Source: an uncultured Pirellulaceae bacterium
GTDB lineage: Bacteria; Planctomycetota; Planctomycetia; Pirellulales; Pirellulaceae
Length of the DNA stretch: 64,000 nt
Assembly (NCBI GenBank): GCA_937941455.1
Contig: CALDHM010000033.1
Coordinates: 62,001-126,000, forward strand
Reading direction: 5' to 3'
The notes below the pieces were generated by a model. It did no database searches. It saw only the letters and a program-made list of their open reading frames with translations, and was not told the DNA's origin. Positions 1 through 64,000 of this stretch are shown piece by piece; within the stretch, counting starts at the first letter, position 1, and the number at the start of each line of letters is the position of its first letter. The position numbers and the translations under genes were made by a program.

Positions 1-686
1 AGCACTTTTTCCGCAACGATTGAATAATCGTAATCGGTAGACAGAGGTCGCCATTGGAAACCGTCGAGCAGATGATTGGCCAACAGCCTGACCCGGGAAT
101 AAGGCTCATTTATTCCGAGTTGAGCCAAATTAGGATTACTGGCTGCCAATGAGTAGGCGCCAGAAACGAGGGACCACAGGCCGTAGACAAGATCCTGGGG
201 CGTGAACCCCTCAGGCAACTTTAAATTGTTTTCAGCCACGCCCGCGGACACGATTTTGGCGACGCTCGCCATGCACTGCATCTCGCACGACTGGAACTGT
301 TGACGCCGACGCTCACTTGCCTTTTCCCAGATCGAGGAAATACGGATCATTTGTTCCAGAAAAAAGTGGTGGGGATAAAGGCGGGCGAAAATCTCGGAAG
401 CCACCCCGATTCCTTGCAACCTTTCCCGCGATAACCCGGGAAATTCGCTTCCCCGGCGAAACAGCTCAATGCGACTTTCCATCGTGCGGATCCCCAACGC
501 CAAAATGATCTCTTCTTTATTTGGGAAATGGTTGTAAATCGTGCCTTTCGAGTATTCCAAAGACTCGGCGATTCGGTCCATGTTGAGGCCGTGATAGCCC
601 TCGGACAAAATCAGCGATTGGGCGACGCTGAGGATTTTTTCCTCGCGTTGTTGGATTTCGCGTTTTTTTCGTGTGACCTTAGTCAT
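1..686 (-). CDS. TetR/AcrR family transcriptional regulator (3' end beyond window)
   Basis: The minus-strand frame opens at ATG 686 and stays open to the window edge, giving at least 228 residues, so it is nearly full length for a TetR protein (usually 190-230). The N-terminal 60 residues form the TetR helix-turn-helix: IAESLEYSKGTIYNHFPNKEE is the classic recognition-helix region. The C-terminal ligand-binding half is not family-specific, so the effector is unknown. The gene is divergent from the glycosyltransferase at 903, and a palindrome plus direct repeats lie directly before its start, which suggests autoregulation (inference). Confidence 0.9.
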   Translation of the reverse strand, partial: MTKVTRKKREIQQREEKILSVAQSLILSEGYHGLNMDRIAESLEYSKGTIYNHFPNKEEIILALGIRTMESRIELFRRGSEFPGLSRERLQGIGVASEIFARLYPHHFFLEQMIRISSIWEKASERRRQQFQSCEMQCMASVAKIVSAGVAENNLKLPEGFTPQDLVYGLWSLVSGAYSLAASNPNLAQLGINEPYSRVRLLANHLLDGFQWRPLSTDYDYSIVAEKV

Positions 687-712
687 TTCGTCAATTATTG
701 ACGTTTCGTCAA
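686..712. promoter_or_regulatory. Candidate TetR operator: palindrome flanked by direct repeats
   Basis: Positions 689-703 read CGTCAATTATTGACG, a perfect 6-bp inverted repeat around a 3-bp centre. TTTCGTCAA occurs at 686-694 and again at 704-712, so three half-sites are packed in 27 bp touching the start codon of the tetR-type gene. TetR repressors usually bind such short palindromes in their own promoters. Seen: the repeats. Inferred: binding by this regulator. Confidence 0.5.
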
Positions 713-902
713 ATCTGTCAAGGGGCGGGAAGGGGATTTTTGAGAATCGTTAGAAATCTCCCAAAAATCCCAAATTTACAAGGTCTCGATCGATTCAGAC
801 GCCTATTTGAATGCACAAAAACGGCCGAATGTTCCGATAAATCCGAACAGACGACTCGTTTCACGCTTTCCCGCTCCGGTACCGAAGTTGAAGGGTAGCA
901 AC

Positions 903-2132
903 TTGCGAATATTTCCCCGTATCATCCGCTATCCTTTTCGTGTATTTCGCGGCGACGAAACATCAAACGCCGCCAATGACCAGTTGGACCTTTTGCTGGT
1001 GTCCCACGAAGCCTCCCGAACCGGTGCACCCCTGATCGCCTTAAATCTCCTGCGAAATTTTACGGGACGGTTTGGCCTGCAATGCGGCACCCTATTTAAC
1101 GATGGCGGCCCGTTGATTTCCGAGTTCGCACAAATCTCACGAGTCGAATGCCTCAACACGCAACGTTGCGAATCAACAGAATTAACAAGGAAGGTTCAAC
1201 GATTTCTTCATTTATCCGGCGGGCGTCCGCGAGTTGCTGTCTGCAACAGCATGGAGTCACGCTTTATCGCCGCGGAATTGGCCCGAGCCGGGATTCCGGT
1301 GGTCTCCCTCGTTCATGAGATGGCCAGTAGTTATACCGAAAGCGATTTTCATTTGATCAACGCCGCGTCCCAGCTCATCGTGTTCCCTTGTGAGGCGGTC
1401 GCCCAAGCGGCGCAGGACAAAGTGCCGCTTTCACCTGCCAAGATCCGCGTTTATCCCCAAGGATTGCTTCGCAGCGATTTCGGCAACCGAGTGGAGCGTC
1501 AAACGGCTCGGCAAGCGTTGCGAGCGGAACTTGGACTAATGGAAGGCAGCCGCATCGTGCTCGGTTGCGGGACACTCGACATGCGAAAAGGGATCGATCA
1601 TTTCGCTGCCATCGGCCGGGAATACCTGCGTCGGCATCCTGGATCGAATGTCTACTTCGTCTGGATGGGCGATGGACCGACCTGGACGCATTCGGTGTTG
1701 CACTACGTCAAGTTGGACTTGGAACGCAGCGGAGCGGCCGAGAATGTCAAGTTCATCGGCGAGCGGATCGAGGTCGAACAGTACTTCATGGGCGCTGACG
1801 TGTTTCTGCTGAGCTCGCGGGTTGACCCGTTCCCTTGCGTCGTTCACGAGGCGATGGCGGCTGGATTGCCAGTTGTCACCTTCGATGGTAGCGGTGGTGC
1901 GGCCGAAGCCATTGGTGGTGAGGCTGGATTTGCCGTTCCCTTTGGCGATTACTCCGCCGGCGTGAGCGCGATACATCGATTGCTCAACGACAGCCTGTTG
2001 TATCAAAGAATGCGTTCCGCGGCTCAGTCGCGGGTGTTCGAGAATTACCGTTTCGACGATTACGCCGAGAGGATTTGGTCGCTTTGCCGAACTCTGATGG
2101 ATCTGCCCGACGCGATCGCTCGCGCGGCTTGA
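903..2132 (+). CDS. Glycosyltransferase family 4 (GT-B fold)
   Basis: About 409 residues. The N-terminal Rossmann half carries LLLVSHEASRTGAPLIALNL, typical of GT4 enzymes that act on lipid-linked or cell-surface glycans. The C-terminal half has the sugar-nucleotide site: VLGCGTLDMRKGID, WMGDGP, and the signature VHEAMAAGLPVVTFDGSGG followed by AAE. I chose TTG 903, which has GAAGGG about 7 nt upstream; a TTG at 807 would add 32 atypical residues and lacks a ribosome-binding site. Donor and acceptor cannot be read from sequence. Divergent from the TetR gene, otherwise alone. Confidence 0.85.
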   Translation: MRIFPRIIRYPFRVFRGDETSNAANDQLDLLLVSHEASRTGAPLIALNLLRNFTGRFGLQCGTLFNDGGPLISEFAQISRVECLNTQRCESTELTRKVQRFLHLSGGRPRVAVCNSMESRFIAAELARAGIPVVSLVHEMASSYTESDFHLINAASQLIVFPCEAVAQAAQDKVPLSPAKIRVYPQGLLRSDFGNRVERQTARQALRAELGLMEGSRIVLGCGTLDMRKGIDHFAAIGREYLRRHPGSNVYFVWMGDGPTWTHSVLHYVKLDLERSGAAENVKFIGERIEVEQYFMGADVFLLSSRVDPFPCVVHEAMAAGLPVVTFDGSGGAAEAIGGEAGFAVPFGDYSAGVSAIHRLLNDSLLYQRMRSAAQSRVFENYRFDDYAERIWSLCRTLMDLPDAIARAA

Positions 2133-2502
2133 TGAGTTGCCGATTCAACTGCATGGCTACCTGTGCAAGCAGCACCTCGAGCGCGCTTCCGGCCGAGGCG
2201 CCGGACCTTGGGGTGATTCATATTGATGCCCGCTGTCGGCGCCACGGTTGAAAAAATGCCAAAAGATCGCTCTTTTGAATCAATTTGTTGCGGTTCGAAC
2301 GATCGATAATGGTTTGACTTTATACTCGATACTAGACGCGGCAGCGACGAATGCTCACAATAAATTTGATTGAGCGCACTCGCATTTGTAAGAGACTGCC
2401 GGGAGAAGGGGCATCGGCAACCGATCGGTGCGTTTGGACAATCGTATTCGAAACAGGTCTTGGAATGTAGCTTCCGTTGGTTCGTAAAAGGAATTCGGTG
2501 TG
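2133..2502. other. Intergenic gap; weak stem-loop only
   Basis: No coding signal is convincing here. The only structure I see is CAAAAGA-TCGC-TCTTTTG at 2260-2277, a perfect 7-bp stem with a 4-nt loop. It is AT-rich and might weakly terminate the glycosyltransferase transcript. A plus-strand open frame from 2370 runs through the next gene in another register and is a shadow. Confidence 0.4.
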
Positions 2503-3273
2503 ATGAGCGATTACAATCCGTTTACGTCCCCGCAAACACAGCCAGAGCAACTGGACGCGAGCACTTCTGCTCACACGTTCGCCGGCTACGATTATTTGGC
2601 AAATTTTACGTTCTTTTTTCAAAGTCCCAATTGGCTCATGAACTGGTTGCTGCTGACGATCGTCGGCATCATTCCCATTTTGGGGCCGATCGTCCTGATG
2701 GGCTATCACTACGAAATTATTGGGAATCTAGTCTACCTACGGCAGCCTCGCTACCCGGACTTCGACTTCAGCCGTTTTGGGGTTTACCTTGGACGGGGTA
2801 TCTGGCCGTTTTTGATCACGATCATTGTTGGTATTTGTGCGACTCCGATTTTCGTGATCATCGCAATAATTTTTGGGCTGATGATCGAGGGCGGTGGGGG
2901 ACCAGAAAAAGCCTTGGTCTTCGTCGCAGCATCCATGATGTACGTAGTGTTTATCGTGCTTGGTTTGTTGATCAATGGTCTGATAATGCCCTTGCAACTC
3001 CGCTCAGGGCTCTCGCAGAATTTTGGGCAGGGATTCAATTTTTCCTTCGCATTCGATTTTCTAAGCAAGGTTTGGTTGGAGCTTTTGTTGGGAATAATTT
3101 TTATCGGTTTCGTCACGACGATTTTGGCGCTCGTGGGAATTCTGGCGTTGTGTGTTGGCTACCTGTTCGCCTTTTCGCTCGGATTCATGGCGATGGGGTA
3201 TCACCAGTATCAACTGTATCTCTGCTACCTCGGTCGCGGTGGAGAGTTGATTCCCTATCAACCGAGCACTTAG
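2503..3273 (+). CDS. DUF4013 family membrane protein
   Basis: 256 residues, integral membrane. After a polar N-terminus (NPFTSPQTQP) come about six hydrophobic segments, including LLLTIVGIIPILGPIVLMGY, the region around WPFLITIIVGI, a segment near VVFIVLGLLINGLIMPL and two near the C-terminus. The GYHYEIIGNL and FSRFGVYLGRG stretches match the DUF4013 pattern that is abundant in planctomycetes. Function is unknown. ATG 2503 has GGAA upstream; a GTG one codon earlier (2500) is possible. The next gene starts 12 nt downstream, so the two are probably co-transcribed. Confidence 0.75.
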   Translation: MSDYNPFTSPQTQPEQLDASTSAHTFAGYDYLANFTFFFQSPNWLMNWLLLTIVGIIPILGPIVLMGYHYEIIGNLVYLRQPRYPDFDFSRFGVYLGRGIWPFLITIIVGICATPIFVIIAIIFGLMIEGGGGPEKALVFVAASMMYVVFIVLGLLINGLIMPLQLRSGLSQNFGQGFNFSFAFDFLSKVWLELLLGIIFIGFVTTILALVGILALCVGYLFAFSLGFMAMGYHQYQLYLCYLGRGGELIPYQPST

Positions 3274-3285
3274 AGATTGGCGGAG

Positions 3286-4371
3286 ATGGCAGGCAGTTGT
3301 TTTCTCGCGTTGTCGCAGCGGGGAAGTCGCGAGAGCCGGGCACACCCGGCCAAACCGATCGGCCGGGGGAGCTGGCAACACCGTCGACTGCTGTACCTGC
3401 TCCCAATCTTGCTCTTCGTGAGCCAATTTTCTTCGCGCGCAGCTTGTGCCCAAGAGGGCAGTGTCGACGAACCGCGCGATCGCTGGTCCATTCGATTCGA
3501 GGAGGCCAAAAACCAAGTCAAGGTTCTGATCGGAGATCAGCATTTCACCACGGTGGTTATGAATGAATTTCCCAAACCGATCCTTGATCCGGTCTACGCG
3601 CCGGGACAACTCGCGGTGACACGCCACTATCCCATGCGGCGGGTAGCGGGTGAGGCCGATGACCATCCTCATCACAAATCGATTTGGTTTGCGCATGGCG
3701 ATGTGAATGGCGTCGACTTTTGGGCCGAAAAGGGGCGCATCAAAACCCTCGAGTGGACCTGGAACACGGAGGAACGAAACGTCCGGTTGCACAATCAGTG
3801 GCTCGATGAAGATCGCGTCATATGTGAGGATCGCACCGAGTATTGTTTCGGTGGCGATCGACATTCGCGATGGATCGATGTCGAGGTAAATTGGTTGGCC
3901 ACGGAATCGGATCTAGAGTTAGGAGATACCAAAGAGGGAACTTTTGCGATTCGTACCCATCCAGGCTTGCAATTGACTCCCGATCCGCGACGCGGCGTTC
4001 ACGAGGTGTTCGGCCAGGCTTGCAATAGTGAGGGCGACCGCGGCCCGCAAGTGTGGGGCAAGCGTGCGGCTTGGGTGCAGTACACTGGGCAAATCGAGGG
4101 GCAGCAGGTGGCACTCATGATGATGGATGCTCCGAGCAATCCGCGGCATCCTACCACCTGGCATGCCCGTGATTATGGATTGATTGCAGCGAACCCGTTC
4201 GGCCTTTCGGATTTTCTAAAACAACCCAAAGGAAGCGGACAGATGACGATCGAGCATGGCGGGAGTCTCCGACTGCGGTATCGCATTCTGTTGATTGCTC
4301 CGGTGGACGAAGCATTTGACCCGGTTGACGCTTATCGGCAATACCGCGAAAGTGAAGCCAACGGTGAGTAA
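3286..4371 (+). CDS. Secreted DUF6807 / PmoA-family protein
   Basis: About 361 residues. A long positively charged N-terminus is followed by a hydrophobic segment (LLYLLPILLFVSQF) and AACAQ, which looks like a signal peptide. The mature part has RHYPMRRV, DDHPHHKSIWFAHGDVNG and DFW, the motif cluster of the DUF6807 (PmoA-like) family found in planctomycetes and Bacteroidetes near carbohydrate catabolism genes. The name PmoA here is an annotation tradition and not a link to methane oxidation. The His-rich HPHHKS motif suggests metal or sugar binding (inference). ATG 3286 is preferred over TTG 3277. Confidence 0.75.
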   Translation: MAGSCFLALSQRGSRESRAHPAKPIGRGSWQHRRLLYLLPILLFVSQFSSRAACAQEGSVDEPRDRWSIRFEEAKNQVKVLIGDQHFTTVVMNEFPKPILDPVYAPGQLAVTRHYPMRRVAGEADDHPHHKSIWFAHGDVNGVDFWAEKGRIKTLEWTWNTEERNVRLHNQWLDEDRVICEDRTEYCFGGDRHSRWIDVEVNWLATESDLELGDTKEGTFAIRTHPGLQLTPDPRRGVHEVFGQACNSEGDRGPQVWGKRAAWVQYTGQIEGQQVALMMMDAPSNPRHPTTWHARDYGLIAANPFGLSDFLKQPKGSGQMTIEHGGSLRLRYRILLIAPVDEAFDPVDAYRQYRESEANGE

Positions 4372-4493
4372 GATTTTCCTACGGCGTTCGGCAATCCCTG
4401 GGCTTGTTACCTCCCTGGGGAGTACGGAGCGCGGGTGGGTGACAGCCCGATGCTTTCACGTGCGGAGCCAGCAACAAAAAGATCGATGAAACG

Positions 4494-5270
4494 ATGACTT
4501 TGGAAATCAACTTGTCTCTTAGTCGGACTGACAGCGAGCCTGGGGCCGGGCCGATCGTCGTCGGTTGGTTTTTGACCGAGGACAAAGCGGGGGTTTTGTT
4601 CGATTCTCCCGAGAGATTGGTCTCGCGGGGCGTCAACAAAACGCATGCCAAGTCGGCCGCGCGGTGCCCCGCCGTGATCCAAATGGAAAGTCGCTTTTTT
4701 GTGGTCAATTGCCCGTATGACCTGCACTTGGGGCTGACGCGGGACGACAAGGGAATTCCGCGGTTGGTGAATCGTCTCGGCGAGGCATCGCCCGTGCGGG
4801 GGAACAAGTTGAATCAGTTGCTGACTGTCGTCAACGAAGCGGAGTGGCGCTATCCCAATCGTCCGACCATCCAATTGCTATTGCCTTATTGTTTCGTCGC
4901 TGATGAAGTGGTTTACCTCACGCAAGTTGGTCCGTTTGCCCATTATCGGGCCGAGCCGCTCCCGGGGACGATTTTTGGCGGTCGTTTCCCCATCAACGTG
5001 TGGCCTCGGCCGCTGATGTGGGCGTTCGAGTGGCATGATCCCAGCAAGGATTTGATTCTCAAGCGAGGTGAGCCGTTGTTCTATTGCCAATTCGAGGGTA
5101 TCAATCCGGAGCGGCGGGTCGAATTGATCGAGGCCGAACGGACGCCCGCGTTGACCGAGTACATGGATCGCATTTCGGGAGTCGTCAATTATGTCAGTCA
5201 GACGTTTAGTCTCTTTGCGGCGGCCGAATCGATGCGGCCGCAACGCTTGTTGACGCCCAAACAGAGATAG
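4494..5270 (+). CDS. Conserved hypothetical protein, possibly DUF6065-like
   Basis: 258 residues, no signal peptide or membrane segment. I do not recognise it with certainty. The C-terminal half alternates short beta-like stretches (IQLLLPYCFVADE, WPRPLMWAFEWHD, LKRGEPLFYCQFEG) in an order that reminds me of DUF6065 proteins. Beginning MTLEINLSLSRTDSEPGAG, it sits 122 nt after the DUF6807 gene and is convergent with the Na/Pi cotransporter gene, 21 nt away. The start ATG 4494 has only a weak ribosome-binding site. Function unknown. Confidence 0.6.
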   Translation: MTLEINLSLSRTDSEPGAGPIVVGWFLTEDKAGVLFDSPERLVSRGVNKTHAKSAARCPAVIQMESRFFVVNCPYDLHLGLTRDDKGIPRLVNRLGEASPVRGNKLNQLLTVVNEAEWRYPNRPTIQLLLPYCFVADEVVYLTQVGPFAHYRAEPLPGTIFGGRFPINVWPRPLMWAFEWHDPSKDLILKRGEPLFYCQFEGINPERRVELIEAERTPALTEYMDRISGVVNYVSQTFSLFAAAESMRPQRLLTPKQR

Positions 5271-5291
5271 ACGCCGCTCGCCGTTCGGCAA

Positions 5292-7013
5292 TCAGGTGCG
5301 TGGTTGGGTTTTCGTGCCCGACAAAGCCTGGTGAGCGTTGAGGATGTGGGCCCTGACGCGGCGGTAGTGGGTCAGTATGGCTGAATAAGCGAGGGTCAGC
5401 CGCGGATCAGCACTGGTTTCCACGACTCGATTGAGCAGTTGATCCCGCAGTTGCGCGATGCTGGCCGCAATGTCCCTGCTGGTCTGCTTGGCCAACGCCT
5501 CGGAGATCGGCGTTTGGGTTTCGTAGGCTTGCACGGCTTCAACCAGAAACGGAAAAACCTTGTCATGCAATTCGCGCAGTTCTTCAATCTGCCGCGGATC
5601 GAACTGAAGACCTTGATTTCTCAGCCGAGCCAATTCCTTGATAATGCTGCCGAGGAAGTCGCAAGTCGATTCGAATTCGTGGGCCAAGCGTAGCTGAGCT
5701 CGGCCTTCCTCGACGATCGCCTGCGGAATGTTGCTTTGCAAAACCTCGGTAAGAAACGCGACCACCTCGCGCTCGATGTTATCGAGAATCTCCTCGCGGC
5801 GCAGAGCTCGTTTGGCGAGTTCCTCATCCCACGGACCCTCGTAACCGATTTTGCGAACGAACGTCATCATTTCGACGCTCAGTTTTCCCATCTGGATGAT
5901 TTCGCGGCGGCTTTGTTCAATGCCGATGATCGGGCTGTCCACACTTCCGGCATCCAGGTGCACGAGATGGGGCACCTCGGCTTGCTCAGGCTCAGGAACT
6001 AGCCATTCAAGGAATCTTGTGAATTGCCGAATGAAAGGGAGAAAAACGATGGTATTGGCGACGTTGAACGACGTGTGCATGGTAGCGATCGCCGCAGTAA
6101 TGATCGACGCATATTGCAAGGGGTTCTCGAAATCTTTGTACTGCATCGTCAGCGGATTGACCCCGTGCACCGCCCCGATTCCCCAGCCGATCAACCGAAT
6201 CACCAGCGGGAAGACGAATACCATCCAAGTCACGCCGATGACGTTAAACAGTACATGGGCGTAAGCCGCTCGTTTGGCGGTGCGATTGGCCGACAGCGAC
6301 GCCAAGACCACCGTAATTGTTGTGCCGATATTTTCGCCGAGGATCACCGCGGCAGCGACGGGAAACGGAACCAATCCGGTCGACGCAGCGGCAACGAGAA
6401 TGCCGAGAGCGGCGCTGCTGCTCTGGATGGCAAAGGTCAGCAGGCAACCGACGCCGACGCAGACCAAAATACCCCAAAAATTCTCGACCTTGAGTTGCTG
6501 AATCCATTCCTTGATCTGCGGCATTTCGCGAATCGGCTCGACACCTTGCTTCATCAGTTCCAGACCGAAGAAAACCAATCCTAATCCAAGCAAGGCCATC
6601 GCGATGAACCGCAGTCGATCACGTTTGGTGAATACGTATACCAGCGCCGAGATTCCCGCGATCGGGAGTCCGTACTTGCCGACCTTCAAGACAAGAATCC
6701 ATCCGGTGATGGTCGTGCCGATATTAGCGCCCATGATGAAGCCGACAGCTTGGTGCAGCTTCATCAAACCTGCGTTGACCAATCCCACCATGATCACCGT
6801 CGCGATACTAGAACTCTGCACGAGCAAGGTAAAGGTGGTGCCGGTGGCGGTCGCGGCAAAACGATTGTCGGTCACGCGACTGACCATATTCCGAAGGCTG
6901 GGGCCGGCAATCGTCTGAATGCCTTCGGACATGTACTTCATGCCCAGCATGAAAATTCCGAGCCCCCCAATCGTTGGGAGGAGAATCGACAGCGTCTGGT
7001 TAATCGCTTCCAT
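5292..7013 (-). CDS. Na/Pi cotransporter family protein with PhoU-like C-terminal domain
   Basis: 573 residues. Residues 1 to about 340 form the NptA/YjbB-type membrane domain with the duplicated inverted repeats; the two signature QSSS motifs are visible as LLVQSSSIAT (near residue 65) and FAIQSSSAAL (near residue 198). The remaining 200 residues are soluble and helical (RRAEILDN-type heptads, SRRDIAASIAQL region) and correspond to the PhoU-like tail of this family. These proteins move inorganic phosphate with Na+, in bacteria often outward. Monocistronic; upstream lies a 250-bp leader without obvious structure. Confidence 0.9.
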   Translation of the reverse strand: MEAINQTLSILLPTIGGLGIFMLGMKYMSEGIQTIAGPSLRNMVSRVTDNRFAATATGTTFTLLVQSSSIATVIMVGLVNAGLMKLHQAVGFIMGANIGTTITGWILVLKVGKYGLPIAGISALVYVFTKRDRLRFIAMALLGLGLVFFGLELMKQGVEPIREMPQIKEWIQQLKVENFWGILVCVGVGCLLTFAIQSSSAALGILVAAASTGLVPFPVAAAVILGENIGTTITVVLASLSANRTAKRAAYAHVLFNVIGVTWMVFVFPLVIRLIGWGIGAVHGVNPLTMQYKDFENPLQYASIITAAIATMHTSFNVANTIVFLPFIRQFTRFLEWLVPEPEQAEVPHLVHLDAGSVDSPIIGIEQSRREIIQMGKLSVEMMTFVRKIGYEGPWDEELAKRALRREEILDNIEREVVAFLTEVLQSNIPQAIVEEGRAQLRLAHEFESTCDFLGSIIKELARLRNQGLQFDPRQIEELRELHDKVFPFLVEAVQAYETQTPISEALAKQTSRDIAASIAQLRDQLLNRVVETSADPRLTLAYSAILTHYRRVRAHILNAHQALSGTKTQPRT

Positions 7014-7264
7014 ACAAAAGCATTAAATTGGCAGCATTCGCTAAAAACGCGATTATTGCCGAATTTTTGCTTTTCGCCCAGGCGGGCAACCGGTCGCAAA
7101 CCCCAAACGATCGAGAAAAATCACGGGATTTTTCACCATCATCGCTGAAATCGCATGAAGATGCAGAATTGTTAAGACGACGACGGTCGCATTCTGGACC
7201 GCAAGCTTTTAATGGCCGCAGCGAAAATCATCGCCATGTACGAACACCGTGTCGGGAACGACCG

Positions 7265-7822
7265 TTATCTCCGCGAGTCGTCCGGATACCATCTCGGCTG
7301 TCCACGCCGCGGCGGTTGCACCTTGGATTCGTCCCACCAGGCGTTCCCCCCCCATAGACTTTCACTGATTGAGTCCCAGGTCTTCGTTGTGTTTTGCCAA
7401 ATTTCCTCCCGAGCGCTGCGCCACGCGGCGGATGATCGAGAACTCCACTCGTGGAACGTTTCGCGTCCTTGTTGAAACAGCTCCCGAGTATTCTTGCCGA
7501 ACTGTTCAAAAACGCTTTCTCGCTCGACGTCGCGCTCCAGCAGCAAGCTCGGGCGATTTGGTTTCAGCCAGCTCGTTCCCCGCGCGGTTTCCGATTTTTC
7601 GGCGCGCGAGGACGGGTCGTGCTGTGTGGCCGGGTTTCGCTGGTGAACCGTTTGATTGTCCGCTGCTACTCCGGCCATTGGCTTCACGTTGTGATCAATG
7701 ATCCGCGGTGATCGCTCACGCTGCAGGGTGCGGTAGTCGAGTTGTTGCGCGTAGGTCAGCGGCAGAAAACTGACGGCCAGTAGGCCGGACCAGGAGATCG
7801 AGTAAACGACTTGTCTCATCAT
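7265..7822 (-). CDS. Small secreted hypothetical protein
   Basis: About 185 residues from ATG 7822. The N-terminus MMRQVVYSISWSGLLAVSFL ending in TYAQQ is a good Sec signal peptide with cleavage after AQ or YA. The mature part is polar, rich in Arg, Ser and Trp (for example FHEWSSRSSAAW and LWGGNAWWDE), without cysteine pairs or a known domain. The frame opens earlier (7927), but the signal peptide argues for 7822. Function unknown. Confidence 0.5.
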   Translation of the reverse strand: MMRQVVYSISWSGLLAVSFLPLTYAQQLDYRTLQRERSPRIIDHNVKPMAGVAADNQTVHQRNPATQHDPSSRAEKSETARGTSWLKPNRPSLLLERDVERESVFEQFGKNTRELFQQGRETFHEWSSRSSAAWRSAREEIWQNTTKTWDSISESLWGGNAWWDESKVQPPRRGQPRWYPDDSRR

Positions 7823-8301
7823 GCTGGCGGCGTCCGATTCAAGTTGTATTTCTCCAAAATTTACAGGAAAATTCCAAATTTGCGGGGATGTGTCCAGTCC
7901 AATTTTTAACGCGGATCGCCGAAACAATCGTCGGATCTCGGTTGAGGCGGAACGTTGGAATCAAATTTCTTGCAAACGACTGAATTGCTAGCTCCGCAAG
8001 GTGATACGCGATCTCGTTGGCAGCACCCGAGGTTCACCATGTACACGAAACCAGGTGCCGTTTTCCTGCCGACGGCTGCCGAAACGGATTAAACTTAGGG
8101 GAACTGTTCATACGTTTGGCGTCTCGTCCGTTGACCGCCAGCGGGAGCGAATTCGACACGATGTACGTGAAGCTGCCGACGCGGCGCCGTCGTCCAATTC
8201 GCGTTGGCGTGTATCGCTAACGCAAGAAAGTTACAACTTAGATAAGCTGCGGCGCGGCGCGCAATCGCGAATTGAATCTCGCCTCAGAAAATGTTTGAAG
8301 C
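7823..8301. other. Intergenic gap with no recognisable feature
   Basis: Divergent region between the small secreted protein and proC. Short open frames (for example 8017-8220) have no domain, no good ribosome-binding site and Arg-rich out-of-frame composition. No repeat, RNA gene or clear promoter was found. Confidence 0.4.
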
Positions 8302-9111
8302 ATGACCGGAAACAAGCGAATGAAGATCGGATTTATTGGTGCTGGGCAAATGGCCCAAGCCTTGGCTCGGGGCTTTGCCCACGGCTGGCCAGACCTTGAA
8401 GTCATCGCCAGCGATGTGGATGAACAGGCTCGCCAGCGATTCCTGGCTCAGGTCCCCCGCGCGCGGACTGTGACTGAGAATCGCGTTTTATTGCCGGAGT
8501 GCCCAACACTGTTCTTAGCGGTCAAACCCCAAGCGGTGGACCGAGTTTTCCGCGACTTGGATTTGCGGCGTCACGGCAGTGTTTTGGTTTCGATGGTGGC
8601 CGGGCTCTCGGTCGCGAAGCTAAAAAATTTATCGGGAGCTTCGCAGGTGTTGAGGATCATGCCCAACACCCCCGCCTTGATTCAACAAGGAGCGATCGCG
8701 CTTGCCCGCAGCGACTCGGTCCCACCGGAAATCTACCAACAGGTTTTCCGGTTGCTGCAAAGCGTGGGTCGGGTTGTCGAAGTCGAGGAAAGTCAATTGG
8801 ATGCCGTCACGGGTTTAGCGGGTTCCGGGCCGGCTTTTGTGCTGGAGTTTCTCGAGGGTTTGATTGATGGCGGTGTCAAATGCGGCTTACCGAGAACCAC
8901 CGCTACCGATTTGGCAGTGCAAACCGTGCTTGGCACAGCAGCGATGTTGCAATCCGTCGCGACCCATCCAGCGCAATTGCGAGATCAAGTCACCAGTCCC
9001 GGAGGTACCACGAGTTTCGGTTTGCACGTGCTGCATCAGGCGGCGTTCCGCGGCACAGTGATCGCCGCGGTCGAGGCCGCCAGCGAACGGGCTCGCGCAC
9101 TCGGCGGATGA
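8302..9111 (+). CDS. proC: Pyrroline-5-carboxylate reductase
   Basis: 269 residues. ProC catalyses the NAD(P)H-dependent last step of proline synthesis, 1-pyrroline-5-carboxylate to proline, in the cytoplasm. The N-terminus MKIGFIGAGQMAQALARGF is the Rossmann nucleotide-binding motif; VLRIMPNTPALIQQGAIALA and GLAGSGPAF are family signatures, and LRDQVTSPGGTTSFGLHVL is the C-terminal substrate/dimer signature. Length is normal. The start may be ATG 8320 (MKIG), six codons later. It stands alone between two intergenic gaps. Confidence 0.95.
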   Translation: MTGNKRMKIGFIGAGQMAQALARGFAHGWPDLEVIASDVDEQARQRFLAQVPRARTVTENRVLLPECPTLFLAVKPQAVDRVFRDLDLRRHGSVLVSMVAGLSVAKLKNLSGASQVLRIMPNTPALIQQGAIALARSDSVPPEIYQQVFRLLQSVGRVVEVEESQLDAVTGLAGSGPAFVLEFLEGLIDGGVKCGLPRTTATDLAVQTVLGTAAMLQSVATHPAQLRDQVTSPGGTTSFGLHVLHQAAFRGTVIAAVEAASERARALGG

Positions 9112-9515
9112 AATGTTGTTCAAAGCCTATGTCAAAACCCAGCCCTCCGTTCTCCCAATGCGGGGGCGACCGGCTCGGCAGGGAAGGGGTGCTGGGCTAG
9201 GCTTTGTCCCGAAACGATAAACCAGAACGCGATAGCGTCCGGTTATCGCGAGAACTGCGAGCTAGCGTCCTGCGGCTGACGGGTTTTGGCACAAGGCCGA
9301 GACTCTAGGTCAGGATGTGTTTGCTTCTCAACAAACTCTTTGACAGGCGTTGAGAAAACATTCGCGGTTGAGCTTCGCGACTCAAAGTGCAAGGTCTCAC
9401 CGCGCATCGATCGAGAACGTTAAGAACTGATGTAGTGGCCGATGCCAGATTGGCGCCGATCGGTCGATTACGTCAAAATACGTCCCGGTCAGGAGTAATA
9501 TCCGCGAGGTGAATC
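9112..9515. other. Intergenic gap containing repeat R1 copy 1
   Basis: No gene. The central part is an R1 element (9200-9298, listed separately). A lone end-like string CAAAGCCTA at 9122-9130 may be the residue of another copy. The last 40 bp contain the ribosome-binding site GAGGTG of the next gene. Confidence 0.5.
9200..9298. repeat. Dispersed inverted-end repeat R1, copy 1
   Basis: 99 bp. Left end GGCTTTGTCCCGAAAC and right end GTTTTGGCACAAGGCC are imperfect inverted repeats; the left end is preceded by CTA. The inner core reads GCGTCCGGTTATCGCGAGAA then GCTAGCGTCCTGCGGCTGA, which matches copies 2 and 6 in the same orientation. Confidence 0.75.
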
Positions 9516-10001
9516 ATGAGCTTGTTCGAAGACACGGCCTATCAATACCGCGACACGTTTTTTGTGCTCTTCCGAAAAAGCCAACGCCCATCGGCCGAGC
9601 GGTTACGGCGAGCCTTTGCCCAGTTGGGTAGCCGTTACCAAGTTCAAAATGTCTGTGAATCAGCCGACGGTGTAGAATCGTTGACGGTGAAATCACCCTA
9701 TGACTTCTCCGCCATGGACATCGTCTATGTCGAAGGCGAGGAGGTGAAGGGGCATGTCAAACAGTTACTAGACGAATTTCGGGGAATCACGTTGATCGGC
9801 GATGAAGCCCAAAAGATCCAAGAACTGAAAAACTGCGATGCCCGCTTTGATATCTTTCACTTCGAACAATCCGCGAACGGAAACGCGGGAGAGGACGACG
9901 AAGACCAACTCGATCCTGGCGGATTGCTCTTGGTGATCGAAAAGCTTTCGGAGCTTTCCCAGGGCACCGGAGTCGATCCGCAGAGCATGAGCCTGTTTTA
10001 G
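9516..10001 (+). CDS. Conserved hypothetical cytoplasmic protein
   Basis: 161 residues, acidic, soluble. Beginning MSLFEDTAYQYRDTFFVLF and ending DPQSMSLF, it shows alternating beta/alpha stretches (DIVYVEGEEVKGHVKQLLDEF) but no domain I can name. ATG 9516 has a strong GAGGTG ribosome-binding site, and the reading frame has codon use like its neighbours, so it is a real gene. Convergent with the large surface-protein gene, 38 nt apart. Function unknown. Confidence 0.75.
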   Translation: MSLFEDTAYQYRDTFFVLFRKSQRPSAERLRRAFAQLGSRYQVQNVCESADGVESLTVKSPYDFSAMDIVYVEGEEVKGHVKQLLDEFRGITLIGDEAQKIQELKNCDARFDIFHFEQSANGNAGEDDEDQLDPGGLLLVIEKLSELSQGTGVDPQSMSLF

Positions 10002-10039
10002 CCGCCCCTCAACCGTTCGAATATTGAAAGCCGACGGTA

Positions 10040-13000
10040 TTACCGGAACTCGACGTTCTCGGCACTGGTATTGATCGTCGCGCGGTAAACGCCGATGTCT
10101 GCCACACCGTCGCCGTTCCAATCGCCCACTACCGGAATATCGCCCGCCTGTCCGTAGACGATTCGCAAGTCGTTCGAATCCTCGATCTGATTATTGTTGG
10201 AGTCGATGATCCAGGTTCCATCGCGGAAAACGCCGATCTGGTCGATGCCGTCGCCGCTGAAATCACCAACGATGGGAAGATCGCCGGCTCGGCCAAATTG
10301 GACCATTTTGTCTTCGGGTCCAAAGCGACCATTGCCGTTGACGTCCAAACGCCAGGCGCCATCGAGGAACGTACCGATCGATCGAATGCCGTTGCCATTC
10401 CAGTCGCCGGTGACCGGGATATGCCGTTTTTCATCGATTCCGAAAACATGGTCGATCGCGTCAGTTCGTTGGCGACCTGTCGAGGTCAACTTCATAACAC
10501 GGGCCCCATTAGTCGCCTCTCCTTCGGTAGGAGGCACATTTTTTGCGGGCGTTACCGGGATGTTTTCGGGATTGGGCAAGCCAGGTTCGCGAGCGATGGC
10601 TTCCGGATCGAGGTACCAGATCGGACCGTAAATCCCGATGTCGTCTTTGCCGTCGCCATCCCAATCACCCACGACCGGGTTGTCGGTGATGTCTCCCAGG
10701 CGGGCCAGCAGGTCATCCTTGTCCCAGGTTCCGGATCGATTGATATCGATCATCCAGTAGCCTTCTTTGTAGATGCCCACCTCGGAAATGCCGTCGCCAT
10801 CGAAATCACCGACGATCGGCAACCCCTCGATACTGCCGAAAATCGTTTTTTCCGGCAGTTCAGTGATGGTTTTTCCATTCAGGGTGGCGAACGACCATTC
10901 GCCTTGGTCCATCGCAAAACGGTTCCAGTCATTCGTGTAGATCATCGAGGCTTGGAGCCATTGCGTTTGGCGATCATCATCGTGGTTTTGCTCGCGCGGT
11001 TGGCCCGCATTGATGACGCTGAGGTGCCAAGTGTAGGCTTGGCCATTCTGCGGCAACTCAAATTGCACGTTGTTGATGGTGCCCACCAACCGCGTGAAGA
11101 TACCGGGTTGCGACCCCGCAAGGCCACCATAACCCGCGAGCGGAGCGATCGGCGGAACGGGATTCCCCATGCGCGGGTTGCCATCCGGTCCCGGCCACCA
11201 ACGTGGGTCCTCGGGTTTCGGCGGATCGACCTTCAGCACGCGGACCTCGGTGAAATTGTTTTGTAAAGAAATGCCACCCGCGTTCAGCTGGACGTTGGCA
11301 ATCATATCCATGATTTGATTCTGACTGAACGTCGACAACAGCGACTGCGGCGCTTGTTGTGCCGCCGTCGACGAGTTGAACACGAATCCGGAAGTCGTGC
11401 CGACGATGTTGTTGGCATCAATATAGCCGGACGGCTGCTCCTGCAGCACGATGTAATTGCCCGCCGGCAGTCCTTTGAAGGAGTATTTGCCTTCGGCATC
11501 GGTGAATGTGAAGATATTGGTATTGGGATCCGAGCCCAAATCGGAATAAAACTCCGGCAGCACATCGGCCAGCGTGACTGCGCGCGGTGTCAACGAGTCA
11601 TTGGTGTTGAAGAAATACAGCGTCAGTTTCACACCGGGCAATGGTTTGTCGACGCCGGCTTGGAAAATTCCATCGCGCAAATCACGGTAGTTCGTCGGTA
11701 CTAAACCGTCCGGTGTCTCGAAGGCCGGTCCGTCCTCCCAGACGCGCCCATGCAACTCGGCCGGGATCGCCTCGCAGAAGTTGTATTCGATCAACTGTTG
11801 GCCGGACAAAATCGTGATTTGCGAAATTTGGTTGGTTGAGGTCGTGCCCGGTCCTGCTCCGCCGCCGACGATCTGTCCTGCCTGTTGGCCGATATCGAAA
11901 TAACCGCGCGGCTGGACTTGGTGAACCGTATACTCGCCAGGCAACAGCCCGTTGAATTCGTAGCGTCCGTTGGCATCGGTCGTGGTGCGGGCGAGTTCAC
12001 GTCCCGCGCTGTCACGCAAGATCAACTCGACATTGGCGAGCGGCCTGTCGCCTTTCGTCGCATCCAAATGGCAGTTGCCGTCGGCATCCGCGAACACGAC
12101 GCCGCTGATCGAGCTGTGTAACAACTCGCCGAAATCATAATTCGTGCCTTGGTCACCGTAGCAAACCAAGATGTCACGGAATTCGTCGTTATATTTCAGG
12201 CCCGTCGCGGTGCCGTTGACGACTCCCAGGGAATCTTTGCCGTCGACGAATTGCGAAGGCTGTAATTGACGAACAGTGTAAGTCCCTTTGGGCAAATTAT
12301 CGAACGCGTAGCAACCGTCGGCTCCGGTCACTCGTTCGGCCACCATGTTACCCTGGCTGTCGAATAACTGGATCCGCACGCCGCCGATTCGTGGTTCGTT
12401 CTGATCGCGCACGCCGTCGTTGTTGAGATCGTGCCAGACGCAGCCAGCAATGCGAGCGGGTTCGTGCTCGCAGAAATCGTAGCGTACCCCCTTTTGGCCG
12501 CTGCTCAGCGTGATGCTCGAAATTCGATTGACATCCCCGGCGAAACCGACTTTGGTGCCATCCACCAGTCCGGTCGACTGGTGACCATCGAGGTAGCCGC
12601 TCGGCTGGACTTGGACGACCGTATAAGTGCCGTTTCGCAAATCGCCGAACTCGTAGTAGCCTCGTTCGTCGGTGCGCGTGGTAGCGACGAGCGTTCCCTT
12701 GGAGTCGAACAGCTGCATCGTCACGCCGCCAACGGGGCGGTAGCGCGGATCGGCGGGATCGACGCAGTTGCCATCCCGGTCGGTGACGCTGACGTAACCG
12801 CTGATCGAGACGGGTTTCAATTCGCCGAAATTGTATTGGACGCCTCGTTCGTCGGCGCAGAGAATCACACCGGTAAATCGATCGTTGGACAACGTTCCGT
12901 TTGCCGTACCATTGACCGATCCGAGCGAATCTTTGCCGTCGATGAAGCCGCGAAGTGGGCTGGGTTCGTCCGGATAATTGTTGACCTCGACGACTTCGTA

Positions 13001-14419
13001 GATACCGGGAGGGAGACCCTCGACGGAATAGAAGCCATCCGCATTGGTGCGAACGAAGATCGGCGGCGAGTTGGCGAATGGATCCTTGATGGACGCATCT
13101 TTCCAGCCGACGCGAGTGATTTGAATGAGGACGTTGGCGATGCCTTCTTCGCCCGTATCGATTCGGCCGTCATCGTTGCGGTCGTGCCAGACCCGACCGG
13201 AGATCGCCGCGGGCTTAACTTCCTTGAAGTCGTAATTGACCGCAGCCGTGCCGCCCAGCGGAATATAAATGCTGGAAATGATATTTTCTTGCTGGTTGGC
13301 ATCTTTCAACACTTCGCCACGATCGACTCCGGCGACTTTGCCGGGCATTGCACCTACGTCGATGAAGCCTTCGGGCTGAATCTCGATCAAGCGATAAGTG
13401 CCCGGCATCAAGCCCAGATTTTCACCGAAGAGGTACCGGCCCTGCGAATCCGTTTTGGTTGTAGCAACCGTCTCATAGGCCCCCGTTTGCGGATTCAATT
13501 TCTGCAGATTGATCGTGACGTTGCCGATTCCATTTTCGCTAGTATCGCGGATGCAGTTGAGGTTTTCGTCATGCCAGACCTGGCCAGTAATCACGATCGG
13601 TTTGGGCTCGAGTTCGTAGACAGTGACAGCGCCAGCCGTACGATCCCGTTCTCCCAAGTCATGGTCGGCGCGCAGGTTCAGGGATTTTCCGGCGAGTTCA
13701 CCGCCACGGCGGAACAGTTGGTTGTAGTAATCGTAGAAACGGCCGGTGCTTTGCTCGGGAGTTTGGTTGAAAGGATCGGTGTCGATGACCGAGATGACTT
13801 TGCTTTTGAAGTTGTAATGATCGTCAGCAAAGTTTGCGGTGACGAAGGTGCCTTCCATTTCCACGCCGGAAACGATCATGTCGGTCTTGCCGTTCTTCTC
13901 GACCTCGTCGACGTCGATCGAGAAGGCGAATTTATCGCCCGCTTTGAAGTCACGGACGGTGACCGTCAGTGACAAGCCATCTTCGGAGATGACTACCGAT
14001 ACGATATCGCTTTCGCTGATCCCGATACTGCGTCCCACTTCGAATTTGAACGGAGCGAACTTATCGGCTCCATTGCCGTCGTGGTCGAAAATGATGTCAC
14101 CGCGAGTGCGGGTTCCGGACAGATCCTGATCGCCGTTAATCGTGAAGCTTGTCAGCCGGGTCGTGGCAGAACCACCCTCGAACGTGACTTCGAAATAGTC
14201 GGGGGTCGCGTCAGAGCCCGAGTCTGCCTCAAAATAGGTGACACCCACCACGACAGGGTTCACCACGACAGGGTTGGCCGTCAGGACGACCCGCGGTTCC
14301 ATCACTTCGACTTGGCAGCGACGATGGGCAGACCGATCGGCGACCTCGCCTGATTTGCGTTTTTGCCCGAAAACCAAAGCGGAAAGTTTTTTAGCGAAAC
14401 TCAAGGGCCTGTCCTCCAT
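10040..14419 (-). CDS. Large cell-surface protein with six SdrD-like B repeats and FG-GAP-like C-terminus
   Basis: 1459 residues. The N-terminus carries the planctomycete LEPR-XLL-type export motif as CQVEVMEPRVVLTA (near residue 40) in place of an ordinary signal peptide. Residues about 50-270 form a variable beta domain. Six SdrD/Cna-B-like modules follow, opened by ITGQVWHDENLNCIRD, ISGRVWHDRNDDGRID, ISGYVSVTDRDGNCVDP, IAGCVWHDLNNDGVRD, ISGVVFADADGNCHLD and LHGRVWEDG; each has DxNxD-type calcium loops, a GxYxF step and ends in YDFxE or YNFGE. The last 400 residues hold five GDxxGDG repeats such as VGDFDGDGISEVGIY, resembling FG-GAP/VCBS calcium repeats. Expected on the outer surface, in adhesion or as a structural layer (inference). 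The WD40 gene lies 72 nt upstream on the same strand. Confidence 0.85.
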   Translation of the reverse strand: MEDRPLSFAKKLSALVFGQKRKSGEVADRSAHRRCQVEVMEPRVVLTANPVVVNPVVVGVTYFEADSGSDATPDYFEVTFEGGSATTRLTSFTINGDQDLSGTRTRGDIIFDHDGNGADKFAPFKFEVGRSIGISESDIVSVVISEDGLSLTVTVRDFKAGDKFAFSIDVDEVEKNGKTDMIVSGVEMEGTFVTANFADDHYNFKSKVISVIDTDPFNQTPEQSTGRFYDYYNQLFRRGGELAGKSLNLRADHDLGERDRTAGAVTVYELEPKPIVITGQVWHDENLNCIRDTSENGIGNVTINLQKLNPQTGAYETVATTKTDSQGRYLFGENLGLMPGTYRLIEIQPEGFIDVGAMPGKVAGVDRGEVLKDANQQENIISSIYIPLGGTAAVNYDFKEVKPAAISGRVWHDRNDDGRIDTGEEGIANVLIQITRVGWKDASIKDPFANSPPIFVRTNADGFYSVEGLPPGIYEVVEVNNYPDEPSPLRGFIDGKDSLGSVNGTANGTLSNDRFTGVILCADERGVQYNFGELKPVSISGYVSVTDRDGNCVDPADPRYRPVGGVTMQLFDSKGTLVATTRTDERGYYEFGDLRNGTYTVVQVQPSGYLDGHQSTGLVDGTKVGFAGDVNRISSITLSSGQKGVRYDFCEHEPARIAGCVWHDLNNDGVRDQNEPRIGGVRIQLFDSQGNMVAERVTGADGCYAFDNLPKGTYTVRQLQPSQFVDGKDSLGVVNGTATGLKYNDEFRDILVCYGDQGTNYDFGELLHSSISGVVFADADGNCHLDATKGDRPLANVELILRDSAGRELARTTTDANGRYEFNGLLPGEYTVHQVQPRGYFDIGQQAGQIVGGGAGPGTTSTNQISQITILSGQQLIEYNFCEAIPAELHGRVWEDGPAFETPDGLVPTNYRDLRDGIFQAGVDKPLPGVKLTLYFFNTNDSLTPRAVTLADVLPEFYSDLGSDPNTNIFTFTDAEGKYSFKGLPAGNYIVLQEQPSGYIDANNIVGTTSGFVFNSSTAAQQAPQSLLSTFSQNQIMDMIANVQLNAGGISLQNNFTEVRVLKVDPPKPEDPRWWPGPDGNPRMGNPVPPIAPLAGYGGLAGSQPGIFTRLVGTINNVQFELPQNGQAYTWHLSVINAGQPREQNHDDDRQTQWLQASMIYTNDWNRFAMDQGEWSFATLNGKTITELPEKTIFGSIEGLPIVGDFDGDGISEVGIYKEGYWMIDINRSGTWDKDDLLARLGDITDNPVVGDWDGDGKDDIGIYGPIWYLDPEAIAREPGLPNPENIPVTPAKNVPPTEGEATNGARVMKLTSTGRQRTDAIDHVFGIDEKRHIPVTGDWNGNGIRSIGTFLDGAWRLDVNGNGRFGPEDKMVQFGRAGDLPIVGDFSGDGIDQIGVFRDGTWIIDSNNNQIEDSNDLRIVYGQAGDIPVVGDWNGDGVADIGVYRATINTSAENVEFR

Positions 14420-14491
14420 GCGCAGGTTGCCTGGGGACGTCTACGTTGACTGCCCCCGTGTGTCTTGTGGGATGGATCGTGTCGTTTGGAT

Positions 14492-15538
14492 TTATTTAAA
14501 TCGCGAATTCCAACCGGAATTGCCCGCATCGCCGATTTCTAAGGAATTGGTGTTGGCCTCGCGACGCCAAATGCGAACTTGCGTGTCGTAGCTCCCCGAG
14601 ACCAGCAGATTTTCACTGCAGGCCAGGCAACTGACGGTTCCGGTATGTCCTCTTAAGGTCGCGACATTTTGTTTCGTTTCGACGTTCCAGACGGAAATCT
14701 GATTGTCGCTGCCGCCCGTGGCGATGTGTCGCTCATCGATGGTAGCGACGCAATATAGCTTGGCCGCGAAGCGCGGAAATTCGGTGATGACGCGTCCGCT
14801 CTCGGGATCGGTGATTTTGACGAATTGATCTTGGCTGCCACTGAGGATCTGGCCGCTGGAGAGAAAGCTGATATCGAAGACCCGCTGGCGATGGACGGGC
14901 AAGTCCGCCACTACCTTGAAAGACGTCGTGTCCCAAACGCGGATATTGCCGTCGCGACCAGCCGCGGCCAGGCGACTGCCATCGAGTGAAAATTTCACGC
15001 AGTGGATGTCGTTCGTGGAGCATGTCAGCCGACGAATTTCTTCGCGAGTCGCCAAGTCGATAACGTGTAGGTTTTGTTCGAAACCTACCAGGGCCAGCAA
15101 CCGAGACTGCGGGCAAGCATCAGCATCGAAAATGGCCGCCGGATGGACCGGCAATTGAAAGGGGCCTTCCCAATCGGCACTGGGCCATATCAGGCACTTG
15201 CGGTCGTTTCCGGCCGTAATCAAACTTCGCCCATTGGGTGTGAATTTAGCCACGCGAATCCAGTCCGCATGTCCCCGGAGGGTGCGAACGAATTCGTGCG
15301 ACGCGAGGTCGTAAATTGCGATCACGTGGTCGTCGCCGACGACGGCGATTTGCGTTTGGGCCGGGTTGATCGCGACATCGGTCACGACCGGGGGGCGAAA
15401 CTTGGGAGCTTGGCCGACTGTCTGAACGACTTCGGACTTCCAGTCTCCCCGGATTGCTTGGCCGGCGAACAGGGAGGGGCGACTCAGCCCCATAGCGGTG
15501 GCCATTCCCAGCGCACCTAGAAAATGGCGTCGATACAT
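14492..15538 (-). CDS. Tat-exported WD40 repeat protein
   Basis: 348 residues. MYRRHFLGALGMATAMGLS contains RRHFLG, a twin-arginine signal, with cleavage likely near LFAGQA. About seven WD40-like blades follow, for example IAVVGDDHVIAIYDLASHEF then LRGHADWIRVAKFTPNGRSL, LAAAGRDGNIRVWDTTSFKV, ATGGSDNQISVWNVETKQN and LVSGSYDTQVRIWRREA, giving one complete propeller. No enzymatic motif is present; it is probably a periplasmic scaffold. Downstream and co-directional is the 1459-residue surface protein, so the two may be expressed together. Confidence 0.85.
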   Translation of the reverse strand: MYRRHFLGALGMATAMGLSRPSLFAGQAIRGDWKSEVVQTVGQAPKFRPPVVTDVAINPAQTQIAVVGDDHVIAIYDLASHEFVRTLRGHADWIRVAKFTPNGRSLITAGNDRKCLIWPSADWEGPFQLPVHPAAIFDADACPQSRLLALVGFEQNLHVIDLATREEIRRLTCSTNDIHCVKFSLDGSRLAAAGRDGNIRVWDTTSFKVVADLPVHRQRVFDISFLSSGQILSGSQDQFVKITDPESGRVITEFPRFAAKLYCVATIDERHIATGGSDNQISVWNVETKQNVATLRGHTGTVSCLACSENLLVSGSYDTQVRIWRREANTNSLEIGDAGNSGWNSRFK

Positions 15539-15907
15539 CGGTGGGCCTTAGGCTACGAAAGTGACGGATTTTGAAGTAAACTGCGGGTGGGCAGCGTTTG
15601 CAGGGTCATTGCGGCGTCACGAGGGCACCGAGCCGATTGGCAATCGTTGCTGGGCGAACCGCATCCTTGCAATCGCACACCGTCAGTCATTGTTTATCGG
15701 CGAATAGCCGAAAAAGACCATAGACATTTTGCACGCCAGCTTCTCGTTATTTTTTTCCTGAATGAACTTCTTGCGAATAATTGGAAGAGTCGCCGCTAGC
15801 ACTCGCGAGGCGGCGATTGTTGCAACTATTCAACAGGGACTCGGAAAGGTTGATGCTGGCGTCGGTCGATATTCATTTCACCAACCCCTTAGCCTTAACA
15901 TTCATTC
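15539..15907. other. Intergenic gap with no recognisable feature
   Basis: Divergent promoter region between the WD40 gene and rnc. Short frames (15587-15799, 15762-15968) lack domains; the second overlaps the start of rnc in another register. No repeat or RNA found. Confidence 0.4.
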
Positions 15908-16669
15908 ATGCCCGACCAGCCGACCCCTGAACAATCGGCCTTTTGCGCACGCTGCGAAGCGCAACTAGGGGTTACTTTTTGCAACAAGCATTACTTGCTG
16001 GCTGCGTTGACTCACGCATCTGGTGCGAAATCGTCACTAGATTCCAACGAGCGGCTCGAATTTCTCGGCGACGCGGTATTGGGGTTCTGTGTTTGCTGCC
16101 ACCTCTACGAACGCTTCCCGGATTGGAACGAAGGCGAATTGACGACGATCAAATCGGCTGTTGTCAGTCGCCAGTCGTGCTTCCAGTGGGCCCAGCGGTT
16201 CAACCTGGCGGAGTTGATTCAGGTTGGCAAGGGAATTTCACTGTCCCAAGAGTTGCCCCGCTCGGTGACTGCCAATGGATTCGAGGCACTGATCGCGGCA
16301 ATTTATCTCGACCAAGGCTTGTCAGCAGCCGAGCAATTTTTGCGTCCGCTCGTCGAGTCGCGAATCGAAGAAGTTCTGAAATGTTCCGTCGCGAACAACT
16401 TCAAATCGGCCTTGCAGCAAATATCTCAACGCGACTTCGGCCAGACGCCGACTTATGCGGTCCTCGATCAAACCGGACCGGATCATGCCAAATCGTTTCT
16501 CGTGGCCGCAACGATCGGTACGCGGCGGTTTCCTTCGGCTTGGGGCCGCAGCAAAAAAGAGGCGGAACAACACGCGGCCAGGTTGGCCTTGGAAATTCTC
16601 GAATCCGAAGGGGAGGGCACCCTAAACTCCACCGAAGAGAATTCTGCGGACCACGCTCAAGGCCGCTGA
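15908..16669 (+). CDS. rnc: Ribonuclease III
   Basis: 253 residues. RNase III cuts double-stranded RNA in rRNA and mRNA maturation. The catalytic signature NERLEFLGDAVLGF lies near residue 47, holding the metal-binding Glu and Asp; the second metal site is in NGFEALIAAIYLDQG. Residues about 160-235 are the double-stranded RNA-binding domain (FKSALQQ, PTYAVLDQTGPDH, GRSKKEAEQHAARLALE). Length is normal. Convergent with the acyltransferase fusion gene, 88 nt away. Start ATG 15908 gives MPDQPTPEQ, with no strong alternative. Confidence 0.95.
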   Translation: MPDQPTPEQSAFCARCEAQLGVTFCNKHYLLAALTHASGAKSSLDSNERLEFLGDAVLGFCVCCHLYERFPDWNEGELTTIKSAVVSRQSCFQWAQRFNLAELIQVGKGISLSQELPRSVTANGFEALIAAIYLDQGLSAAEQFLRPLVESRIEEVLKCSVANNFKSALQQISQRDFGQTPTYAVLDQTGPDHAKSFLVAATIGTRRFPSAWGRSKKEAEQHAARLALEILESEGEGTLNSTEENSADHAQGR

Positions 16670-16757
16670 ACGTCCACTCGCCATCGCCGCCGGCGAACCG
16701 AGCCGAGCAATGATTTTGTCGAACCGCCAGAGCGACGGGCGAATTCACCCCCACAAG

Positions 16758-19700
16758 TCAACCGGGCGGGCAGCGTTGCAATGCGAGTTCCTTCAGGGCT
16801 TTCAAATCCAATTTGCCGGATCCGAGAATTGGTATGGATTCGACTTTGATGAAGCTATCCTGAGACGGAATGAAAAGGTTGGGAAAGCCGGCGTCGCTGA
16901 GGGCACTTCGCAACTCATCGATCGACTTATTGATCTCCGTGTAGAAAACGATCAATCGTTCTCCCTTGCGAGAATCCGGCACGGCGGTTACCGCGAGCGG
17001 TGTCAATCCTTCCCCTTCGCCGCCAAGGGCTCTCAGCAACTCATCCTCGATCGCGACATGCGGCACCATTTCGCCGCCGATTTTTGAAAAGCGGCTCAAC
17101 CGGCCCGTGAGCGTGATGAAACCGTCCGCATCGATGACCGCCATATCTCCAGTGTTGTACCAGCCATCGACGATCACCTCCGCTGTTTTTTCGGGGTGGT
17201 TCAAATAGCCGCGCATCACATTGGGGCCTTTGATCCAGAGGATCCCCGGTTGCTCCACGCCCAGCTCCGTGCCGGTATCGGGGTCGGTCACTCGAGCGAC
17301 GACGTTGGGAATCGGCCGCCCAACCGAACCTTCCTTGCAGTCGATTTGGAACCGATCGCGGCGACGGGTCTCGGGGATGTTCACGGAGACCAGCGGCGAA
17401 AGTTCGGTGGTGCCGTAGCCCTCGACCGGCCGGACACCGAACTTGTTTTCGAATTCATTGGCCAAATCTATTGGCATCTTTTCAGCGCCCACCACGACGA
17501 CCTCCAGGCTCTTGAACTCGGCCGGTTCACACCGTTTCAGGTAGTTGCGCAGGAAGGTCGGCGTCGCCAACAAAATCGTCGCTTTATATTGTTCAACCAG
17601 CTTGCCGACTTGTCGCGCGTCCAGTGGACTGAAGTGGTACACGCCCACGATGTTCAATCCCATCGCGCCCCACATCGATATGGTGTAGCCGAAGGAGTGG
17701 AAGAACGGCAAAATCCCAGCAATGACATCGCGCGGCGTCAGGCTGATCATCTGATCGATGGCCACGACATTGGTCGCTACGTTTTGCTGCGTCAGCATGA
17801 CTCCCTTCGGTTTGCCTGTTGAGCCCGAAGTAAAAATGATCGTGATCAAATCGTCGGGTTGCAGGCGTGTCAAACCGAGCCACCTCACCAGCATAAAAGC
17901 GGGGAGCAGATAGGCTTGCAGCGCGGCAATCATTTTGTCGATCAGCGTGACCCGCGTGCGGAGTTCGTCCAGCAACGTTTTGGCGGGGCCCAAGTCGAAA
18001 TCGAGCTTTTCAAGCACTTTCTCAGTGGTCAGCACGTGCTTGAGTCCGGCGTCACGGATGCAATGATCCATAATTTCTTGCGACACCGAATAATTCAGAT
18101 TCACTGAGGTTCGCCGATCGATAGCCAGAGCCATGTTGACCACGACACCGCCAACGCTGGGGGGGATCAGCACGCCGACATTTTGCTCATGATCCTCGAG
18201 CACATGCCGCCGCAGCAGGCGGCGGAGGATCAGCGTCCGCATCAGCAGCGAGCCGCCCGTCATCTTTTGCCCCGTCGAATCGCCCACCTTGAGGGAGAAA
18301 AGCCGTTTTCGGCAAGTTCTGACGAACATTTCAGCTGGAGAAACGAATCGGCCCGCTCTGTTTTTCACTGCATCTGCTCCACAATTCATGACGGCCTGCC
18401 GCAACGTGAATAAATTATTGGGTTTCGCGATCGGGTCGCCAATGTGAATGGAAATGCCCTTGCGAAAATGTTTGGGAAATTTTTTAAACGCCGGTCCATC
18501 GGCGTAACTAAAAATGGTGCCCCAAACTTCGTCGATATACATCGGGATCACCGGATAATTGCTCCCCTCGATGATCTTGAGCAGACCCGGTTTGAAGGAT
18601 TTGACTTGGCAGTTTCGCGACAATCCGCCTTCGGGAAAAATTCCGACCACACCGCCATTGTCAAGAATTTGCCGCGCCTCACGAAGGCTTTTGATGATGG
18701 CCTTCGGTCCGCCCGAAATTAGGATGACTCCGGCGAGTTTGCCGAGCAAGTTCATGAACCAGTGATTGAAATTACCCGACCAGGCAATCATATGCACATG
18801 ATGGTGGGTCGCCAGCATCATCAAAATCGCGTCGAGCCAACTAGAGTGATTGCCGATAAAGACGATCGGTCCCTTTTCTGGCACATGTTCCAGTCCGTGG
18901 ACCCGCACACGATACACCGTGTTCAGCAGCCAGTAGAAAAACACCGTCGCCATTGGCCGCGTGAGCCGCACAGCCGAGTAGATGATCACAGGGATCGTCA
19001 GGATGGCCATCGCCAAAAAGATTCCCCGGGCCGACAAGAACGGTTGCCGAGTCGCCTGACGAAACGCGGCCTTGACCAGGCGTTTGGATTCATACGGCAT
19101 CCTTTGGTCGATCTCTTGCAGAGCGAGGCTTGCTAGGGCTTCGTAGGGCGCGGGATCGACTGGCGCACCCTGCGTATTGACTCGCTTGGCTTGCACCTCG
19201 CGAAAGATGGACTCAGCCAAGGCCGCCCCCCGCGCCTCCAGCGGTATGCCGGTTAAACGTTGCTCCAGGGCTGCGACCGTCCGCTCCGCTGCTGGCAATC
19301 CTTCGTAGTCTGCGATCATGGCTGCTGCCGCAGTGCGGAGTGACGGTGCCAGATTGATAATCTGATAGCGCTCCGGCAACTTCTTCGTCGAGGCGTCCCA
19401 AGTCGTCATCCGCAACAGCGGAAACAGCAGACCGGTGGTCACTAGCACCCCGCCGAACAGCATGAAATTACACGCCGCGAGGATCGACCCGCGAGTTGCC
19501 GCCGGACTGCGATCCTGCAGATAGGATGAAAGCGGAACATCGAAAAATCCACCGGCGGCCCCCAGCAGACCGAGCAGCAAACAGGCAATCGCTATGTGCC
19601 AACGGGGTGAGAATCCAAACATGAAGTATGAAGGGGCCAACGCCAGCAACAACGCGAACAGCATCATCCCCAGCGCCGCCCACGGAACCAACCCCAATTC

Positions 19701-20636
19701 GATGCGGCCCCGCGAGGCATAACCAGCAGCAACGCTACCTAAACCGACTCCCAATACCAACGAAATCAATAGCGGGTTCCTTTCGGCATCGAGTGCTGAA
19801 CCACTTTCGTCGGCGAACGAATCGATATTGATCTGGGCGATGGCCGCAAACGACCAAAAGAAGACGACACCCAACGCGACTCGGAACAATTTTCGATTCG
19901 CGAACAGCGTCCGAAAATCCCGTACCATAGCCGCCGGGATATTTCGAGGGAATGCCAAGGCCGGATTGGAGGCTGGCAGCTTGCAGATAAAAAAACTGAG
20001 CAGCGTGCCAATCACCGAGTTGCCGATCATGATGACTGCCGCGACCCACAGATTGGCTTCACCGCGAGGGGCTGTGAAATCGCTCAGCCACCCACCGATG
20101 GACATGCCGACCACGGTCGCGGTCAATGTGGCCAGATTGAACAACCCGTTCCCCGCCGAGATGGTTTTTTCATCCAGCAGTTCGGGGATCGTGCCGATTT
20201 TCGCTGGAGCGAAGAGTGCACTCTGCGCTCCCATCAAAAAGACGACACTGAGTAAGAATTCGAAGCTTTGCAGCCACACCGCAAAAATCGCCAAGGCCAT
20301 GATCACGATTTCTGCAATCTTGCAGCCGACAATGACCTGCCTTTTACTGAAGCGGTCCGCCAACCACCCGGCGGGGACTTGAAACATCAAATACGGCAGC
20401 ACGAAGAAGGCGGTACCCAGAGCAAGCACCGCCGCATGATCAGCCGGGTTCGTCCAGAATTGTTTTCCCAGGCCGATGACGAGCCAGCGGGAAACGTTGT
20501 CGTTGACAGCCGTCAGCCAATTCGTCCAAAGCAGACTTTGAAAACTACTACCCCAGATCGAGTCCCCGCGCCTCGGCGGTCGAGCCGGCTCCAGAAAGCT
20601 AAGGTCGTTGTTTTCTCGCTTGACATCTGCGGTCAT
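16758..20636 (-). CDS. MFS transporter / PlsC acyltransferase / acyl-ACP ligase fusion (LplT-Aas type)
   Basis: 1292 residues combining three functions. Residues 1-425: a 12-helix MFS domain (WLADRFSKRQVIVG is the loop 2-3 signature), like lysophospholipid flippase LplT. Residues 425-530: a soluble helical insert of unknown role. Residues about 555-765: PlsC-type acyltransferase with GNHSSWLDA (HX4D, near 595) and FPEGGLSR. Residues about 790-1290: AMP-forming acyl-ACP/CoA ligase with TSGSTGKPKG (near 934), EGYGTTELSP and GWYNTGD. In E. coli, LplT and Aas are separate proteins that import lyso-phosphatidylethanolamine and re-acylate it; here one chain could do both. Monocistronic. Confidence 0.9.
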   Translation of the reverse strand: MTADVKRENNDLSFLEPARPPRRGDSIWGSSFQSLLWTNWLTAVNDNVSRWLVIGLGKQFWTNPADHAAVLALGTAFFVLPYLMFQVPAGWLADRFSKRQVIVGCKIAEIVIMALAIFAVWLQSFEFLLSVVFLMGAQSALFAPAKIGTIPELLDEKTISAGNGLFNLATLTATVVGMSIGGWLSDFTAPRGEANLWVAAVIMIGNSVIGTLLSFFICKLPASNPALAFPRNIPAAMVRDFRTLFANRKLFRVALGVVFFWSFAAIAQINIDSFADESGSALDAERNPLLISLVLGVGLGSVAAGYASRGRIELGLVPWAALGMMLFALLLALAPSYFMFGFSPRWHIAIACLLLGLLGAAGGFFDVPLSSYLQDRSPAATRGSILAACNFMLFGGVLVTTGLLFPLLRMTTWDASTKKLPERYQIINLAPSLRTAAAAMIADYEGLPAAERTVAALEQRLTGIPLEARGAALAESIFREVQAKRVNTQGAPVDPAPYEALASLALQEIDQRMPYESKRLVKAAFRQATRQPFLSARGIFLAMAILTIPVIIYSAVRLTRPMATVFFYWLLNTVYRVRVHGLEHVPEKGPIVFIGNHSSWLDAILMMLATHHHVHMIAWSGNFNHWFMNLLGKLAGVILISGGPKAIIKSLREARQILDNGGVVGIFPEGGLSRNCQVKSFKPGLLKIIEGSNYPVIPMYIDEVWGTIFSYADGPAFKKFPKHFRKGISIHIGDPIAKPNNLFTLRQAVMNCGADAVKNRAGRFVSPAEMFVRTCRKRLFSLKVGDSTGQKMTGGSLLMRTLILRRLLRRHVLEDHEQNVGVLIPPSVGGVVVNMALAIDRRTSVNLNYSVSQEIMDHCIRDAGLKHVLTTEKVLEKLDFDLGPAKTLLDELRTRVTLIDKMIAALQAYLLPAFMLVRWLGLTRLQPDDLITIIFTSGSTGKPKGVMLTQQNVATNVVAIDQMISLTPRDVIAGILPFFHSFGYTISMWGAMGLNIVGVYHFSPLDARQVGKLVEQYKATILLATPTFLRNYLKRCEPAEFKSLEVVVVGAEKMPIDLANEFENKFGVRPVEGYGTTELSPLVSVNIPETRRRDRFQIDCKEGSVGRPIPNVVARVTDPDTGTELGVEQPGILWIKGPNVMRGYLNHPEKTAEVIVDGWYNTGDMAVIDADGFITLTGRLSRFSKIGGEMVPHVAIEDELLRALGGEGEGLTPLAVTAVPDSRKGERLIVFYTEINKSIDELRSALSDAGFPNLFIPSQDSFIKVESIPILGSGKLDLKALKELALQRCPPG

Positions 20637-21087
20637 TTCGTTGATCTATCTTGAATAATCGGGCTTTGTTTCAAAACTCTGAGCCGGAACGCTTTATCTT
20701 CCGGTTTTTCGCGAATATCGCGGGCTAGTGCCCAGCGGCTGACGGGGTTTGGCCCAAAGCCTAATTCGTTGACTAACGGTCCCGCGACGGCCGGCTACGC
20801 GAACGTCAAATTGGGAGGCGCTGCCGAGATGGGCGAGCATCTCGAATTAGGGCAACCTCAGCTTCAGCCGGTCTCATCCGGCCGTTGGTCGCCGCGTTCC
20901 CGTTGCGGGAAAGTTTAGAGGCATTGTGCCGGATCGGACAAGCCATCTTTGCTGATTTTTCCGTTTGGGCAAAGAAATAAAACACCCAGCTTATTCCGGA
21001 CTTCCGCTGCAAGAAGATCTCTGCGAAACAGATTGGAGACACCGCCCGCCAAGCTCGACAACATTCGATAGACGTCGGGAGGGCTTG
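20637..21087. other. Intergenic gap containing repeat R1 copy 2
   Basis: Divergent region. R1 copy 2 occupies 20662-20761. The remainder has no domain-bearing frame; an open frame upstream of 21088 continues in register with the next gene but lacks a ribosome-binding site. Confidence 0.4.
20662..20761. repeat. Dispersed inverted-end repeat R1, copy 2
   Basis: 100 bp. Left end GGCTTTGTTTCAAAAC, right end GGTTTGGCCCAAAGCC followed by TA. Core: GAGCCGGAACGC, TTCCGGTTTTTCGCGAA, CGCGGGCTAGTGCCC, AGCGGCTGACGGG. Same orientation as copies 1 and 6. Confidence 0.75.
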
Positions 21088-21537
21088 GTGAAAACTCCTA
21101 GCGAAGTGCCGATGAAATCGGTACCGCAGCCGAATCTCCGGCGTGCAGACGATCCGTTAAGCGATCAGCCGTTGTTTCTCCGTCGAGGCCTCCGCATGAG
21201 TCGTACCACTACGTTAACCATCGCCTTTTTATTGCTGTTTGTCGGACTCAAAATGCGCTTGGTCCAATCGTATCAATTGACCCCAGCGGCGACTAAATTT
21301 TGGATCGAAAGAATCGAAGATCCGGAAATCGTGGCCCGGCATAATTTGAGCAGTTTTACGAACGGCGGTCCGAGCAATGGGATCTTTCAATCGGCATCGT
21401 ACTCAAATTTTGCACAGAACAACTCCTTGATCGCACCGCAGAAAGTCATTACCCCGCCGAACTGGATTTCGTGGCCCATCTTTTTTCTGGGGGCATTTTT
21501 ATTTCTGTCTGGGCTATCGATGCCAAAGGATTCATAA
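21088..21537 (+). CDS. Small membrane hypothetical protein
   Basis: About 149 residues with two predicted membrane segments: TTTLTIAFLLLFVGLKM after an arginine-rich N-terminus, and WPIFFLGAFLFLSGLSM at the extreme C-terminus. The loop between (about 75 residues, Asn- and Ser-rich) would lie in the periplasm. GTG 21088 is preferred because GGGAGG lies five nt upstream; ATG 21112 and ATG 21196 are alternatives. No family recognised. Confidence 0.55.
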   Translation: MKTPSEVPMKSVPQPNLRRADDPLSDQPLFLRRGLRMSRTTTLTIAFLLLFVGLKMRLVQSYQLTPAATKFWIERIEDPEIVARHNLSSFTNGGPSNGIFQSASYSNFAQNNSLIAPQKVITPPNWISWPIFFLGAFLFLSGLSMPKDS

Positions 21538-21760
21538 AACAGCCTGATTTTGCCGACCCGCCTCGCCGAAGTTACCTCCCAGCCCGAATACCCACCACGC
21601 TCGCAATGGCCTAGCGAAAAGCCGTCGCCAGGACGGTTTCCCGACGAGAGACTGCCCTTTCCCCAATGTCTTTGGATCCATCGTTAATAGCTTTTAGCAA
21701 TAGATTTCATTGGATTAAACTATACTTGTCACCGTTGATGCCAGCCCTGCCGCCGAATCT

Positions 21761-23497
21761 ATGAAAACCATTTCCATCGTCATCCTTGAAGGCCAACGTA
21801 AGGGCGAGACCCTACCCCTGACCGCTGAAGTCACCAAAATCGGCCGCTCATCCCGCAATGACATTAAGATCATGGACGAGAAAGCCTCGCGCTACCATGC
21901 CGAGATTCGAATCGTCAGCGGCGTCGCCACCTTGATCGACCTGCACAGTTCCAATGGCACTCTGCTGAACGGCGAGCGTATTCAGATCGCCCAACTGCGC
22001 AATGGAGACATCTTCTCGATCGGTGACACCACGATGCAGTTTTCCAACCCCGCCGAGCCGCAGGAGAACGACAGCGATCTGGTGATGCAGGTCTCGCGGG
22101 ATTACGAATCGGATGACCTGTTGCCCGAGGAATTCCGCACGAGCTACGAGCAGGGAAATGATGCTGCCGACGGATCAGGGCATCGCACCTCGGGCACTGA
22201 TCCGGGCTCGGCCCGCGCCCCCCAAGTGATTGCCAAGGCGAAGCCGCGACTGCAATTGATCGTCGAGACGCTCGACACGATTCGCAAAACATCCGACGAA
22301 GGGACTTTGATGACGCAGGTCCTCCAACGGGCGCTCGAGTTGACCGGAGCCGATCGCGGTTGCGTCATGCTCCATTGTCGAGATACCAGCGACTACCTTC
22401 CCCTGGCAACGCTGCAACGCGGAACAGTCTCGGAATCAGAGTCTCGTTTACGAATCAGTGAGACGATTATCAAATTCGTGATCGAATCGCGGCAAAGCGT
22501 CTTGACGAACGACGCGCAAGCAGATCAGCGCTGGAATGAGGGGGACAGTGAGGTAAATCCCGGGACCCGCGAGGCGATTTGCGCTCCATTGATTGGACGG
22601 CAAGGTATTTTAGGCCTGATTTACCTGGATACCTACCTTGCCGCGCGCCCTGCCAGTCGCACCAAGCTCCCAGCGCGATTCACGCAAGAGCATCTCGAAA
22701 TTGTTACGGCGGTCGCACAGCAGGTCGCGATGGCCCTCGAGTTGTCGCGCTTTTATCAGGCACTCTTGGAATCGGAACGCTTGGCCGCGGTCGGGCAAGT
22801 CACGGCCAGCATGTCACATAACATCAAGAACAATATGCAAGGAATCATCAGCGGCGCCTATCTCGTAGAAGATGGCATCAAAAATCGCTGTTGGGATACG
22901 CTCGAACGCGGCTGGAAGATCGTCAATGAACTGCAGGAATTCTGCTTCTCGTCCTTCCTAAACGTTTTGAATTACAGCGCTCCGAAAACACCATCGCGGA
23001 CCCTTGTCGATCTGGTTCACCTGCTCCAACGAACTCGGAACAATCTCCACCATTATGCTCACCGCCATGGAGTAGAACTCGTCATCGAGGCCGATAGCGT
23101 CGATCAGGCGAAAATTTATATCGATGAACATGGAATCTTGCAGGCAATCGCCAACCTCGTGATGAATGCGGTCGACGCCTGCCAAGGAATACCCAATCCG
23201 AGAGTGACGATCATAGCGGCCATTCGCCCGAACGGCGCCTTGGAAATTCGTGTCCGCGACAATGGCACGGGAGTCCCCGAGCCGATTCGGCCCCTACTGT
23301 TTCGGCAATTCGTGTCGACGAAGGGGCATCTGGGCACCGGCTTGGGGCTGATGAACGTTCGCAAGATTGCGGAGGAACATGGCGGGACGATCACTTTCGA
23401 ATCGGTCGAGTCGGTCGGTACGGTGTTTACGTTGACGGTTCCCGCTCAGCCGCCCACCGAGGAAAATCCGTCGACCGCCAGCGGCGAAACGCGTTGA
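21761..23497 (+). CDS. FHA-GAF sensor histidine kinase
   Basis: 578 residues, cytoplasmic, no membrane segment. Residues 1-100 are a forkhead-associated domain (IGRSSRNDI, SRYHAEI, SSNGTLLNG), which binds phosphothreonine peptides. A linker leads to a GAF domain at about 175-325 (LELTGADRGCVMLH, APLIGRQGILGLIYLDTY). The kinase core follows: an atypical H-box MSHNIKNNMQGI (His near 352), N-box NLVMNAVDAC, G1 RDNGTGVPEP and G2 GTGLGLMNV. An FHA input on a soluble kinase suggests coupling to Ser/Thr kinase signalling, which is common in planctomycetes (inference). No response regulator is adjacent. Confidence 0.9.
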   Translation: MKTISIVILEGQRKGETLPLTAEVTKIGRSSRNDIKIMDEKASRYHAEIRIVSGVATLIDLHSSNGTLLNGERIQIAQLRNGDIFSIGDTTMQFSNPAEPQENDSDLVMQVSRDYESDDLLPEEFRTSYEQGNDAADGSGHRTSGTDPGSARAPQVIAKAKPRLQLIVETLDTIRKTSDEGTLMTQVLQRALELTGADRGCVMLHCRDTSDYLPLATLQRGTVSESESRLRISETIIKFVIESRQSVLTNDAQADQRWNEGDSEVNPGTREAICAPLIGRQGILGLIYLDTYLAARPASRTKLPARFTQEHLEIVTAVAQQVAMALELSRFYQALLESERLAAVGQVTASMSHNIKNNMQGIISGAYLVEDGIKNRCWDTLERGWKIVNELQEFCFSSFLNVLNYSAPKTPSRTLVDLVHLLQRTRNNLHHYAHRHGVELVIEADSVDQAKIYIDEHGILQAIANLVMNAVDACQGIPNPRVTIIAAIRPNGALEIRVRDNGTGVPEPIRPLLFRQFVSTKGHLGTGLGLMNVRKIAEEHGGTITFESVESVGTVFTLTVPAQPPTEENPSTASGETR

Positions 23498-23966
23498 GCG
23501 TGGCTTCCCCAAAACCGATCCCGCCGAATCGCAGCCCGTATCGCGAGGAATGGGTACTCCCCGACCTGCATCGGTTGTTCCGTCGTCTCGCGGCAACACA
23601 AGGAACATCTCAAAAAGCCGCTGGCGATGATCTCGTGCCCTTCCGGCCGCAGGCTGCCCATCACGTCGGCCTTGTTGATTTTTCTCGCAGGGCGAAATTC
23701 GACGATTCCGCAATGCCTTTTATCGCTTTCGAAATTTCCATGCCGACGATCGGTTAGTCGATTACCTTGTCGAGCGTCACGAAGTATGATGGACAATTCG
23801 CCACGACGCGGCGGTGACGCCGTGCCACATCGCGTCGAGGTGTTTCGTCTCGGGCGAGCGTAGGGCTCCTCGGTCTTTGGTCGATCGAACACGAACCATT
23901 CGCGACCGGATGATTCCGAAACTTTATCGATCGGCAATTCGAAGGGAAAAAAATTAGGGTTGATCC
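23498..23966. other. Intergenic gap with no convincing gene
   Basis: A plus-strand frame from about 23500 to 23757 and minus-strand frames through the same DNA are open, but neither shows a domain, and the minus-strand ones run into the 5' end of the amidohydrolase gene. The region probably holds the promoter of the next gene. Confidence 0.35.
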
Positions 23967-26900
23967 ATGAAGCTGAACTGGTTTGCCTTCGCTGTGCTGC
24001 TGTTTTCCTGCGCTGCCGCGGCCGTCGGGCAAGTCCCTCAAACCACGCCCGTCCGTGGCCTGCACGAGGCGCCGCCAAAATGGCTGGTGATCCAAGACGC
24101 GACGGTCCATACCGTCACGGGCGAGGTCATCGAGGCTGGCGATGTGCTGATCCATGACTCGAAGATCGTGGCCATCGGCCCAAGCGTGAATGTTCCGGCA
24201 GGAACTCGGGTCATCGACGGCAAGGGCAAGCATGTTTATCCCAGCTTCGTCGACGCCTACGTTCCCACCTCGATCGAGGGCGTCGCACCTCCCGCGACAG
24301 CCTATTGGAGCGACTTGATCCGCCCCGACCGCGGCACGAAAACCGTCGGATTTCCGAGCACTTTCAAAGTCGATGAGCGACGCAAGGCAGGCTTCGGCAC
24401 GGTGCTGTTGGCTCCCAGCGACGGCATCGTCCAAGGGATCAGCGCTGCGTTTTTGCTGTCCGATGGTAGCCACCAGCAGCGATTGCTGAAGGAACAAGTG
24501 GCCATGCACTTGACCCTAACGCGGGAACTTCGATTCGGACCACCGCGGACAACAGAAGTCCCCCGCAGCGACGGAGGACCGACCTCGCCGATGGGGGCCT
24601 ATGCCCTCGCACGGCAGGCACTCTTCGATGCCATCTGGTACCGAAATGCCTGGCAAGCCGCCGAGGCCAACCCGAACCTCCCGCGGCCCGAGAAAAACGA
24701 AACTCTCCAGGCATTGCAACCGCTCGTCGAGGGACGGTTGCCAGCCATAATCCGAGCGGGGAATGAGATTTTTTCCTTGCGTGCCGAACGCTTCGCACGC
24801 GAGTTCTCGCTCCCGTACCTCCTGAAAGGACATGGGCTCGAGTATCGGCGTTTGGAAGAAATCGCGGCGCTCAAGGTGCCGATCTTGGTGCCGGTAAACT
24901 TCCCAGACCCGCCAACGCTCGATAGCCCGGCAGACGTCCTCGATGTATCGCTCGAAGATCTCATGCACTGGGACCATGCTCCTGAAAATCCAGCCAGGCT
25001 GGTACGGGCCGGGGTGAAGATCGCGCTGATCGCCGATGGCCTCGAGCGGCCTGCACAATTTTTGGAGAATATCCGGCTGGCCGTGAAACGCGGGCTACCC
25101 GAGGCCGACGCGCTGGCGACCATGACCATCAATCCTGCCTCCATCTTGGGTATCGATTCCCAAGTCGGATCGCTGCAAACAGGAAAACTGGCCAACATGA
25201 TCGTTACCGACGGTCCGCTATTTGAAGAAGAAACGAAAATCGTCGGCAATCTTGTCGCGGGTCAATGGTTCGATTTCGCTCCTCCGCCGGCCCGCGAATT
25301 TGATGGGGTGTGGACACTGGAAGGAAATCGCGACCCGCAGAAGCTGTTCGTGACCATTCGCACTAAGCCCACTCTTTCCGTCGGACTCTCGCTGGAAGAT
25401 CCAACGGCGACCGATCTCAAACCAGCCGAACTCAAACAGCCCAAGATCATCGATACACGTCTCATGGGACGCTGGGACTTCAAACCTTTCGGCCAAGAAG
25501 GGACTGCTCTGCTCGGTTTGCAAGTCGACGTGCCCGGCGAGGGAACGGCCACCGCCTATTTGCCAAATGGTGTGACCCAGGAATGGGTGCTCAAACGTAT
25601 TGGCGACGCCCCGAAAAAAGCGGACAACAAAGACAACGCCGACGAGAAAAAAGACGACGACACCAGCGGCAATGATCAGATCAAGGATCTGCCAACCGAC
25701 GGCCCGGGACGCGAGGATGCTGAATGGGACCGCATCATGGCGTTCGCGATGAGCCACGCCGGCCACAATCACCCCTCCAACGCTTGGTTGTTCCAGTATC
25801 TCGAGCAACAAGACAGTTCGCCATCGCGCGGCGGGGGAGGCAAGAAAAAATTGCCGCTCGAGCCGAGTTCTTATCCCGTCAATTATCCCTTGGGAGATTT
25901 CGGCCGCTTGACTTTGCCCGAACAAGTCCCGCAGTTGCTCGTAAATAACGTGACCATTTGGACTTGTGGGCCCCAAGGAGTGATTTCCAACGGCGCCTTA
26001 CTAATCGAGAACGGCATCATCAAGCAAGTTTTCAATTCACCGCAAACGTTGCCTCAAGCCACCACAATCGACGGCGCCGGATTGCATTTGACCCCAGGGC
26101 TGATCGATTGCCACTCGCATATGGCGACCGACAGCGGGATCAACGAAGTCGGAAGCGCCATTACTGCCGACGTCCGTATCGGCGATTTTATCGATTGTGA
26201 TGATATCACGATCTATCGCCAACTCGCCGGCGGCTTGACCGCGGCCAGCATCCTGCATGGCTCGGCCAACCCGATCGGCGGCCAAAACCAGGTCATCAAA
26301 CTTCGCTGGGGAGCCAACGACGAACAAATGAAAATGGCTGAGGCGCCGCCGGGCATCAAGTTTGCGCTCGGGGAAAATGTCAAACAAAGCAATCGCCGCT
26401 CCGCTGAACCGGCCACCCGGTATCCTCAGTCTCGTATGGGGGTCGAGCAATTGATGCACGACACGTTCCGTGCTGCTCTAGAATACCGTCAAGCCCAACG
26501 GCGATTCCGCGCGGCTCCTCAGGGCATTCCCCCTCGCGTCGATTTGCGGCTGGAGGCGATCGCGGAAATTCTCGAGGGACGCCGTTGGATTCACTGCCAT
26601 AGCTACCGGCAAGACGAAATTCTGGCGTTGATTCGCGTCTTGGATCAATACAACATCACGATCGGTTCCTTCCAGCACATCCTCGAGGGTTACAAAGTGG
26701 CCGACGCCATCGCGAAACATGGCGGCACAGCCAGCGCATTCTCCGATTGGTGGGCTTACAAGGTCGAGGTGATCGACGCCATCCCGTATGCCGGCGCTAT
26801 GATGCACCGGGCCGGAATCGTCGTGTCGTTCAACTCAGACAACGGTGAACTCGCACGGCACATGAATCATGAGGCCGCCAAGGCGGTACGCTACGGTAAT

Positions 26901-27293
26901 CTGTCCGAGGAAGAAGCCTTGAAATTCGTCACCCTCAATCCCGCGATCCAGCTGCGGATCGACAAATACGTCGGCAGCATCGAACCAGGAAAACAGGCCG
27001 ATTTCGTTTTGTGGAGCGGTCATCCTCTGAACGTCGCCAGCCGTTGCCTACAAACCTGGATCGACGGCAGAAAATACTACGACCGCAGCGAGGCCGAAGC
27101 GTTGGCAAAGCTGCAATCCGAGCAGCGTGCGGCGCTGATCCAAAAGGCCCTTAAGGTGGATGCAGGGCGGCGCCCCTCGCGCGCCGAGGCGCTCGACGAA
27201 TCCCTCCTGTGGCCGCGCTTCGATGAATACTGCCACGGCGAAAATCATACCGGAGCACACACTGGGGCGCAAGCTGAGCACCAGGAAAACTAG
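23967..27293 (+). CDS. Secreted double-domain amidohydrolase-family protein
   Basis: 1108 residues with signal peptide (MKLNWFAFAVLLFSCAAAAV, cleavage near VGQ). Two amidohydrolase-like halves. In the first (about 35-440) the position of the metal-binding HxH reads VYPSFVDAYVPTS, so the metal site looks lost. The second (about 650-1080) has LTPGLIDCHSHMAT with HxH, WIHCHSY and FNSDNGELARHMNHEA, so it keeps the metallohydrolase residues. Between them is a Lys/Asp-rich linker (near KKADNKDNADEKKDDDTSG). The substrate is unknown; relatives include imidazolonepropionase-like and dipeptidase-like enzymes. The paralogue at 27347 follows after 53 nt. Confidence 0.85.
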   Translation: MKLNWFAFAVLLFSCAAAAVGQVPQTTPVRGLHEAPPKWLVIQDATVHTVTGEVIEAGDVLIHDSKIVAIGPSVNVPAGTRVIDGKGKHVYPSFVDAYVPTSIEGVAPPATAYWSDLIRPDRGTKTVGFPSTFKVDERRKAGFGTVLLAPSDGIVQGISAAFLLSDGSHQQRLLKEQVAMHLTLTRELRFGPPRTTEVPRSDGGPTSPMGAYALARQALFDAIWYRNAWQAAEANPNLPRPEKNETLQALQPLVEGRLPAIIRAGNEIFSLRAERFAREFSLPYLLKGHGLEYRRLEEIAALKVPILVPVNFPDPPTLDSPADVLDVSLEDLMHWDHAPENPARLVRAGVKIALIADGLERPAQFLENIRLAVKRGLPEADALATMTINPASILGIDSQVGSLQTGKLANMIVTDGPLFEEETKIVGNLVAGQWFDFAPPPAREFDGVWTLEGNRDPQKLFVTIRTKPTLSVGLSLEDPTATDLKPAELKQPKIIDTRLMGRWDFKPFGQEGTALLGLQVDVPGEGTATAYLPNGVTQEWVLKRIGDAPKKADNKDNADEKKDDDTSGNDQIKDLPTDGPGREDAEWDRIMAFAMSHAGHNHPSNAWLFQYLEQQDSSPSRGGGGKKKLPLEPSSYPVNYPLGDFGRLTLPEQVPQLLVNNVTIWTCGPQGVISNGALLIENGIIKQVFNSPQTLPQATTIDGAGLHLTPGLIDCHSHMATDSGINEVGSAITADVRIGDFIDCDDITIYRQLAGGLTAASILHGSANPIGGQNQVIKLRWGANDEQMKMAEAPPGIKFALGENVKQSNRRSAEPATRYPQSRMGVEQLMHDTFRAALEYRQAQRRFRAAPQGIPPRVDLRLEAIAEILEGRRWIHCHSYRQDEILALIRVLDQYNITIGSFQHILEGYKVADAIAKHGGTASAFSDWWAYKVEVIDAIPYAGAMMHRAGIVVSFNSDNGELARHMNHEAAKAVRYGNLSEEEALKFVTLNPAIQLRIDKYVGSIEPGKQADFVLWSGHPLNVASRCLQTWIDGRKYYDRSEAEALAKLQSEQRAALIQKALKVDAGRRPSRAEALDESLLWPRFDEYCHGENHTGAHTGAQAEHQEN

Positions 27294-27346
27294 GCATTCC
27301 TCGAAAAAGCTACAACCCGTTTCAACCAGATTTGGGCATACTCTCA

Positions 27347-28690
27347 ATGCGGAAAATTTTTATGAATTTCTTTTCTTTCCAGCGGCGGTTCGCTTTGGTA
27401 TCTGGCTGTTGGTTGGCTTCACTTGCCTCCGGATTAACGGCGCAGGTTCCACCACCGTCACCCCCTCAAAACTCGCCCATCGTGCTGCGCGGAGGAACCA
27501 TCCATACCGTGTCGGGCGAGTCCGTCGCCGAGGGAGATTTGTTGTTCGACGACGGAAAGATTGTCGCACTCGGCACGAACCTGACCCTGCCGGCGGGGAC
27601 ACAAGTCGTGGATTGCCGCGGTCTCCACGTCTACCCCAGTCTGATCGAGTCATTCTCGCAATTAGGTTTGACCGAAATCGATTCTGTCCCCGCGACGATC
27701 GATCATGCTGAAACAGGCAGTATCAATCCTAATGTTCACACTCAGGTCGCCATCAATCCGGACAGTGATCTGTTGGCGGTAACTCGCGCTGGGGGTGTGC
27801 TAATTGCGCTCTCGGCACCCACAGGCGGGTTGATTGCCGGCCGTTCGGCCGTGATCCAGCTGGATGGCTGGACCTACGAAGACATGACGCTCTTGCCCAA
27901 CGCAGCCATGCATCTGACTTGGCCGTCACAACGAACATCACCGCGGCGGCGAGGTCCGCGGACGGACGACCCGAACGCTCCCGCTCCGGCCGACCGCATC
28001 CAAGAACTACGCAGTTGGTTCGACCGCGCCCGCGACTACCAGAAACTCCGCGCCGAGCCTAATACCCAACAGCCGCTCGATTTGCGACTGGAGGGATTGG
28101 GGGACGTTGTGGCGGGCAAGGTGCCCCTGATGATCCGCGCGGATCATGCAGCCGACATTCAATCGGCGGTCGCGTTTGCGGTCGAGCAAAAGGTCAAGTG
28201 CATCATCCTCGGCGGCTATGATGCTCTCGAGTGCGCCTCGTTGCTGAAAAAGCATGATGTGCCGGTTGTCGTTTCGGCCGTCTATCGGCTTCCCCTTCGT
28301 CGTGGTGATCCCGACGATTATGCGTACACCCTGCCCGCGCGTTTGCACGCAGCAGGCATCCGCTTTTGCATTTCGTGTACGGATCGATCGGAAAACTGGA
28401 ACACAAGGAATCTGCCCTTCGAAGCCGGAACGGCGATGGGATTCGGCTTGCCCGCCACTGAGGCTCTCAAGGCGGTGACGCTCTATCCGGCCCAGATTCT
28501 CGGAATCGCCAATCGCGTGGGTTCGATTGTTCCCGGCAAGGACGCGACGGTGTTTCTTGCGACCGGCAGTCCGCTCGACACGCGTACGCAAATCGTGGGC
28601 GCGTTCATCCAAGGCCGACCCGTCGATCTGTCGAACCGGCACACGCGGCTGTACGAAAAATACCAAAAAAAATATAGCAGCGGCAAGTGA
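27347..28690 (+). CDS. Secreted amidohydrolase-like protein lacking the HxH metal motif
   Basis: About 447 residues from ATG 27347 (ATG 27362 also possible). A signal peptide ends near LTAQ. The domain is the paralogue of the first half of the upstream protein: LRGGTIHTVSGESVAEGDLL and LPAGTQVVDCRGLHVYPSL align with its TVHTVTGEVIEAGDVLI and HVYPSF. Where active amidohydrolases have HxH, this one reads YPSLIESFSQLGL. The C-terminal ATLYPAQILGI-type motif and VGSIVPGKDATVFL are conserved. It may be a structural or regulatory partner of the 1108-residue protein (inference). Same operon. Confidence 0.8.
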   Translation: MRKIFMNFFSFQRRFALVSGCWLASLASGLTAQVPPPSPPQNSPIVLRGGTIHTVSGESVAEGDLLFDDGKIVALGTNLTLPAGTQVVDCRGLHVYPSLIESFSQLGLTEIDSVPATIDHAETGSINPNVHTQVAINPDSDLLAVTRAGGVLIALSAPTGGLIAGRSAVIQLDGWTYEDMTLLPNAAMHLTWPSQRTSPRRRGPRTDDPNAPAPADRIQELRSWFDRARDYQKLRAEPNTQQPLDLRLEGLGDVVAGKVPLMIRADHAADIQSAVAFAVEQKVKCIILGGYDALECASLLKKHDVPVVVSAVYRLPLRRGDPDDYAYTLPARLHAAGIRFCISCTDRSENWNTRNLPFEAGTAMGFGLPATEALKAVTLYPAQILGIANRVGSIVPGKDATVFLATGSPLDTRTQIVGAFIQGRPVDLSNRHTRLYEKYQKKYSSGK

Positions 28691-28785
28691 TGACGATTGC
28701 CAAACGATCCGCTGTCGCCTTCACCGCGAATCTCCCTCGGGCAGATTTGGCCCGCAGGGCCGGAAAGCGAAGGGGGGCGGCCGCT

Positions 28786-28892
28786 TAGGCCAGCGGCAGC
28801 TACGTAGCTACTTTGGCCGGATGGTAGATACCAAGCAAGACTACCGTCTCGCGACGATAGCTACGGTATATTTTCGATTGCCGCTCGCCCTA
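28786..28892. repeat. MITE-like repeat R2, copy A
   Basis: 107 bp between the amidohydrolase-like gene and the flippase-like gene. Ends TAGGCCAGCGGCA (left) and TGCCGCTCGCCCTA (right) are near-perfect inverted repeats. The interior (GCCGGATGGTAGATACCAAG, then CAAGACTACCGTCTCGCGAC) matches copy B at about four positions in five. Confidence 0.8.
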
Positions 28893-28900
28893 GAAAATCT

Positions 28901-29932
28901 TCAAGGTGCTGCGGCATCCTTCAGTCGATGGCGATCCACCGCAGACATCGACAGCCACGTCATCGCACCGATCAACGCGATACCCATTAGCGTCGCGCGA
29001 AAGGCCAGTGCGACGATCACCCCCAACGACTGCCCCCCCGTGCCCAAGAGGGTCCCCGGGCTGAGGGCTTGATACTGCAAGTCGAGGGCTGCCTCCATGC
29101 CGCCAATTCCGCCAGGCAATGGCAGACAATTGGCAATTAGCGAAATGGACGCGACGACGATATGTTCTTGCAACGCCGGTTTGTTTCCCCCGGCGAATCG
29201 TCCGCAGCAGTCGATCGCCAGGACGAAAAGCAGATTGATCAACAAACTGCATCCAATCGCCACTAAAATCGTGGCCGTTCTCCCGCGGAAAATCATGAGA
29301 ACTTTAATGACTCGCGACAGCATTCCGCCGATCCATTTTAATTTCAACGTGCGATCATAAATTCCCATCAGCCAAATCTTCGGAATCAGGGTGCCGCCAA
29401 ACAACGCAGCAAATCCGAGCGTAGCGACCCACCACAACAGCCAGCATGTCGATTGCAGGCCGCGAATCAGCCTAGGGTCGGCCGATTGACTGAAGGCTTC
29501 CCAGTCGGTAACCCAATAGCCGGAACCGGCGCAGGCCATCATCGTCAGAAGTCCAATCAAACGATCGAAGAACACCGAAGCAACCGCCGACGCTTTTTTG
29601 CCAGGGTTGTCCCGCATGGCGTAAAATGCTCGCATGGCATCCGAGCCGACGATGCCAAACGCGGCCAATCCGAAAAACTGCGTGATGAATCCGATCTGTT
29701 GCGCGTCCCAGAATCGCATCCGCAGGTCCAAATCGCGGGTGATCGCCCACCAGCGGACATAATTCACAACGTGAGCAATGATCACCAGAACCAGCGCGAT
29801 CGCGAACCAACTCCAACGTGTTTGGGACGAAAACAAGACCGCGAATTGATTTTGACTGTAGGCTTTGGTCAACAAGTAGCCGATCAGTGCGGCCGAAATC
29901 AATAACTTTACGGCCAGGACGATGTATTTCAA
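28901..29932 (-). CDS. Flippase-like membrane protein (lysylphosphatidylglycerol synthase TM / UPF0104 family)
   Basis: About 343 residues with eight or more membrane segments. The signature region is present: NYVRWWAI near residue 60, GLAAFGIVGSDAMRAFYAMR, FFDRLIGLLTM, and the C-terminal LPLPGGIGGMEAALDL. Related proteins move lipids or lipid-linked sugars across membranes. The start is probably TTG 29932: GGAG lies six nt upstream, and earlier in-frame starts would be inside the preceding gene. The upstream HTTM gene ends 13 nt before, so the two are likely translated from one mRNA. Confidence 0.8.
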   Translation of the reverse strand: MKYIVLAVKLLISAALIGYLLTKAYSQNQFAVLFSSQTRWSWFAIALVLVIIAHVVNYVRWWAITRDLDLRMRFWDAQQIGFITQFFGLAAFGIVGSDAMRAFYAMRDNPGKKASAVASVFFDRLIGLLTMMACAGSGYWVTDWEAFSQSADPRLIRGLQSTCWLLWWVATLGFAALFGGTLIPKIWLMGIYDRTLKLKWIGGMLSRVIKVLMIFRGRTATILVAIGCSLLINLLFVLAIDCCGRFAGGNKPALQEHIVVASISLIANCLPLPGGIGGMEAALDLQYQALSPGTLLGTGGQSLGVIVALAFRATLMGIALIGAMTWLSMSAVDRHRLKDAAAP

Positions 29933-29945
29933 CGTGTCTCCACAA

Positions 29946-31511
29946 TCAAAACGGATGGTTGGGCTTGTCCTGCAACGTGTCGAGCAGGTCATCGAGCAGC
30001 GGACTTGTTTTTTGATCCGGCGAGTTCCAGACTTTCCAAATTCGTTGGCTTGTCGAACGGGCCGGTTGATTCGGTCCCGTTTCGTATAAGAAGCAATGCA
30101 ATCGGGCCCGCATGACTTCCTGGTCTGGACCATGCGATTCATTCCAGACCTTGACATGGTAGTCTAACAAGCCCTCGCGCAGCGCGGCGAGATGGTCGCT
30201 CGTCAGATTACGATGCAATTGCCGCCAATTATGCGTTGGAATGGAGTGCAGCACAGACAAGGGTTTGGTAAACTCCAATTCGTGACCCGGTCGAAATAAA
30301 TCGACCCGCGACCCGTCCTTGAGTCTTGCCTCGTAGACGAACCACGCTGACAGTTTCGGTGGAATGCCGAACATTTGAAAGCGTTGATCGATCGCGGTGA
30401 AACGCGCGAGGAGTTTGATCAGTGGCGGGATGCGCTCGCTCGACAGTTTCAACCATTCGAAATTGGCGACGTTCCAAAAGACCACCAGGGCAATCATACA
30501 ACAGCAAAATGCCTGGGCGGGCCAATAAATCCAGCGTAACCATCCCGTCGGCGGCAACAACGCCTGCGGTGCCTCGACCAACCCGCAGCAGCGACGCCAA
30601 AATTCGTTCGGCAGCAGGGGTAGCCAAAGCGCAAAGCAGATCCACGGAAACAGGCCGATCGACATCCAGAGCAAGATTCCTAGATGAAATGCGTAATAGG
30701 AAACGATATTCACCATCCGCCACCACGCATTCCTCCACGGGCTCAGCAAAAACCAAATCAGCACGCACTCGATGAACAGAGTGCCCCAAGCGATCACCTT
30801 TAGCAGCCACGGGTAATTCAACAAATTCTGCGCGTGCGGTCGACAGTGGATGTCCAGATGTAAAACATAGTGCATGGCCTCCCCTTGCCACCAAATTTGA
30901 TTCAGCTTCGCCTCGCCTGTGCAGAAGTAAATCGTAACAACCTGAATCACATACGCCGCACTGGCCCATGATACAATTTGATTCGGATCGTCCTGTGGCG
31001 AGGTCCCCCACCGTCGGCGGAACAGCAGTCGATCGAGCGACCACCGCCGCGCGAGCGGTAGAAACATGCCCCAGAACAACATCATCTTCAGGATAAAGTC
31101 GCCACCGGTAATGACCAGCGGCCCGCGGATCTGCGCCGAGACGACCAGGATCCAAGCGGCGATCGTAACGACGCGCGTCGCTAACCCGAGTACCATCAGT
31201 CCGCCACAAACGGCCTGCAGAATGAACAGGGTCTGCGCCCATCCCAGGTCGCCGCGGAGCAGATACAGCGACCATGTCCCGATTTGCCAATCCGGAGCGA
31301 TCGCCTGCGAAAAATACTGGTTGACATGCGCTCGGGTGAAATAGCCATCATCCGAATAGAGTGCCCGCAAATCGGGCCAGCGCATCGCGACATCGAAAAT
31401 CAAGAGCAACCCGACAGCGATACGGAAAGCGGCCAAACTGCGCAGGTCCAATGTGAATACCCGTTCCCAATAGCTACTCGCGAATGAATTCGATTCGGTT
31501 GCAGTAGTCAT
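29946..31511 (-). CDS. HTTM-domain membrane protein (vitamin K-dependent gamma-carboxylase-like)
   Basis: About 521 residues from ATG 31511, which has an AAAGAG ribosome-binding site. The first 350 residues are the HTTM domain: DLRSLAAFRIAVGLLLIFD, then DLRALYSDDGYFTR, LRGDLGWAQTLFILQAV, and several Trp-rich membrane segments (IYFCTGEAKLNQIWW, FHLGILLWMSIGLFPW). The C-terminal 170 residues are soluble and probably periplasmic. HTTM proteins are related to the gamma-carboxylase fold, but bacterial members have no proven substrate. It heads a two-gene operon with the flippase-like gene. Confidence 0.8.
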   Translation of the reverse strand: MTTATESNSFASSYWERVFTLDLRSLAAFRIAVGLLLIFDVAMRWPDLRALYSDDGYFTRAHVNQYFSQAIAPDWQIGTWSLYLLRGDLGWAQTLFILQAVCGGLMVLGLATRVVTIAAWILVVSAQIRGPLVITGGDFILKMMLFWGMFLPLARRWSLDRLLFRRRWGTSPQDDPNQIVSWASAAYVIQVVTIYFCTGEAKLNQIWWQGEAMHYVLHLDIHCRPHAQNLLNYPWLLKVIAWGTLFIECVLIWFLLSPWRNAWWRMVNIVSYYAFHLGILLWMSIGLFPWICFALWLPLLPNEFWRRCCGLVEAPQALLPPTGWLRWIYWPAQAFCCCMIALVVFWNVANFEWLKLSSERIPPLIKLLARFTAIDQRFQMFGIPPKLSAWFVYEARLKDGSRVDLFRPGHELEFTKPLSVLHSIPTHNWRQLHRNLTSDHLAALREGLLDYHVKVWNESHGPDQEVMRARLHCFLYETGPNQPARSTSQRIWKVWNSPDQKTSPLLDDLLDTLQDKPNHPF

Positions 31512-31551
31512 CGCTCTTTCACCTGCCTGTTGAGGGGCCCGTTGCTTGCTA

Positions 31552-31651
31552 GGCTTTGTGCCAAAACCCATCCGCTGCAAGGCCGTAGCCCACGGCTCTT
31601 ACGAAAACCGGAGGCCAGCGCATTCCGGCTCACCGTGTTGAAACAACAACC
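31552..31651. repeat. Dispersed inverted-end repeat R1, copy 3 (inverted)
   Basis: 100 bp. Reads CTAGGCTTTGTGCCAAAACC at the left (CTA at 31549-31551) and CGTGTTGAAACAACAACC at the right. Its reverse complement aligns along its whole length with copies 2 and 6. Confidence 0.75.
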
Positions 31652-32093
31652 AGATTCCCGCGTAACCACGCGGCGACGCGGCCTCCATCGATAACATCGA
31701 AGCCAGGCCACTCGCTGTAATCGCGACGACAGTTCACTGTAGCTGATGGTGGGCCGCGACATTTCCCACGAACCCCCAGCGTTGGCCGCCGTCGGTCAAT
31801 CGATTACCGCGCATCTGCCAGGCGACGATGCCTCCAAGGAATCATGCCGTGCAAGTTATTCTGGCCCGATAGCCGAGATTAACAAATCCGCGAAATTTGA
31901 GAAAGGCAATTATTTCATCGCGAGCACGAGGACTGGCCACTAGGCTGACGCGCCGTCGGCCAGCGATTTCGGCGGTTGCGACTTGTTCACGACGCCAGGA
32001 CTTAGAGCCTATCCCAACATCGACAGCACCCCTATCCCGAAGCGTTAGCGATGGTTGGTTTTGCGATAGACACTTCGCACGAATCGATTGACG

Positions 32094-32200
32094 TAGGGCA
32101 AGCGGCAGATAGGTTGCTACCTCTGCCGGATGGTCGATGCCAAGCAAGACTATTGTCTGGCGACGGTAGCGACGATATGTTCTCAAATGCCGCTCGCCTA
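32094..32200. repeat. MITE-like repeat R2, copy B
   Basis: 107 bp, exactly the length of copy A. Left end TAGGGCAAGCGGCA, right end TGCCGCTCGCCTA; interior CTGCCGGATGGTCGATGCCA then AGCAAGACTATTGTCTGGCG. The left end of this copy is the better complement of the right end of copy A. Confidence 0.8.
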
Positions 32201-32256
32201 GAATCATGGATCGGCAACGACCTGCGAACGAAACATGTCGAGGCGTTTTCCTTCGA

Positions 32257-32664
32257 TCAGCTGCGAAGCCATTCCGGCAGGCGGAGCACCTTTCCGTCGG
32301 GCGACACCGCCGCCACGATCGTATGGCCATGGGCCAAGAGGGTGTCGCCGCGCAAGACTCGATAATTGTGTCGAATCCGCACACCTCTGGTCCAGTCTAA
32401 CGTTGTCTCGATGGTCAAGAGGTCGTCGTACCGCGCCCCCGCGACGTAGTGGCAGGCGACCTCGACGACCACCAAAAACAGACCTTGGGCCTCCAAATCC
32501 CGATAGTTGTATCCGGCCGCACGCAGCATCTCCACCCGCCCCACTTCGAAAAAGTTGATGTAGTTCGCGTGATGGCAGCGGCCTTGAGCATCCGTTTCTT
32601 GGTAACGGACGCGCAGCTCAATTCGATGAGTTTTAATCGGGAATCTTTGTGTCAATTCGGGCAT
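32257..32664 (-). CDS. Acyl-CoA thioesterase, hot-dog fold (YbgC/4-hydroxybenzoyl-CoA type)
   Basis: About 135 residues. RVRYQETDAQGRCHHANYIN is the family signature, with the catalytic Asp in TDAQG and the HHANY motif; YFEVGR-like FFEVGRVEMLRAAG follows. Such enzymes hydrolyse short-chain or aromatic acyl-CoA. ATG 32664 (MPELTQRF) gives the usual 130-140 residue length; the frame is open further upstream to 32802 but that part is low-complexity. No operon partner. Confidence 0.85.
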   Translation of the reverse strand: MPELTQRFPIKTHRIELRVRYQETDAQGRCHHANYINFFEVGRVEMLRAAGYNYRDLEAQGLFLVVVEVACHYVAGARYDDLLTIETTLDWTRGVRIRHNYRVLRGDTLLAHGHTIVAAVSPDGKVLRLPEWLRS

Positions 32665-33230
32665 GGGAAATCCGGAGCTAGTGCGATCGGCATTGCCGGC
32701 GCGATCGAGGTGAACAGCGATATTCCGAACTGGCCGTCGACCTCCGCCTCGGCCTTGGCGACCGTCCTGACCGGAGCCGACCGACGACGAGAACATGACC
32801 ATCGCTTGGTTTTAATGATCTTACGGGCGCTTGGCAACCAAACCGAGTGCAGAGCGGTTGCCAGAGGTGCCTTTTGTTGTCATGTTCTCGCTGTAGCGCG
32901 GGGATTAAGGGGGGCCATCTCCGCCTAATACCTGCCGAGTCTCGCTTGGGGCGACCGACGATGGCGATGGCTGCGGCGCGGGAATTTCGGCTTTCGCCGC
33001 ACGGCTCAAACTGTTTTATGGTTGGTTGGAGTCTGATGAAATTCCGGTAAAATGTAGCCCGCGGGTAACTTCGACCACTGCCGAAAAAAATTTGGTCCAA
33101 TGAGCACCTACCAAACGCGGCGTCGACGGTAACTCGGGCGGGAATAAGCAGAATGGAGGTTGATCCGATGCGCACAGTTGCGATCTGGTAGCATGAAGCG
33201 GGCCGCGCGACGAGTTAAGGGAATTTTTCA
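32665..33230. other. Intergenic gap with no recognisable feature
   Basis: Divergent region between the thioesterase and ACT-protein genes. Open frames here are overlapping and Arg-rich on both strands, as expected for GC-rich non-coding DNA. No repeat or RNA identified. Confidence 0.4.
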
Positions 33231-33728
33231 ATGAGTATGGCAGATGATGCCGGGTCATCGGTCGGGTTTGAGACGGCACGAAGCAGGGACTACCCCACAA
33301 TTCGACAATTCACTGTGTTCATCGAAAATCGGGTCGGGCAATTGCTCGAAGTCCTGAGGCGGTTTCGAGGAACGGGCGTTAAGATCGTCGCGCTGAACAT
33401 TCACGATACCTCCGAGTGCAGCATCGTTCGCTTTGTGCTGACCAACCCAGAAAAAGGTCGTGAGATTTTGGAGCGAGCGGGATTGGCGATGATTGAGACC
33501 GATTTGATCGCTCTGGAATTGCCCAAGGACGATCAACCGCTGCTTCTGGTTTGCAACTGCCTGATTCAGGCTGAAATCAACTTGGTGCAGACCTATCCCT
33601 TGATGCTGCGGCAAGGGGAACGGATGGCCATCGCCCTGATGGTCGACAACATCGAAGCTGCCCAAGAAACACTGGCCAAAGGCAATTTCCGTCTGCTGAC
33701 CGAGGACGAGTTGGCCGAGTGGACTTAG
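33231..33728 (+). CDS. Free-standing tandem ACT-domain protein
   Basis: 165 residues made of two ACT-like ferredoxin folds. The first begins IRQFTVFIENRVGQLLEVLR with the loop NRVGQL (the usual ligand-binding Gly) and continues NIHDTSECSIVRFVL; the second begins PLLLVCNCLIQAEINLVQTY. There is no catalytic domain. ACT pairs bind amino acids and regulate biosynthetic enzymes. It is the first of four co-directional genes ending in DAHP synthase, so a role in amino-acid sensing is plausible (inference). Such proteins are often labelled as acetolactate synthase regulators. Confidence 0.75.
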   Translation: MSMADDAGSSVGFETARSRDYPTIRQFTVFIENRVGQLLEVLRRFRGTGVKIVALNIHDTSECSIVRFVLTNPEKGREILERAGLAMIETDLIALELPKDDQPLLLVCNCLIQAEINLVQTYPLMLRQGERMAIALMVDNIEAAQETLAKGNFRLLTEDELAEWT

Positions 33729-33806
33729 CGGTGGCTCGCAAAATCGCAGCGACTACCGCGGCCGGTAGCCAGCCTGATATTGATTGTACGACGGATTACG
33801 CCTCCC

Positions 33807-34580
33807 ATGCCCATTCAAGTCACCTGCGCCAAATGTTTCACCCGGTTCAACGTCAGTGAAAAATTCGCTGGCCGGGAAGGCCCTTGTCCAAAATGCAAGG
33901 CCACCATCAAGATTCCGACCAAGTCCGAAGAAGTCGTCGTGCACGCTCCGGAAACGTCCGGGCCGAAGGATTCTCGGGGGCGACCGGTGCTCAAGCCGAT
34001 TGCTCGGCAGGAAACGAATCTCAGTCAGGTTCAAATCACGATCATTCTCGGGACGATCGCCCTTTTTTTCATTGCGGCGTTCGCGTTCCGCTTCACCTAT
34101 CCGCAGCCGACGGCATACGTGGCCGAAGTGTTCGGCTGGGTTTTAGTGAGTTTATTGGCAATACCTTGCGCCTATGCGGGGTACACGTTTCTGCGCGATC
34201 AGGAACGAGGAGCCTACCTGGGCAATGAGTTGTGGATTCGTATCTCCGTGACCGGTTTGCTATATGCCTTGTCTTGGCTGTGTATGTGGTTGGCGTACTA
34301 CATGTATGACAATTCCTGGGGCGCGGCGGCTTGGAGCACGGCCTCGACAGCGATGATCTTGATCGGAGGAGGCATTTGCCTGGCGACGCTGGAATTCGAA
34401 TACCTCAACGGGGTCTTGCACTATGGACTCTATTTCGGGTGTTGTCTGATTGCTCGCGCTGCAGCCGGGATCGGCATTTTTCCGGGCTCCGTCGAGGCCA
34501 GCCTATTGGTTAATCCGCCATCCAATCCCGTCGCCATTGGCGTTTATGCTTGGGAAATCGTAACGCCATGGCTGGGATAG
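33807..34580 (+). CDS. Zinc-ribbon membrane protein
   Basis: About 257 residues. The N-terminal 37 residues form a zinc ribbon with two CxxC pairs, CAKC and CPKC, in a MJ0042-like arrangement (QVTCAKCFTRFNVSEKFAG). A short linker with prolines leads to about six membrane segments (IILGTIALFFIAAFAF, VFGWVLVSLLAIPCAYAGY, LLYALSWLCMWLAYYMY and others). No known function; the second such protein lies at 41995-42885. ATG 33807 starts 78 nt after the ACT gene. The HD gene overlaps its end. Confidence 0.7.
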   Translation: MPIQVTCAKCFTRFNVSEKFAGREGPCPKCKATIKIPTKSEEVVVHAPETSGPKDSRGRPVLKPIARQETNLSQVQITIILGTIALFFIAAFAFRFTYPQPTAYVAEVFGWVLVSLLAIPCAYAGYTFLRDQERGAYLGNELWIRISVTGLLYALSWLCMWLAYYMYDNSWGAAAWSTASTAMILIGGGICLATLEFEYLNGVLHYGLYFGCCLIARAAAGIGIFPGSVEASLLVNPPSNPVAIGVYAWEIVTPWLG

Positions 34581-35941
34581 CTTTTTTGAGCGATGTTCCT
34601 GAACTCGATCGATTTGAACGGCCGGATTCTGTCATGAGAATTCCCGATCAGATCGACGTGCCGCTAACGGCTCGGGTCCGCAGGATCGTGGATACGGAAC
34701 CTTTTCGCCGCCTGGCCCAGATTCGACAACTCGGTTTCGTCTCGTTGGTCTATCCCGGTGCCGTTCACCATCGGTTCGAGCATTCCTTGGGTGCTTATCG
34801 CTGTGCCTTGATGTTTTTGCGGCAACTTCTGCGGGTCCCTGCATTTGTCGAACAGGTCGACCGACCGCTGGTCGATGCGGTGATTGTGGCTGCCCTGTTG
34901 CACGATCTGGGCCATTATCCGTACTGCCATCCCGTGGAAGATTTGGGGCATTCGCTAATCGAGGATCACGAGCGACTGGCGGAGCGGATGTTGACGGACG
35001 GGCCGATCGCCGAGTTGTTGGCTTCCGAATGGGCGTGTTCCGGTGCGGAGATCGTTTCGCTGCTAATCACGAAAAGGCAATCCCCTTCGGAGCGGCTTGT
35101 CCGCTCGGTTTTGTCGGGCCCGATCGACGTCGACAAACTCGATTATTTGTACCGCGACAGCCTCCATGCCGGAGTTCCTTACGGGCGCAACTTCGACGTA
35201 GGCCGTTTGATCGGTTCGCTGTGCGTGAATCGCAGCGGAGACTCGATCGGCATCACCAGCAAGGGGCGAACGGCCGCGGAGTTGATGGTGTTCGCTCGGT
35301 ATGTCATGTTCAACGAGGTTTATTGGCATCACGCGGTGCGAAGCGCGACGGCGATGTTCCAGCGACTGTTTTTCGATTGTCTGCCGCGTCTGGACTTGAG
35401 CAAAATTCAAGCGAGCGATGACCGCAATTTTCCCGGTTTACTGCAGCGCGCGGCGATCGAGGAGCCGTTTCTGGCAGAGTTGTTTTTCGACCTGTTTGGG
35501 AACCAGCGCAGACTCTACAAACGCTGGGACCAGCTGAGTTCCGTGCGGCATCGCGAGTTGTTTCGGAGAATCGCGCGGCGGCCCTACGGTTGGCTACGGC
35601 AGCTTTCCTGTTGCCTGTCAGAACGATTGGGACGGAAATTACGGCAGCCGATTCCGGAGACTTCGGTATTGGTCGACGCGCCGCCTCAGAATTTAGAGGT
35701 ACAATTTGAGATCGACGTGTGGGACGCACGGACGAACCAGTATTATTCCTTGCGGGAAATGTCGCCGGTGACGGCTGTTCTGGCCGATCAGCAGTTCGAC
35801 GACTTGGTCAAGCAGATTCGTGTGTTCGTTGATCCCACATTGATAGAACAAGTCCGGAACCTGAATGTGATAGAATTATTGGAAGCAGCTATCGGCGATA
35901 CCGAGCAGTTGGAGCCAACGATGGGATGTCGCGATGAATGA
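34568..35941 (+). CDS. HD-domain phosphohydrolase
   Basis: About 457 residues. The HD metal ligands are visible in order: HHRFEHSLG, LLHDLGHYPYCH (HD) and the distal Asp in GPIDVDKLDYLYRDSLHAG, the pattern of SAMHD1/dGTPase-like nucleotide phosphohydrolases. Residues about 27-60 (IPDQIDVPLTARVRRIVDTE, FRRLAQIRQLG) match the N-terminal part of that family. The C-terminal 150 residues are unassigned. ATG 34568 overlaps the previous gene by 13 nt, ATG 34634 is an alternative. It overlaps the DAHP synthase start by 8 nt, so translation may be coupled. Confidence 0.85.
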   Translation: MAGIAFLSDVPELDRFERPDSVMRIPDQIDVPLTARVRRIVDTEPFRRLAQIRQLGFVSLVYPGAVHHRFEHSLGAYRCALMFLRQLLRVPAFVEQVDRPLVDAVIVAALLHDLGHYPYCHPVEDLGHSLIEDHERLAERMLTDGPIAELLASEWACSGAEIVSLLITKRQSPSERLVRSVLSGPIDVDKLDYLYRDSLHAGVPYGRNFDVGRLIGSLCVNRSGDSIGITSKGRTAAELMVFARYVMFNEVYWHHAVRSATAMFQRLFFDCLPRLDLSKIQASDDRNFPGLLQRAAIEEPFLAELFFDLFGNQRRLYKRWDQLSSVRHRELFRRIARRPYGWLRQLSCCLSERLGRKLRQPIPETSVLVDAPPQNLEVQFEIDVWDARTNQYYSLREMSPVTAVLADQQFDDLVKQIRVFVDPTLIEQVRNLNVIELLEAAIGDTEQLEPTMGCRDE

Positions 35942-37295
35942 CCGTCTGCTAAATGCTGCCGATTGGTATCCGGGCTCTTGGCGCAACAAACCTGCAACGC
36001 AGCAGCCCAAATACGCTGATCCCGAAAAATTGCAGGCCGCTATCAACCGGCTGAGCCGTCTGCCGCCCCTGGTGACCAGTTGGGAAATCGAGTCGCTCAA
36101 GCAGCATCTGGCATCGGTCGAAAACGGCCAAGCGTTCTTGCTGCAAGCCGGCGACTGTTGCGAAAGTCTCGAGGACTGCGCGACCGAGGCGATCGTCCGC
36201 AATCTCAAGGTCCTGATGCAGATGAGCTTTGTGCTGATCTACGGATCCCTGCGGAAAATCGTGCGGGTAGGACGCTTTGCCGGTCAATACGCCAAGCCGC
36301 GGTCGGCGGAGTTCGAAACCCGCGACGGGGTCACCTTGCCCGTGTATCGCGGCGACATCGTCAATCGCAGTGGCTTCACGGCGGAGGAACGAGAGCCTGA
36401 TCCCGAGCTGTTGTTGCGAGGTTACGAACGCGCGGCGTTGACGCTGAACTTCGTTCGCTCGCTGATCGGCGGCGGCTTCGCCGATCTGCATCATCCCGAG
36501 AATTGGGAATTGGACTTTCGCACGAACTCACTCCGTGCAGAAGCCTACTTGGAAATGGTGCACTCGATTACTCGATCGATGCAATTCATGGAGACGGTGA
36601 TGTCGGCCCATTTTCGAGAAAGCTATGGAGTGGAGATTTTTTCGTCGCATGAGGCACTGCATTTGAGCTACGAGGAGGCGCAGACACGAAAGGTGCCGCG
36701 GCGAACGGGCTGGTACAACTTGAGCACCCACCTGCCGTGGATCGGTTACCGCACCAATGCCTTGGACGGGGCTCATGTCGAGTATTTTCGCGGCTTGGAA
36801 AATCCCGTGGGTGTCAAGATCGGTCCCAACACGACGCCGGAGCATGTCCGCGACTTGTGCCGTGTGCTGAACCGCGACAATCAGCCCGGCAAGGTTGTCT
36901 TGATTCACCGGTTCGGTGTTGATCAGATCGACAAATGCTTGCCGCCGATTATCGAGCTCGTCCGTCGCGTAGGGTTACGTGCGACCTGGAGCTGCGACCC
37001 GATGCACGGCAATACCTATCTGACCGACCAAGGGATCAAGACCCGCGACTTCAGCGATATCTACGACGAACTGGTGCGCGCCTTCGAGATCCACAATGAA
37101 GTCGGGAGCGGACTCGGCGGCGTGCATTTGGAGGTCACGGGTGACAACGTCACCGAATGTGTCGGGGGAGCAGCCTGTCTCGACGAAATCGACCTGCAAA
37201 GGGCCTATAAAAGCCCAGTAGATCCCCGCTTGAATTACGACCAAGCCATGGAGTTGGCGTTCTTGATGTCGGAAAAAATGAGTCGCAAACGCTGA
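35934..37295 (+). CDS. Class II 3-deoxy-7-phosphoheptulonate (DAHP) synthase
   Basis: 453 residues, normal for the plant/Mycobacterium-like class II. It condenses phosphoenolpyruvate and erythrose 4-phosphate, the first step of the shikimate pathway. Signatures include FLLQAGDCCES, VRVGRFAGQYAKPRS, YNLSTHLPWIGYRT, VGVKIGPNTTPEHV and TWSCDPMHGNTY, which hold the metal ligands (Cys, His, Glu, Asp) and substrate residues. The start ATG overlaps the stop of the HD gene. Regulation could involve the upstream ACT protein, but nothing in the sequence proves this. Confidence 0.93.
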   Translation: MNDRLLNAADWYPGSWRNKPATQQPKYADPEKLQAAINRLSRLPPLVTSWEIESLKQHLASVENGQAFLLQAGDCCESLEDCATEAIVRNLKVLMQMSFVLIYGSLRKIVRVGRFAGQYAKPRSAEFETRDGVTLPVYRGDIVNRSGFTAEEREPDPELLLRGYERAALTLNFVRSLIGGGFADLHHPENWELDFRTNSLRAEAYLEMVHSITRSMQFMETVMSAHFRESYGVEIFSSHEALHLSYEEAQTRKVPRRTGWYNLSTHLPWIGYRTNALDGAHVEYFRGLENPVGVKIGPNTTPEHVRDLCRVLNRDNQPGKVVLIHRFGVDQIDKCLPPIIELVRRVGLRATWSCDPMHGNTYLTDQGIKTRDFSDIYDELVRAFEIHNEVGSGLGGVHLEVTGDNVTECVGGAACLDEIDLQRAYKSPVDPRLNYDQAMELAFLMSEKMSRKR

Positions 37296-37319
37296 TCGCC
37301 GGGCGGTGAACTGTCGCTG

Positions 37320-38255
37320 TTACATGGCTGTTTGATGCCGCTCCGTTTGCGTCGAATAGGTGCTCTCGAAGATTTTGTCGGCATTTTGGGCTTCGAAGCC
37401 ATCCCGACGATGTTGCCGCCGAATCTGCTCGGCGGGCAAACTCGCATATTCCGGCAAGACCCTGCGCTCGGCGAACTCGACGTAGGATCCCGAAATCCTC
37501 TGCACGATCGTTCCGCCTTGTCCGTCGTCGAAGGTTGCCTCCACCATTTCGGCGATCGTCGAACTCTGAATCAATAATCCGTCGGGGCTATGTTTCGCCT
37601 TGCCACCGGCGTCGTTCAAGCGGAATCCATTGCGCTCAAGATAGACATTGAATTCTTCGATGGTGTTGTAGCCAAGAGGCAGGTTATGAACGCTGACGGT
37701 GAAATGATTGAGGTAGTAACGATTGTAGATGACCCACGCCGCGTACTCACTTTCCTCAGCCAAACGTTGATAATCGGACCAGAGCGGAGTTCGCCACAAG
37801 GGTTGATGCAAGAAGGCATCCACGGCGGCGCCATCGTCAAGGTTCAGATGCTCGACGGGATCGGCCTTGACTTCGTCGGTGTACGACAAGATGATCCGCT
37901 GCGTCTCTGCGCTCAAATCGCCAACACGAAGCTCACTGATAAAAATCCGCGGATGCCGGTCGGTAGGGGGGGCGTACCAAAACGCATTCAGCTTCTTTCC
38001 CGGAAAATTGTACGGATCGCGCCGCTGGTAACCGTAGTGCAAGAAAATTTTTTCGAACGATCGAATCCCTAGTTGAGGCACTCCCATCGTTCGAAAGGCG
38101 ATGTGATCGTTTTCGATGTCTTCGGCGGATGCGATCAACCCATCCCGCACCATGCATTGCACCACGCGCTGGACATAGGGTACGCGTTCGGAATAGCGTC
38201 GCATCAGGCCATCGAGAACGAAATCGAGAGTCTTAATATGCTGAGGAGTTGACAT
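37320..38255 (-). CDS. 2-oxoadipate dioxygenase/decarboxylase-like protein (DUF1338, HglS family)
   Basis: About 311 residues. The family converts 2-oxoadipate to D-2-hydroxyglutarate in lysine breakdown, using a metal bound by two His and one Glu. Candidate ligands here are His 51 in NDHIAFRTMG, a His in YYLNHFTVSVH near residue 190, and Glu in SGSYVEFAER near 263. The protein is shorter than Pseudomonas HglS (464) and closer to the compact members. ATG 38255 is chosen over ATG 38264. Convergent with DAHP synthase, 24 nt apart; apt lies upstream on the same strand. Confidence 0.8.
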   Translation of the reverse strand: MSTPQHIKTLDFVLDGLMRRYSERVPYVQRVVQCMVRDGLIASAEDIENDHIAFRTMGVPQLGIRSFEKIFLHYGYQRRDPYNFPGKKLNAFWYAPPTDRHPRIFISELRVGDLSAETQRIILSYTDEVKADPVEHLNLDDGAAVDAFLHQPLWRTPLWSDYQRLAEESEYAAWVIYNRYYLNHFTVSVHNLPLGYNTIEEFNVYLERNGFRLNDAGGKAKHSPDGLLIQSSTIAEMVEATFDDGQGGTIVQRISGSYVEFAERRVLPEYASLPAEQIRRQHRRDGFEAQNADKIFESTYSTQTERHQTAM

Positions 38256-38330
38256 GCAGATCATCCGCCGTTGTAGGTAAAACTCGCATACGTAGGTATC
38301 AGGGTGACGGTCGCCCTGAGTCGAAAACCT

Positions 38331-38861
38331 TCAATATCGGATCAAACTAAACACCGGGTGCGGCGCCAAACGTTGCGCTCCATTGAGGAACGACAACTCG
38401 ATCAAGAACGCGCAGCTGACGACCTTCGCCTCGCAGTCCTCGATCATCTTGACACAAGCCTCGACCGTTCCTCCCGTGGCCAGCAGGTCGTCGACCACCA
38501 GTACATTTTGTCCTTTTTCGATTCCATCGACGTGCATTTCCAAGGTGTCGTTTCCGTACTCCAGTTGGTAGCTGTAGGAACGTTTTTCGTACGGCAGCTT
38601 GCCCGGTTTGCGAATTGGCACGAAGCCGACCTTGAGTTCGAGAGCCAGAGGGGCCGCAAACAGAAATCCCCGCGCCTCCGCCGCGACAACGACATCGATC
38701 GGCAGCTTGCGAAAATGGTCCGCCATGGCTTGCACTGCTGCGTGAAACGCTTCGTAGTTGGCCAGCAATGGCGTGATATCCTTGAAAACGATTCCGGGTT
38801 TCGGAAAGTCAGGAATGTCGCGGATGTAATTGCGAAAATCCAGAGTGGCGGTACTCGGCAT
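38331..38861 (-). CDS. apt: Adenine phosphoribosyltransferase
   Basis: About 176 residues. It salvages adenine to AMP with PRPP in the cytoplasm. DFRNYIRDIPDFPKPGIVFK and DITPLLAN are the N-terminal signature; ARGFLFAAPLAL is the hood region; VLVVDDLLATGGT is the PRPP-binding motif. ATG 38861 has GGAG six nt upstream and fits the usual length; TTG 38873 is less likely. The next gene on this strand, the DUF1338 protein, starts 75 nt downstream. Confidence 0.95.
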   Translation of the reverse strand: MPSTATLDFRNYIRDIPDFPKPGIVFKDITPLLANYEAFHAAVQAMADHFRKLPIDVVVAAEARGFLFAAPLALELKVGFVPIRKPGKLPYEKRSYSYQLEYGNDTLEMHVDGIEKGQNVLVVDDLLATGGTVEACVKMIEDCEAKVVSCAFLIELSFLNGAQRLAPHPVFSLIRY

Positions 38862-39161
38862 GAAGCACTCCAATTTAAATCAAGAGTTCGATGGGCAGGT
38901 GATTCGCTCGCGGCCCAAAATCTGCCTAGGCTCCAGCGAGCGACAGCGACCCGCTCTGATTATAACGGCAAGTCTTCGCGCAATGTACGGTTCAGCTCTT
39001 GCGAAATCGCGCCCTGCCACGACATTTTTTTTGATCCCCGTGTAATCGAGTGGTGAGTTCGATTAAAATACGCCGAAGAGACCATGTACGCGGCTCTCCG
39101 TCGTTCCGGATACGCCCACCAATCTATCGTTTCCGTATATTTCGCAGCCAGCACCCCGTTG

Positions 39162-40433
39162 ATGTCCATGATTGAAGTCAAAGTCCCCGGTTTTGGTGAG
39201 TCGATTCAAGAAGTTCAAATTGCACAGTGGTTGAAAAAAGAAGGTGAGTGGATCGCGAAAGACGAAGAATTCGTCGAGCTCGAATCCGAGAAAGCTACCC
39301 AGGCCTTGCCCTCGCCCGAGGCGGGCATCCTCACCAAGCAGGTATTGCCCAACGGAGCTTTCGCGAAGGTCGGTGAGGTGATCGCGATCCTCGATCCGAA
39401 CGGCAAGCCAAACACAGCGGCATCAGCTCCCGCGACGGCCTCGGTTGCTCCCGCCACCACACCAGCAACGACGACCTCAGCGGCTCCGGGGCAACCTCCG
39501 TTTGTCATGCCCGCAGCCGCCCGCCTTTTGCACGAGCACCAGATTCCGGCAGAAGCGGTGACCCCATCGGGCCCCGGGAATCGGCTGCAGAAAGAAGATG
39601 TGCTGCGACACGTCGCCGAACGCGCGGCAACACCGGCTGCAGCGCCCTCCCCGCCCGCCACGGCCACACCGGCGGTTCGGTCGGAGTCGGCGGCCGTCTC
39701 TGTTGTTCCATCGATGGTGGTCTCAGACGGTTCGCGCAGCGAAGAAATTCGACCGATGAGCATGCTACGCCGCACCATCGCAAATCGGCTCGTCGAGGCG
39801 CAGCAAACGGCCGCTTTGCTGACGACCTTCAACGAAATCGACATGCAACCTGTGATGGAATTGCGGTCGAAATACAAGGACACCTTTGCGGAGAAGCACG
39901 GCGTAAAATTGGGCTTCATGTCGTTTTTCGCCAAGGCCACTGTGGAGGCGCTGCGGCGATTTCCGGCCATTAACGCGGAAATTCGCGGCAACGATGTCGT
40001 TTATCGCAACTACTACGACATCGGAATCGCCATCGGTGGCGGGAAGGGCTTAATCGTTCCGGTCCTGCGGAATGTCGAACGGATGGGATTCGCCGAAATC
40101 GAACGAACCATCGGGCATTTCGCCACCTTGGCCAAAGAAAACAAAATCAAACCTAGCGACTTGGAGGGAGGCACGTTCACCATCAGCAACGGTGGCGTCT
40201 ACGGCTCGCTCCTTTCTACGCCGATCGTGAATCCGCCGCAAAGTGGGATTCTCGGCCTGCATGCCATTCAAGACCGCCCCATTGCGGTGCAGGGCCAGGT
40301 TGTCATCCGTCCGATGATGTACGTTGCCCTTACCTACGATCATCGGATCGTCGATGGTCGCGAAGCGGTGGGCTTTCTGCGAACCATCAAAGAGGTCCTC
40401 GAAGAACCAGCACGCTTGTTCCTCGAGGTGTAA
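39162..40433 (+). CDS. sucB: 2-oxoglutarate dehydrogenase complex E2 (dihydrolipoyl succinyltransferase)
   Basis: About 423 residues. Domains: one lipoyl domain at the N-terminus ([19 protein letters not shown], with the lipoylated Lys in [14 protein letters not shown]), an Ala/Pro/Thr-rich linker, the E3-binding domain ([18 protein letters not shown]), a second flexible linker, and the catalytic domain ending in [15 protein letters not shown] with the active-site HxxxDG. It is followed by lpdA 141 nt downstream. No E1 gene lies in the window. ATG 39162 is favoured; 39168 also possible. Confidence 0.93.
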
Positions 40434-40574
40434 GCAGATAATCCGTCACGACGCCCGTTTGGACTCGCGCCCCAGAGTCTAATTTTGTTCGCAAGTAGTC
40501 CGGACTGGCGACCTTTATCGAATTGAAACACGATGTCAACCGGCGGAACCGTCCGCCGAATTTTAGGAGAAACC

Positions 40575-41963
40575 ATGTCGACTCAAAAATTTGATCTAGC
40601 TGTCCTCGGGGGGGGGCCTGGCGGTTATGTCGCTGCGATTCGAGCGTCCCAGCTCAACATGAACGCAGCGGTGATCGATGAAAATCCCCGCTTTGGCGGA
40701 ACCTGCTTGCGGGTCGGGTGCATCCCGAGCAAAGCCCTGCTCGAATCCAGTCATCTCTATTGGGAGGCCGCGCAGCATTTCGCCGAACATGGAATTATGG
40801 TCGAAAAGCCGAAGATCGATTTGGCCACCATGATGAAACGCAAGGATCGAATCGTGACCACACTTACCGGCGGCATCAACATGTTGCTGAAGAAGAACAA
40901 GGTGACGCAAATCGTCGGGCGTGGACGACTCGCCGGAGCAGGAAAAATCTCCATCACTGGCGACCAGCCTCACACCATCGAGGCCAGCCGCATCATCATC
41001 GCCACGGGCAGCGTACCCCTGATGCTGCCGGGAATCGAATTCGATGGAGACTGGATCGGCGACAGCACCACGGCACTCTCTTACGCGGCGGTCCCCAAGC
41101 ATCTGGTGGTCATCGGTGGAGGCTACATCGGCTTGGAACTCGGTTCGGTCTGGAGCCGCCTCGGCGCCGAGGTCACCGTCCTGGAAGCGATGGACCGAGT
41201 CCTCGCCGGGCTTGACGGCGAAGTCGCCACTACTGCTCGCAAAATCTTTGAAAAACAAGGTTTAAAGTTCGTCACTAGCGCCTTCGTGCAGCGAGCCTAT
41301 CGCCGAGGCAACGAGTGCGTTGTCGAGTGCCGTGACATGTCACCCATCGTCTGTGATCGCGTGCTGGTCTGTGCCGGCCGCGTGCCGAATACCAAGGGGA
41401 TCGGCCTTGAAGATTTGGGAATTCCCACCGATCGCCGCGGAACGATTCAGGTCAATGATCGCTTCGAAACTAACGTTCCAGGAATCTATGCCGTCGGAGA
41501 CGCCATCGGCGGTGCGATGTTGGCCCACAAGGCCTCGGAGGAAGGAATCGCTTGCGTGGAGATGATCGCCACCGGCCATGGACACGTCGATTACAACGCG
41601 ATTCCAGCGATCGTCTACACGAACCCGGAAATCGCCAGTGTCGGCAAGACCGAAGAGCAACTCAAGGCCGAGGGGATTCCCTACAACAAGGGGGTTTGCC
41701 CCTTCGGTGCCAACGGTCGAGCCCGCACGTTAGGGGACACCGACGGCAAGGTCAAAGTGTTGGCACACGCCCAAACGGATCGGATTCTCGGTGTGCACGC
41801 CATTGGAATTCGCGCCGGCGACCTTATTTCCGAGGCAGCTGTCGCCATGAATTTCGGCGCCAGCAGCGAGGACCTCGCCCGCTGCTGCCACGCGCACCCC
41901 ACGCTGTCGGAGATCATGCAGGAGGCGGCGCTCGCCGTCAGTGGCCGCGCCATTCACACCTGA
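40575..41963 (+). CDS. lpdA: Dihydrolipoyl dehydrogenase (E3)
   Basis: About 462 residues. It reoxidises dihydrolipoamide in the 2-oxoacid dehydrogenase complexes, using FAD and NAD. AVLGGGPGGYVAAIRASQL binds FAD; GGTCLRVGCIPSKALL holds the redox Cys pair; VVIGGGYIGLELGSVW binds NAD; CHAHPTLSEIMQEAAL near the end holds the catalytic His and Glu. ATG 40575 follows a strong TTAGGAGA ribosome-binding site; a start at 40533 would lack one. It forms a pair with sucB. Confidence 0.96.
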   Translation: MSTQKFDLAVLGGGPGGYVAAIRASQLNMNAAVIDENPRFGGTCLRVGCIPSKALLESSHLYWEAAQHFAEHGIMVEKPKIDLATMMKRKDRIVTTLTGGINMLLKKNKVTQIVGRGRLAGAGKISITGDQPHTIEASRIIIATGSVPLMLPGIEFDGDWIGDSTTALSYAAVPKHLVVIGGGYIGLELGSVWSRLGAEVTVLEAMDRVLAGLDGEVATTARKIFEKQGLKFVTSAFVQRAYRRGNECVVECRDMSPIVCDRVLVCAGRVPNTKGIGLEDLGIPTDRRGTIQVNDRFETNVPGIYAVGDAIGGAMLAHKASEEGIACVEMIATGHGHVDYNAIPAIVYTNPEIASVGKTEEQLKAEGIPYNKGVCPFGANGRARTLGDTDGKVKVLAHAQTDRILGVHAIGIRAGDLISEAAVAMNFGASSEDLARCCHAHPTLSEIMQEAALAVSGRAIHT

Positions 41964-41994
41964 GAAATCAGCTCGCGGGGCTTGACACGTCGGC

Positions 41995-42885
41995 TCAACG
42001 CGCAGCCGAGGCCAACATCCAGCGTGCTTGATCGATGACCTGCGGCAACAGCCAGCTGATCTCTTCACTAGAATTGATCCAAATCGCGTAGGACAACAAT
42101 CCGATCAGGACTGAGGCGATCATCACGATCCCAGGCACGATCAGCGCCTTACCTTGCATGAACGCGAAAATCGGGCAATACAACCCCAAGGTCAAAATGC
42201 ATGCGATGCCGTGCGGCGGGGCCAGGCGCAACGCGATGAAGGACACCCACACCGCGCAGGCGGTCCACATCACACAGGAGATGATGACGCTGATCAGCGG
42301 AGTCGATAGTCCGGTGTAAGCGAGAATCGACTCCATCGCCAAGATAAAGAACAATCCGAGAGCGATCAGCACCAAGGCGATCCCTCCGGCAATGAACATC
42401 ACGAGTGTCGAGTCGGCCGCGTCATCGCCAAAGTCTTGCCCCTCCGAAGTTACCGGGGTATCTGCGATCGCTTTTTCTGCCTTGGCAATCAATCGCTCGG
42501 CGTCCGACATCTCACTAGTGCTACGACGTTCCTCCTCGGACAACAGCACGGTCGTCTCCAACTTTTGGCGGGTCGCCATGTTGAAGCCACACTCGATGCA
42601 GAGAATCGCCGTGGGCGCCATTGCTGCGCCGCAATTGTCGCAGGTGGGACCGTTTGGTCGGCTTTCGATTCCCGCTTCGTCCAGCAGATCGAGCAGCGGA
42701 TTATACTTTTTCGCAGTCGATCCGGCAGCCACAGGTTCGGGTCGGTTGATCGCCGCGTTGTTGGAACCGGCGGGCGGGATTTTCATCGACGAACCACATT
42801 TGGGGCATTTTACGGTTTTACCGCCGAATTCGTCTCGAACGGTAATCGGATTCGAACAGTTGCCGCAACGAGCCTTGATCGCCAT
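41995..42885 (-). CDS. Zinc-ribbon membrane protein, second family member
   Basis: 296 residues. Two zinc-binding stretches: CGNCSNP and CPKCGSS at the N-terminus, then a second ribbon CDNCGAAMA with CIECGFNMATRQ around residue 80-100. A polar linker follows, and the C-terminal half has four or five membrane segments (STLVMFIAGGIALVLIALGL, LISVIISCVMWTACAVW, CILTLGLYCPIFAFM, IVPGIVMIASVLIGLLSYA). It resembles the protein at 33807-34580 in layout. Function unknown. Convergent with lpdA. Confidence 0.75.
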   Translation of the reverse strand: MAIKARCGNCSNPITVRDEFGGKTVKCPKCGSSMKIPPAGSNNAAINRPEPVAAGSTAKKYNPLLDLLDEAGIESRPNGPTCDNCGAAMAPTAILCIECGFNMATRQKLETTVLLSEEERRSTSEMSDAERLIAKAEKAIADTPVTSEGQDFGDDAADSTLVMFIAGGIALVLIALGLFFILAMESILAYTGLSTPLISVIISCVMWTACAVWVSFIALRLAPPHGIACILTLGLYCPIFAFMQGKALIVPGIVMIASVLIGLLSYAIWINSSEEISWLLPQVIDQARWMLASAAR

Positions 42886-43699
42886 GAGATTTGGACTTCC
42901 TGGTAAGAAAAAATAGACGAGGAATCGAAATCCAAACGTACATCAGGAAAACGAAAAATCATTTAATGATTGCCGAAAAGGCAGGATTTTTCCAGCATCA
43001 TTCGGTCGAATCGCGATGATTTTTCAATTCCGGCACGTAATTGTCGGACGCGAACGGCTAGGCTTTGTTCCAAAACGAATCGCCGCAAATCGTTAACTTC
43101 AGGTTTTAACGAGATCCGCGGTTATCCATGGGGCTGTTGACAGGGCTTCCAACCAAGCCGAATTAACCCCGAAAGAAACTCCGTCGCATCAAGCAATCGA
43201 ACCGGTGCGCTTCGAACCGGGAGGAACCCGGGTCAATCTTCCCAGATGACCGGAGGTGGTTTGGCCTTTCCCGCCGCCCAACCCCCGCCTTGTTTCACGG
43301 TTTTTACGAAATCGGAGGCCTTGCACTCTGCCATTTTGGCATATTTCGATTGCCGGAAAGAATGGCTTGCAAGGGAATAATCCGCTAATTTGGCTGACAA
43401 GCGGGGTATTAACGCAGAGATTTTTCACCCTTTTCAATTCTCCTGAAAACGGCGGAAAATAGCCAAAGCGACCGGGCATTATGAAGTTTGGCATCCGAAA
43501 AGGTCGCCTTTGGGACACTTGGCCTCCCTTTTTTTAAACGCCCTTTTGTCCACCGCGGTGGTTTGGCGCGCAAGTTGCAGCCCAGTCCAGCGTAAGGTCA
43601 TTCCCTGCGCAAATTTGTCAGGAATCCGGCGAAGTCGTTTCCGGAGCGTAGGGCTCTTTTTGCAAAAGTTCAAACTCGCATTTCGACGGAGGAAATTGT
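42886..43699. other. Intergenic region upstream of groES, with repeat R1 copy 4
   Basis: Holds R1 copy 4 (43061-43159) and the promoter region of groESL. I found no CIRCE element (TTAGCACTC-N9-GAGTGCTAA), so HrcA control is not supported. A minus-strand frame 43189-43518 has no domain. A strong ribosome-binding site GGAGGA lies at 43688-43693. Confidence 0.5.
43061..43159. repeat. Dispersed inverted-end repeat R1, copy 4 (diverged)
   Basis: 99 bp. Left end GGCTTTGTTCCAAAACG, preceded by CTA; right end AGGGCTTCCAACCAAGCC. The middle (AACTTCAGGTTTTAACGAGA, CCGCGG) is recognisable but less conserved than in copies 1-3 and 6. Confidence 0.6.
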
Positions 43700-44026
43700 A
43701 TGGCTGCGACCGCCACGAAAAAAGCTGCACCGGCCAAGGTGAATCTGCAACCGCTGGGCGACCGAGTGGTTGCTCGACGTGAGGAAAACGAAGCGACCAC
43801 CAGCGGGGGCTTGTACCTTCCTGATACCGCCAAGGGAAAACCCACACGTGGCGTGGTGATCAGCGTCGGCGAGGGGCGACTCAACAAGAACGGCACGCGA
43901 ACACCCCTGCAGGTGAGACCCGGCGACCGCATCTTGTTCACGTCTTACGGTCCGGATGAGATCAAAATCGGCGACACCGAACTGTTGCTGATGCGCGAGG
44001 ACGACATCTTGGCGGTCATCGAGTAA
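43700..44026 (+). CDS. groES: Co-chaperonin GroES
   Basis: 108 residues, about 12 longer than E. coli GroES at the N-terminus (MAATATKKAAPAKV). The core matches the family: LQPLGDRVVARREENEATTS, the mobile loop around TSGGLYLPDTAKGKPTRG, and GDTELLLMREDDILAVIE. It caps the GroEL ring in ATP-dependent folding. GGAGGA lies directly upstream. groEL follows after 74 nt. Confidence 0.97.
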   Translation: MAATATKKAAPAKVNLQPLGDRVVARREENEATTSGGLYLPDTAKGKPTRGVVISVGEGRLNKNGTRTPLQVRPGDRILFTSYGPDEIKIGDTELLLMREDDILAVIE

Positions 44027-44052
44027 TCGCCAGCAGCCAACAGCCTTCCTGA

Positions 44053-45729
<1,677 letters not shown>

Positions 45730-45788
45730 TCGGATCGAGGTCGTTCGTCTTGCTCTATGGGGCTGTCGAGCGGCCAAAGGAAACAACT

Positions 45789-45826
45789 AAAAGGTGGTTC
45801 ATGCACAATGGGCCGCCTTTTTTTTA
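45789..45826 (+). terminator. Rho-independent terminator after groEL
   Basis: AAAGGTGG (45790-45797) pairs with CCGCCTTT (45813-45820), with one G-T pair, around a 15-nt loop. A run of about eight T follows. The position, 60 nt after the groEL stop, fits termination of groESL. Confidence 0.75.
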
Positions 45827-45959
45827 TTTGCGGCTGACAATGCAACAGCTCTGACGACGATGGTGCGACACTCAGACGCCCAACGGTTGTCCCCCACCAA
45901 TCGTTCCTGCACAATAGGAGGCGAAAACATTGGCACGGACCTTCGTGAGGGAGAATCAA

Positions 45960-46475
45960 ATGAGTCATCGCGAGATGTTGAATCACTATTGCCAACCCGG
46001 ACGGGTCCGTTGGATCGGGCTAAGGCCGGCGCGCGGCCTGCCCATGGTGGTTGTCGACCAAGTCGAGGCTAACCCGCAGGAAGGACTCATCGGCGATTTT
46101 TTTCGAGGCTCCCCGGGTGCCCCGCGACAAGTGACGTTGATCCAAGCCGAACATCTCGCCGTAGTCGGTCAACTTTTGCAACAACAAGAAGCCATCGATC
46201 CAGCGCTTACCCGGCGGAATATCGTCGTCTCGGGGCTGAATCTGCAATCCCTCAAGCACAAGCAATTCCGCATCGGCCAGGCCGTTCTCAAAGGAACCGG
46301 GAACTGCGCGCCTTGTCATCAAATGGAGGCCAATCTCGGACATGGCGGCTACAACGCGATGCGCGGTCACGGCGGTATCACGGCCACGGTCATCCACGGG
46401 GGTCGTATCGCGGTAGGAGATCGCGTCGAATTCTTCGATCAGGAACTCGCTGAAGAAGCCTTGGAAAGTGACTGA
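45960..46475 (+). CDS. MOSC-domain protein
   Basis: About 171 residues. MOSC domains bind molybdopterin-type cofactors or act as sulfur carriers. Visible family features are VRWIGLRPARG, RRNIVVSGLNLQSLKHKQF, the Cys in GNCAPCHQME (usually the sulfur-accepting position) and GGITATVIHGGRIAVGD. ATG 45960 has GAGGGAGAA directly before it; a TTG at 45930 would add ten residues. The stop codon overlaps the start of the deacetylase-like gene (TGATG), so the two are translationally coupled. Confidence 0.85.
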   Translation: MSHREMLNHYCQPGRVRWIGLRPARGLPMVVVDQVEANPQEGLIGDFFRGSPGAPRQVTLIQAEHLAVVGQLLQQQEAIDPALTRRNIVVSGLNLQSLKHKQFRIGQAVLKGTGNCAPCHQMEANLGHGGYNAMRGHGGITATVIHGGRIAVGDRVEFFDQELAEEALESD

Positions 46476-47404
46476 TGGAGTTGTTCTTTTCGGATACCTT
46501 CGAGCTGCCGCTGCCGGTCGGGCATCGCTTCCCGATGAGCAAGTACCGCTTGCTGCGCGATCGAATCGTTGCGTCCGCACTTCATGACCGCTGCCGGCTG
46601 CAAGTCGCGCCCGCCGCGACAAATGATGAATTGGCCCTTGCTCATTGCCGCGACTACATTCGCCGCGTCCAGGCTGGTGAACTGTCCGACTTGGAGATTC
46701 GACGGATCGGCTTTCCATGGTCGCTGAAAATGGTGGAACGCTCGCGCCGATCCTCGGGAGCCAGTATTGCTGCGGCCAAGTCAGCGGTCCGGACAGGCTC
46801 GGTCGCCGTTAATCTCGCCGGGGGCACGCACCACGCGTCGCGCGCAGTAGGGGGGGGCTATTGCGTCTTCAACGATGCCTGCGTGGCCATTCGTGTTTTG
46901 CAGCGCGATGGCCTGATCTCGCGAGCCGTCATTGTTGATCTGGATGTTCACCAAGGGAACGGATCGGCCGATATTTGTCAGGATGATTCGTCGATCTTCA
47001 CGTGTTCTCTCCATTGCGACAAAAATTATCCTTTTCTCAAGGCCCACAGCGATCTGGACGTGGCCCTGCCCGAGGGTATCGACGATGAGGGATATTTGAG
47101 AGCGCTTGATCAGACGCTGGCCCAGATCGCCGAGGTATTCGCTCCGCAATTCGTGTTCTATCTGGCCGGTGCCGATCCCTATTTGGGGGATCGCTTGGGG
47201 AGAATGAGGTTGACAAAGCACGGATTAGAACGGCGAGACCGTCGCGTCTTCGACTGGTGCTGGAGCCAGGGACTCCCCGTCGCGGTAGCGATGGCCGGCG
47301 GCTACTCTCCAAACGTCGCGGATATCGTCGACATTCATTTTCAAACAGTCCAGTTGGCGTATGACCATTTCCGGCGGATGACCACCGTCGCAGCCCAAGA
47401 CTAA
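46475..47404 (+). CDS. Histone deacetylase-like (AcuC/HDAC family) protein
   Basis: 309 residues. Class II/IV deacetylase fold: NLAGGTHHASRAVGGGYCVF holds the catalytic His pair, DLDVHQGNGSADI the Zn-binding Asp and His, and FYLAGADPYLGDRLG the second Zn Asp. In bacteria these enzymes remove acyl groups from proteins or small amines; the substrate is not clear from sequence. It starts on the last base of the MOSC gene stop. Confidence 0.9.
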   Translation: MELFFSDTFELPLPVGHRFPMSKYRLLRDRIVASALHDRCRLQVAPAATNDELALAHCRDYIRRVQAGELSDLEIRRIGFPWSLKMVERSRRSSGASIAAAKSAVRTGSVAVNLAGGTHHASRAVGGGYCVFNDACVAIRVLQRDGLISRAVIVDLDVHQGNGSADICQDDSSIFTCSLHCDKNYPFLKAHSDLDVALPEGIDDEGYLRALDQTLAQIAEVFAPQFVFYLAGADPYLGDRLGRMRLTKHGLERRDRRVFDWCWSQGLPVAVAMAGGYSPNVADIVDIHFQTVQLAYDHFRRMTTVAAQD

Positions 47405-47788
47405 TCGCAGATCCTGAGCCACCGGATTTATTCGGTTCTTAGGAAAAGATCGCTAGAATGTCGTGTCAAAACTGGGCTTAGTTCCCAAGCTGGAAGCCGC
47501 GCCGCGTTAGCGTTCGGTTTTCGCCAGAGCCGTGGGCTAGTTCGCGGCAAACTACTCGCAGGCTTCGAAACGAATGTAAAGCTTTTTCGGAAAATCTGTC
47601 AGTCACAGGCTCCCGACTCCGGAATCAGCGAATGCTGAGCTCTTACACGCTAGAATTTTTTGAGGCAAGTCCAGATCTGCGGTGACTGGTGGATAGGCAT
47701 CCGAGTTGAAATTATTCCCGCTCGATCTTGAAAAGTTGTTCCGTCAAGTGATAAAATCGTTGGTCTCGCGGCAAGTTTGCCGAGCCAT
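47405..47788. other. Intergenic gap with degenerate R1 copy and tRNA promoter region
   Basis: R1 copy 5 lies at about 47475-47573. The rest leads into the tRNA-Gly gene. No other gene or element is apparent. Confidence 0.4.
47475..47573. repeat. Dispersed inverted-end repeat R1, copy 5 (degenerate)
   Basis: Left end GGCTTAGTTCCCAAGC is recognisable, and the core GCCGCGTTAGCGTTCGGTTTT, cut here to its key part GCGTTAGCGTTCGG, with CGTGGGCTAG, matches copy 6. The right end is eroded, so the boundary near 47573 is approximate. Confidence 0.5.
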
Positions 47789-48845
<1,057 letters not shown>

Positions 48846-49586
48846 ATGAACCGCCCAGCGCGACCGCGCATCCGATTTGACGACCAGTTATGGATCGTTA
48901 CCACCGACGATGGCAGCGAGACTCTCTTCGACGAGCAAGTCGGCGATACATTTCACTCGGAGTCCGGGGCCGCGGCCGAATCGCGCAGCGTCTTTTTGAT
49001 CAATTCGGGAGTGGCCTCTCGATTACAGTCGGGACGAGCAACCCGCGTTCTCGAAATCGGCTTTGGTACGGGGCTGAATTTTTTGTTGACGGCTGACCTC
49101 GCGTTCCAGCATCACGCGAGTCTCGAATATTGGGGATGCGACACGCGAATCATCTCCCCCGAGTTGCTGCGGCGGCTGGACTACGAGCGCTGGATCGCCC
49201 ATCCGGAGCTGAAGGATTGGCTTGTCCACTGGCTGCAAAGTTTCGCCATGATGAAGACTGGAGAAACTCGCGGCTGCGATTTCGGCTCGGTTCAATTCCA
49301 CGTTCACCGCGGCGATGTTCGAGACTGGAGTCCGCCGTACGGCTTCGATGCCATCTATTTTGATGCGTTCAGCCCGCGAGCTTGTCCCGAGCTGTGGACA
49401 ACCGAAGTCTTTCAAATGTTGTTCGGCACGGTTCTACCTGGCGGTACGCTCGTAACCTACTGCTGCCGTCGCGCCGTGCAGGACGCGCTGCGGGCGGTCG
49501 GCTTCGAGCTGAACAAAATTCCCGGTCCGGTCGGCGGGAAGCGGGAGGTTCTCGTCGCGAGAAAACCAATGTTGCTCGACGTATGA
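48846..49586 (+). CDS. MnmD-like tRNA (5-methylaminomethyl-2-thiouridine)-methyltransferase
   Basis: 246 residues. It matches the methyltransferase half of E. coli MnmC as a stand-alone enzyme without the FAD oxidase domain, which would finish the wobble uridine modification mnm5s2U34. Signatures: TTDDGSETLFDEQVGDTFHS, SRSVFLINSG, VLEIGFGTGLNFLL (S-adenosylmethionine binding) and FDAIYFDAFSPRACPELWT. Nearby AT-rich DNA precedes it, the EamA gene is convergent 41 nt away. No mnmE/mnmG in the window. Confidence 0.85.
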   Translation: MNRPARPRIRFDDQLWIVTTDDGSETLFDEQVGDTFHSESGAAAESRSVFLINSGVASRLQSGRATRVLEIGFGTGLNFLLTADLAFQHHASLEYWGCDTRIISPELLRRLDYERWIAHPELKDWLVHWLQSFAMMKTGETRGCDFGSVQFHVHRGDVRDWSPPYGFDAIYFDAFSPRACPELWTTEVFQMLFGTVLPGGTLVTYCCRRAVQDALRAVGFELNKIPGPVGGKREVLVARKPMLLDV

Positions 49587-49627
49587 TGTCGCTGGTTGGC
49601 TGGATCAATCCGAATTTAGCCGTTGAG

Positions 49628-50548
49628 TCACTCGCCCAACGTCTTGGTTTTGGCCAGCGTGGGCCCTTGTCGCCAAACACGAGCATAGCGCGTCGCTAGC
49701 CCGAGCAAAATCATTGCCCCGCCTATCAGCGTTCCCCACGATGGCGGTTCGTAATGCGCCAAGCTGGAGTAGAAAATCATCACCCAGAGGGGCCCCAACA
49801 TCGGCTCCAGCAAGGTCAATGCCGAGGCTTCTTGACTGTCCACCGACCGCAACGCTCGCGCGAAGAGGACGTACGGCAACCCCATCTGCAAGGCCCCGAA
49901 GAGGGCCAGCATCGGCCATTGAGCGCTGGCAGGCCAAGTCCCCCGCAGAACGATCAGCGGCAACAGGATGATCGCCGTCAGTGCATGATTCACGAAGACG
50001 ATCCAGGCCGGATCGATATTCCGAATCCAGCGGATCGTGATCACCACGCCAGCAAATCCGATCCCGGACAACAAGCCCAGCATAATTCCCCAGCGGCTGG
50101 CATGACCGGGCTGGCCGAGCAAAATCACGAGGATCCCGCTGAGGATCAACAACCAGATCGGCCACTCCCGTCGCGCGGGCCGTTCCCCCAACCAGACGTA
50201 GCCGATGATCAATACCCACAAAGGCGAGGTGTATTGCAGCCAAATCGCCAGTCCGACTTCGCAATAGGCCATTGCGCTGAGATAGGTCACATTCATGAAG
50301 GCAAAGGTCAGCCCCGATACCAAAATCCGCCAGTTCCATGAGACGCGGCGCACGAGGAACGCCAAGACCATAGCGGCAAACAGGGAACGCCAGAAGGCGA
50401 ACAGCAAACCGCGCTCGGCCAGTGGCCACGACTCGAACACAGGACTTTTCGCATAGATCCCGCTGGTGCTCCACAATACCGCGGCGGCCACCACCAGGAG
50501 ACGCCCCCCCAAAAGCGACAGAGCAGTGGTTGGCGCGGCATGGGGCAT
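49628..50548 (-). CDS. EamA/DMT-family transporter
   Basis: About 306 residues with ten hydrophobic segments in two similar halves, the drug/metabolite transporter fold. Recognisable parts: LWSTSGIYAK, AFWRSLFAAMVLAFL, LTFAFMNVTYLSAMAY, YTSPLWVLIIGY with WLGERP, and the second-half counterpart ALTLLEPMLGPLWVMIFY. Substrate unknown. ATG 50548 is chosen; a TTG at 50566 is possible. Confidence 0.85.
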   Translation of the reverse strand: MPHAAPTTALSLLGGRLLVVAAAVLWSTSGIYAKSPVFESWPLAERGLLFAFWRSLFAAMVLAFLVRRVSWNWRILVSGLTFAFMNVTYLSAMAYCEVGLAIWLQYTSPLWVLIIGYVWLGERPARREWPIWLLILSGILVILLGQPGHASRWGIMLGLLSGIGFAGVVITIRWIRNIDPAWIVFVNHALTAIILLPLIVLRGTWPASAQWPMLALFGALQMGLPYVLFARALRSVDSQEASALTLLEPMLGPLWVMIFYSSLAHYEPPSWGTLIGGAMILLGLATRYARVWRQGPTLAKTKTLGE

Positions 50549-51275
50549 GCGATTTCTGATTTTCAAAACTGAGGGCGATCGAGATCCGGAACTCCGCGGA
50601 ATCGAATATCCTAATCTTCTTCACATCGATCGATCAACGCGGGCTGCAAACTAACCGCGAATAGTAACTTCGAATGGAGTCGTCTTTGGGTTTGTTTCCA
50701 CACGATTAGCCGGAGCGCGTCAGCGTCTGGTTTTCGCAAGAACCGCGGGCTAGCGCCCTGCGGCTGATGAGTTTTGGCACAAAGCCTAGGCCACCGTCAT
50801 TTACCAGTCTGCGCATTCCGCCCAACCGCCGTGACGTAGCGGCAAAGTCATTGATGACTCGCAACTATTCCAGGCTCGTGACTTGAACCGCCAAGCAACG
50901 ACTCGACGGAATGTAACCGTTGCCGCCAATCGCGGGTCAATTTGCAATCGCTTGGTGTCTGCGTGTTTCTGATAGGAATTTTGTCTGCGGCACCTGGGGC
51001 TTCATCAACGTTCCAACGAGCGTGATTTTGACGCTTCTCTCGCTCTGCAAATGCCGCGGGGGGCCTGCCGACTTCAAGAACGCGAGAAACGCCCTCGTTA
51101 ATCGCGTTCACAGTTTGAAGCGTAACGATTCACGATCTCAAACTTGACCGGTAGTTTGTCCGGTCACCATGCTGCTGATTGTCGATCGAGCAGGGCAGGG
51201 GAACATCGCGCGGCACGCTTCTTACCACAGACACTGCAACGGTGAACGGTTTGCCGCAATCTTCAGGTCGGGTGG
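50549..51275. other. Intergenic region with repeat R1 copy 6
   Basis: R1 copy 6 is at 50689-50786. The rest lies between the EamA promoter and the 3' end of leuS. Frames such as 50920-51147 plus have no domain. No clear terminator for leuS was identified. Confidence 0.4.
50689..50786. repeat. Dispersed inverted-end repeat R1, copy 6
   Basis: 98 bp. Left end GGTTTGTTTCCACACGATTA, core AGCCGGAGCGCGTCAGCGTC, AACCGCGGGCTAGCGCCCTG, right end GTTTTGGCACAAAGCC followed by TAG. This is the cleanest copy together with copy 3. Confidence 0.78.
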
Positions 51276-54110
51276 TCAATTGGCGACGATATTCACCATG
51301 CGGTCGGGGACGACGATCACCTTGCGGATGGTCTTGCCTCCCAGCAGTTCTTGGATGCGCGCATCCTCCATGGCTTGTCGCTCGACTTCATCAGCGGGCA
51401 GGCCCCGAGCGATGGTGATTTTCGAGCGGACCTTGCCCTGGATCGAAACTGGGATTTCGATAGTTTGATCGATCACCAAGGCCGGATCGAAGGTGGGCCA
51501 GGGCTCGTAGGCTAATGTATTGCTATGCCCCAGCGCTGCCCAAAGCTCCTCGGCCAGATGGGGAGCGAGGGGGGACAAAATCAGCACGAACGATTCCATG
51601 ACCGAGCGCGGTCGGCGACTTTGCTTCGTGAAAAAATTGACGAACTCCATCAAGCGGGCGATGGCGGTATTGAATCCCAAGCACTCGATATCCTGCGTGA
51701 CGGCCTTGATCGTTTTGTGCAATACGCGGAGTTGTTCATCGGTCGGCTCGACATCCATCACCGCTTCGTTGAGCGTGCGTTCCTCGGCCCGATCGTCGAT
51801 GATCATTCGCCAAACGCGATCGAGAAAACTGCGGACTCCATTGACCCCGGACATGCTCCAAGGTTTCGAAGCTTCGAGCGGCCCCATGAACATCTCATAC
51901 AGTCGCAGCGAATCGGCTCCATAGTCGGCCACGATCTCGTCGGGATTGACGACGTTGCCGCGCGACTTCGACATTTTGTACGCCTTGCTGTCGATGCGGA
52001 TCGAAGCGTCGCTTTTGAGGACGAATCGGTCGCCGATTTTTTCGATTTGGTCGGGCTCAAGTTTGACTGGCATCACCGAGGAGCCATCACTGGCCAGTAC
52101 CAGGGAATGATCGTCGTTCTCGAGGACCTGGTCACTACTAACCCACCGCTCGTCGGCTCCGCGATAACCGGTGAACTCCATCTCGCCGAGGATCATCCCT
52201 TGATTGACCAAACGCTGGAATGGTTCGACCGTCGAGACCACACCGCGATCGTACAACACCTTATGCCAGAACCGAGCGTAGAGGAGATGCAACACGGCAT
52301 GTTCGGCTCCACCGACATACAGATCGACAGGCATCCAGCGGCGTTCCAACTCCCGGTCGACCAAGACTCGATCGTTATGGGGATCGATGTAACGAAGATA
52401 ATACCAGCACGACCCGGCCCACTGCGGCATCGTGTTGGTCTCGCGGCGGTACCGCACGCCATCGATCTCGACGTACAACCACGATTCGGGAGCTTTGGCC
52501 AAAGGCGGCTCGAGACGACCGTGCGGTTTAAAGTCATCAAGATGCGGCAGATCGACGGGCAGTTGATCCTCGGGTACCGCTCGTTTCCGCCCGGTCGGCT
52601 GCCCGCTGGCATCCAGTTCGTGCAAGATGGGGAACGGCTCGCCCCAGAATCGTTGGCGGCTGAACAACCAATCCCGCAGTTTGTAATTCACGGCCGCTCG
52701 GCCGATGCCCTGTCTGGCCAGATCTTCGGTGATCCGGAGCTTTACGTCGGCGGTTGCGAGCCCCGAGTACGGACCGGAGGCAACCGCTGTTCCCTCGCCG
52801 CTGAAGCACGCATTCCCTCGGTGAATTTCCGGCCAATCACTCGCCTGTTCGCCCTGCGGCTGTACCACGGCGACGATCGGCAAGCCGAATTGCCGTGCGA
52901 ACGCAAAGTCGCGCTCGTCATGCGCCGGGACGGCCATGATCGCGCCGGTCCCGTAGTTGACAAGGACGTAATCGGCGATCCAAATCGGTACGGGTTGGTG
53001 CGTGACGGGGTTGATGGCATAGCTGCCGGTGAACACGCCCGTTTTGTTTTTCTTTTCTTCTTGCCGCTCGCGATCGCTCTTGGTCGCCGCCGCCTCGCAA
53101 TAGGCCTGAACCTGGGACGCTTGTTCGGGTGTCGTGATCCGATCGACTAGAGGATGTTCCGGCGCGATCACCATGTAAGTCGCTCCAAATAGTGTATCCG
53201 GGCGAGTCGTGTAGATCCGCAGGATTTGGTCGTCGGGTGCCGTCGGCCAGCCGTTCGTTTGGCGGGACACGCGCCACGCTTCATACGCTGCCGCGTCGCC
53301 GACGAAAAAGTCGACCTCGGCACCCTCGCTGCGGCCGATCCAATCGCGCTGCAATTTCTTGATCCCTTCGGGCCAGTTGACCAGCTCGAGGTCTTTTTCC
53401 AGACGATCCGCGTACGCCGTGATCCGCAACATCCATTGCCGCAGGGGAATTCGCTGCACGGGATGCCCTTGTTCGCTGCGGCCGTCGGTAACTTCTTCGT
53501 TGGCCAACACCGTCCCGAGCGCAGGGCACCAATTGACGAGCGCGTCACCCTCGTAGGCCAAGCGAAAACGGTCCCGATATTGGTCGATGGCACGTTCCCC
53601 TTGTTCTGCAATGGCGGGTGGGATCGGCAATTCAGCGATTGGTCGACCGCGAGCTGTCGTTTCGTCAAACCACGTGTCGTAGATTTGCAGAAAAATCCAT
53701 TGGGTCCAGCGGACGTATTCGATGTCGGTCGTTGAGACTTGGCGGTCCCAATCGTAGCTGAACCCCAGCATTTTGAGCTGGCGTTTGAAATTCGCGATAT
53801 TTCGCTCGGTGAACTCTCTCGGCGGTACGTTTCGTTTGATCGCTGCCTCCTCGGCGGGCAAACCAAAGGCGTCGAAACCCATCGGATGCAGCACCGCCTT
53901 GCCTCGCATCCGTTGGTAACGGGCCAAGATATCGGTGGCGGTGTAGCCTTCAGGGTGGCCGACATGCAAGCCTTCACCGCTGGGGTAAGGAAACATGTCC
54001 AAGACGTAGAATTTCTCCAACTCGGGATTGTCGGGGGTGCGGAAAGTTTTGTGTTTCTCCCAGTAGCGCTGCCAGCGCGGTTCGATTTCTGCCGGGTTGT
54101 ACCGTGGCAC
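51276..54110 (-). CDS. leuS: Leucyl-tRNA synthetase
   Basis: 944 residues, in the range of bacterial LeuRS. Class I synthetase: the HIGH-type motif is HVGHPEG near residue 49 ([16 protein letters not shown]) and [10 protein letters not shown] lies near residue 711. The CP1 editing domain is present between ([20 protein letters not shown] and [15 protein letters not shown]). The C-terminal anticodon-binding and Leu-specific regions complete the protein. Monocistronic; ATG 54110 ([10 protein letters not shown]) is the usual start. Confidence 0.97.
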
Positions 54111-54299
54111 TTGCGTGACTCCTTGAGGCCGAATTTGGATGGATGAAAACTCCCATAATAACGCGCAAGACAGGTTTGTCCCATGCCGCCCGATGATGCA
54201 AAGCGGGCAGCAGAGCCGATAACTCTATCAAAATTTTGTTTCTGCGGTTACAATTTCGCGGTAGACGAAGTGTCCACGGCTTTACTCGGTTGATGAACA

Positions 54300-55115
54300 A
54301 TGATTCGCAAAACTCCCCGGTTGCAACTGACCGAAGCAGAACGCGCCGCGATGCGTGCGGCCGGGCGGTTCAACGCACAACTGATGGATCATCTTCGGCC
54401 CTACGTCGTGGCGGGAGTCACCACCGAATCAATTGATCGAATGGTCTATCAATACACCTTGGACCACGGCCACACGCCGGCCTGCCTGGGATACCGGGGG
54501 GACATCTGCAAATTTCCGAAGAGCTGCTGCATCAGTGTCAATGACGTCATTTGTCACGGAATCCCCGGTGACTACGTGCTGCAGGATGGCGACATCGTCA
54601 ACGTCGACATCACGACGATCGTCGATGGTTGGCACGGTGATCAGTCGGAAACTTTTTTAATCGGGAACGTGAGCGACGAAGCGCGTCAGATCACGCAGTG
54701 CGCCTTCGATTCGCTGTACCGCGGCATCCAAGCGGTCTATCCCGGATGCCCTGTAGCAGTGATCGGCGAAGCGATCGTCGAATTCGTGTCCAAAAACTTC
54801 CCGCGATTCGGCGTGGTCGATCGGTACGTGGGACATGGGATCGGACAGAGATTTCATCAACTACCCAACATCCCCCACGTGCCATCGCGCAAGGCCTATC
54901 ACGATCGGCTGTTTCCCGGCATGTGTTTTACCATCGAACCAATGATCAACGGTGGCTGTGTCCAATCGATTTGCGACAGCCGTGACGGTTGGACCGTCCG
55001 GACCGCTGACGGCAAGTGGTCGGCCCAATTCGAACACACGCTATTGATGACCGAGAGCGGCGTCGAGATTCTGACACTGACGCAGCACGGACCCCAACGG
55101 GGTCATGTCTTTTAG
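54300..55115 (+). CDS. map: Methionine aminopeptidase, type I
   Basis: 271 residues. It removes the initiator methionine. Metal ligands appear in order: DGDIVNVDITTIVDGWHGD (two Asp), GHGIGQRFHQLPNIPH (His), FTIEPMING (Glu) and the last Glu in AQFEHTLLMT. GYRGDICKFPKSCCISVNDV carries the substrate pocket. ATG 54300 follows the divergent leuS promoter region. The ABC ATPase gene starts 21 nt after its stop, suggesting one operon. Confidence 0.95.
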   Translation: MIRKTPRLQLTEAERAAMRAAGRFNAQLMDHLRPYVVAGVTTESIDRMVYQYTLDHGHTPACLGYRGDICKFPKSCCISVNDVICHGIPGDYVLQDGDIVNVDITTIVDGWHGDQSETFLIGNVSDEARQITQCAFDSLYRGIQAVYPGCPVAVIGEAIVEFVSKNFPRFGVVDRYVGHGIGQRFHQLPNIPHVPSRKAYHDRLFPGMCFTIEPMINGGCVQSICDSRDGWTVRTADGKWSAQFEHTLLMTESGVEILTLTQHGPQRGHVF

Positions 55116-55136
55116 CGACTGGAACGCAGGCCTCGG

Positions 55137-55808
55137 ATGATCCAGATCGAACAACTGCTTTTTCGGTATCCCCGTTCCCCCTTCGTCCTTCGCATCAAAG
55201 AACTGACAATCGCCGACGGCGAAAAGGTGGCGTTTGTCGGACCCAGCGGCAGCGGCAAAACGACGTTGCTCAATTTGATCTCGGGGATCACGGTGCCGCA
55301 ACAAGGCCACGTTCGCGTCGATGATTTTTCGATCAGCGGCAAAAGCGACTCCCAGCGGCGCGACTTTCGAATTTCGCACATCGGTTTCGTCTTCCAACAA
55401 TTCGAACTGCTCTCCTACCTCAACCTCCTGGACAACATTTTACTGCCCTATCGCATCAATCGCGCTTTGGAACTCAACGCGGCAGTCCGGGAACGAGCAC
55501 GAGAATTGACCGCGAAGTTGGGGATAGCCGACAAATCCCTGCGTTACCCGCGGCAACTGTCGCAGGGGGAGCAGCAACGAACCGCCTTGTGCCGCGCCGT
55601 GATCGCACGGCCCAAGCTGATCCTGGCCGACGAACCGACGGGGAATTTGGACGAAGAAAACAAGCAAATCGCGCTTGACTTGCTATTCCAACAATCCGCG
55701 GAGCACCGCGCGACGTTGGTCGTGGTGACCCACGATCTCGGCATTTTATCTGGCTTCAATCGTGTCATCGATTTTCGTGAGTTTCGTTCCGCGGAGGATG
55801 CTGCGTGA
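55137..55808 (+). CDS. ABC transporter ATP-binding protein (LolD/MacB type)
   Basis: 223 residues. Walker A GPSGSGKTTLLN, Q-loop FVFQQFELL, signature LSQGEQQRTALCRA, Walker B LILADEPTGNLDEE and the His of VVVTHDLG are all present. The size and the NLDEENKQIALDLL segment fit ATPases that pair with FtsX-type permeases. Its last codon overlaps the permease start by four nt (GTGA), which is strong evidence for a pair. Confidence 0.95.
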   Translation: MIQIEQLLFRYPRSPFVLRIKELTIADGEKVAFVGPSGSGKTTLLNLISGITVPQQGHVRVDDFSISGKSDSQRRDFRISHIGFVFQQFELLSYLNLLDNILLPYRINRALELNAAVRERARELTAKLGIADKSLRYPRQLSQGEQQRTALCRAVIARPKLILADEPTGNLDEENKQIALDLLFQQSAEHRATLVVVTHDLGILSGFNRVIDFREFRSAEDAA

Positions 55809-56998
55809 GCCATGCCTTTTTTCTGGCAGCCCGCTATTTGGCATTCCACCGGTGGAAAACCGCGCTGATCGTCGTTTGCCTGACGTTGACCGGTTTTGTT
55901 CCGATTCTGCTCTGGCTGGTTCTCGATGAATTCGACCAGCGGATCGCCGCGCGTGCCGAGAGGACGCCCCTGGTGATCGGGCCTCCTGGGAGCGGCGTTG
56001 ATTTGACCTTGCACGCCCTGTATTTCACATCGCGGCCGAAGGATCCCTTGCCAACCCGCGAACTGAAACGCGTGACCGAAAGTCAACTCGCTCAACCGGT
56101 GCCCCTCCACTGCCACTTCACGGCACGGGGTTTTCCGATTGTGGGAACGACGATCGACTACTTCGATGTTCGCCAACTCGCCGTTGAGCAAGGCCGACTG
56201 TTCGTAACTTTGGGGGAATGCGTCGTCGGGTCGGAAGTCGCTCGCGAGCTACGTTTGCAGGTTGCCGATAAATTGATGTCCGACCGGGAAAATCTGGTGG
56301 ATATCGCCGGGCAATATCCCTTGCGAATGACCGTGGTCGGAATTCTGGCACGATCGGGAACGGCCGATGACCGCGCGGTCTTTACCGATCTGAAGTCGAG
56401 TTGGATGATGCTCGGCCTGGGGCACGGTCACGACGACCTGCGCGACGAGACGGATCCCCACAAGGTCCTCGCACGCGATAGCCGCGGCATTGTAGCAAGT
56501 GCGGCGGTGCTGCCCTATCTGGAAATCACTCCCGAGCTGATGAGTACGGTTCATTTCCACGGCGATCCCGACGAGTTTCCCATTTCCGCGATTCTGGCGT
56601 TTCCACGCGATGAGAAGTCGGCGACGCTGCTGATCGGCCGTTACGAGGCCCCAGGCCAGGGAAAATCGGCTCAGGTAATCGTGCCGCAAAAGGTCATTCG
56701 CGAACTCATGAAACTCGTCTTCCAAGTCACGCAGTTGTTCCATGCCAACATGTTGCTGGTGGCGATCTCGACGGCGTGTTTACTTGGGCTGGTCATCGCC
56801 CTGTCAATGCGATTGCGGGCGAATGAAATGGAAACCATGTTCCGCATGGGTTGCAGCCGATCGATGATTTTCAATCTTCAGGCCGCCGAAATGATTCTGG
56901 TCTTCGCATTGGCGGCGATTTTCATCGGTGCCCTCGTCTGGTTGACCAAGGGTTGGGTGGGTCAAGTCATCGAGCGCTTGATTGTCGGAGCTACTTGA
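55805..56998 (+). CDS. FtsX-like ABC transporter permease
   Basis: 397 residues. One N-terminal membrane segment (ALIVVCLTLTGFVPILLWLVL), a periplasmic domain of about 270 residues, then three C-terminal segments (LLVAISTACLLGLVIALSM, the loop MRLRANEMETMFRMGCSRSM, and AAEMILVFALAAIFIGALVW), the MacB/FtsX topology. With the upstream ATPase it forms an exporter or lipoprotein-type machine; the periplasmic partner is not here. GTG 55805 start. It overlaps the convergent FKBP gene by 8 nt. Confidence 0.9.
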   Translation: MSHAFFLAARYLAFHRWKTALIVVCLTLTGFVPILLWLVLDEFDQRIAARAERTPLVIGPPGSGVDLTLHALYFTSRPKDPLPTRELKRVTESQLAQPVPLHCHFTARGFPIVGTTIDYFDVRQLAVEQGRLFVTLGECVVGSEVARELRLQVADKLMSDRENLVDIAGQYPLRMTVVGILARSGTADDRAVFTDLKSSWMMLGLGHGHDDLRDETDPHKVLARDSRGIVASAAVLPYLEITPELMSTVHFHGDPDEFPISAILAFPRDEKSATLLIGRYEAPGQGKSAQVIVPQKVIRELMKLVFQVTQLFHANMLLVAISTACLLGLVIALSMRLRANEMETMFRMGCSRSMIFNLQAAEMILVFALAAIFIGALVWLTKGWVGQVIERLIVGAT

Positions 56999-57533
56999 TT
57001 TCCAAGAGTTCGACCACAAAGGTCAACTCGGCATTCGGCGGAATTTTGGCTGCGGGCACACCCCTTTCACCGTAAGCGAGCTTCGCCGGGATGACCAGTT
57101 CAATCATCCCTCCGACGCCAACCAATTGCATGCCCTCGGTCCAACCCTTGATAACACGATTGAGCGGGAACGAAATGGGCTCGCCGCGGCGATAGGAACT
57201 GTCGAAGATATATTTGTCGCTGCTCAGCCAACCCTTGTAATGGACGCGAACCGTGTCCCCAGCCTCCGGTTTTGGCAGTTTCGATTTGCGCAAAATACGG
57301 TACTTCAAACCTGATTCAGTCGTGACGTAATCGGGCGAAGCGTCCTCGTCGATTTTGCCCGGCGCGACTTTTTCCAGTTGATCCTCCGGCCCCGTCGTCA
57401 GCGGATTACCCGCCGGTTCTTGGACCGTTTCGGCAGTTTTAGCCGCTTCTTGTCCGAACACTGGAATCGCTGCGACAGCGAAAACAATAATTGCGATGTA
57501 GTGAAGCACGGAAATTTTGAGGGAAAAATTCAT
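56991..57533 (-). CDS. Secreted FKBP-type peptidyl-prolyl isomerase
   Basis: About 180 residues. Signal peptide from ATG 57533 (MNFSLKISVLHYIAIIVFAV, cleavage near VFGQ). The FKBP domain covers the last 105 residues: GDTVRVHYKGWLSSDKYIFD, FPLNRVIKGWTEGMQLVGVG, AKLAYGERGVPA and IPPNAELTFVVELLEI; the ring residues Tyr, Phe, Asp, Ile and Trp are in place. It speeds proline isomerisation in the periplasm. A start at 57557 is possible but would disturb the signal peptide. Confidence 0.9.
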   Translation of the reverse strand: MNFSLKISVLHYIAIIVFAVAAIPVFGQEAAKTAETVQEPAGNPLTTGPEDQLEKVAPGKIDEDASPDYVTTESGLKYRILRKSKLPKPEAGDTVRVHYKGWLSSDKYIFDSSYRRGEPISFPLNRVIKGWTEGMQLVGVGGMIELVIPAKLAYGERGVPAAKIPPNAELTFVVELLEIK

Positions 57534-57908
57534 GCGGTGCTCGCAAGGGTGTATCAAAATCGTTCAATCGGTCACTCACGACGTGATCGACCAACGTTTC
57601 TAATCGCAAGTTGATCAAACGCAAGCCAATGTGCTGACGCCTACCGAACGCAAGCGACTGCCGGGCCGGTATTACCGGATTTTCTGCCATGCCGTTTCAT
57701 TCCTGATTGTACCACACTCCATCTTCTGCGTCACGAGAAAGCGCGGGATGATGTTTGTCGAGCGACGCTAACAAAAATCTTTTCATCCATGATTGCAAAT
57801 CCTGCGGCATTGGCACAGAATTTCAATCGCACAAGGACGAGTGAATGGGTACCGAAATATTCGGTCGCAATTTCTCCGTGATTGTCGTTGCAACAAATAG
57901 TAAAAACG
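57534..57908. other. Intergenic gap with no recognisable feature
   Basis: Divergent region between the FKBP and LysR genes. A short palindrome CCGGTATTACCGG lies near 57665-57677; its role is unknown. No gene or repeat otherwise. Confidence 0.4.
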
Positions 57909-58871
57909 ATGGATCTCACCCAGCTTCGTTATTTCCTGACTGTCGTCGAATGCTCCAGCTTTACCCTAGCCGCCAAACAGTGCAATGTCACGCAACCGGC
58001 CTTGAGCCAACAGATCGCAAAATTAGAACGCGAATTCGGTTGCAGTCTGTTCAATCGCATGGGTCGCCACGTCACTCTCACGCCGCTCGGTCAAACGCTG
58101 CGTGAACGCGCCATGACTATCCTCAATTGCGTGGAGGATACGCGGCGGCAAATGCTTGACGACGGTCGCTTCGGCGTCATCAATTTTACGGTGGCTCCGG
58201 TGATCGGCCAATATCTTTCGGCCAGAATCCTGCAAGCCGCCGCGCAAGAATTCCAAGAATGCGAACTGAATTTCTCCGAACTGCCAATCGTGGAAATCGT
58301 ACGACGGATCAAAAGCGGAGAGGTCGACGTCGGATTGGTACCCGACGTCATATGTTCCGATCGCGAAATCGAGCTGGAACAAGTTTTCGAGGAAGAACTG
58401 AAGCTGATGATCAACCGCGAGCATCGTCTGGCCGCCGAACGCCAGATCGACTTGAGCTCGTTGCATGGCGAAAAAATTTGCTTGTTAAATGACACCCATC
58501 ATTACAACTCCGGAATTTTGGATGTCTTCGATAGCCAGCGGATCAAAATCGGTAAGACCATCCAAGTCGACAGCTTCTCGATGATGAGCTATTTGGTTTC
58601 CCTCAACGAGGGTATCGGCTTTTTGCCCAGTTCCAGCGTCCCGCCAGCCGAGCCGAGCAAGCTGGTGTATCGTTCCTTGGCTGGAACTCCGATCCAACGT
58701 CGAATCGCCCTGTGCTGGAATCGCCGCCGCTACATGACCCAGTTGCTGGGGAACTTTATCAAGGCGATGCGCCACTTCAACTTGCCCGAATTAAACCCGA
58801 TTCTCCCTAACTACCAACCCGACGGCACTGACGGACGGGGAGTCCTCAAGACTCCTCCAGCACGCACGTGA
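57909..58871 (+). CDS. LysR-type transcriptional regulator (OxyR-like)
   Basis: About 320 residues. N-terminal helix-turn-helix MDLTQLRYFLTVVECSSFTL, then QPALSQQIAKLEREFG, the standard LysR pattern. The rest is the periplasmic-binding-like effector domain. A Cys sits near residue 14 in VECSSF, but the paired effector-domain cysteines of true OxyR are not obvious (one Cys in DVICSDRE, one in KICLLND), so redox sensing is uncertain. ATG 57909 chosen over 57882. Not next to a metabolic target gene. Confidence 0.85.
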   Translation: MDLTQLRYFLTVVECSSFTLAAKQCNVTQPALSQQIAKLEREFGCSLFNRMGRHVTLTPLGQTLRERAMTILNCVEDTRRQMLDDGRFGVINFTVAPVIGQYLSARILQAAAQEFQECELNFSELPIVEIVRRIKSGEVDVGLVPDVICSDREIELEQVFEEELKLMINREHRLAAERQIDLSSLHGEKICLLNDTHHYNSGILDVFDSQRIKIGKTIQVDSFSMMSYLVSLNEGIGFLPSSSVPPAEPSKLVYRSLAGTPIQRRIALCWNRRRYMTQLLGNFIKAMRHFNLPELNPILPNYQPDGTDGRGVLKTPPART

Positions 58872-59058
58872 TCGCCGCCTCGATGAAGTCCATTGCGTTG
58901 CGATCGTCACGATCGCCATAATCCGCACATTCTTGCTCCGGTTTCCGGAATTCTTGCTGATCCATGCTCTTTGCTGCCATCCGACTCGGTTCAGGATCTA
59001 GTGTTCCTGGCAAAATTGCATACCTCTTCAATCTACCTCTCAACTTCCGGTTTGAACC

Positions 59059-60297
59059 ATGACCACGAGCTCGTTCGGCGACACGTTGCCAGCGTCCTTT
59101 CTCGGCGTTTCCCAGCAACCAGCTTTGGCTGACACTCATCCTTTTCCGAATGCCGTCAATTCAGAATGGAATACGGTCAAAGTCCTGAAGAAAAAGGCGC
59201 GGATCCTGATCCTCGACGACGAAGAATTAGTCGTCAAGGTCGTCCAACGGTTCTTGCAACGCGAGGGCTACGAGCATTTCATCACACTCACCGACTCGAC
59301 ACACGCGATTGAAACCATCACAAATGAAAATCCTGATACCGTGTTGATGGATATTCAAATGCCACAGGTCAGCGGGCTGGAGGTGCTGCACCAACGCAAA
59401 TCGATCCCACAACTTCTGTACACGCCTTTCATCATCCTCAGCGCGAACCACGACATCGAAACGAAACAACTGGCTCTCGAATTAGGCGCTACGGAGTTTC
59501 TGTCCAAGCCCGTGGAGCACATCGAACTAATCCTGCGGGTGCAAAATGCATTGATCGTCAAAAGCCACTTCGATCATCTTTCGAATTACACCAAAATGTT
59601 GGAGCAGAGGGTCAACGAACGTACTCTTCTGCTCGAACGCTCGCGCACGCAAATCCTCCAATGCCTCGCTCGAGCTGCGGAGTACCGCGACAATGAGACC
59701 GGTCGCCATGTCATGCGCGTCGGCATCTTTTGCCGGCTGATCGCAGAACAATTGCATCTGCCGGCTTCGTTCTGCCGACAGATCGAACTGGCCGCCCCGC
59801 TGCATGACCTGGGAAAAATCGGCATTCCTGACTCTATCATGCTGGGCACTCACAAACTCAGTGAGGCGGAATATGAGGTGATGAAACAGCACTGCGAAAT
59901 CGGCCGCCGCATCCTCGATCCGTTTGCCGCCGAGGAAATCGAATTGCTGAGCGATCCCGCGATCAATCGGGAGGAATTGCCCGAGTCGATGCGGATTCCG
60001 CTCATGACCATGGCCGCTCGCATCGCCCAAACCCATCACGAAAAATGGGACGGTTCAGGTTACCCCCTGGGTCTGAAAGGGGAGCAGATTCCGATCGAGG
60101 GACGAATCACCGCGGTCGCCGATGTCTACGACGCGTTGTGCAGTGAGCGGCCCTACAAGCCAAAATTTTCCCTCGAAAAATCGCTGGAGATTATGCTTTC
60201 CGAGCGAGGCACTCGTTTCGACCCGAACGTCTTGGACGCCTTCTGCGAGCGATTGCCTGCGATTGAAAAAATACGCCGCAAACTCAGCGACGATTGA
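59059..60297 (+). CDS. Response regulator with HD-GYP output domain
   Basis: 412 residues. An unusual 45-residue N-terminal extension precedes a receiver domain (ARILILDDEELVVKVVQRFL, phospho-accepting Asp near 97 in TVLMDIQMP, conserved Lys in FLSKPVEH). A coiled linker leads to the HD-GYP domain: GRHVMRVGIFCRLIAEQL, HDLGKIGIP near 250, HHEKWDGSGYPLGLKG near 325. These domains hydrolyse cyclic di-GMP, as RpfG does. No cognate kinase is adjacent. Convergent with the ATP-grasp gene, overlapping by 14 nt. Confidence 0.92.
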   Translation: MTTSSFGDTLPASFLGVSQQPALADTHPFPNAVNSEWNTVKVLKKKARILILDDEELVVKVVQRFLQREGYEHFITLTDSTHAIETITNENPDTVLMDIQMPQVSGLEVLHQRKSIPQLLYTPFIILSANHDIETKQLALELGATEFLSKPVEHIELILRVQNALIVKSHFDHLSNYTKMLEQRVNERTLLLERSRTQILQCLARAAEYRDNETGRHVMRVGIFCRLIAEQLHLPASFCRQIELAAPLHDLGKIGIPDSIMLGTHKLSEAEYEVMKQHCEIGRRILDPFAAEEIELLSDPAINREELPESMRIPLMTMAARIAQTHHEKWDGSGYPLGLKGEQIPIEGRITAVADVYDALCSERPYKPKFSLEKSLEIMLSERGTRFDPNVLDAFCERLPAIEKIRRKLSDD

Positions 60298-61183
60298 TCG
60301 ACCGCATGCCTAGCAACATGTTCAGGACGCGCTTAGCTATATCAACCTGCAGAATCTCGGCAAGATAACGCCAGCCGGGGCAAGCGTTCACCTCCAGCAG
60401 CAGCGGTCGGCCATCCTCATCGTAAATTAAATCGATCCCCGCCAGCCGCGTCGCCAGCACGTTGGCCGTCCGCCGAGCCAAATCACGCGCGGTTTCATCC
60501 GGCTCAAAGGGGCTGACGCCCGCACCACGTGAGGCGTTCAGGCGCCAGTCGTCCTGCCGCGAGCGTTTCATCGCAAAGAGCTCCTCACCGATGACAAGCA
60601 ACCTTAAGTCCCAGCCGTGATGACGAATGAATTTCTGCACGTAGATCGTTCGCTCGGACCGCTCGAGGGCTTGAAACACGCGACGCGCTAAACCAGGGTC
60701 GTTGACGCGCAACAAGCCCCGACCTTCACTCCCGAAAACTGGTTTGACAACGACATCGCTACCCAAGGACTCGAAGGCCTCATCCGCGTCGTCAGCCGTT
60801 TGGCAGGCCACAGTCGGCGGCACGGGTAATCCTGCAGCCTGTAGTCTTGCCAAGGCCAGAAATTTGTCGATGCAAACCTCGATGGCCCGCGAAGAGTTGA
60901 GCACGGGAGTGCCCTGCTGCTCGAGAACACTCAAGGCATCCATCCGCAATACGACTTGTTCCAGGGAACCGCGCGGCATCGCGCGGCACAAGACACCGCA
61001 GCAATTTCCTAAATCCATGTCTCCGCAAATCACGCGGCAGCTTTCGGCATCCAAACGGCAGCACAGGTCCTCGTAGCGGCACCGAACGAGGTGACAACAT
61101 CCCGTCGCTGCACGATTCAAATCGTCCCAGTGCCACGGACCGACACTTCCTACAACAGCGATCCGCGGTGCCACGTCATCCAT
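60284..61183 (-). CDS. RimK-like ATP-grasp ligase next to mch
   Basis: 299 residues. ATP-grasp fold: DVVVKPVFGSEGRGLLRV binds ATP, IYVQKFIRHHGWDLRLLVIG continues the lid, and DGRPLLLEVNACPGWRY holds the Mg-binding Glu and Asn. Its start ATG shares the TGATG with the stop of mch, so it is coupled to it. RimK/CofF/MptN-like ligases add glutamate to peptides or folate-type cofactors; a role in tetrahydromethanopterin tail modification is a reasonable inference. Confidence 0.8.
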   Translation of the reverse strand: MDDVAPRIAVVGSVGPWHWDDLNRAATGCCHLVRCRYEDLCCRLDAESCRVICGDMDLGNCCGVLCRAMPRGSLEQVVLRMDALSVLEQQGTPVLNSSRAIEVCIDKFLALARLQAAGLPVPPTVACQTADDADEAFESLGSDVVVKPVFGSEGRGLLRVNDPGLARRVFQALERSERTIYVQKFIRHHGWDLRLLVIGEELFAMKRSRQDDWRLNASRGAGVSPFEPDETARDLARRTANVLATRLAGIDLIYDEDGRPLLLEVNACPGWRYLAEILQVDIAKRVLNMLLGMRSINRR

Positions 61184-62166
61184 CAGTCAACACCGTTGGG
61201 CAACAAACCTAACGAGCGCAAAAACAACTCTTCGTGCAAAGAACCAGCGACAAATAATCTCCCCGTGCGGCAGTTGTTAAAAGTGACTCGCGCGGGACTG
61301 AACAGCAGGCGATCGATTTTGTAAAAATCGCGGTCGTATTTTTCAAAGGTTTCCAAAAATGGACGTCCGAAATCCCGCGATCGGCAGCTCGGCAATTCCG
61401 CCAAAACGGCTTCGATCTGTGCGTCGTCGCAATCGACCCAGAGGGTCACGTCGCTGCCGAAAATGATCGCATCGTTCGTCCAACCAATGCTTTGCAAATC
61501 ATCAGCGCCGATCGGCGGCAGGGGGCAGTTCCCAAACGCTCGCACGACCCGCGACAGGTCGAAGCCCAGTTCGAACAACTTGTGCATGGCCGTTTCAATG
61601 CACCGCGCGACGATTTGAATGGTCCCCGGTAAGCTGGAGGTACGGGCAATGCAAAACGTCAATTCCGACGGAGGTAATTGGCAATCGATTCCGGCCAGCG
61701 TCACGGCAGTTTCGGTCGGGAGTTTGGCCCCTTCCAATATCACGACACCCTGCGAGGCGATTTCTTGCAACTGGTACCGATCCAGCATACTTTCGCGTCC
61801 TCGCAACATCCGCGCCGGTCCGCTGGCCATCGCAAAATAATCTGCGGTTGACAGGGGCCAACCAGCGTATTGCGATCCGATGCAAGCCCACAGCGGATCG
61901 TCGGTTTCAACCATTACCGTCGGTAGCGGCCCAATCGATCCGCCTTGTGCGGCAAGGGAAACTTGTCCCAAGCCCGCCAAGCACAATTCCGCCAAGATAC
62001 GACCGCCGGCCAGTGTCCCTAGCCGATCCATGCCGAAGTCGAGAATCACGCTACCGCAGGCCCCCGGTAGGACGCGCACGTCAGCGGCATGTAATCGCTG
62101 GCCGCCGATCGCATCGATGGCGCTGCGAGCAAGTTGGTTGAGATTCTTTTGATTGATGGCCGCCAT
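61183..62166 (-). CDS. mch: Methenyltetrahydromethanopterin cyclohydrolase
   Basis: 327 residues, the length of archaeal and methylotroph Mch. It interconverts methenyl- and formyl-tetrahydromethanopterin in C1 transfer. Family features: RVLPGACGSVILDFGMDR, LGQVSLAAQGG, YFAMASGPARML, and FGNCPLPPIGADDLQSIGWT, followed by YDRDFYKIDRLLFSPARV and FNNCRTGR. Planctomycetes are one of the few bacterial groups known to carry this pathway. Part of a minus-strand string dnaJ-like, rnpA, mch, ATP-grasp. Other pathway genes (fae, mtdB, fhc) are not in the window. Confidence 0.93.
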   Translation of the reverse strand: MAAINQKNLNQLARSAIDAIGGQRLHAADVRVLPGACGSVILDFGMDRLGTLAGGRILAELCLAGLGQVSLAAQGGSIGPLPTVMVETDDPLWACIGSQYAGWPLSTADYFAMASGPARMLRGRESMLDRYQLQEIASQGVVILEGAKLPTETAVTLAGIDCQLPPSELTFCIARTSSLPGTIQIVARCIETAMHKLFELGFDLSRVVRAFGNCPLPPIGADDLQSIGWTNDAIIFGSDVTLWVDCDDAQIEAVLAELPSCRSRDFGRPFLETFEKYDRDFYKIDRLLFSPARVTFNNCRTGRLFVAGSLHEELFLRSLGLLPNGVD

Positions 62167-62220
62167 GATGGTTCTCGCCCCAAAACGCTGACTACACGTT
62201 CAACAATTCGTTTCTTGTTT

Positions 62221-62607
62221 TCATCGATCGCTCCGCGTTTGTTTTTTCCCAAGGCGTTTTGCCAACTGGATCAGCGAGACACGGGCTTGCTCCAAACTGG
62301 GCATCCGATTTCCTTGGGGGCGCACGATCAAATCCCAATCTGCCGGCAAGGAATGTTGCTCCAGTCGAAAGGCCTCCCGCACGACTCGCTTCCAACGATT
62401 GCGTTGCACCGCGTTGCCAAACCGCTTGCCAATTGACAATCCGAGCCTTGGGGTTCCCTTACCCATCGAGCGTTGACGACCATTGATTTGCAGCCAGGCA
62501 TCGGCGACGTACAACCGCGTCTGGAACACCGCCGCATATTCTCCGGGCTTGCAGACGCGCTGTCGCTTGGTGAACGGTAGATCCAAAAGTCTTTCTCCGC
62601 TCACCAC
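62221..62607 (-). CDS. rnpA: Ribonuclease P protein component
   Basis: 128 residues. Small basic protein that helps RNase P RNA process tRNA 5' ends. The signature is RLGLSIGKRFGNAVQRNRWK followed by RVVREAFRL. The start is GTG 62607 or GTG 62604; the latter overlaps the dnaJ-like stop as GTGA. The usual neighbours rpmH and dnaA/yidC are absent; it lies instead between a J-domain gene and mch, 54 nt from mch. Confidence 0.93.
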   Translation of the reverse strand: MVSGERLLDLPFTKRQRVCKPGEYAAVFQTRLYVADAWLQINGRQRSMGKGTPRLGLSIGKRFGNAVQRNRWKRVVREAFRLEQHSLPADWDLIVRPQGNRMPSLEQARVSLIQLAKRLGKKQTRSDR

Positions 62608-63569
62608 TTCAAGTCACCGCGCAAGTCCTGACGTTCGATTTGAGCAAGCAACGTTTTCAACTCGCGCGACTGCGAATCCGGGATGTTCTCGGGGACCATC
62701 ACTTTCAGTTCGACCAGCAAATCTCCTTTTTGCCCTTGATCCGTTCGCACCCCCATCCCTTTCAACCGGAGAACGCGGCCGCTATTTGAACGGGGCGGAA
62801 CCTTGAGCGCGACCGTACCGTAGGGAGTTGGCACATCGACCGTGGTGCCCCAGATCGCCTCCGAGACAGTAATCTCGAGACTGAGATTGAGATTCAATCC
62901 GGTGCGCCGAAAGAATGGATGCGGCGCGATTTGCACCCTCACGTAGAGATCGCCCCGGCGATTTCCGGAACCGACGGCCCCCTGATTCTTGAGGCGAATT
63001 TTCTTACGATCCTCGATGCCTGCCGGAATTTTCACGGCAATGGTTTTGACACCATCAGGCCGCTGCACCGTCACGCGATGCTCGCCTCCCAATACAGACA
63101 CGGCAAACGGAATTGTGATCTCTGTCTCGATGTCCAGCGACGATTCCTCAGGCTCAGGGCTTTCTCCACCGCGGCCGCCAAAATCGCCCGGATTGAACCC
63201 GCCGAATTGCCGCAGAATTTCTTCGAACCCCATACCACCGGCTCTAGATCGCCCCCGGCGATTGCCGAAGATTTGGCTGAGGTCGATCTCCATGCCCCCC
63301 GGCGGGACTTGCCCCTCAAAGGGTTGTCCGCCTGGGCCCCTCATTTGCTCGAAATTTGGGCCGAAACGGTCGTACAACACCCGTTTCTTTTCATCGCCTA
63401 GGACATCGTACGCTTGCTGGATTTTTTGGAACTTCTGCTTAGCTTTTTCTTTGTCCTCGTGCAAGTCGGGATGGTATTGCTTGGCCAGCTTGCGATATGC
63501 CTTTTGGATTTCCTGTTGAGTAGCTGTCTTGGGGACGTTGAGCACCTTGTAGTAGTCGTCGTTTGACAT
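62601..63569 (-). CDS. DnaJ-class chaperone without zinc finger (CbpA-like)
   Basis: 322 residues. The N-terminal J domain has the HPD motif in LAKQYHPDLHEDKEKAK near residue 34; a Gly/Pro-rich linker follows (RGPGGQPFEGQVPPGG, FGGFNPGDFGGRGG). The C-terminal substrate-binding domains follow (VTVQRPDGVKTIAVKIPAGI, DLYVRVQIAPHPFFRR, LLVELKVMVPENI). The CxxCxGxG zinc repeats of DnaJ are absent, as in CbpA. It would stimulate DnaK. First gene of the rnpA-mch-ATP-grasp string. Confidence 0.93.
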   Translation of the reverse strand: MSNDDYYKVLNVPKTATQQEIQKAYRKLAKQYHPDLHEDKEKAKQKFQKIQQAYDVLGDEKKRVLYDRFGPNFEQMRGPGGQPFEGQVPPGGMEIDLSQIFGNRRGRSRAGGMGFEEILRQFGGFNPGDFGGRGGESPEPEESSLDIETEITIPFAVSVLGGEHRVTVQRPDGVKTIAVKIPAGIEDRKKIRLKNQGAVGSGNRRGDLYVRVQIAPHPFFRRTGLNLNLSLEITVSEAIWGTTVDVPTPYGTVALKVPPRSNSGRVLRLKGMGVRTDQGQKGDLLVELKVMVPENIPDSQSRELKTLLAQIERQDLRGDLKW

Positions 63570-63854
63570 CGTGAACGATTATTCGTTTGGAATGATCAAC
63601 ATCGGAAATGCAAAACACTAGGATTTTACCACTTGCAGCAAGTTTCTTCGAGGCAACATCCGCCACAAAACCTCGACATCGTGTTGATTTTCGGCAACAT
63701 CAACATGCGGTAACGGAGTGAAAAACGACGATACACGCCGTGAAATAGTGGAAAAAACGGCTTTCGCTTAGATTTTAACCTACAGCCGAGTCCACTGGCA
63801 TCGCGACTGCTTCCTATTGCCCGGCAACTGTCCGCCAATGCAAGGGAGCCGTGC

Positions 63855-64000
63855 ATGTCGAAACGCAAATCTGATCCGAATCAACCGGGAAATCCACGCA
63901 ATGAACTGCCGATCACCAAGACCTTCGATGATGATCTGCTGGACGACCAACATTTGACCGTCGGTCAAGACGCGGATTTCGAGGCCGATGAACTGGCTGT
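63855..64000 (+). CDS. Hypothetical protein, 5' part only
   Basis: The first 48 codons are visible, beginning MSKRKSDPNQPGNPRNELPI and continuing acidic (TFDDDLLDDQHLTVGQDADF). AAGGGAG lies eight nt before ATG 63855. It diverges from the dnaJ-like gene. Too little is present to name a family. Confidence 0.5.
   Translation, partial: MSKRKSDPNQPGNPRNELPITKTFDDDLLDDQHLTVGQDADFEADELA

Follow-up and report, generated by a model that had tools for sequence, protein, structure and literature searches.

A dnaJ-rnpA-mch-ATP-grasp gene row in a Pirellulaceae bacterium: a variant operon order that combines an inherited and a recent layer

Layout of the rnpA locus

Analysis of the 64,000-nucleotide stretch of Pirellulaceae DNA studied here (the window) located rnpA, the gene for the protein component of RNase P, in a row of four minus-strand genes together with a dnaJ-like gene, mch and an ATP-grasp gene. 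It is a variant of operon order, a kind already known, in which an inherited layer is combined with a recent one. With a probability of about 0.8, we read it as an ordinary neighbourhood assembled in two steps, in which a dnaJ-rnpA link formed at the level of the class was followed by a recent move of mch and the ATP-grasp gene, the four genes sharing one transcript and the proteins doing their usual jobs. The features of the locus, identified from open reading frames and profiles, are as follows.

62601-63569, minus strand: dnaJ-like gene, taken as class-B J-protein gene; 322 aa, J domain and C-terminal domain without a zinc-finger match
62221-62607, minus strand: rnpA, RNase P protein component; 128 aa from the first GTG
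62167-62220, minus strand: rnpA-mch gap of 54 nt, the site of yidD in most relatives
61183-62166, minus strand: mch, methenyl-tetrahydromethanopterin cyclohydrolase; 327 aa
60284-61183, minus strand: RimK-like ATP-grasp ligase gene, MptN/MyfB(Orf5)-like; 299 aa

An earlier note on this DNA had described four minus-strand genes overlapping or within 54 nt of each other, and this description holds: all four are open reading frames at these coordinates, head to tail, and their families were confirmed. The overlap of dnaJ and rnpA is 7 nt with the first GTG of rnpA and 4 nt (GTGA) with the second. A third possible start, the TTG at 62586, is preceded by a purine-rich stretch, as read from the sequence. 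The mch and ATP-grasp genes overlap by 1 nt (TGATG). The end of the ATP-grasp gene meets a convergent response-regulator/HD gene (overlap 60284-60297), and a divergent gene of the sigma-70 family lies upstream of dnaJ, starting at 63855 and extending beyond the end of the window. A search of the window for Rfam elements at the gathering threshold gave none except one tRNA at 47789-47861.

Identity of the four proteins

RnpA scored 77.9 bits against PF00825 (cut-off 22.3) and 50.9 bits against TIGR00188 (cut-off 38.35), and was the single match in a profile search across the 4.04-Mb draft genome of 77 contigs. RNase P RNA (rnpB) is also present (RF00010, 304.3 bits against a threshold of 100), on a contig (C22) other than that of rnpA (C33). 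The J-protein matched PF00226 and PF01556 only, both above the Pfam cut-offs, and fell below every cut-off of the full-length DnaJ equivalog models of NCBIfam; a J domain with DnaJ_C and no zinc finger is what we take to be a class-B (CbpA-like) J-protein. Mch reached 319.5 bits against TIGR03120 (cut-off 228.8) and 334.9 bits against PF02289 (cut-off 25).

The ATP-grasp protein scored 175.4 bits against TIGR00768, the RimK family alpha-L-glutamate ligase model (cut-off 143.4); its best-scoring model was MptN (NF040720), at 178.2 bits under a curated cut-off of 350. It is probably a glutamate ligase of C1-carrier biosynthesis. According to PMC8141765, the product of orf5, the ATP-grasp gene of the C1 cluster of Methylorubrum extorquens, is MyfB, an enzyme that extends the polyglutamate tail of methylofuran. 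The position of the window gene beside mch would fit its product being MyfB (Orf5). The methylotroph "archaeal-like" cluster, which contains mch and orf5, likewise has a RimK-like ATP-grasp gene among C1 genes, and genes of that cluster are described in planctomycetes too (parts of PMC8141765 and PMC5020050). In the window, by contrast, mch and the ATP-grasp gene are joined to dnaJ-rnpA, and the ATP-grasp protein may belong to either MyfB or MptN.

Distribution of dnaJ and yidD around rnpA

The order was represented by 40 relatives including the genome of the window (G000); two of these, G020 and G021, had no rnpA match, which left 38. A J-protein gene was found upstream of rnpA, on the same strand and within 1.5 kb, in 44 of the 52 class genomes in which the rnpA region was read: 34 of the 38 order relatives, both further members of the order and 8 of the 12 genomes read from a second family. 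The exceptions were G008, G014, G023 and G030 among the order relatives and G063, G175, G232 and G254 in the other family. The class was sampled through 40 members of the order and a single further family, and "class-wide" therefore stands for few families beyond the order. Outside the class, none of 28 planctomycete loci had a J-protein gene near rnpA in flanks of up to 1.5 kb; these loci are the non-class members among the 30 best-scoring rnpA loci from 232 genomes with matches. The yidD gene followed rnpA in 36 of the 52 class genomes (27/38, 2/2 and 7/12, respectively), the contigs of some, such as G007 and G019, ending too early to tell, and was present at 25 of the 28 rnpA loci outside the class. 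Since dnaJ-rnpA is common in the class and was absent from the loci read outside it, and yidD is found at rnpA in both, the link of rnpA to yidD seems to be the older, and that of dnaJ to rnpA seems to have arisen at the level of the class.

In many bacteria the gene order is rpmH-rnpA-yidD-yidC, as given in the part of PMC10941002 that deals with it. The genome of the window resembles this arrangement in having one rnpA match, and most of its relatives resemble it in having yidD next. It differs in the dnaJ-family gene upstream, in the lack of an rpmH recognizable at rnpA or anywhere in the genome, and in having, in its own lineage, mch and the ATP-grasp gene where yidD stood. Here yidD is located on contig C6, away from rnpA, and in the congener G001 it is also on a contig other than that of rnpA.

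Association of mch with rnpA

An mch gene within 1 kb of rnpA was found in only two of the 38 order relatives with rnpA, namely G000 and G001. In G022 the two genes are 2.66 kb apart on opposite strands; G006 and G018 have rnpA and no mch match; the remaining order relatives have the genes on separate contigs or at distances of more than 80 kb, up to megabases. None of 80 named mch loci from the genome collection had rnpA nearby, within flanks that reached 8 kb at most and were often shorter. The earlier suggestion of a lineage-specific rearrangement thus stands for mch and the ATP-grasp gene at rnpA and fails for dnaJ-rnpA, which is shared by most of the class genomes read. The mch/ATP-grasp pair itself is widespread: of 110 mch loci (30 from relatives plus the 80 above), 89 have the two genes side by side on the same strand and 3 have them with a wider gap between, and in 18 the pair was not seen; the adjacent cases include the non-planctomycetes Methylophilaceae, Ancylobacter and Chloroflexi.

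The complete dnaJ-rnpA-mch-ATP-grasp order recurs in G001, a separate assembly, on an 819-kb contig where the downstream response-regulator/HD and LysR genes and the upstream sigma-factor gene are kept as well. Comparison of the four genes between the two genomes gave pN of 0.16-0.34 and pS of 0.79-0.81 (pS is saturated), which indicates that all four are under purifying selection as proteins. The shared order together with pN below pS shows that the locus is neither a chance arrangement nor an assembly join. An assembly or binning artefact might be suspected in a draft of so many contigs, and with an identical order in an independent assembly we regard its probability as negligible.

An origin of mch and the ATP-grasp gene in another lineage, with insertion behind rnpA, might be suggested by the newness of their position and the displacement of yidD. 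The sequence of mch argues against it. The window gene is 69% identical to that of G001, 54% to that of G002 and 49% to that of G004, against 39-45% for ten other rows of the alignment. A tree of 33 rows, built from mch alone and leaving out the ATP-grasp gene, recovered the genus, with its five members, as a clade (100/99) in which G000 and G001 are sisters (100/99); G002, which retains rnpA-yidD, branches first. Support is weak at the following two forks (96/76 and 87/42), which would place the loss of the rnpA-yidD link within the genus, and G003 and G004 are fragmented assemblies of 660 and 340 contigs. Each of G000 to G004 has a single mch match. Because the tree follows the genus, mch beside rnpA is read as a rearrangement of a vertically inherited gene and not an acquisition; horizontal transfer of mch is contradicted by the tree, and import of the pair appears highly improbable. 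A functional unit, in which growth calls for chaperone, tRNA processing and C1 transfer at once and their genes are therefore co-expressed, has in its favour the tight spacing and overlaps of the four genes and the conservation of their order in two congeners despite an RnpA identity of only about 50%. However, the mch-rnpA link is confined to these two of the 38 order relatives with rnpA, and since their flanking genes are kept too, general synteny may be enough for the shared order. We therefore consider a functional unit unlikely, though less so than an acquisition, and prefer the two-step neighbourhood.

Signals for transcription

Two features at the ends of the gene row are relevant to its transcription.

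63623-63657, minus strand: candidate promoter block upstream of dnaJ (GTTGCCTCGAAG ... TAAAAT), putative, conserved in the pairwise alignment of G000 and G001
60274-60292, minus strand: terminator-like hairpin with a T run where the ATP-grasp gene ends, from a site scan, at shuffle-level frequency

In the first of these the spacing between TTGCCT and TAAAAT (63628-63623) is 22 nt. Standard sigma-70 promoters have shorter spacers, and the block is therefore regarded as a candidate only. A strong promoter or terminator between rnpA and mch had been named in the earlier note as evidence against its proposal; no promoter- or terminator-like site was listed in the 54-nt gap, by a scan that is a weak method here, doing no better than shuffles over the region (2 against 1.6 for promoters and 4 against 5.2 for terminators). 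The genes from dnaJ to the ATP-grasp gene are most likely on one transcript, though mch may have a promoter of its own. The growth-linked co-expression proposed earlier is not needed to explain the pattern of gene order.

Apparent absence of rpmH (bL34)

The bL34 protein, encoded by rpmH, is among the most nearly universal bacterial ribosomal proteins. The expectation that rnpA normally lies beside rpmH does not fit the phylum as sampled: bL34 was found in the flanks (up to 1.5 kb) of none of the 28 rnpA loci outside the class, and rnpA near none of 45 bL34 loci, using an rnpA profile with a recovery of 61 of 61 rnpA loci, the very loci that went into building it. A second rnpA next to rpmH, which according to the earlier note would count against it, is not present, the genome having its single rnpA and no rpmH match. 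Nor was an rpmH standing alone recognized elsewhere in this genome, a check that the note had proposed: neither PF00468 nor a profile made for the phylum (27 sequences, 25 of them planctomycete) gave a bL34 match.

The same result was obtained in the other class genomes searched. PF00468 has a match above its cut-off in 154 of 246 genomes of the phylum and none in the 40 order relatives. The bL34 profile found no match in these 40 at E 0.01 (at most 150 candidates scored per genome), nor, at E 0.001, in 198 genomes of the class (for the 20 rows listed, no more than 36 candidates were scored). Outside the class, 15 of 18 planctomycetes, none of which had contributed a row to the profile, matched it at E 1e-7 or better; G044, G150 and G165 gave weak hits only, and bL34 may be missing or diverged there too. 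Among 16 class members included in that comparison, 15 had no match at E 0.05 and one, G063, had a weak hit (PF00468, E 4.8e-4; profile, E 0.0082 over 20 residues). The profile hit falls in a short frame nested within a 419-aa ORF that is read in a different frame of the same strand, and was therefore treated as chance; the PF00468 hit is assumed to be at the same place. Two other sets of candidates were rejected. At E 0.1, PF00468 had 14 matches under its cut-off, spread over 12 of the 40 relatives, and the nine of these loci viewed by eye did not resemble bL34; a search for a hidden bL34 frame near rnpA in class loci gave only E 0.31 for the best of 4,972 small ORFs.

The class genomes searched include single-contig ones about 99% complete (for example G010, G015 and G023), so assembly gaps are not the explanation. 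The yidD product, which is also short (67 positions), was found in 38 of the 40 relatives. bL34 thus appears to be gone class-wide, or may be too diverged for the profile. Yutin et al. 2012 report L34p to be absent from one to three of the 995 genomes in their set, which includes two Pirellula, so that a loss in the class may be recorded already. Titles and abstract openings among the literature matches listed gave no report of the dnaJ-rnpA order or of bL34 loss in the class.

Discussion

The two-step history may be pictured as follows. Early in the class, a class-B J-protein gene would have landed just upstream of an older rnpA-yidD pair to give dnaJ-rnpA-yidD, in a phylum that does not have rpmH next to rnpA. 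Within the genus of the window the rnpA-yidD link would then have been broken, and in the lineage of G000 and G001 the long-established mch/ATP-grasp pair, presumably serving tetrahydromethanopterin/methylofuran-linked C1 metabolism, would have been placed behind rnpA with its own sequence history kept. Transcription would begin upstream of dnaJ and reach the pair by read-through, and rnpA would be translated by stop-start coupling to dnaJ. Each protein would keep its usual job, as Hsp70 co-chaperone, RNase P subunit, methenyl-H4MPT cyclohydrolase and glutamate ligase. A further, tentative suggestion, which we think more doubtful than probable, is that the class lost bL34 after rpmH and rnpA had parted and that the promoter of the J-protein gene took over rnpA, which would tie the RNase P protein to chaperone supply and not to ribosome supply.

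The odd company of rnpA in this planctomycete thus appears to be mostly an inherited gene order plus one recent local move, and gene order here should not be taken to show a new functional link of tRNA processing with C1 transfer. The apparent class-wide absence of bL34 is a by-product more interesting than the locus itself. If true, bL34 would have been lost in a whole free-living class, the ribosomes of which would be a natural test of the role of bL34, and the class would show how rnpA is regulated without rpmH.

No recognizable bL34 (rpmH) gene was detected by profile searches in the genome to which the window belongs, in 40 relatives from its order or in 198 genomes from its class. A profile of 27 bL34 sequences (25 of them planctomycete) gave clear matches in 15 out of 18 planctomycetes from outside that class. 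A short match, scoring 38-41 bits, was found in ten sampled genomes of the planctomycete family f59. These ten genomes are 99-100% complete and two of them are single-contig; one example of the match is as follows:

G255:C1:3661600-3662100, bL34 match of family f59 (locus L148)

L34 is described as missing in Kuenenia stuttgartiensis CSTR1 in the published report (PMC7709395); f59 may be the anammox family. Annotation may overlook small ORFs.

In relatives rnpA is usually followed by yidD. In the window's genome (G000) and in G001, a congener with the same four-gene order, yidD is located on other contigs:

L292:7654-7833 (G000:C6), yidD of the window's genome
G001:C7:24914-25096, yidD of the congener

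In both genomes the displaced yidD adjoins genes that, on inspection of the sequences by eye, resemble a MoxR-type ATPase/DUF58 cluster.

Comparison of the window with G001 revealed that RnpA (window 62221-62607), at 50% identity, is less conserved than the neighbouring J-protein (76%), Mch (69%) and ATP-grasp protein (55%). The following features flank these genes:

window 60284-60297, convergent overlap of 14 nt between the 3′ ends of the ATP-grasp and response-regulator/HD-domain genes
window 63570-64000, plus-strand start at 63855 of a sigma-70-family gene divergent from dnaJ

The ATP-grasp and response-regulator/HD-domain genes are likewise convergent in G001, overlapping by 4 nt. The divergent sigma-70-family gene is also present beside dnaJ in G001 and in G003, a further member of the genus. 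G000 and G001 also share a conserved stretch of sequence upstream of dnaJ.
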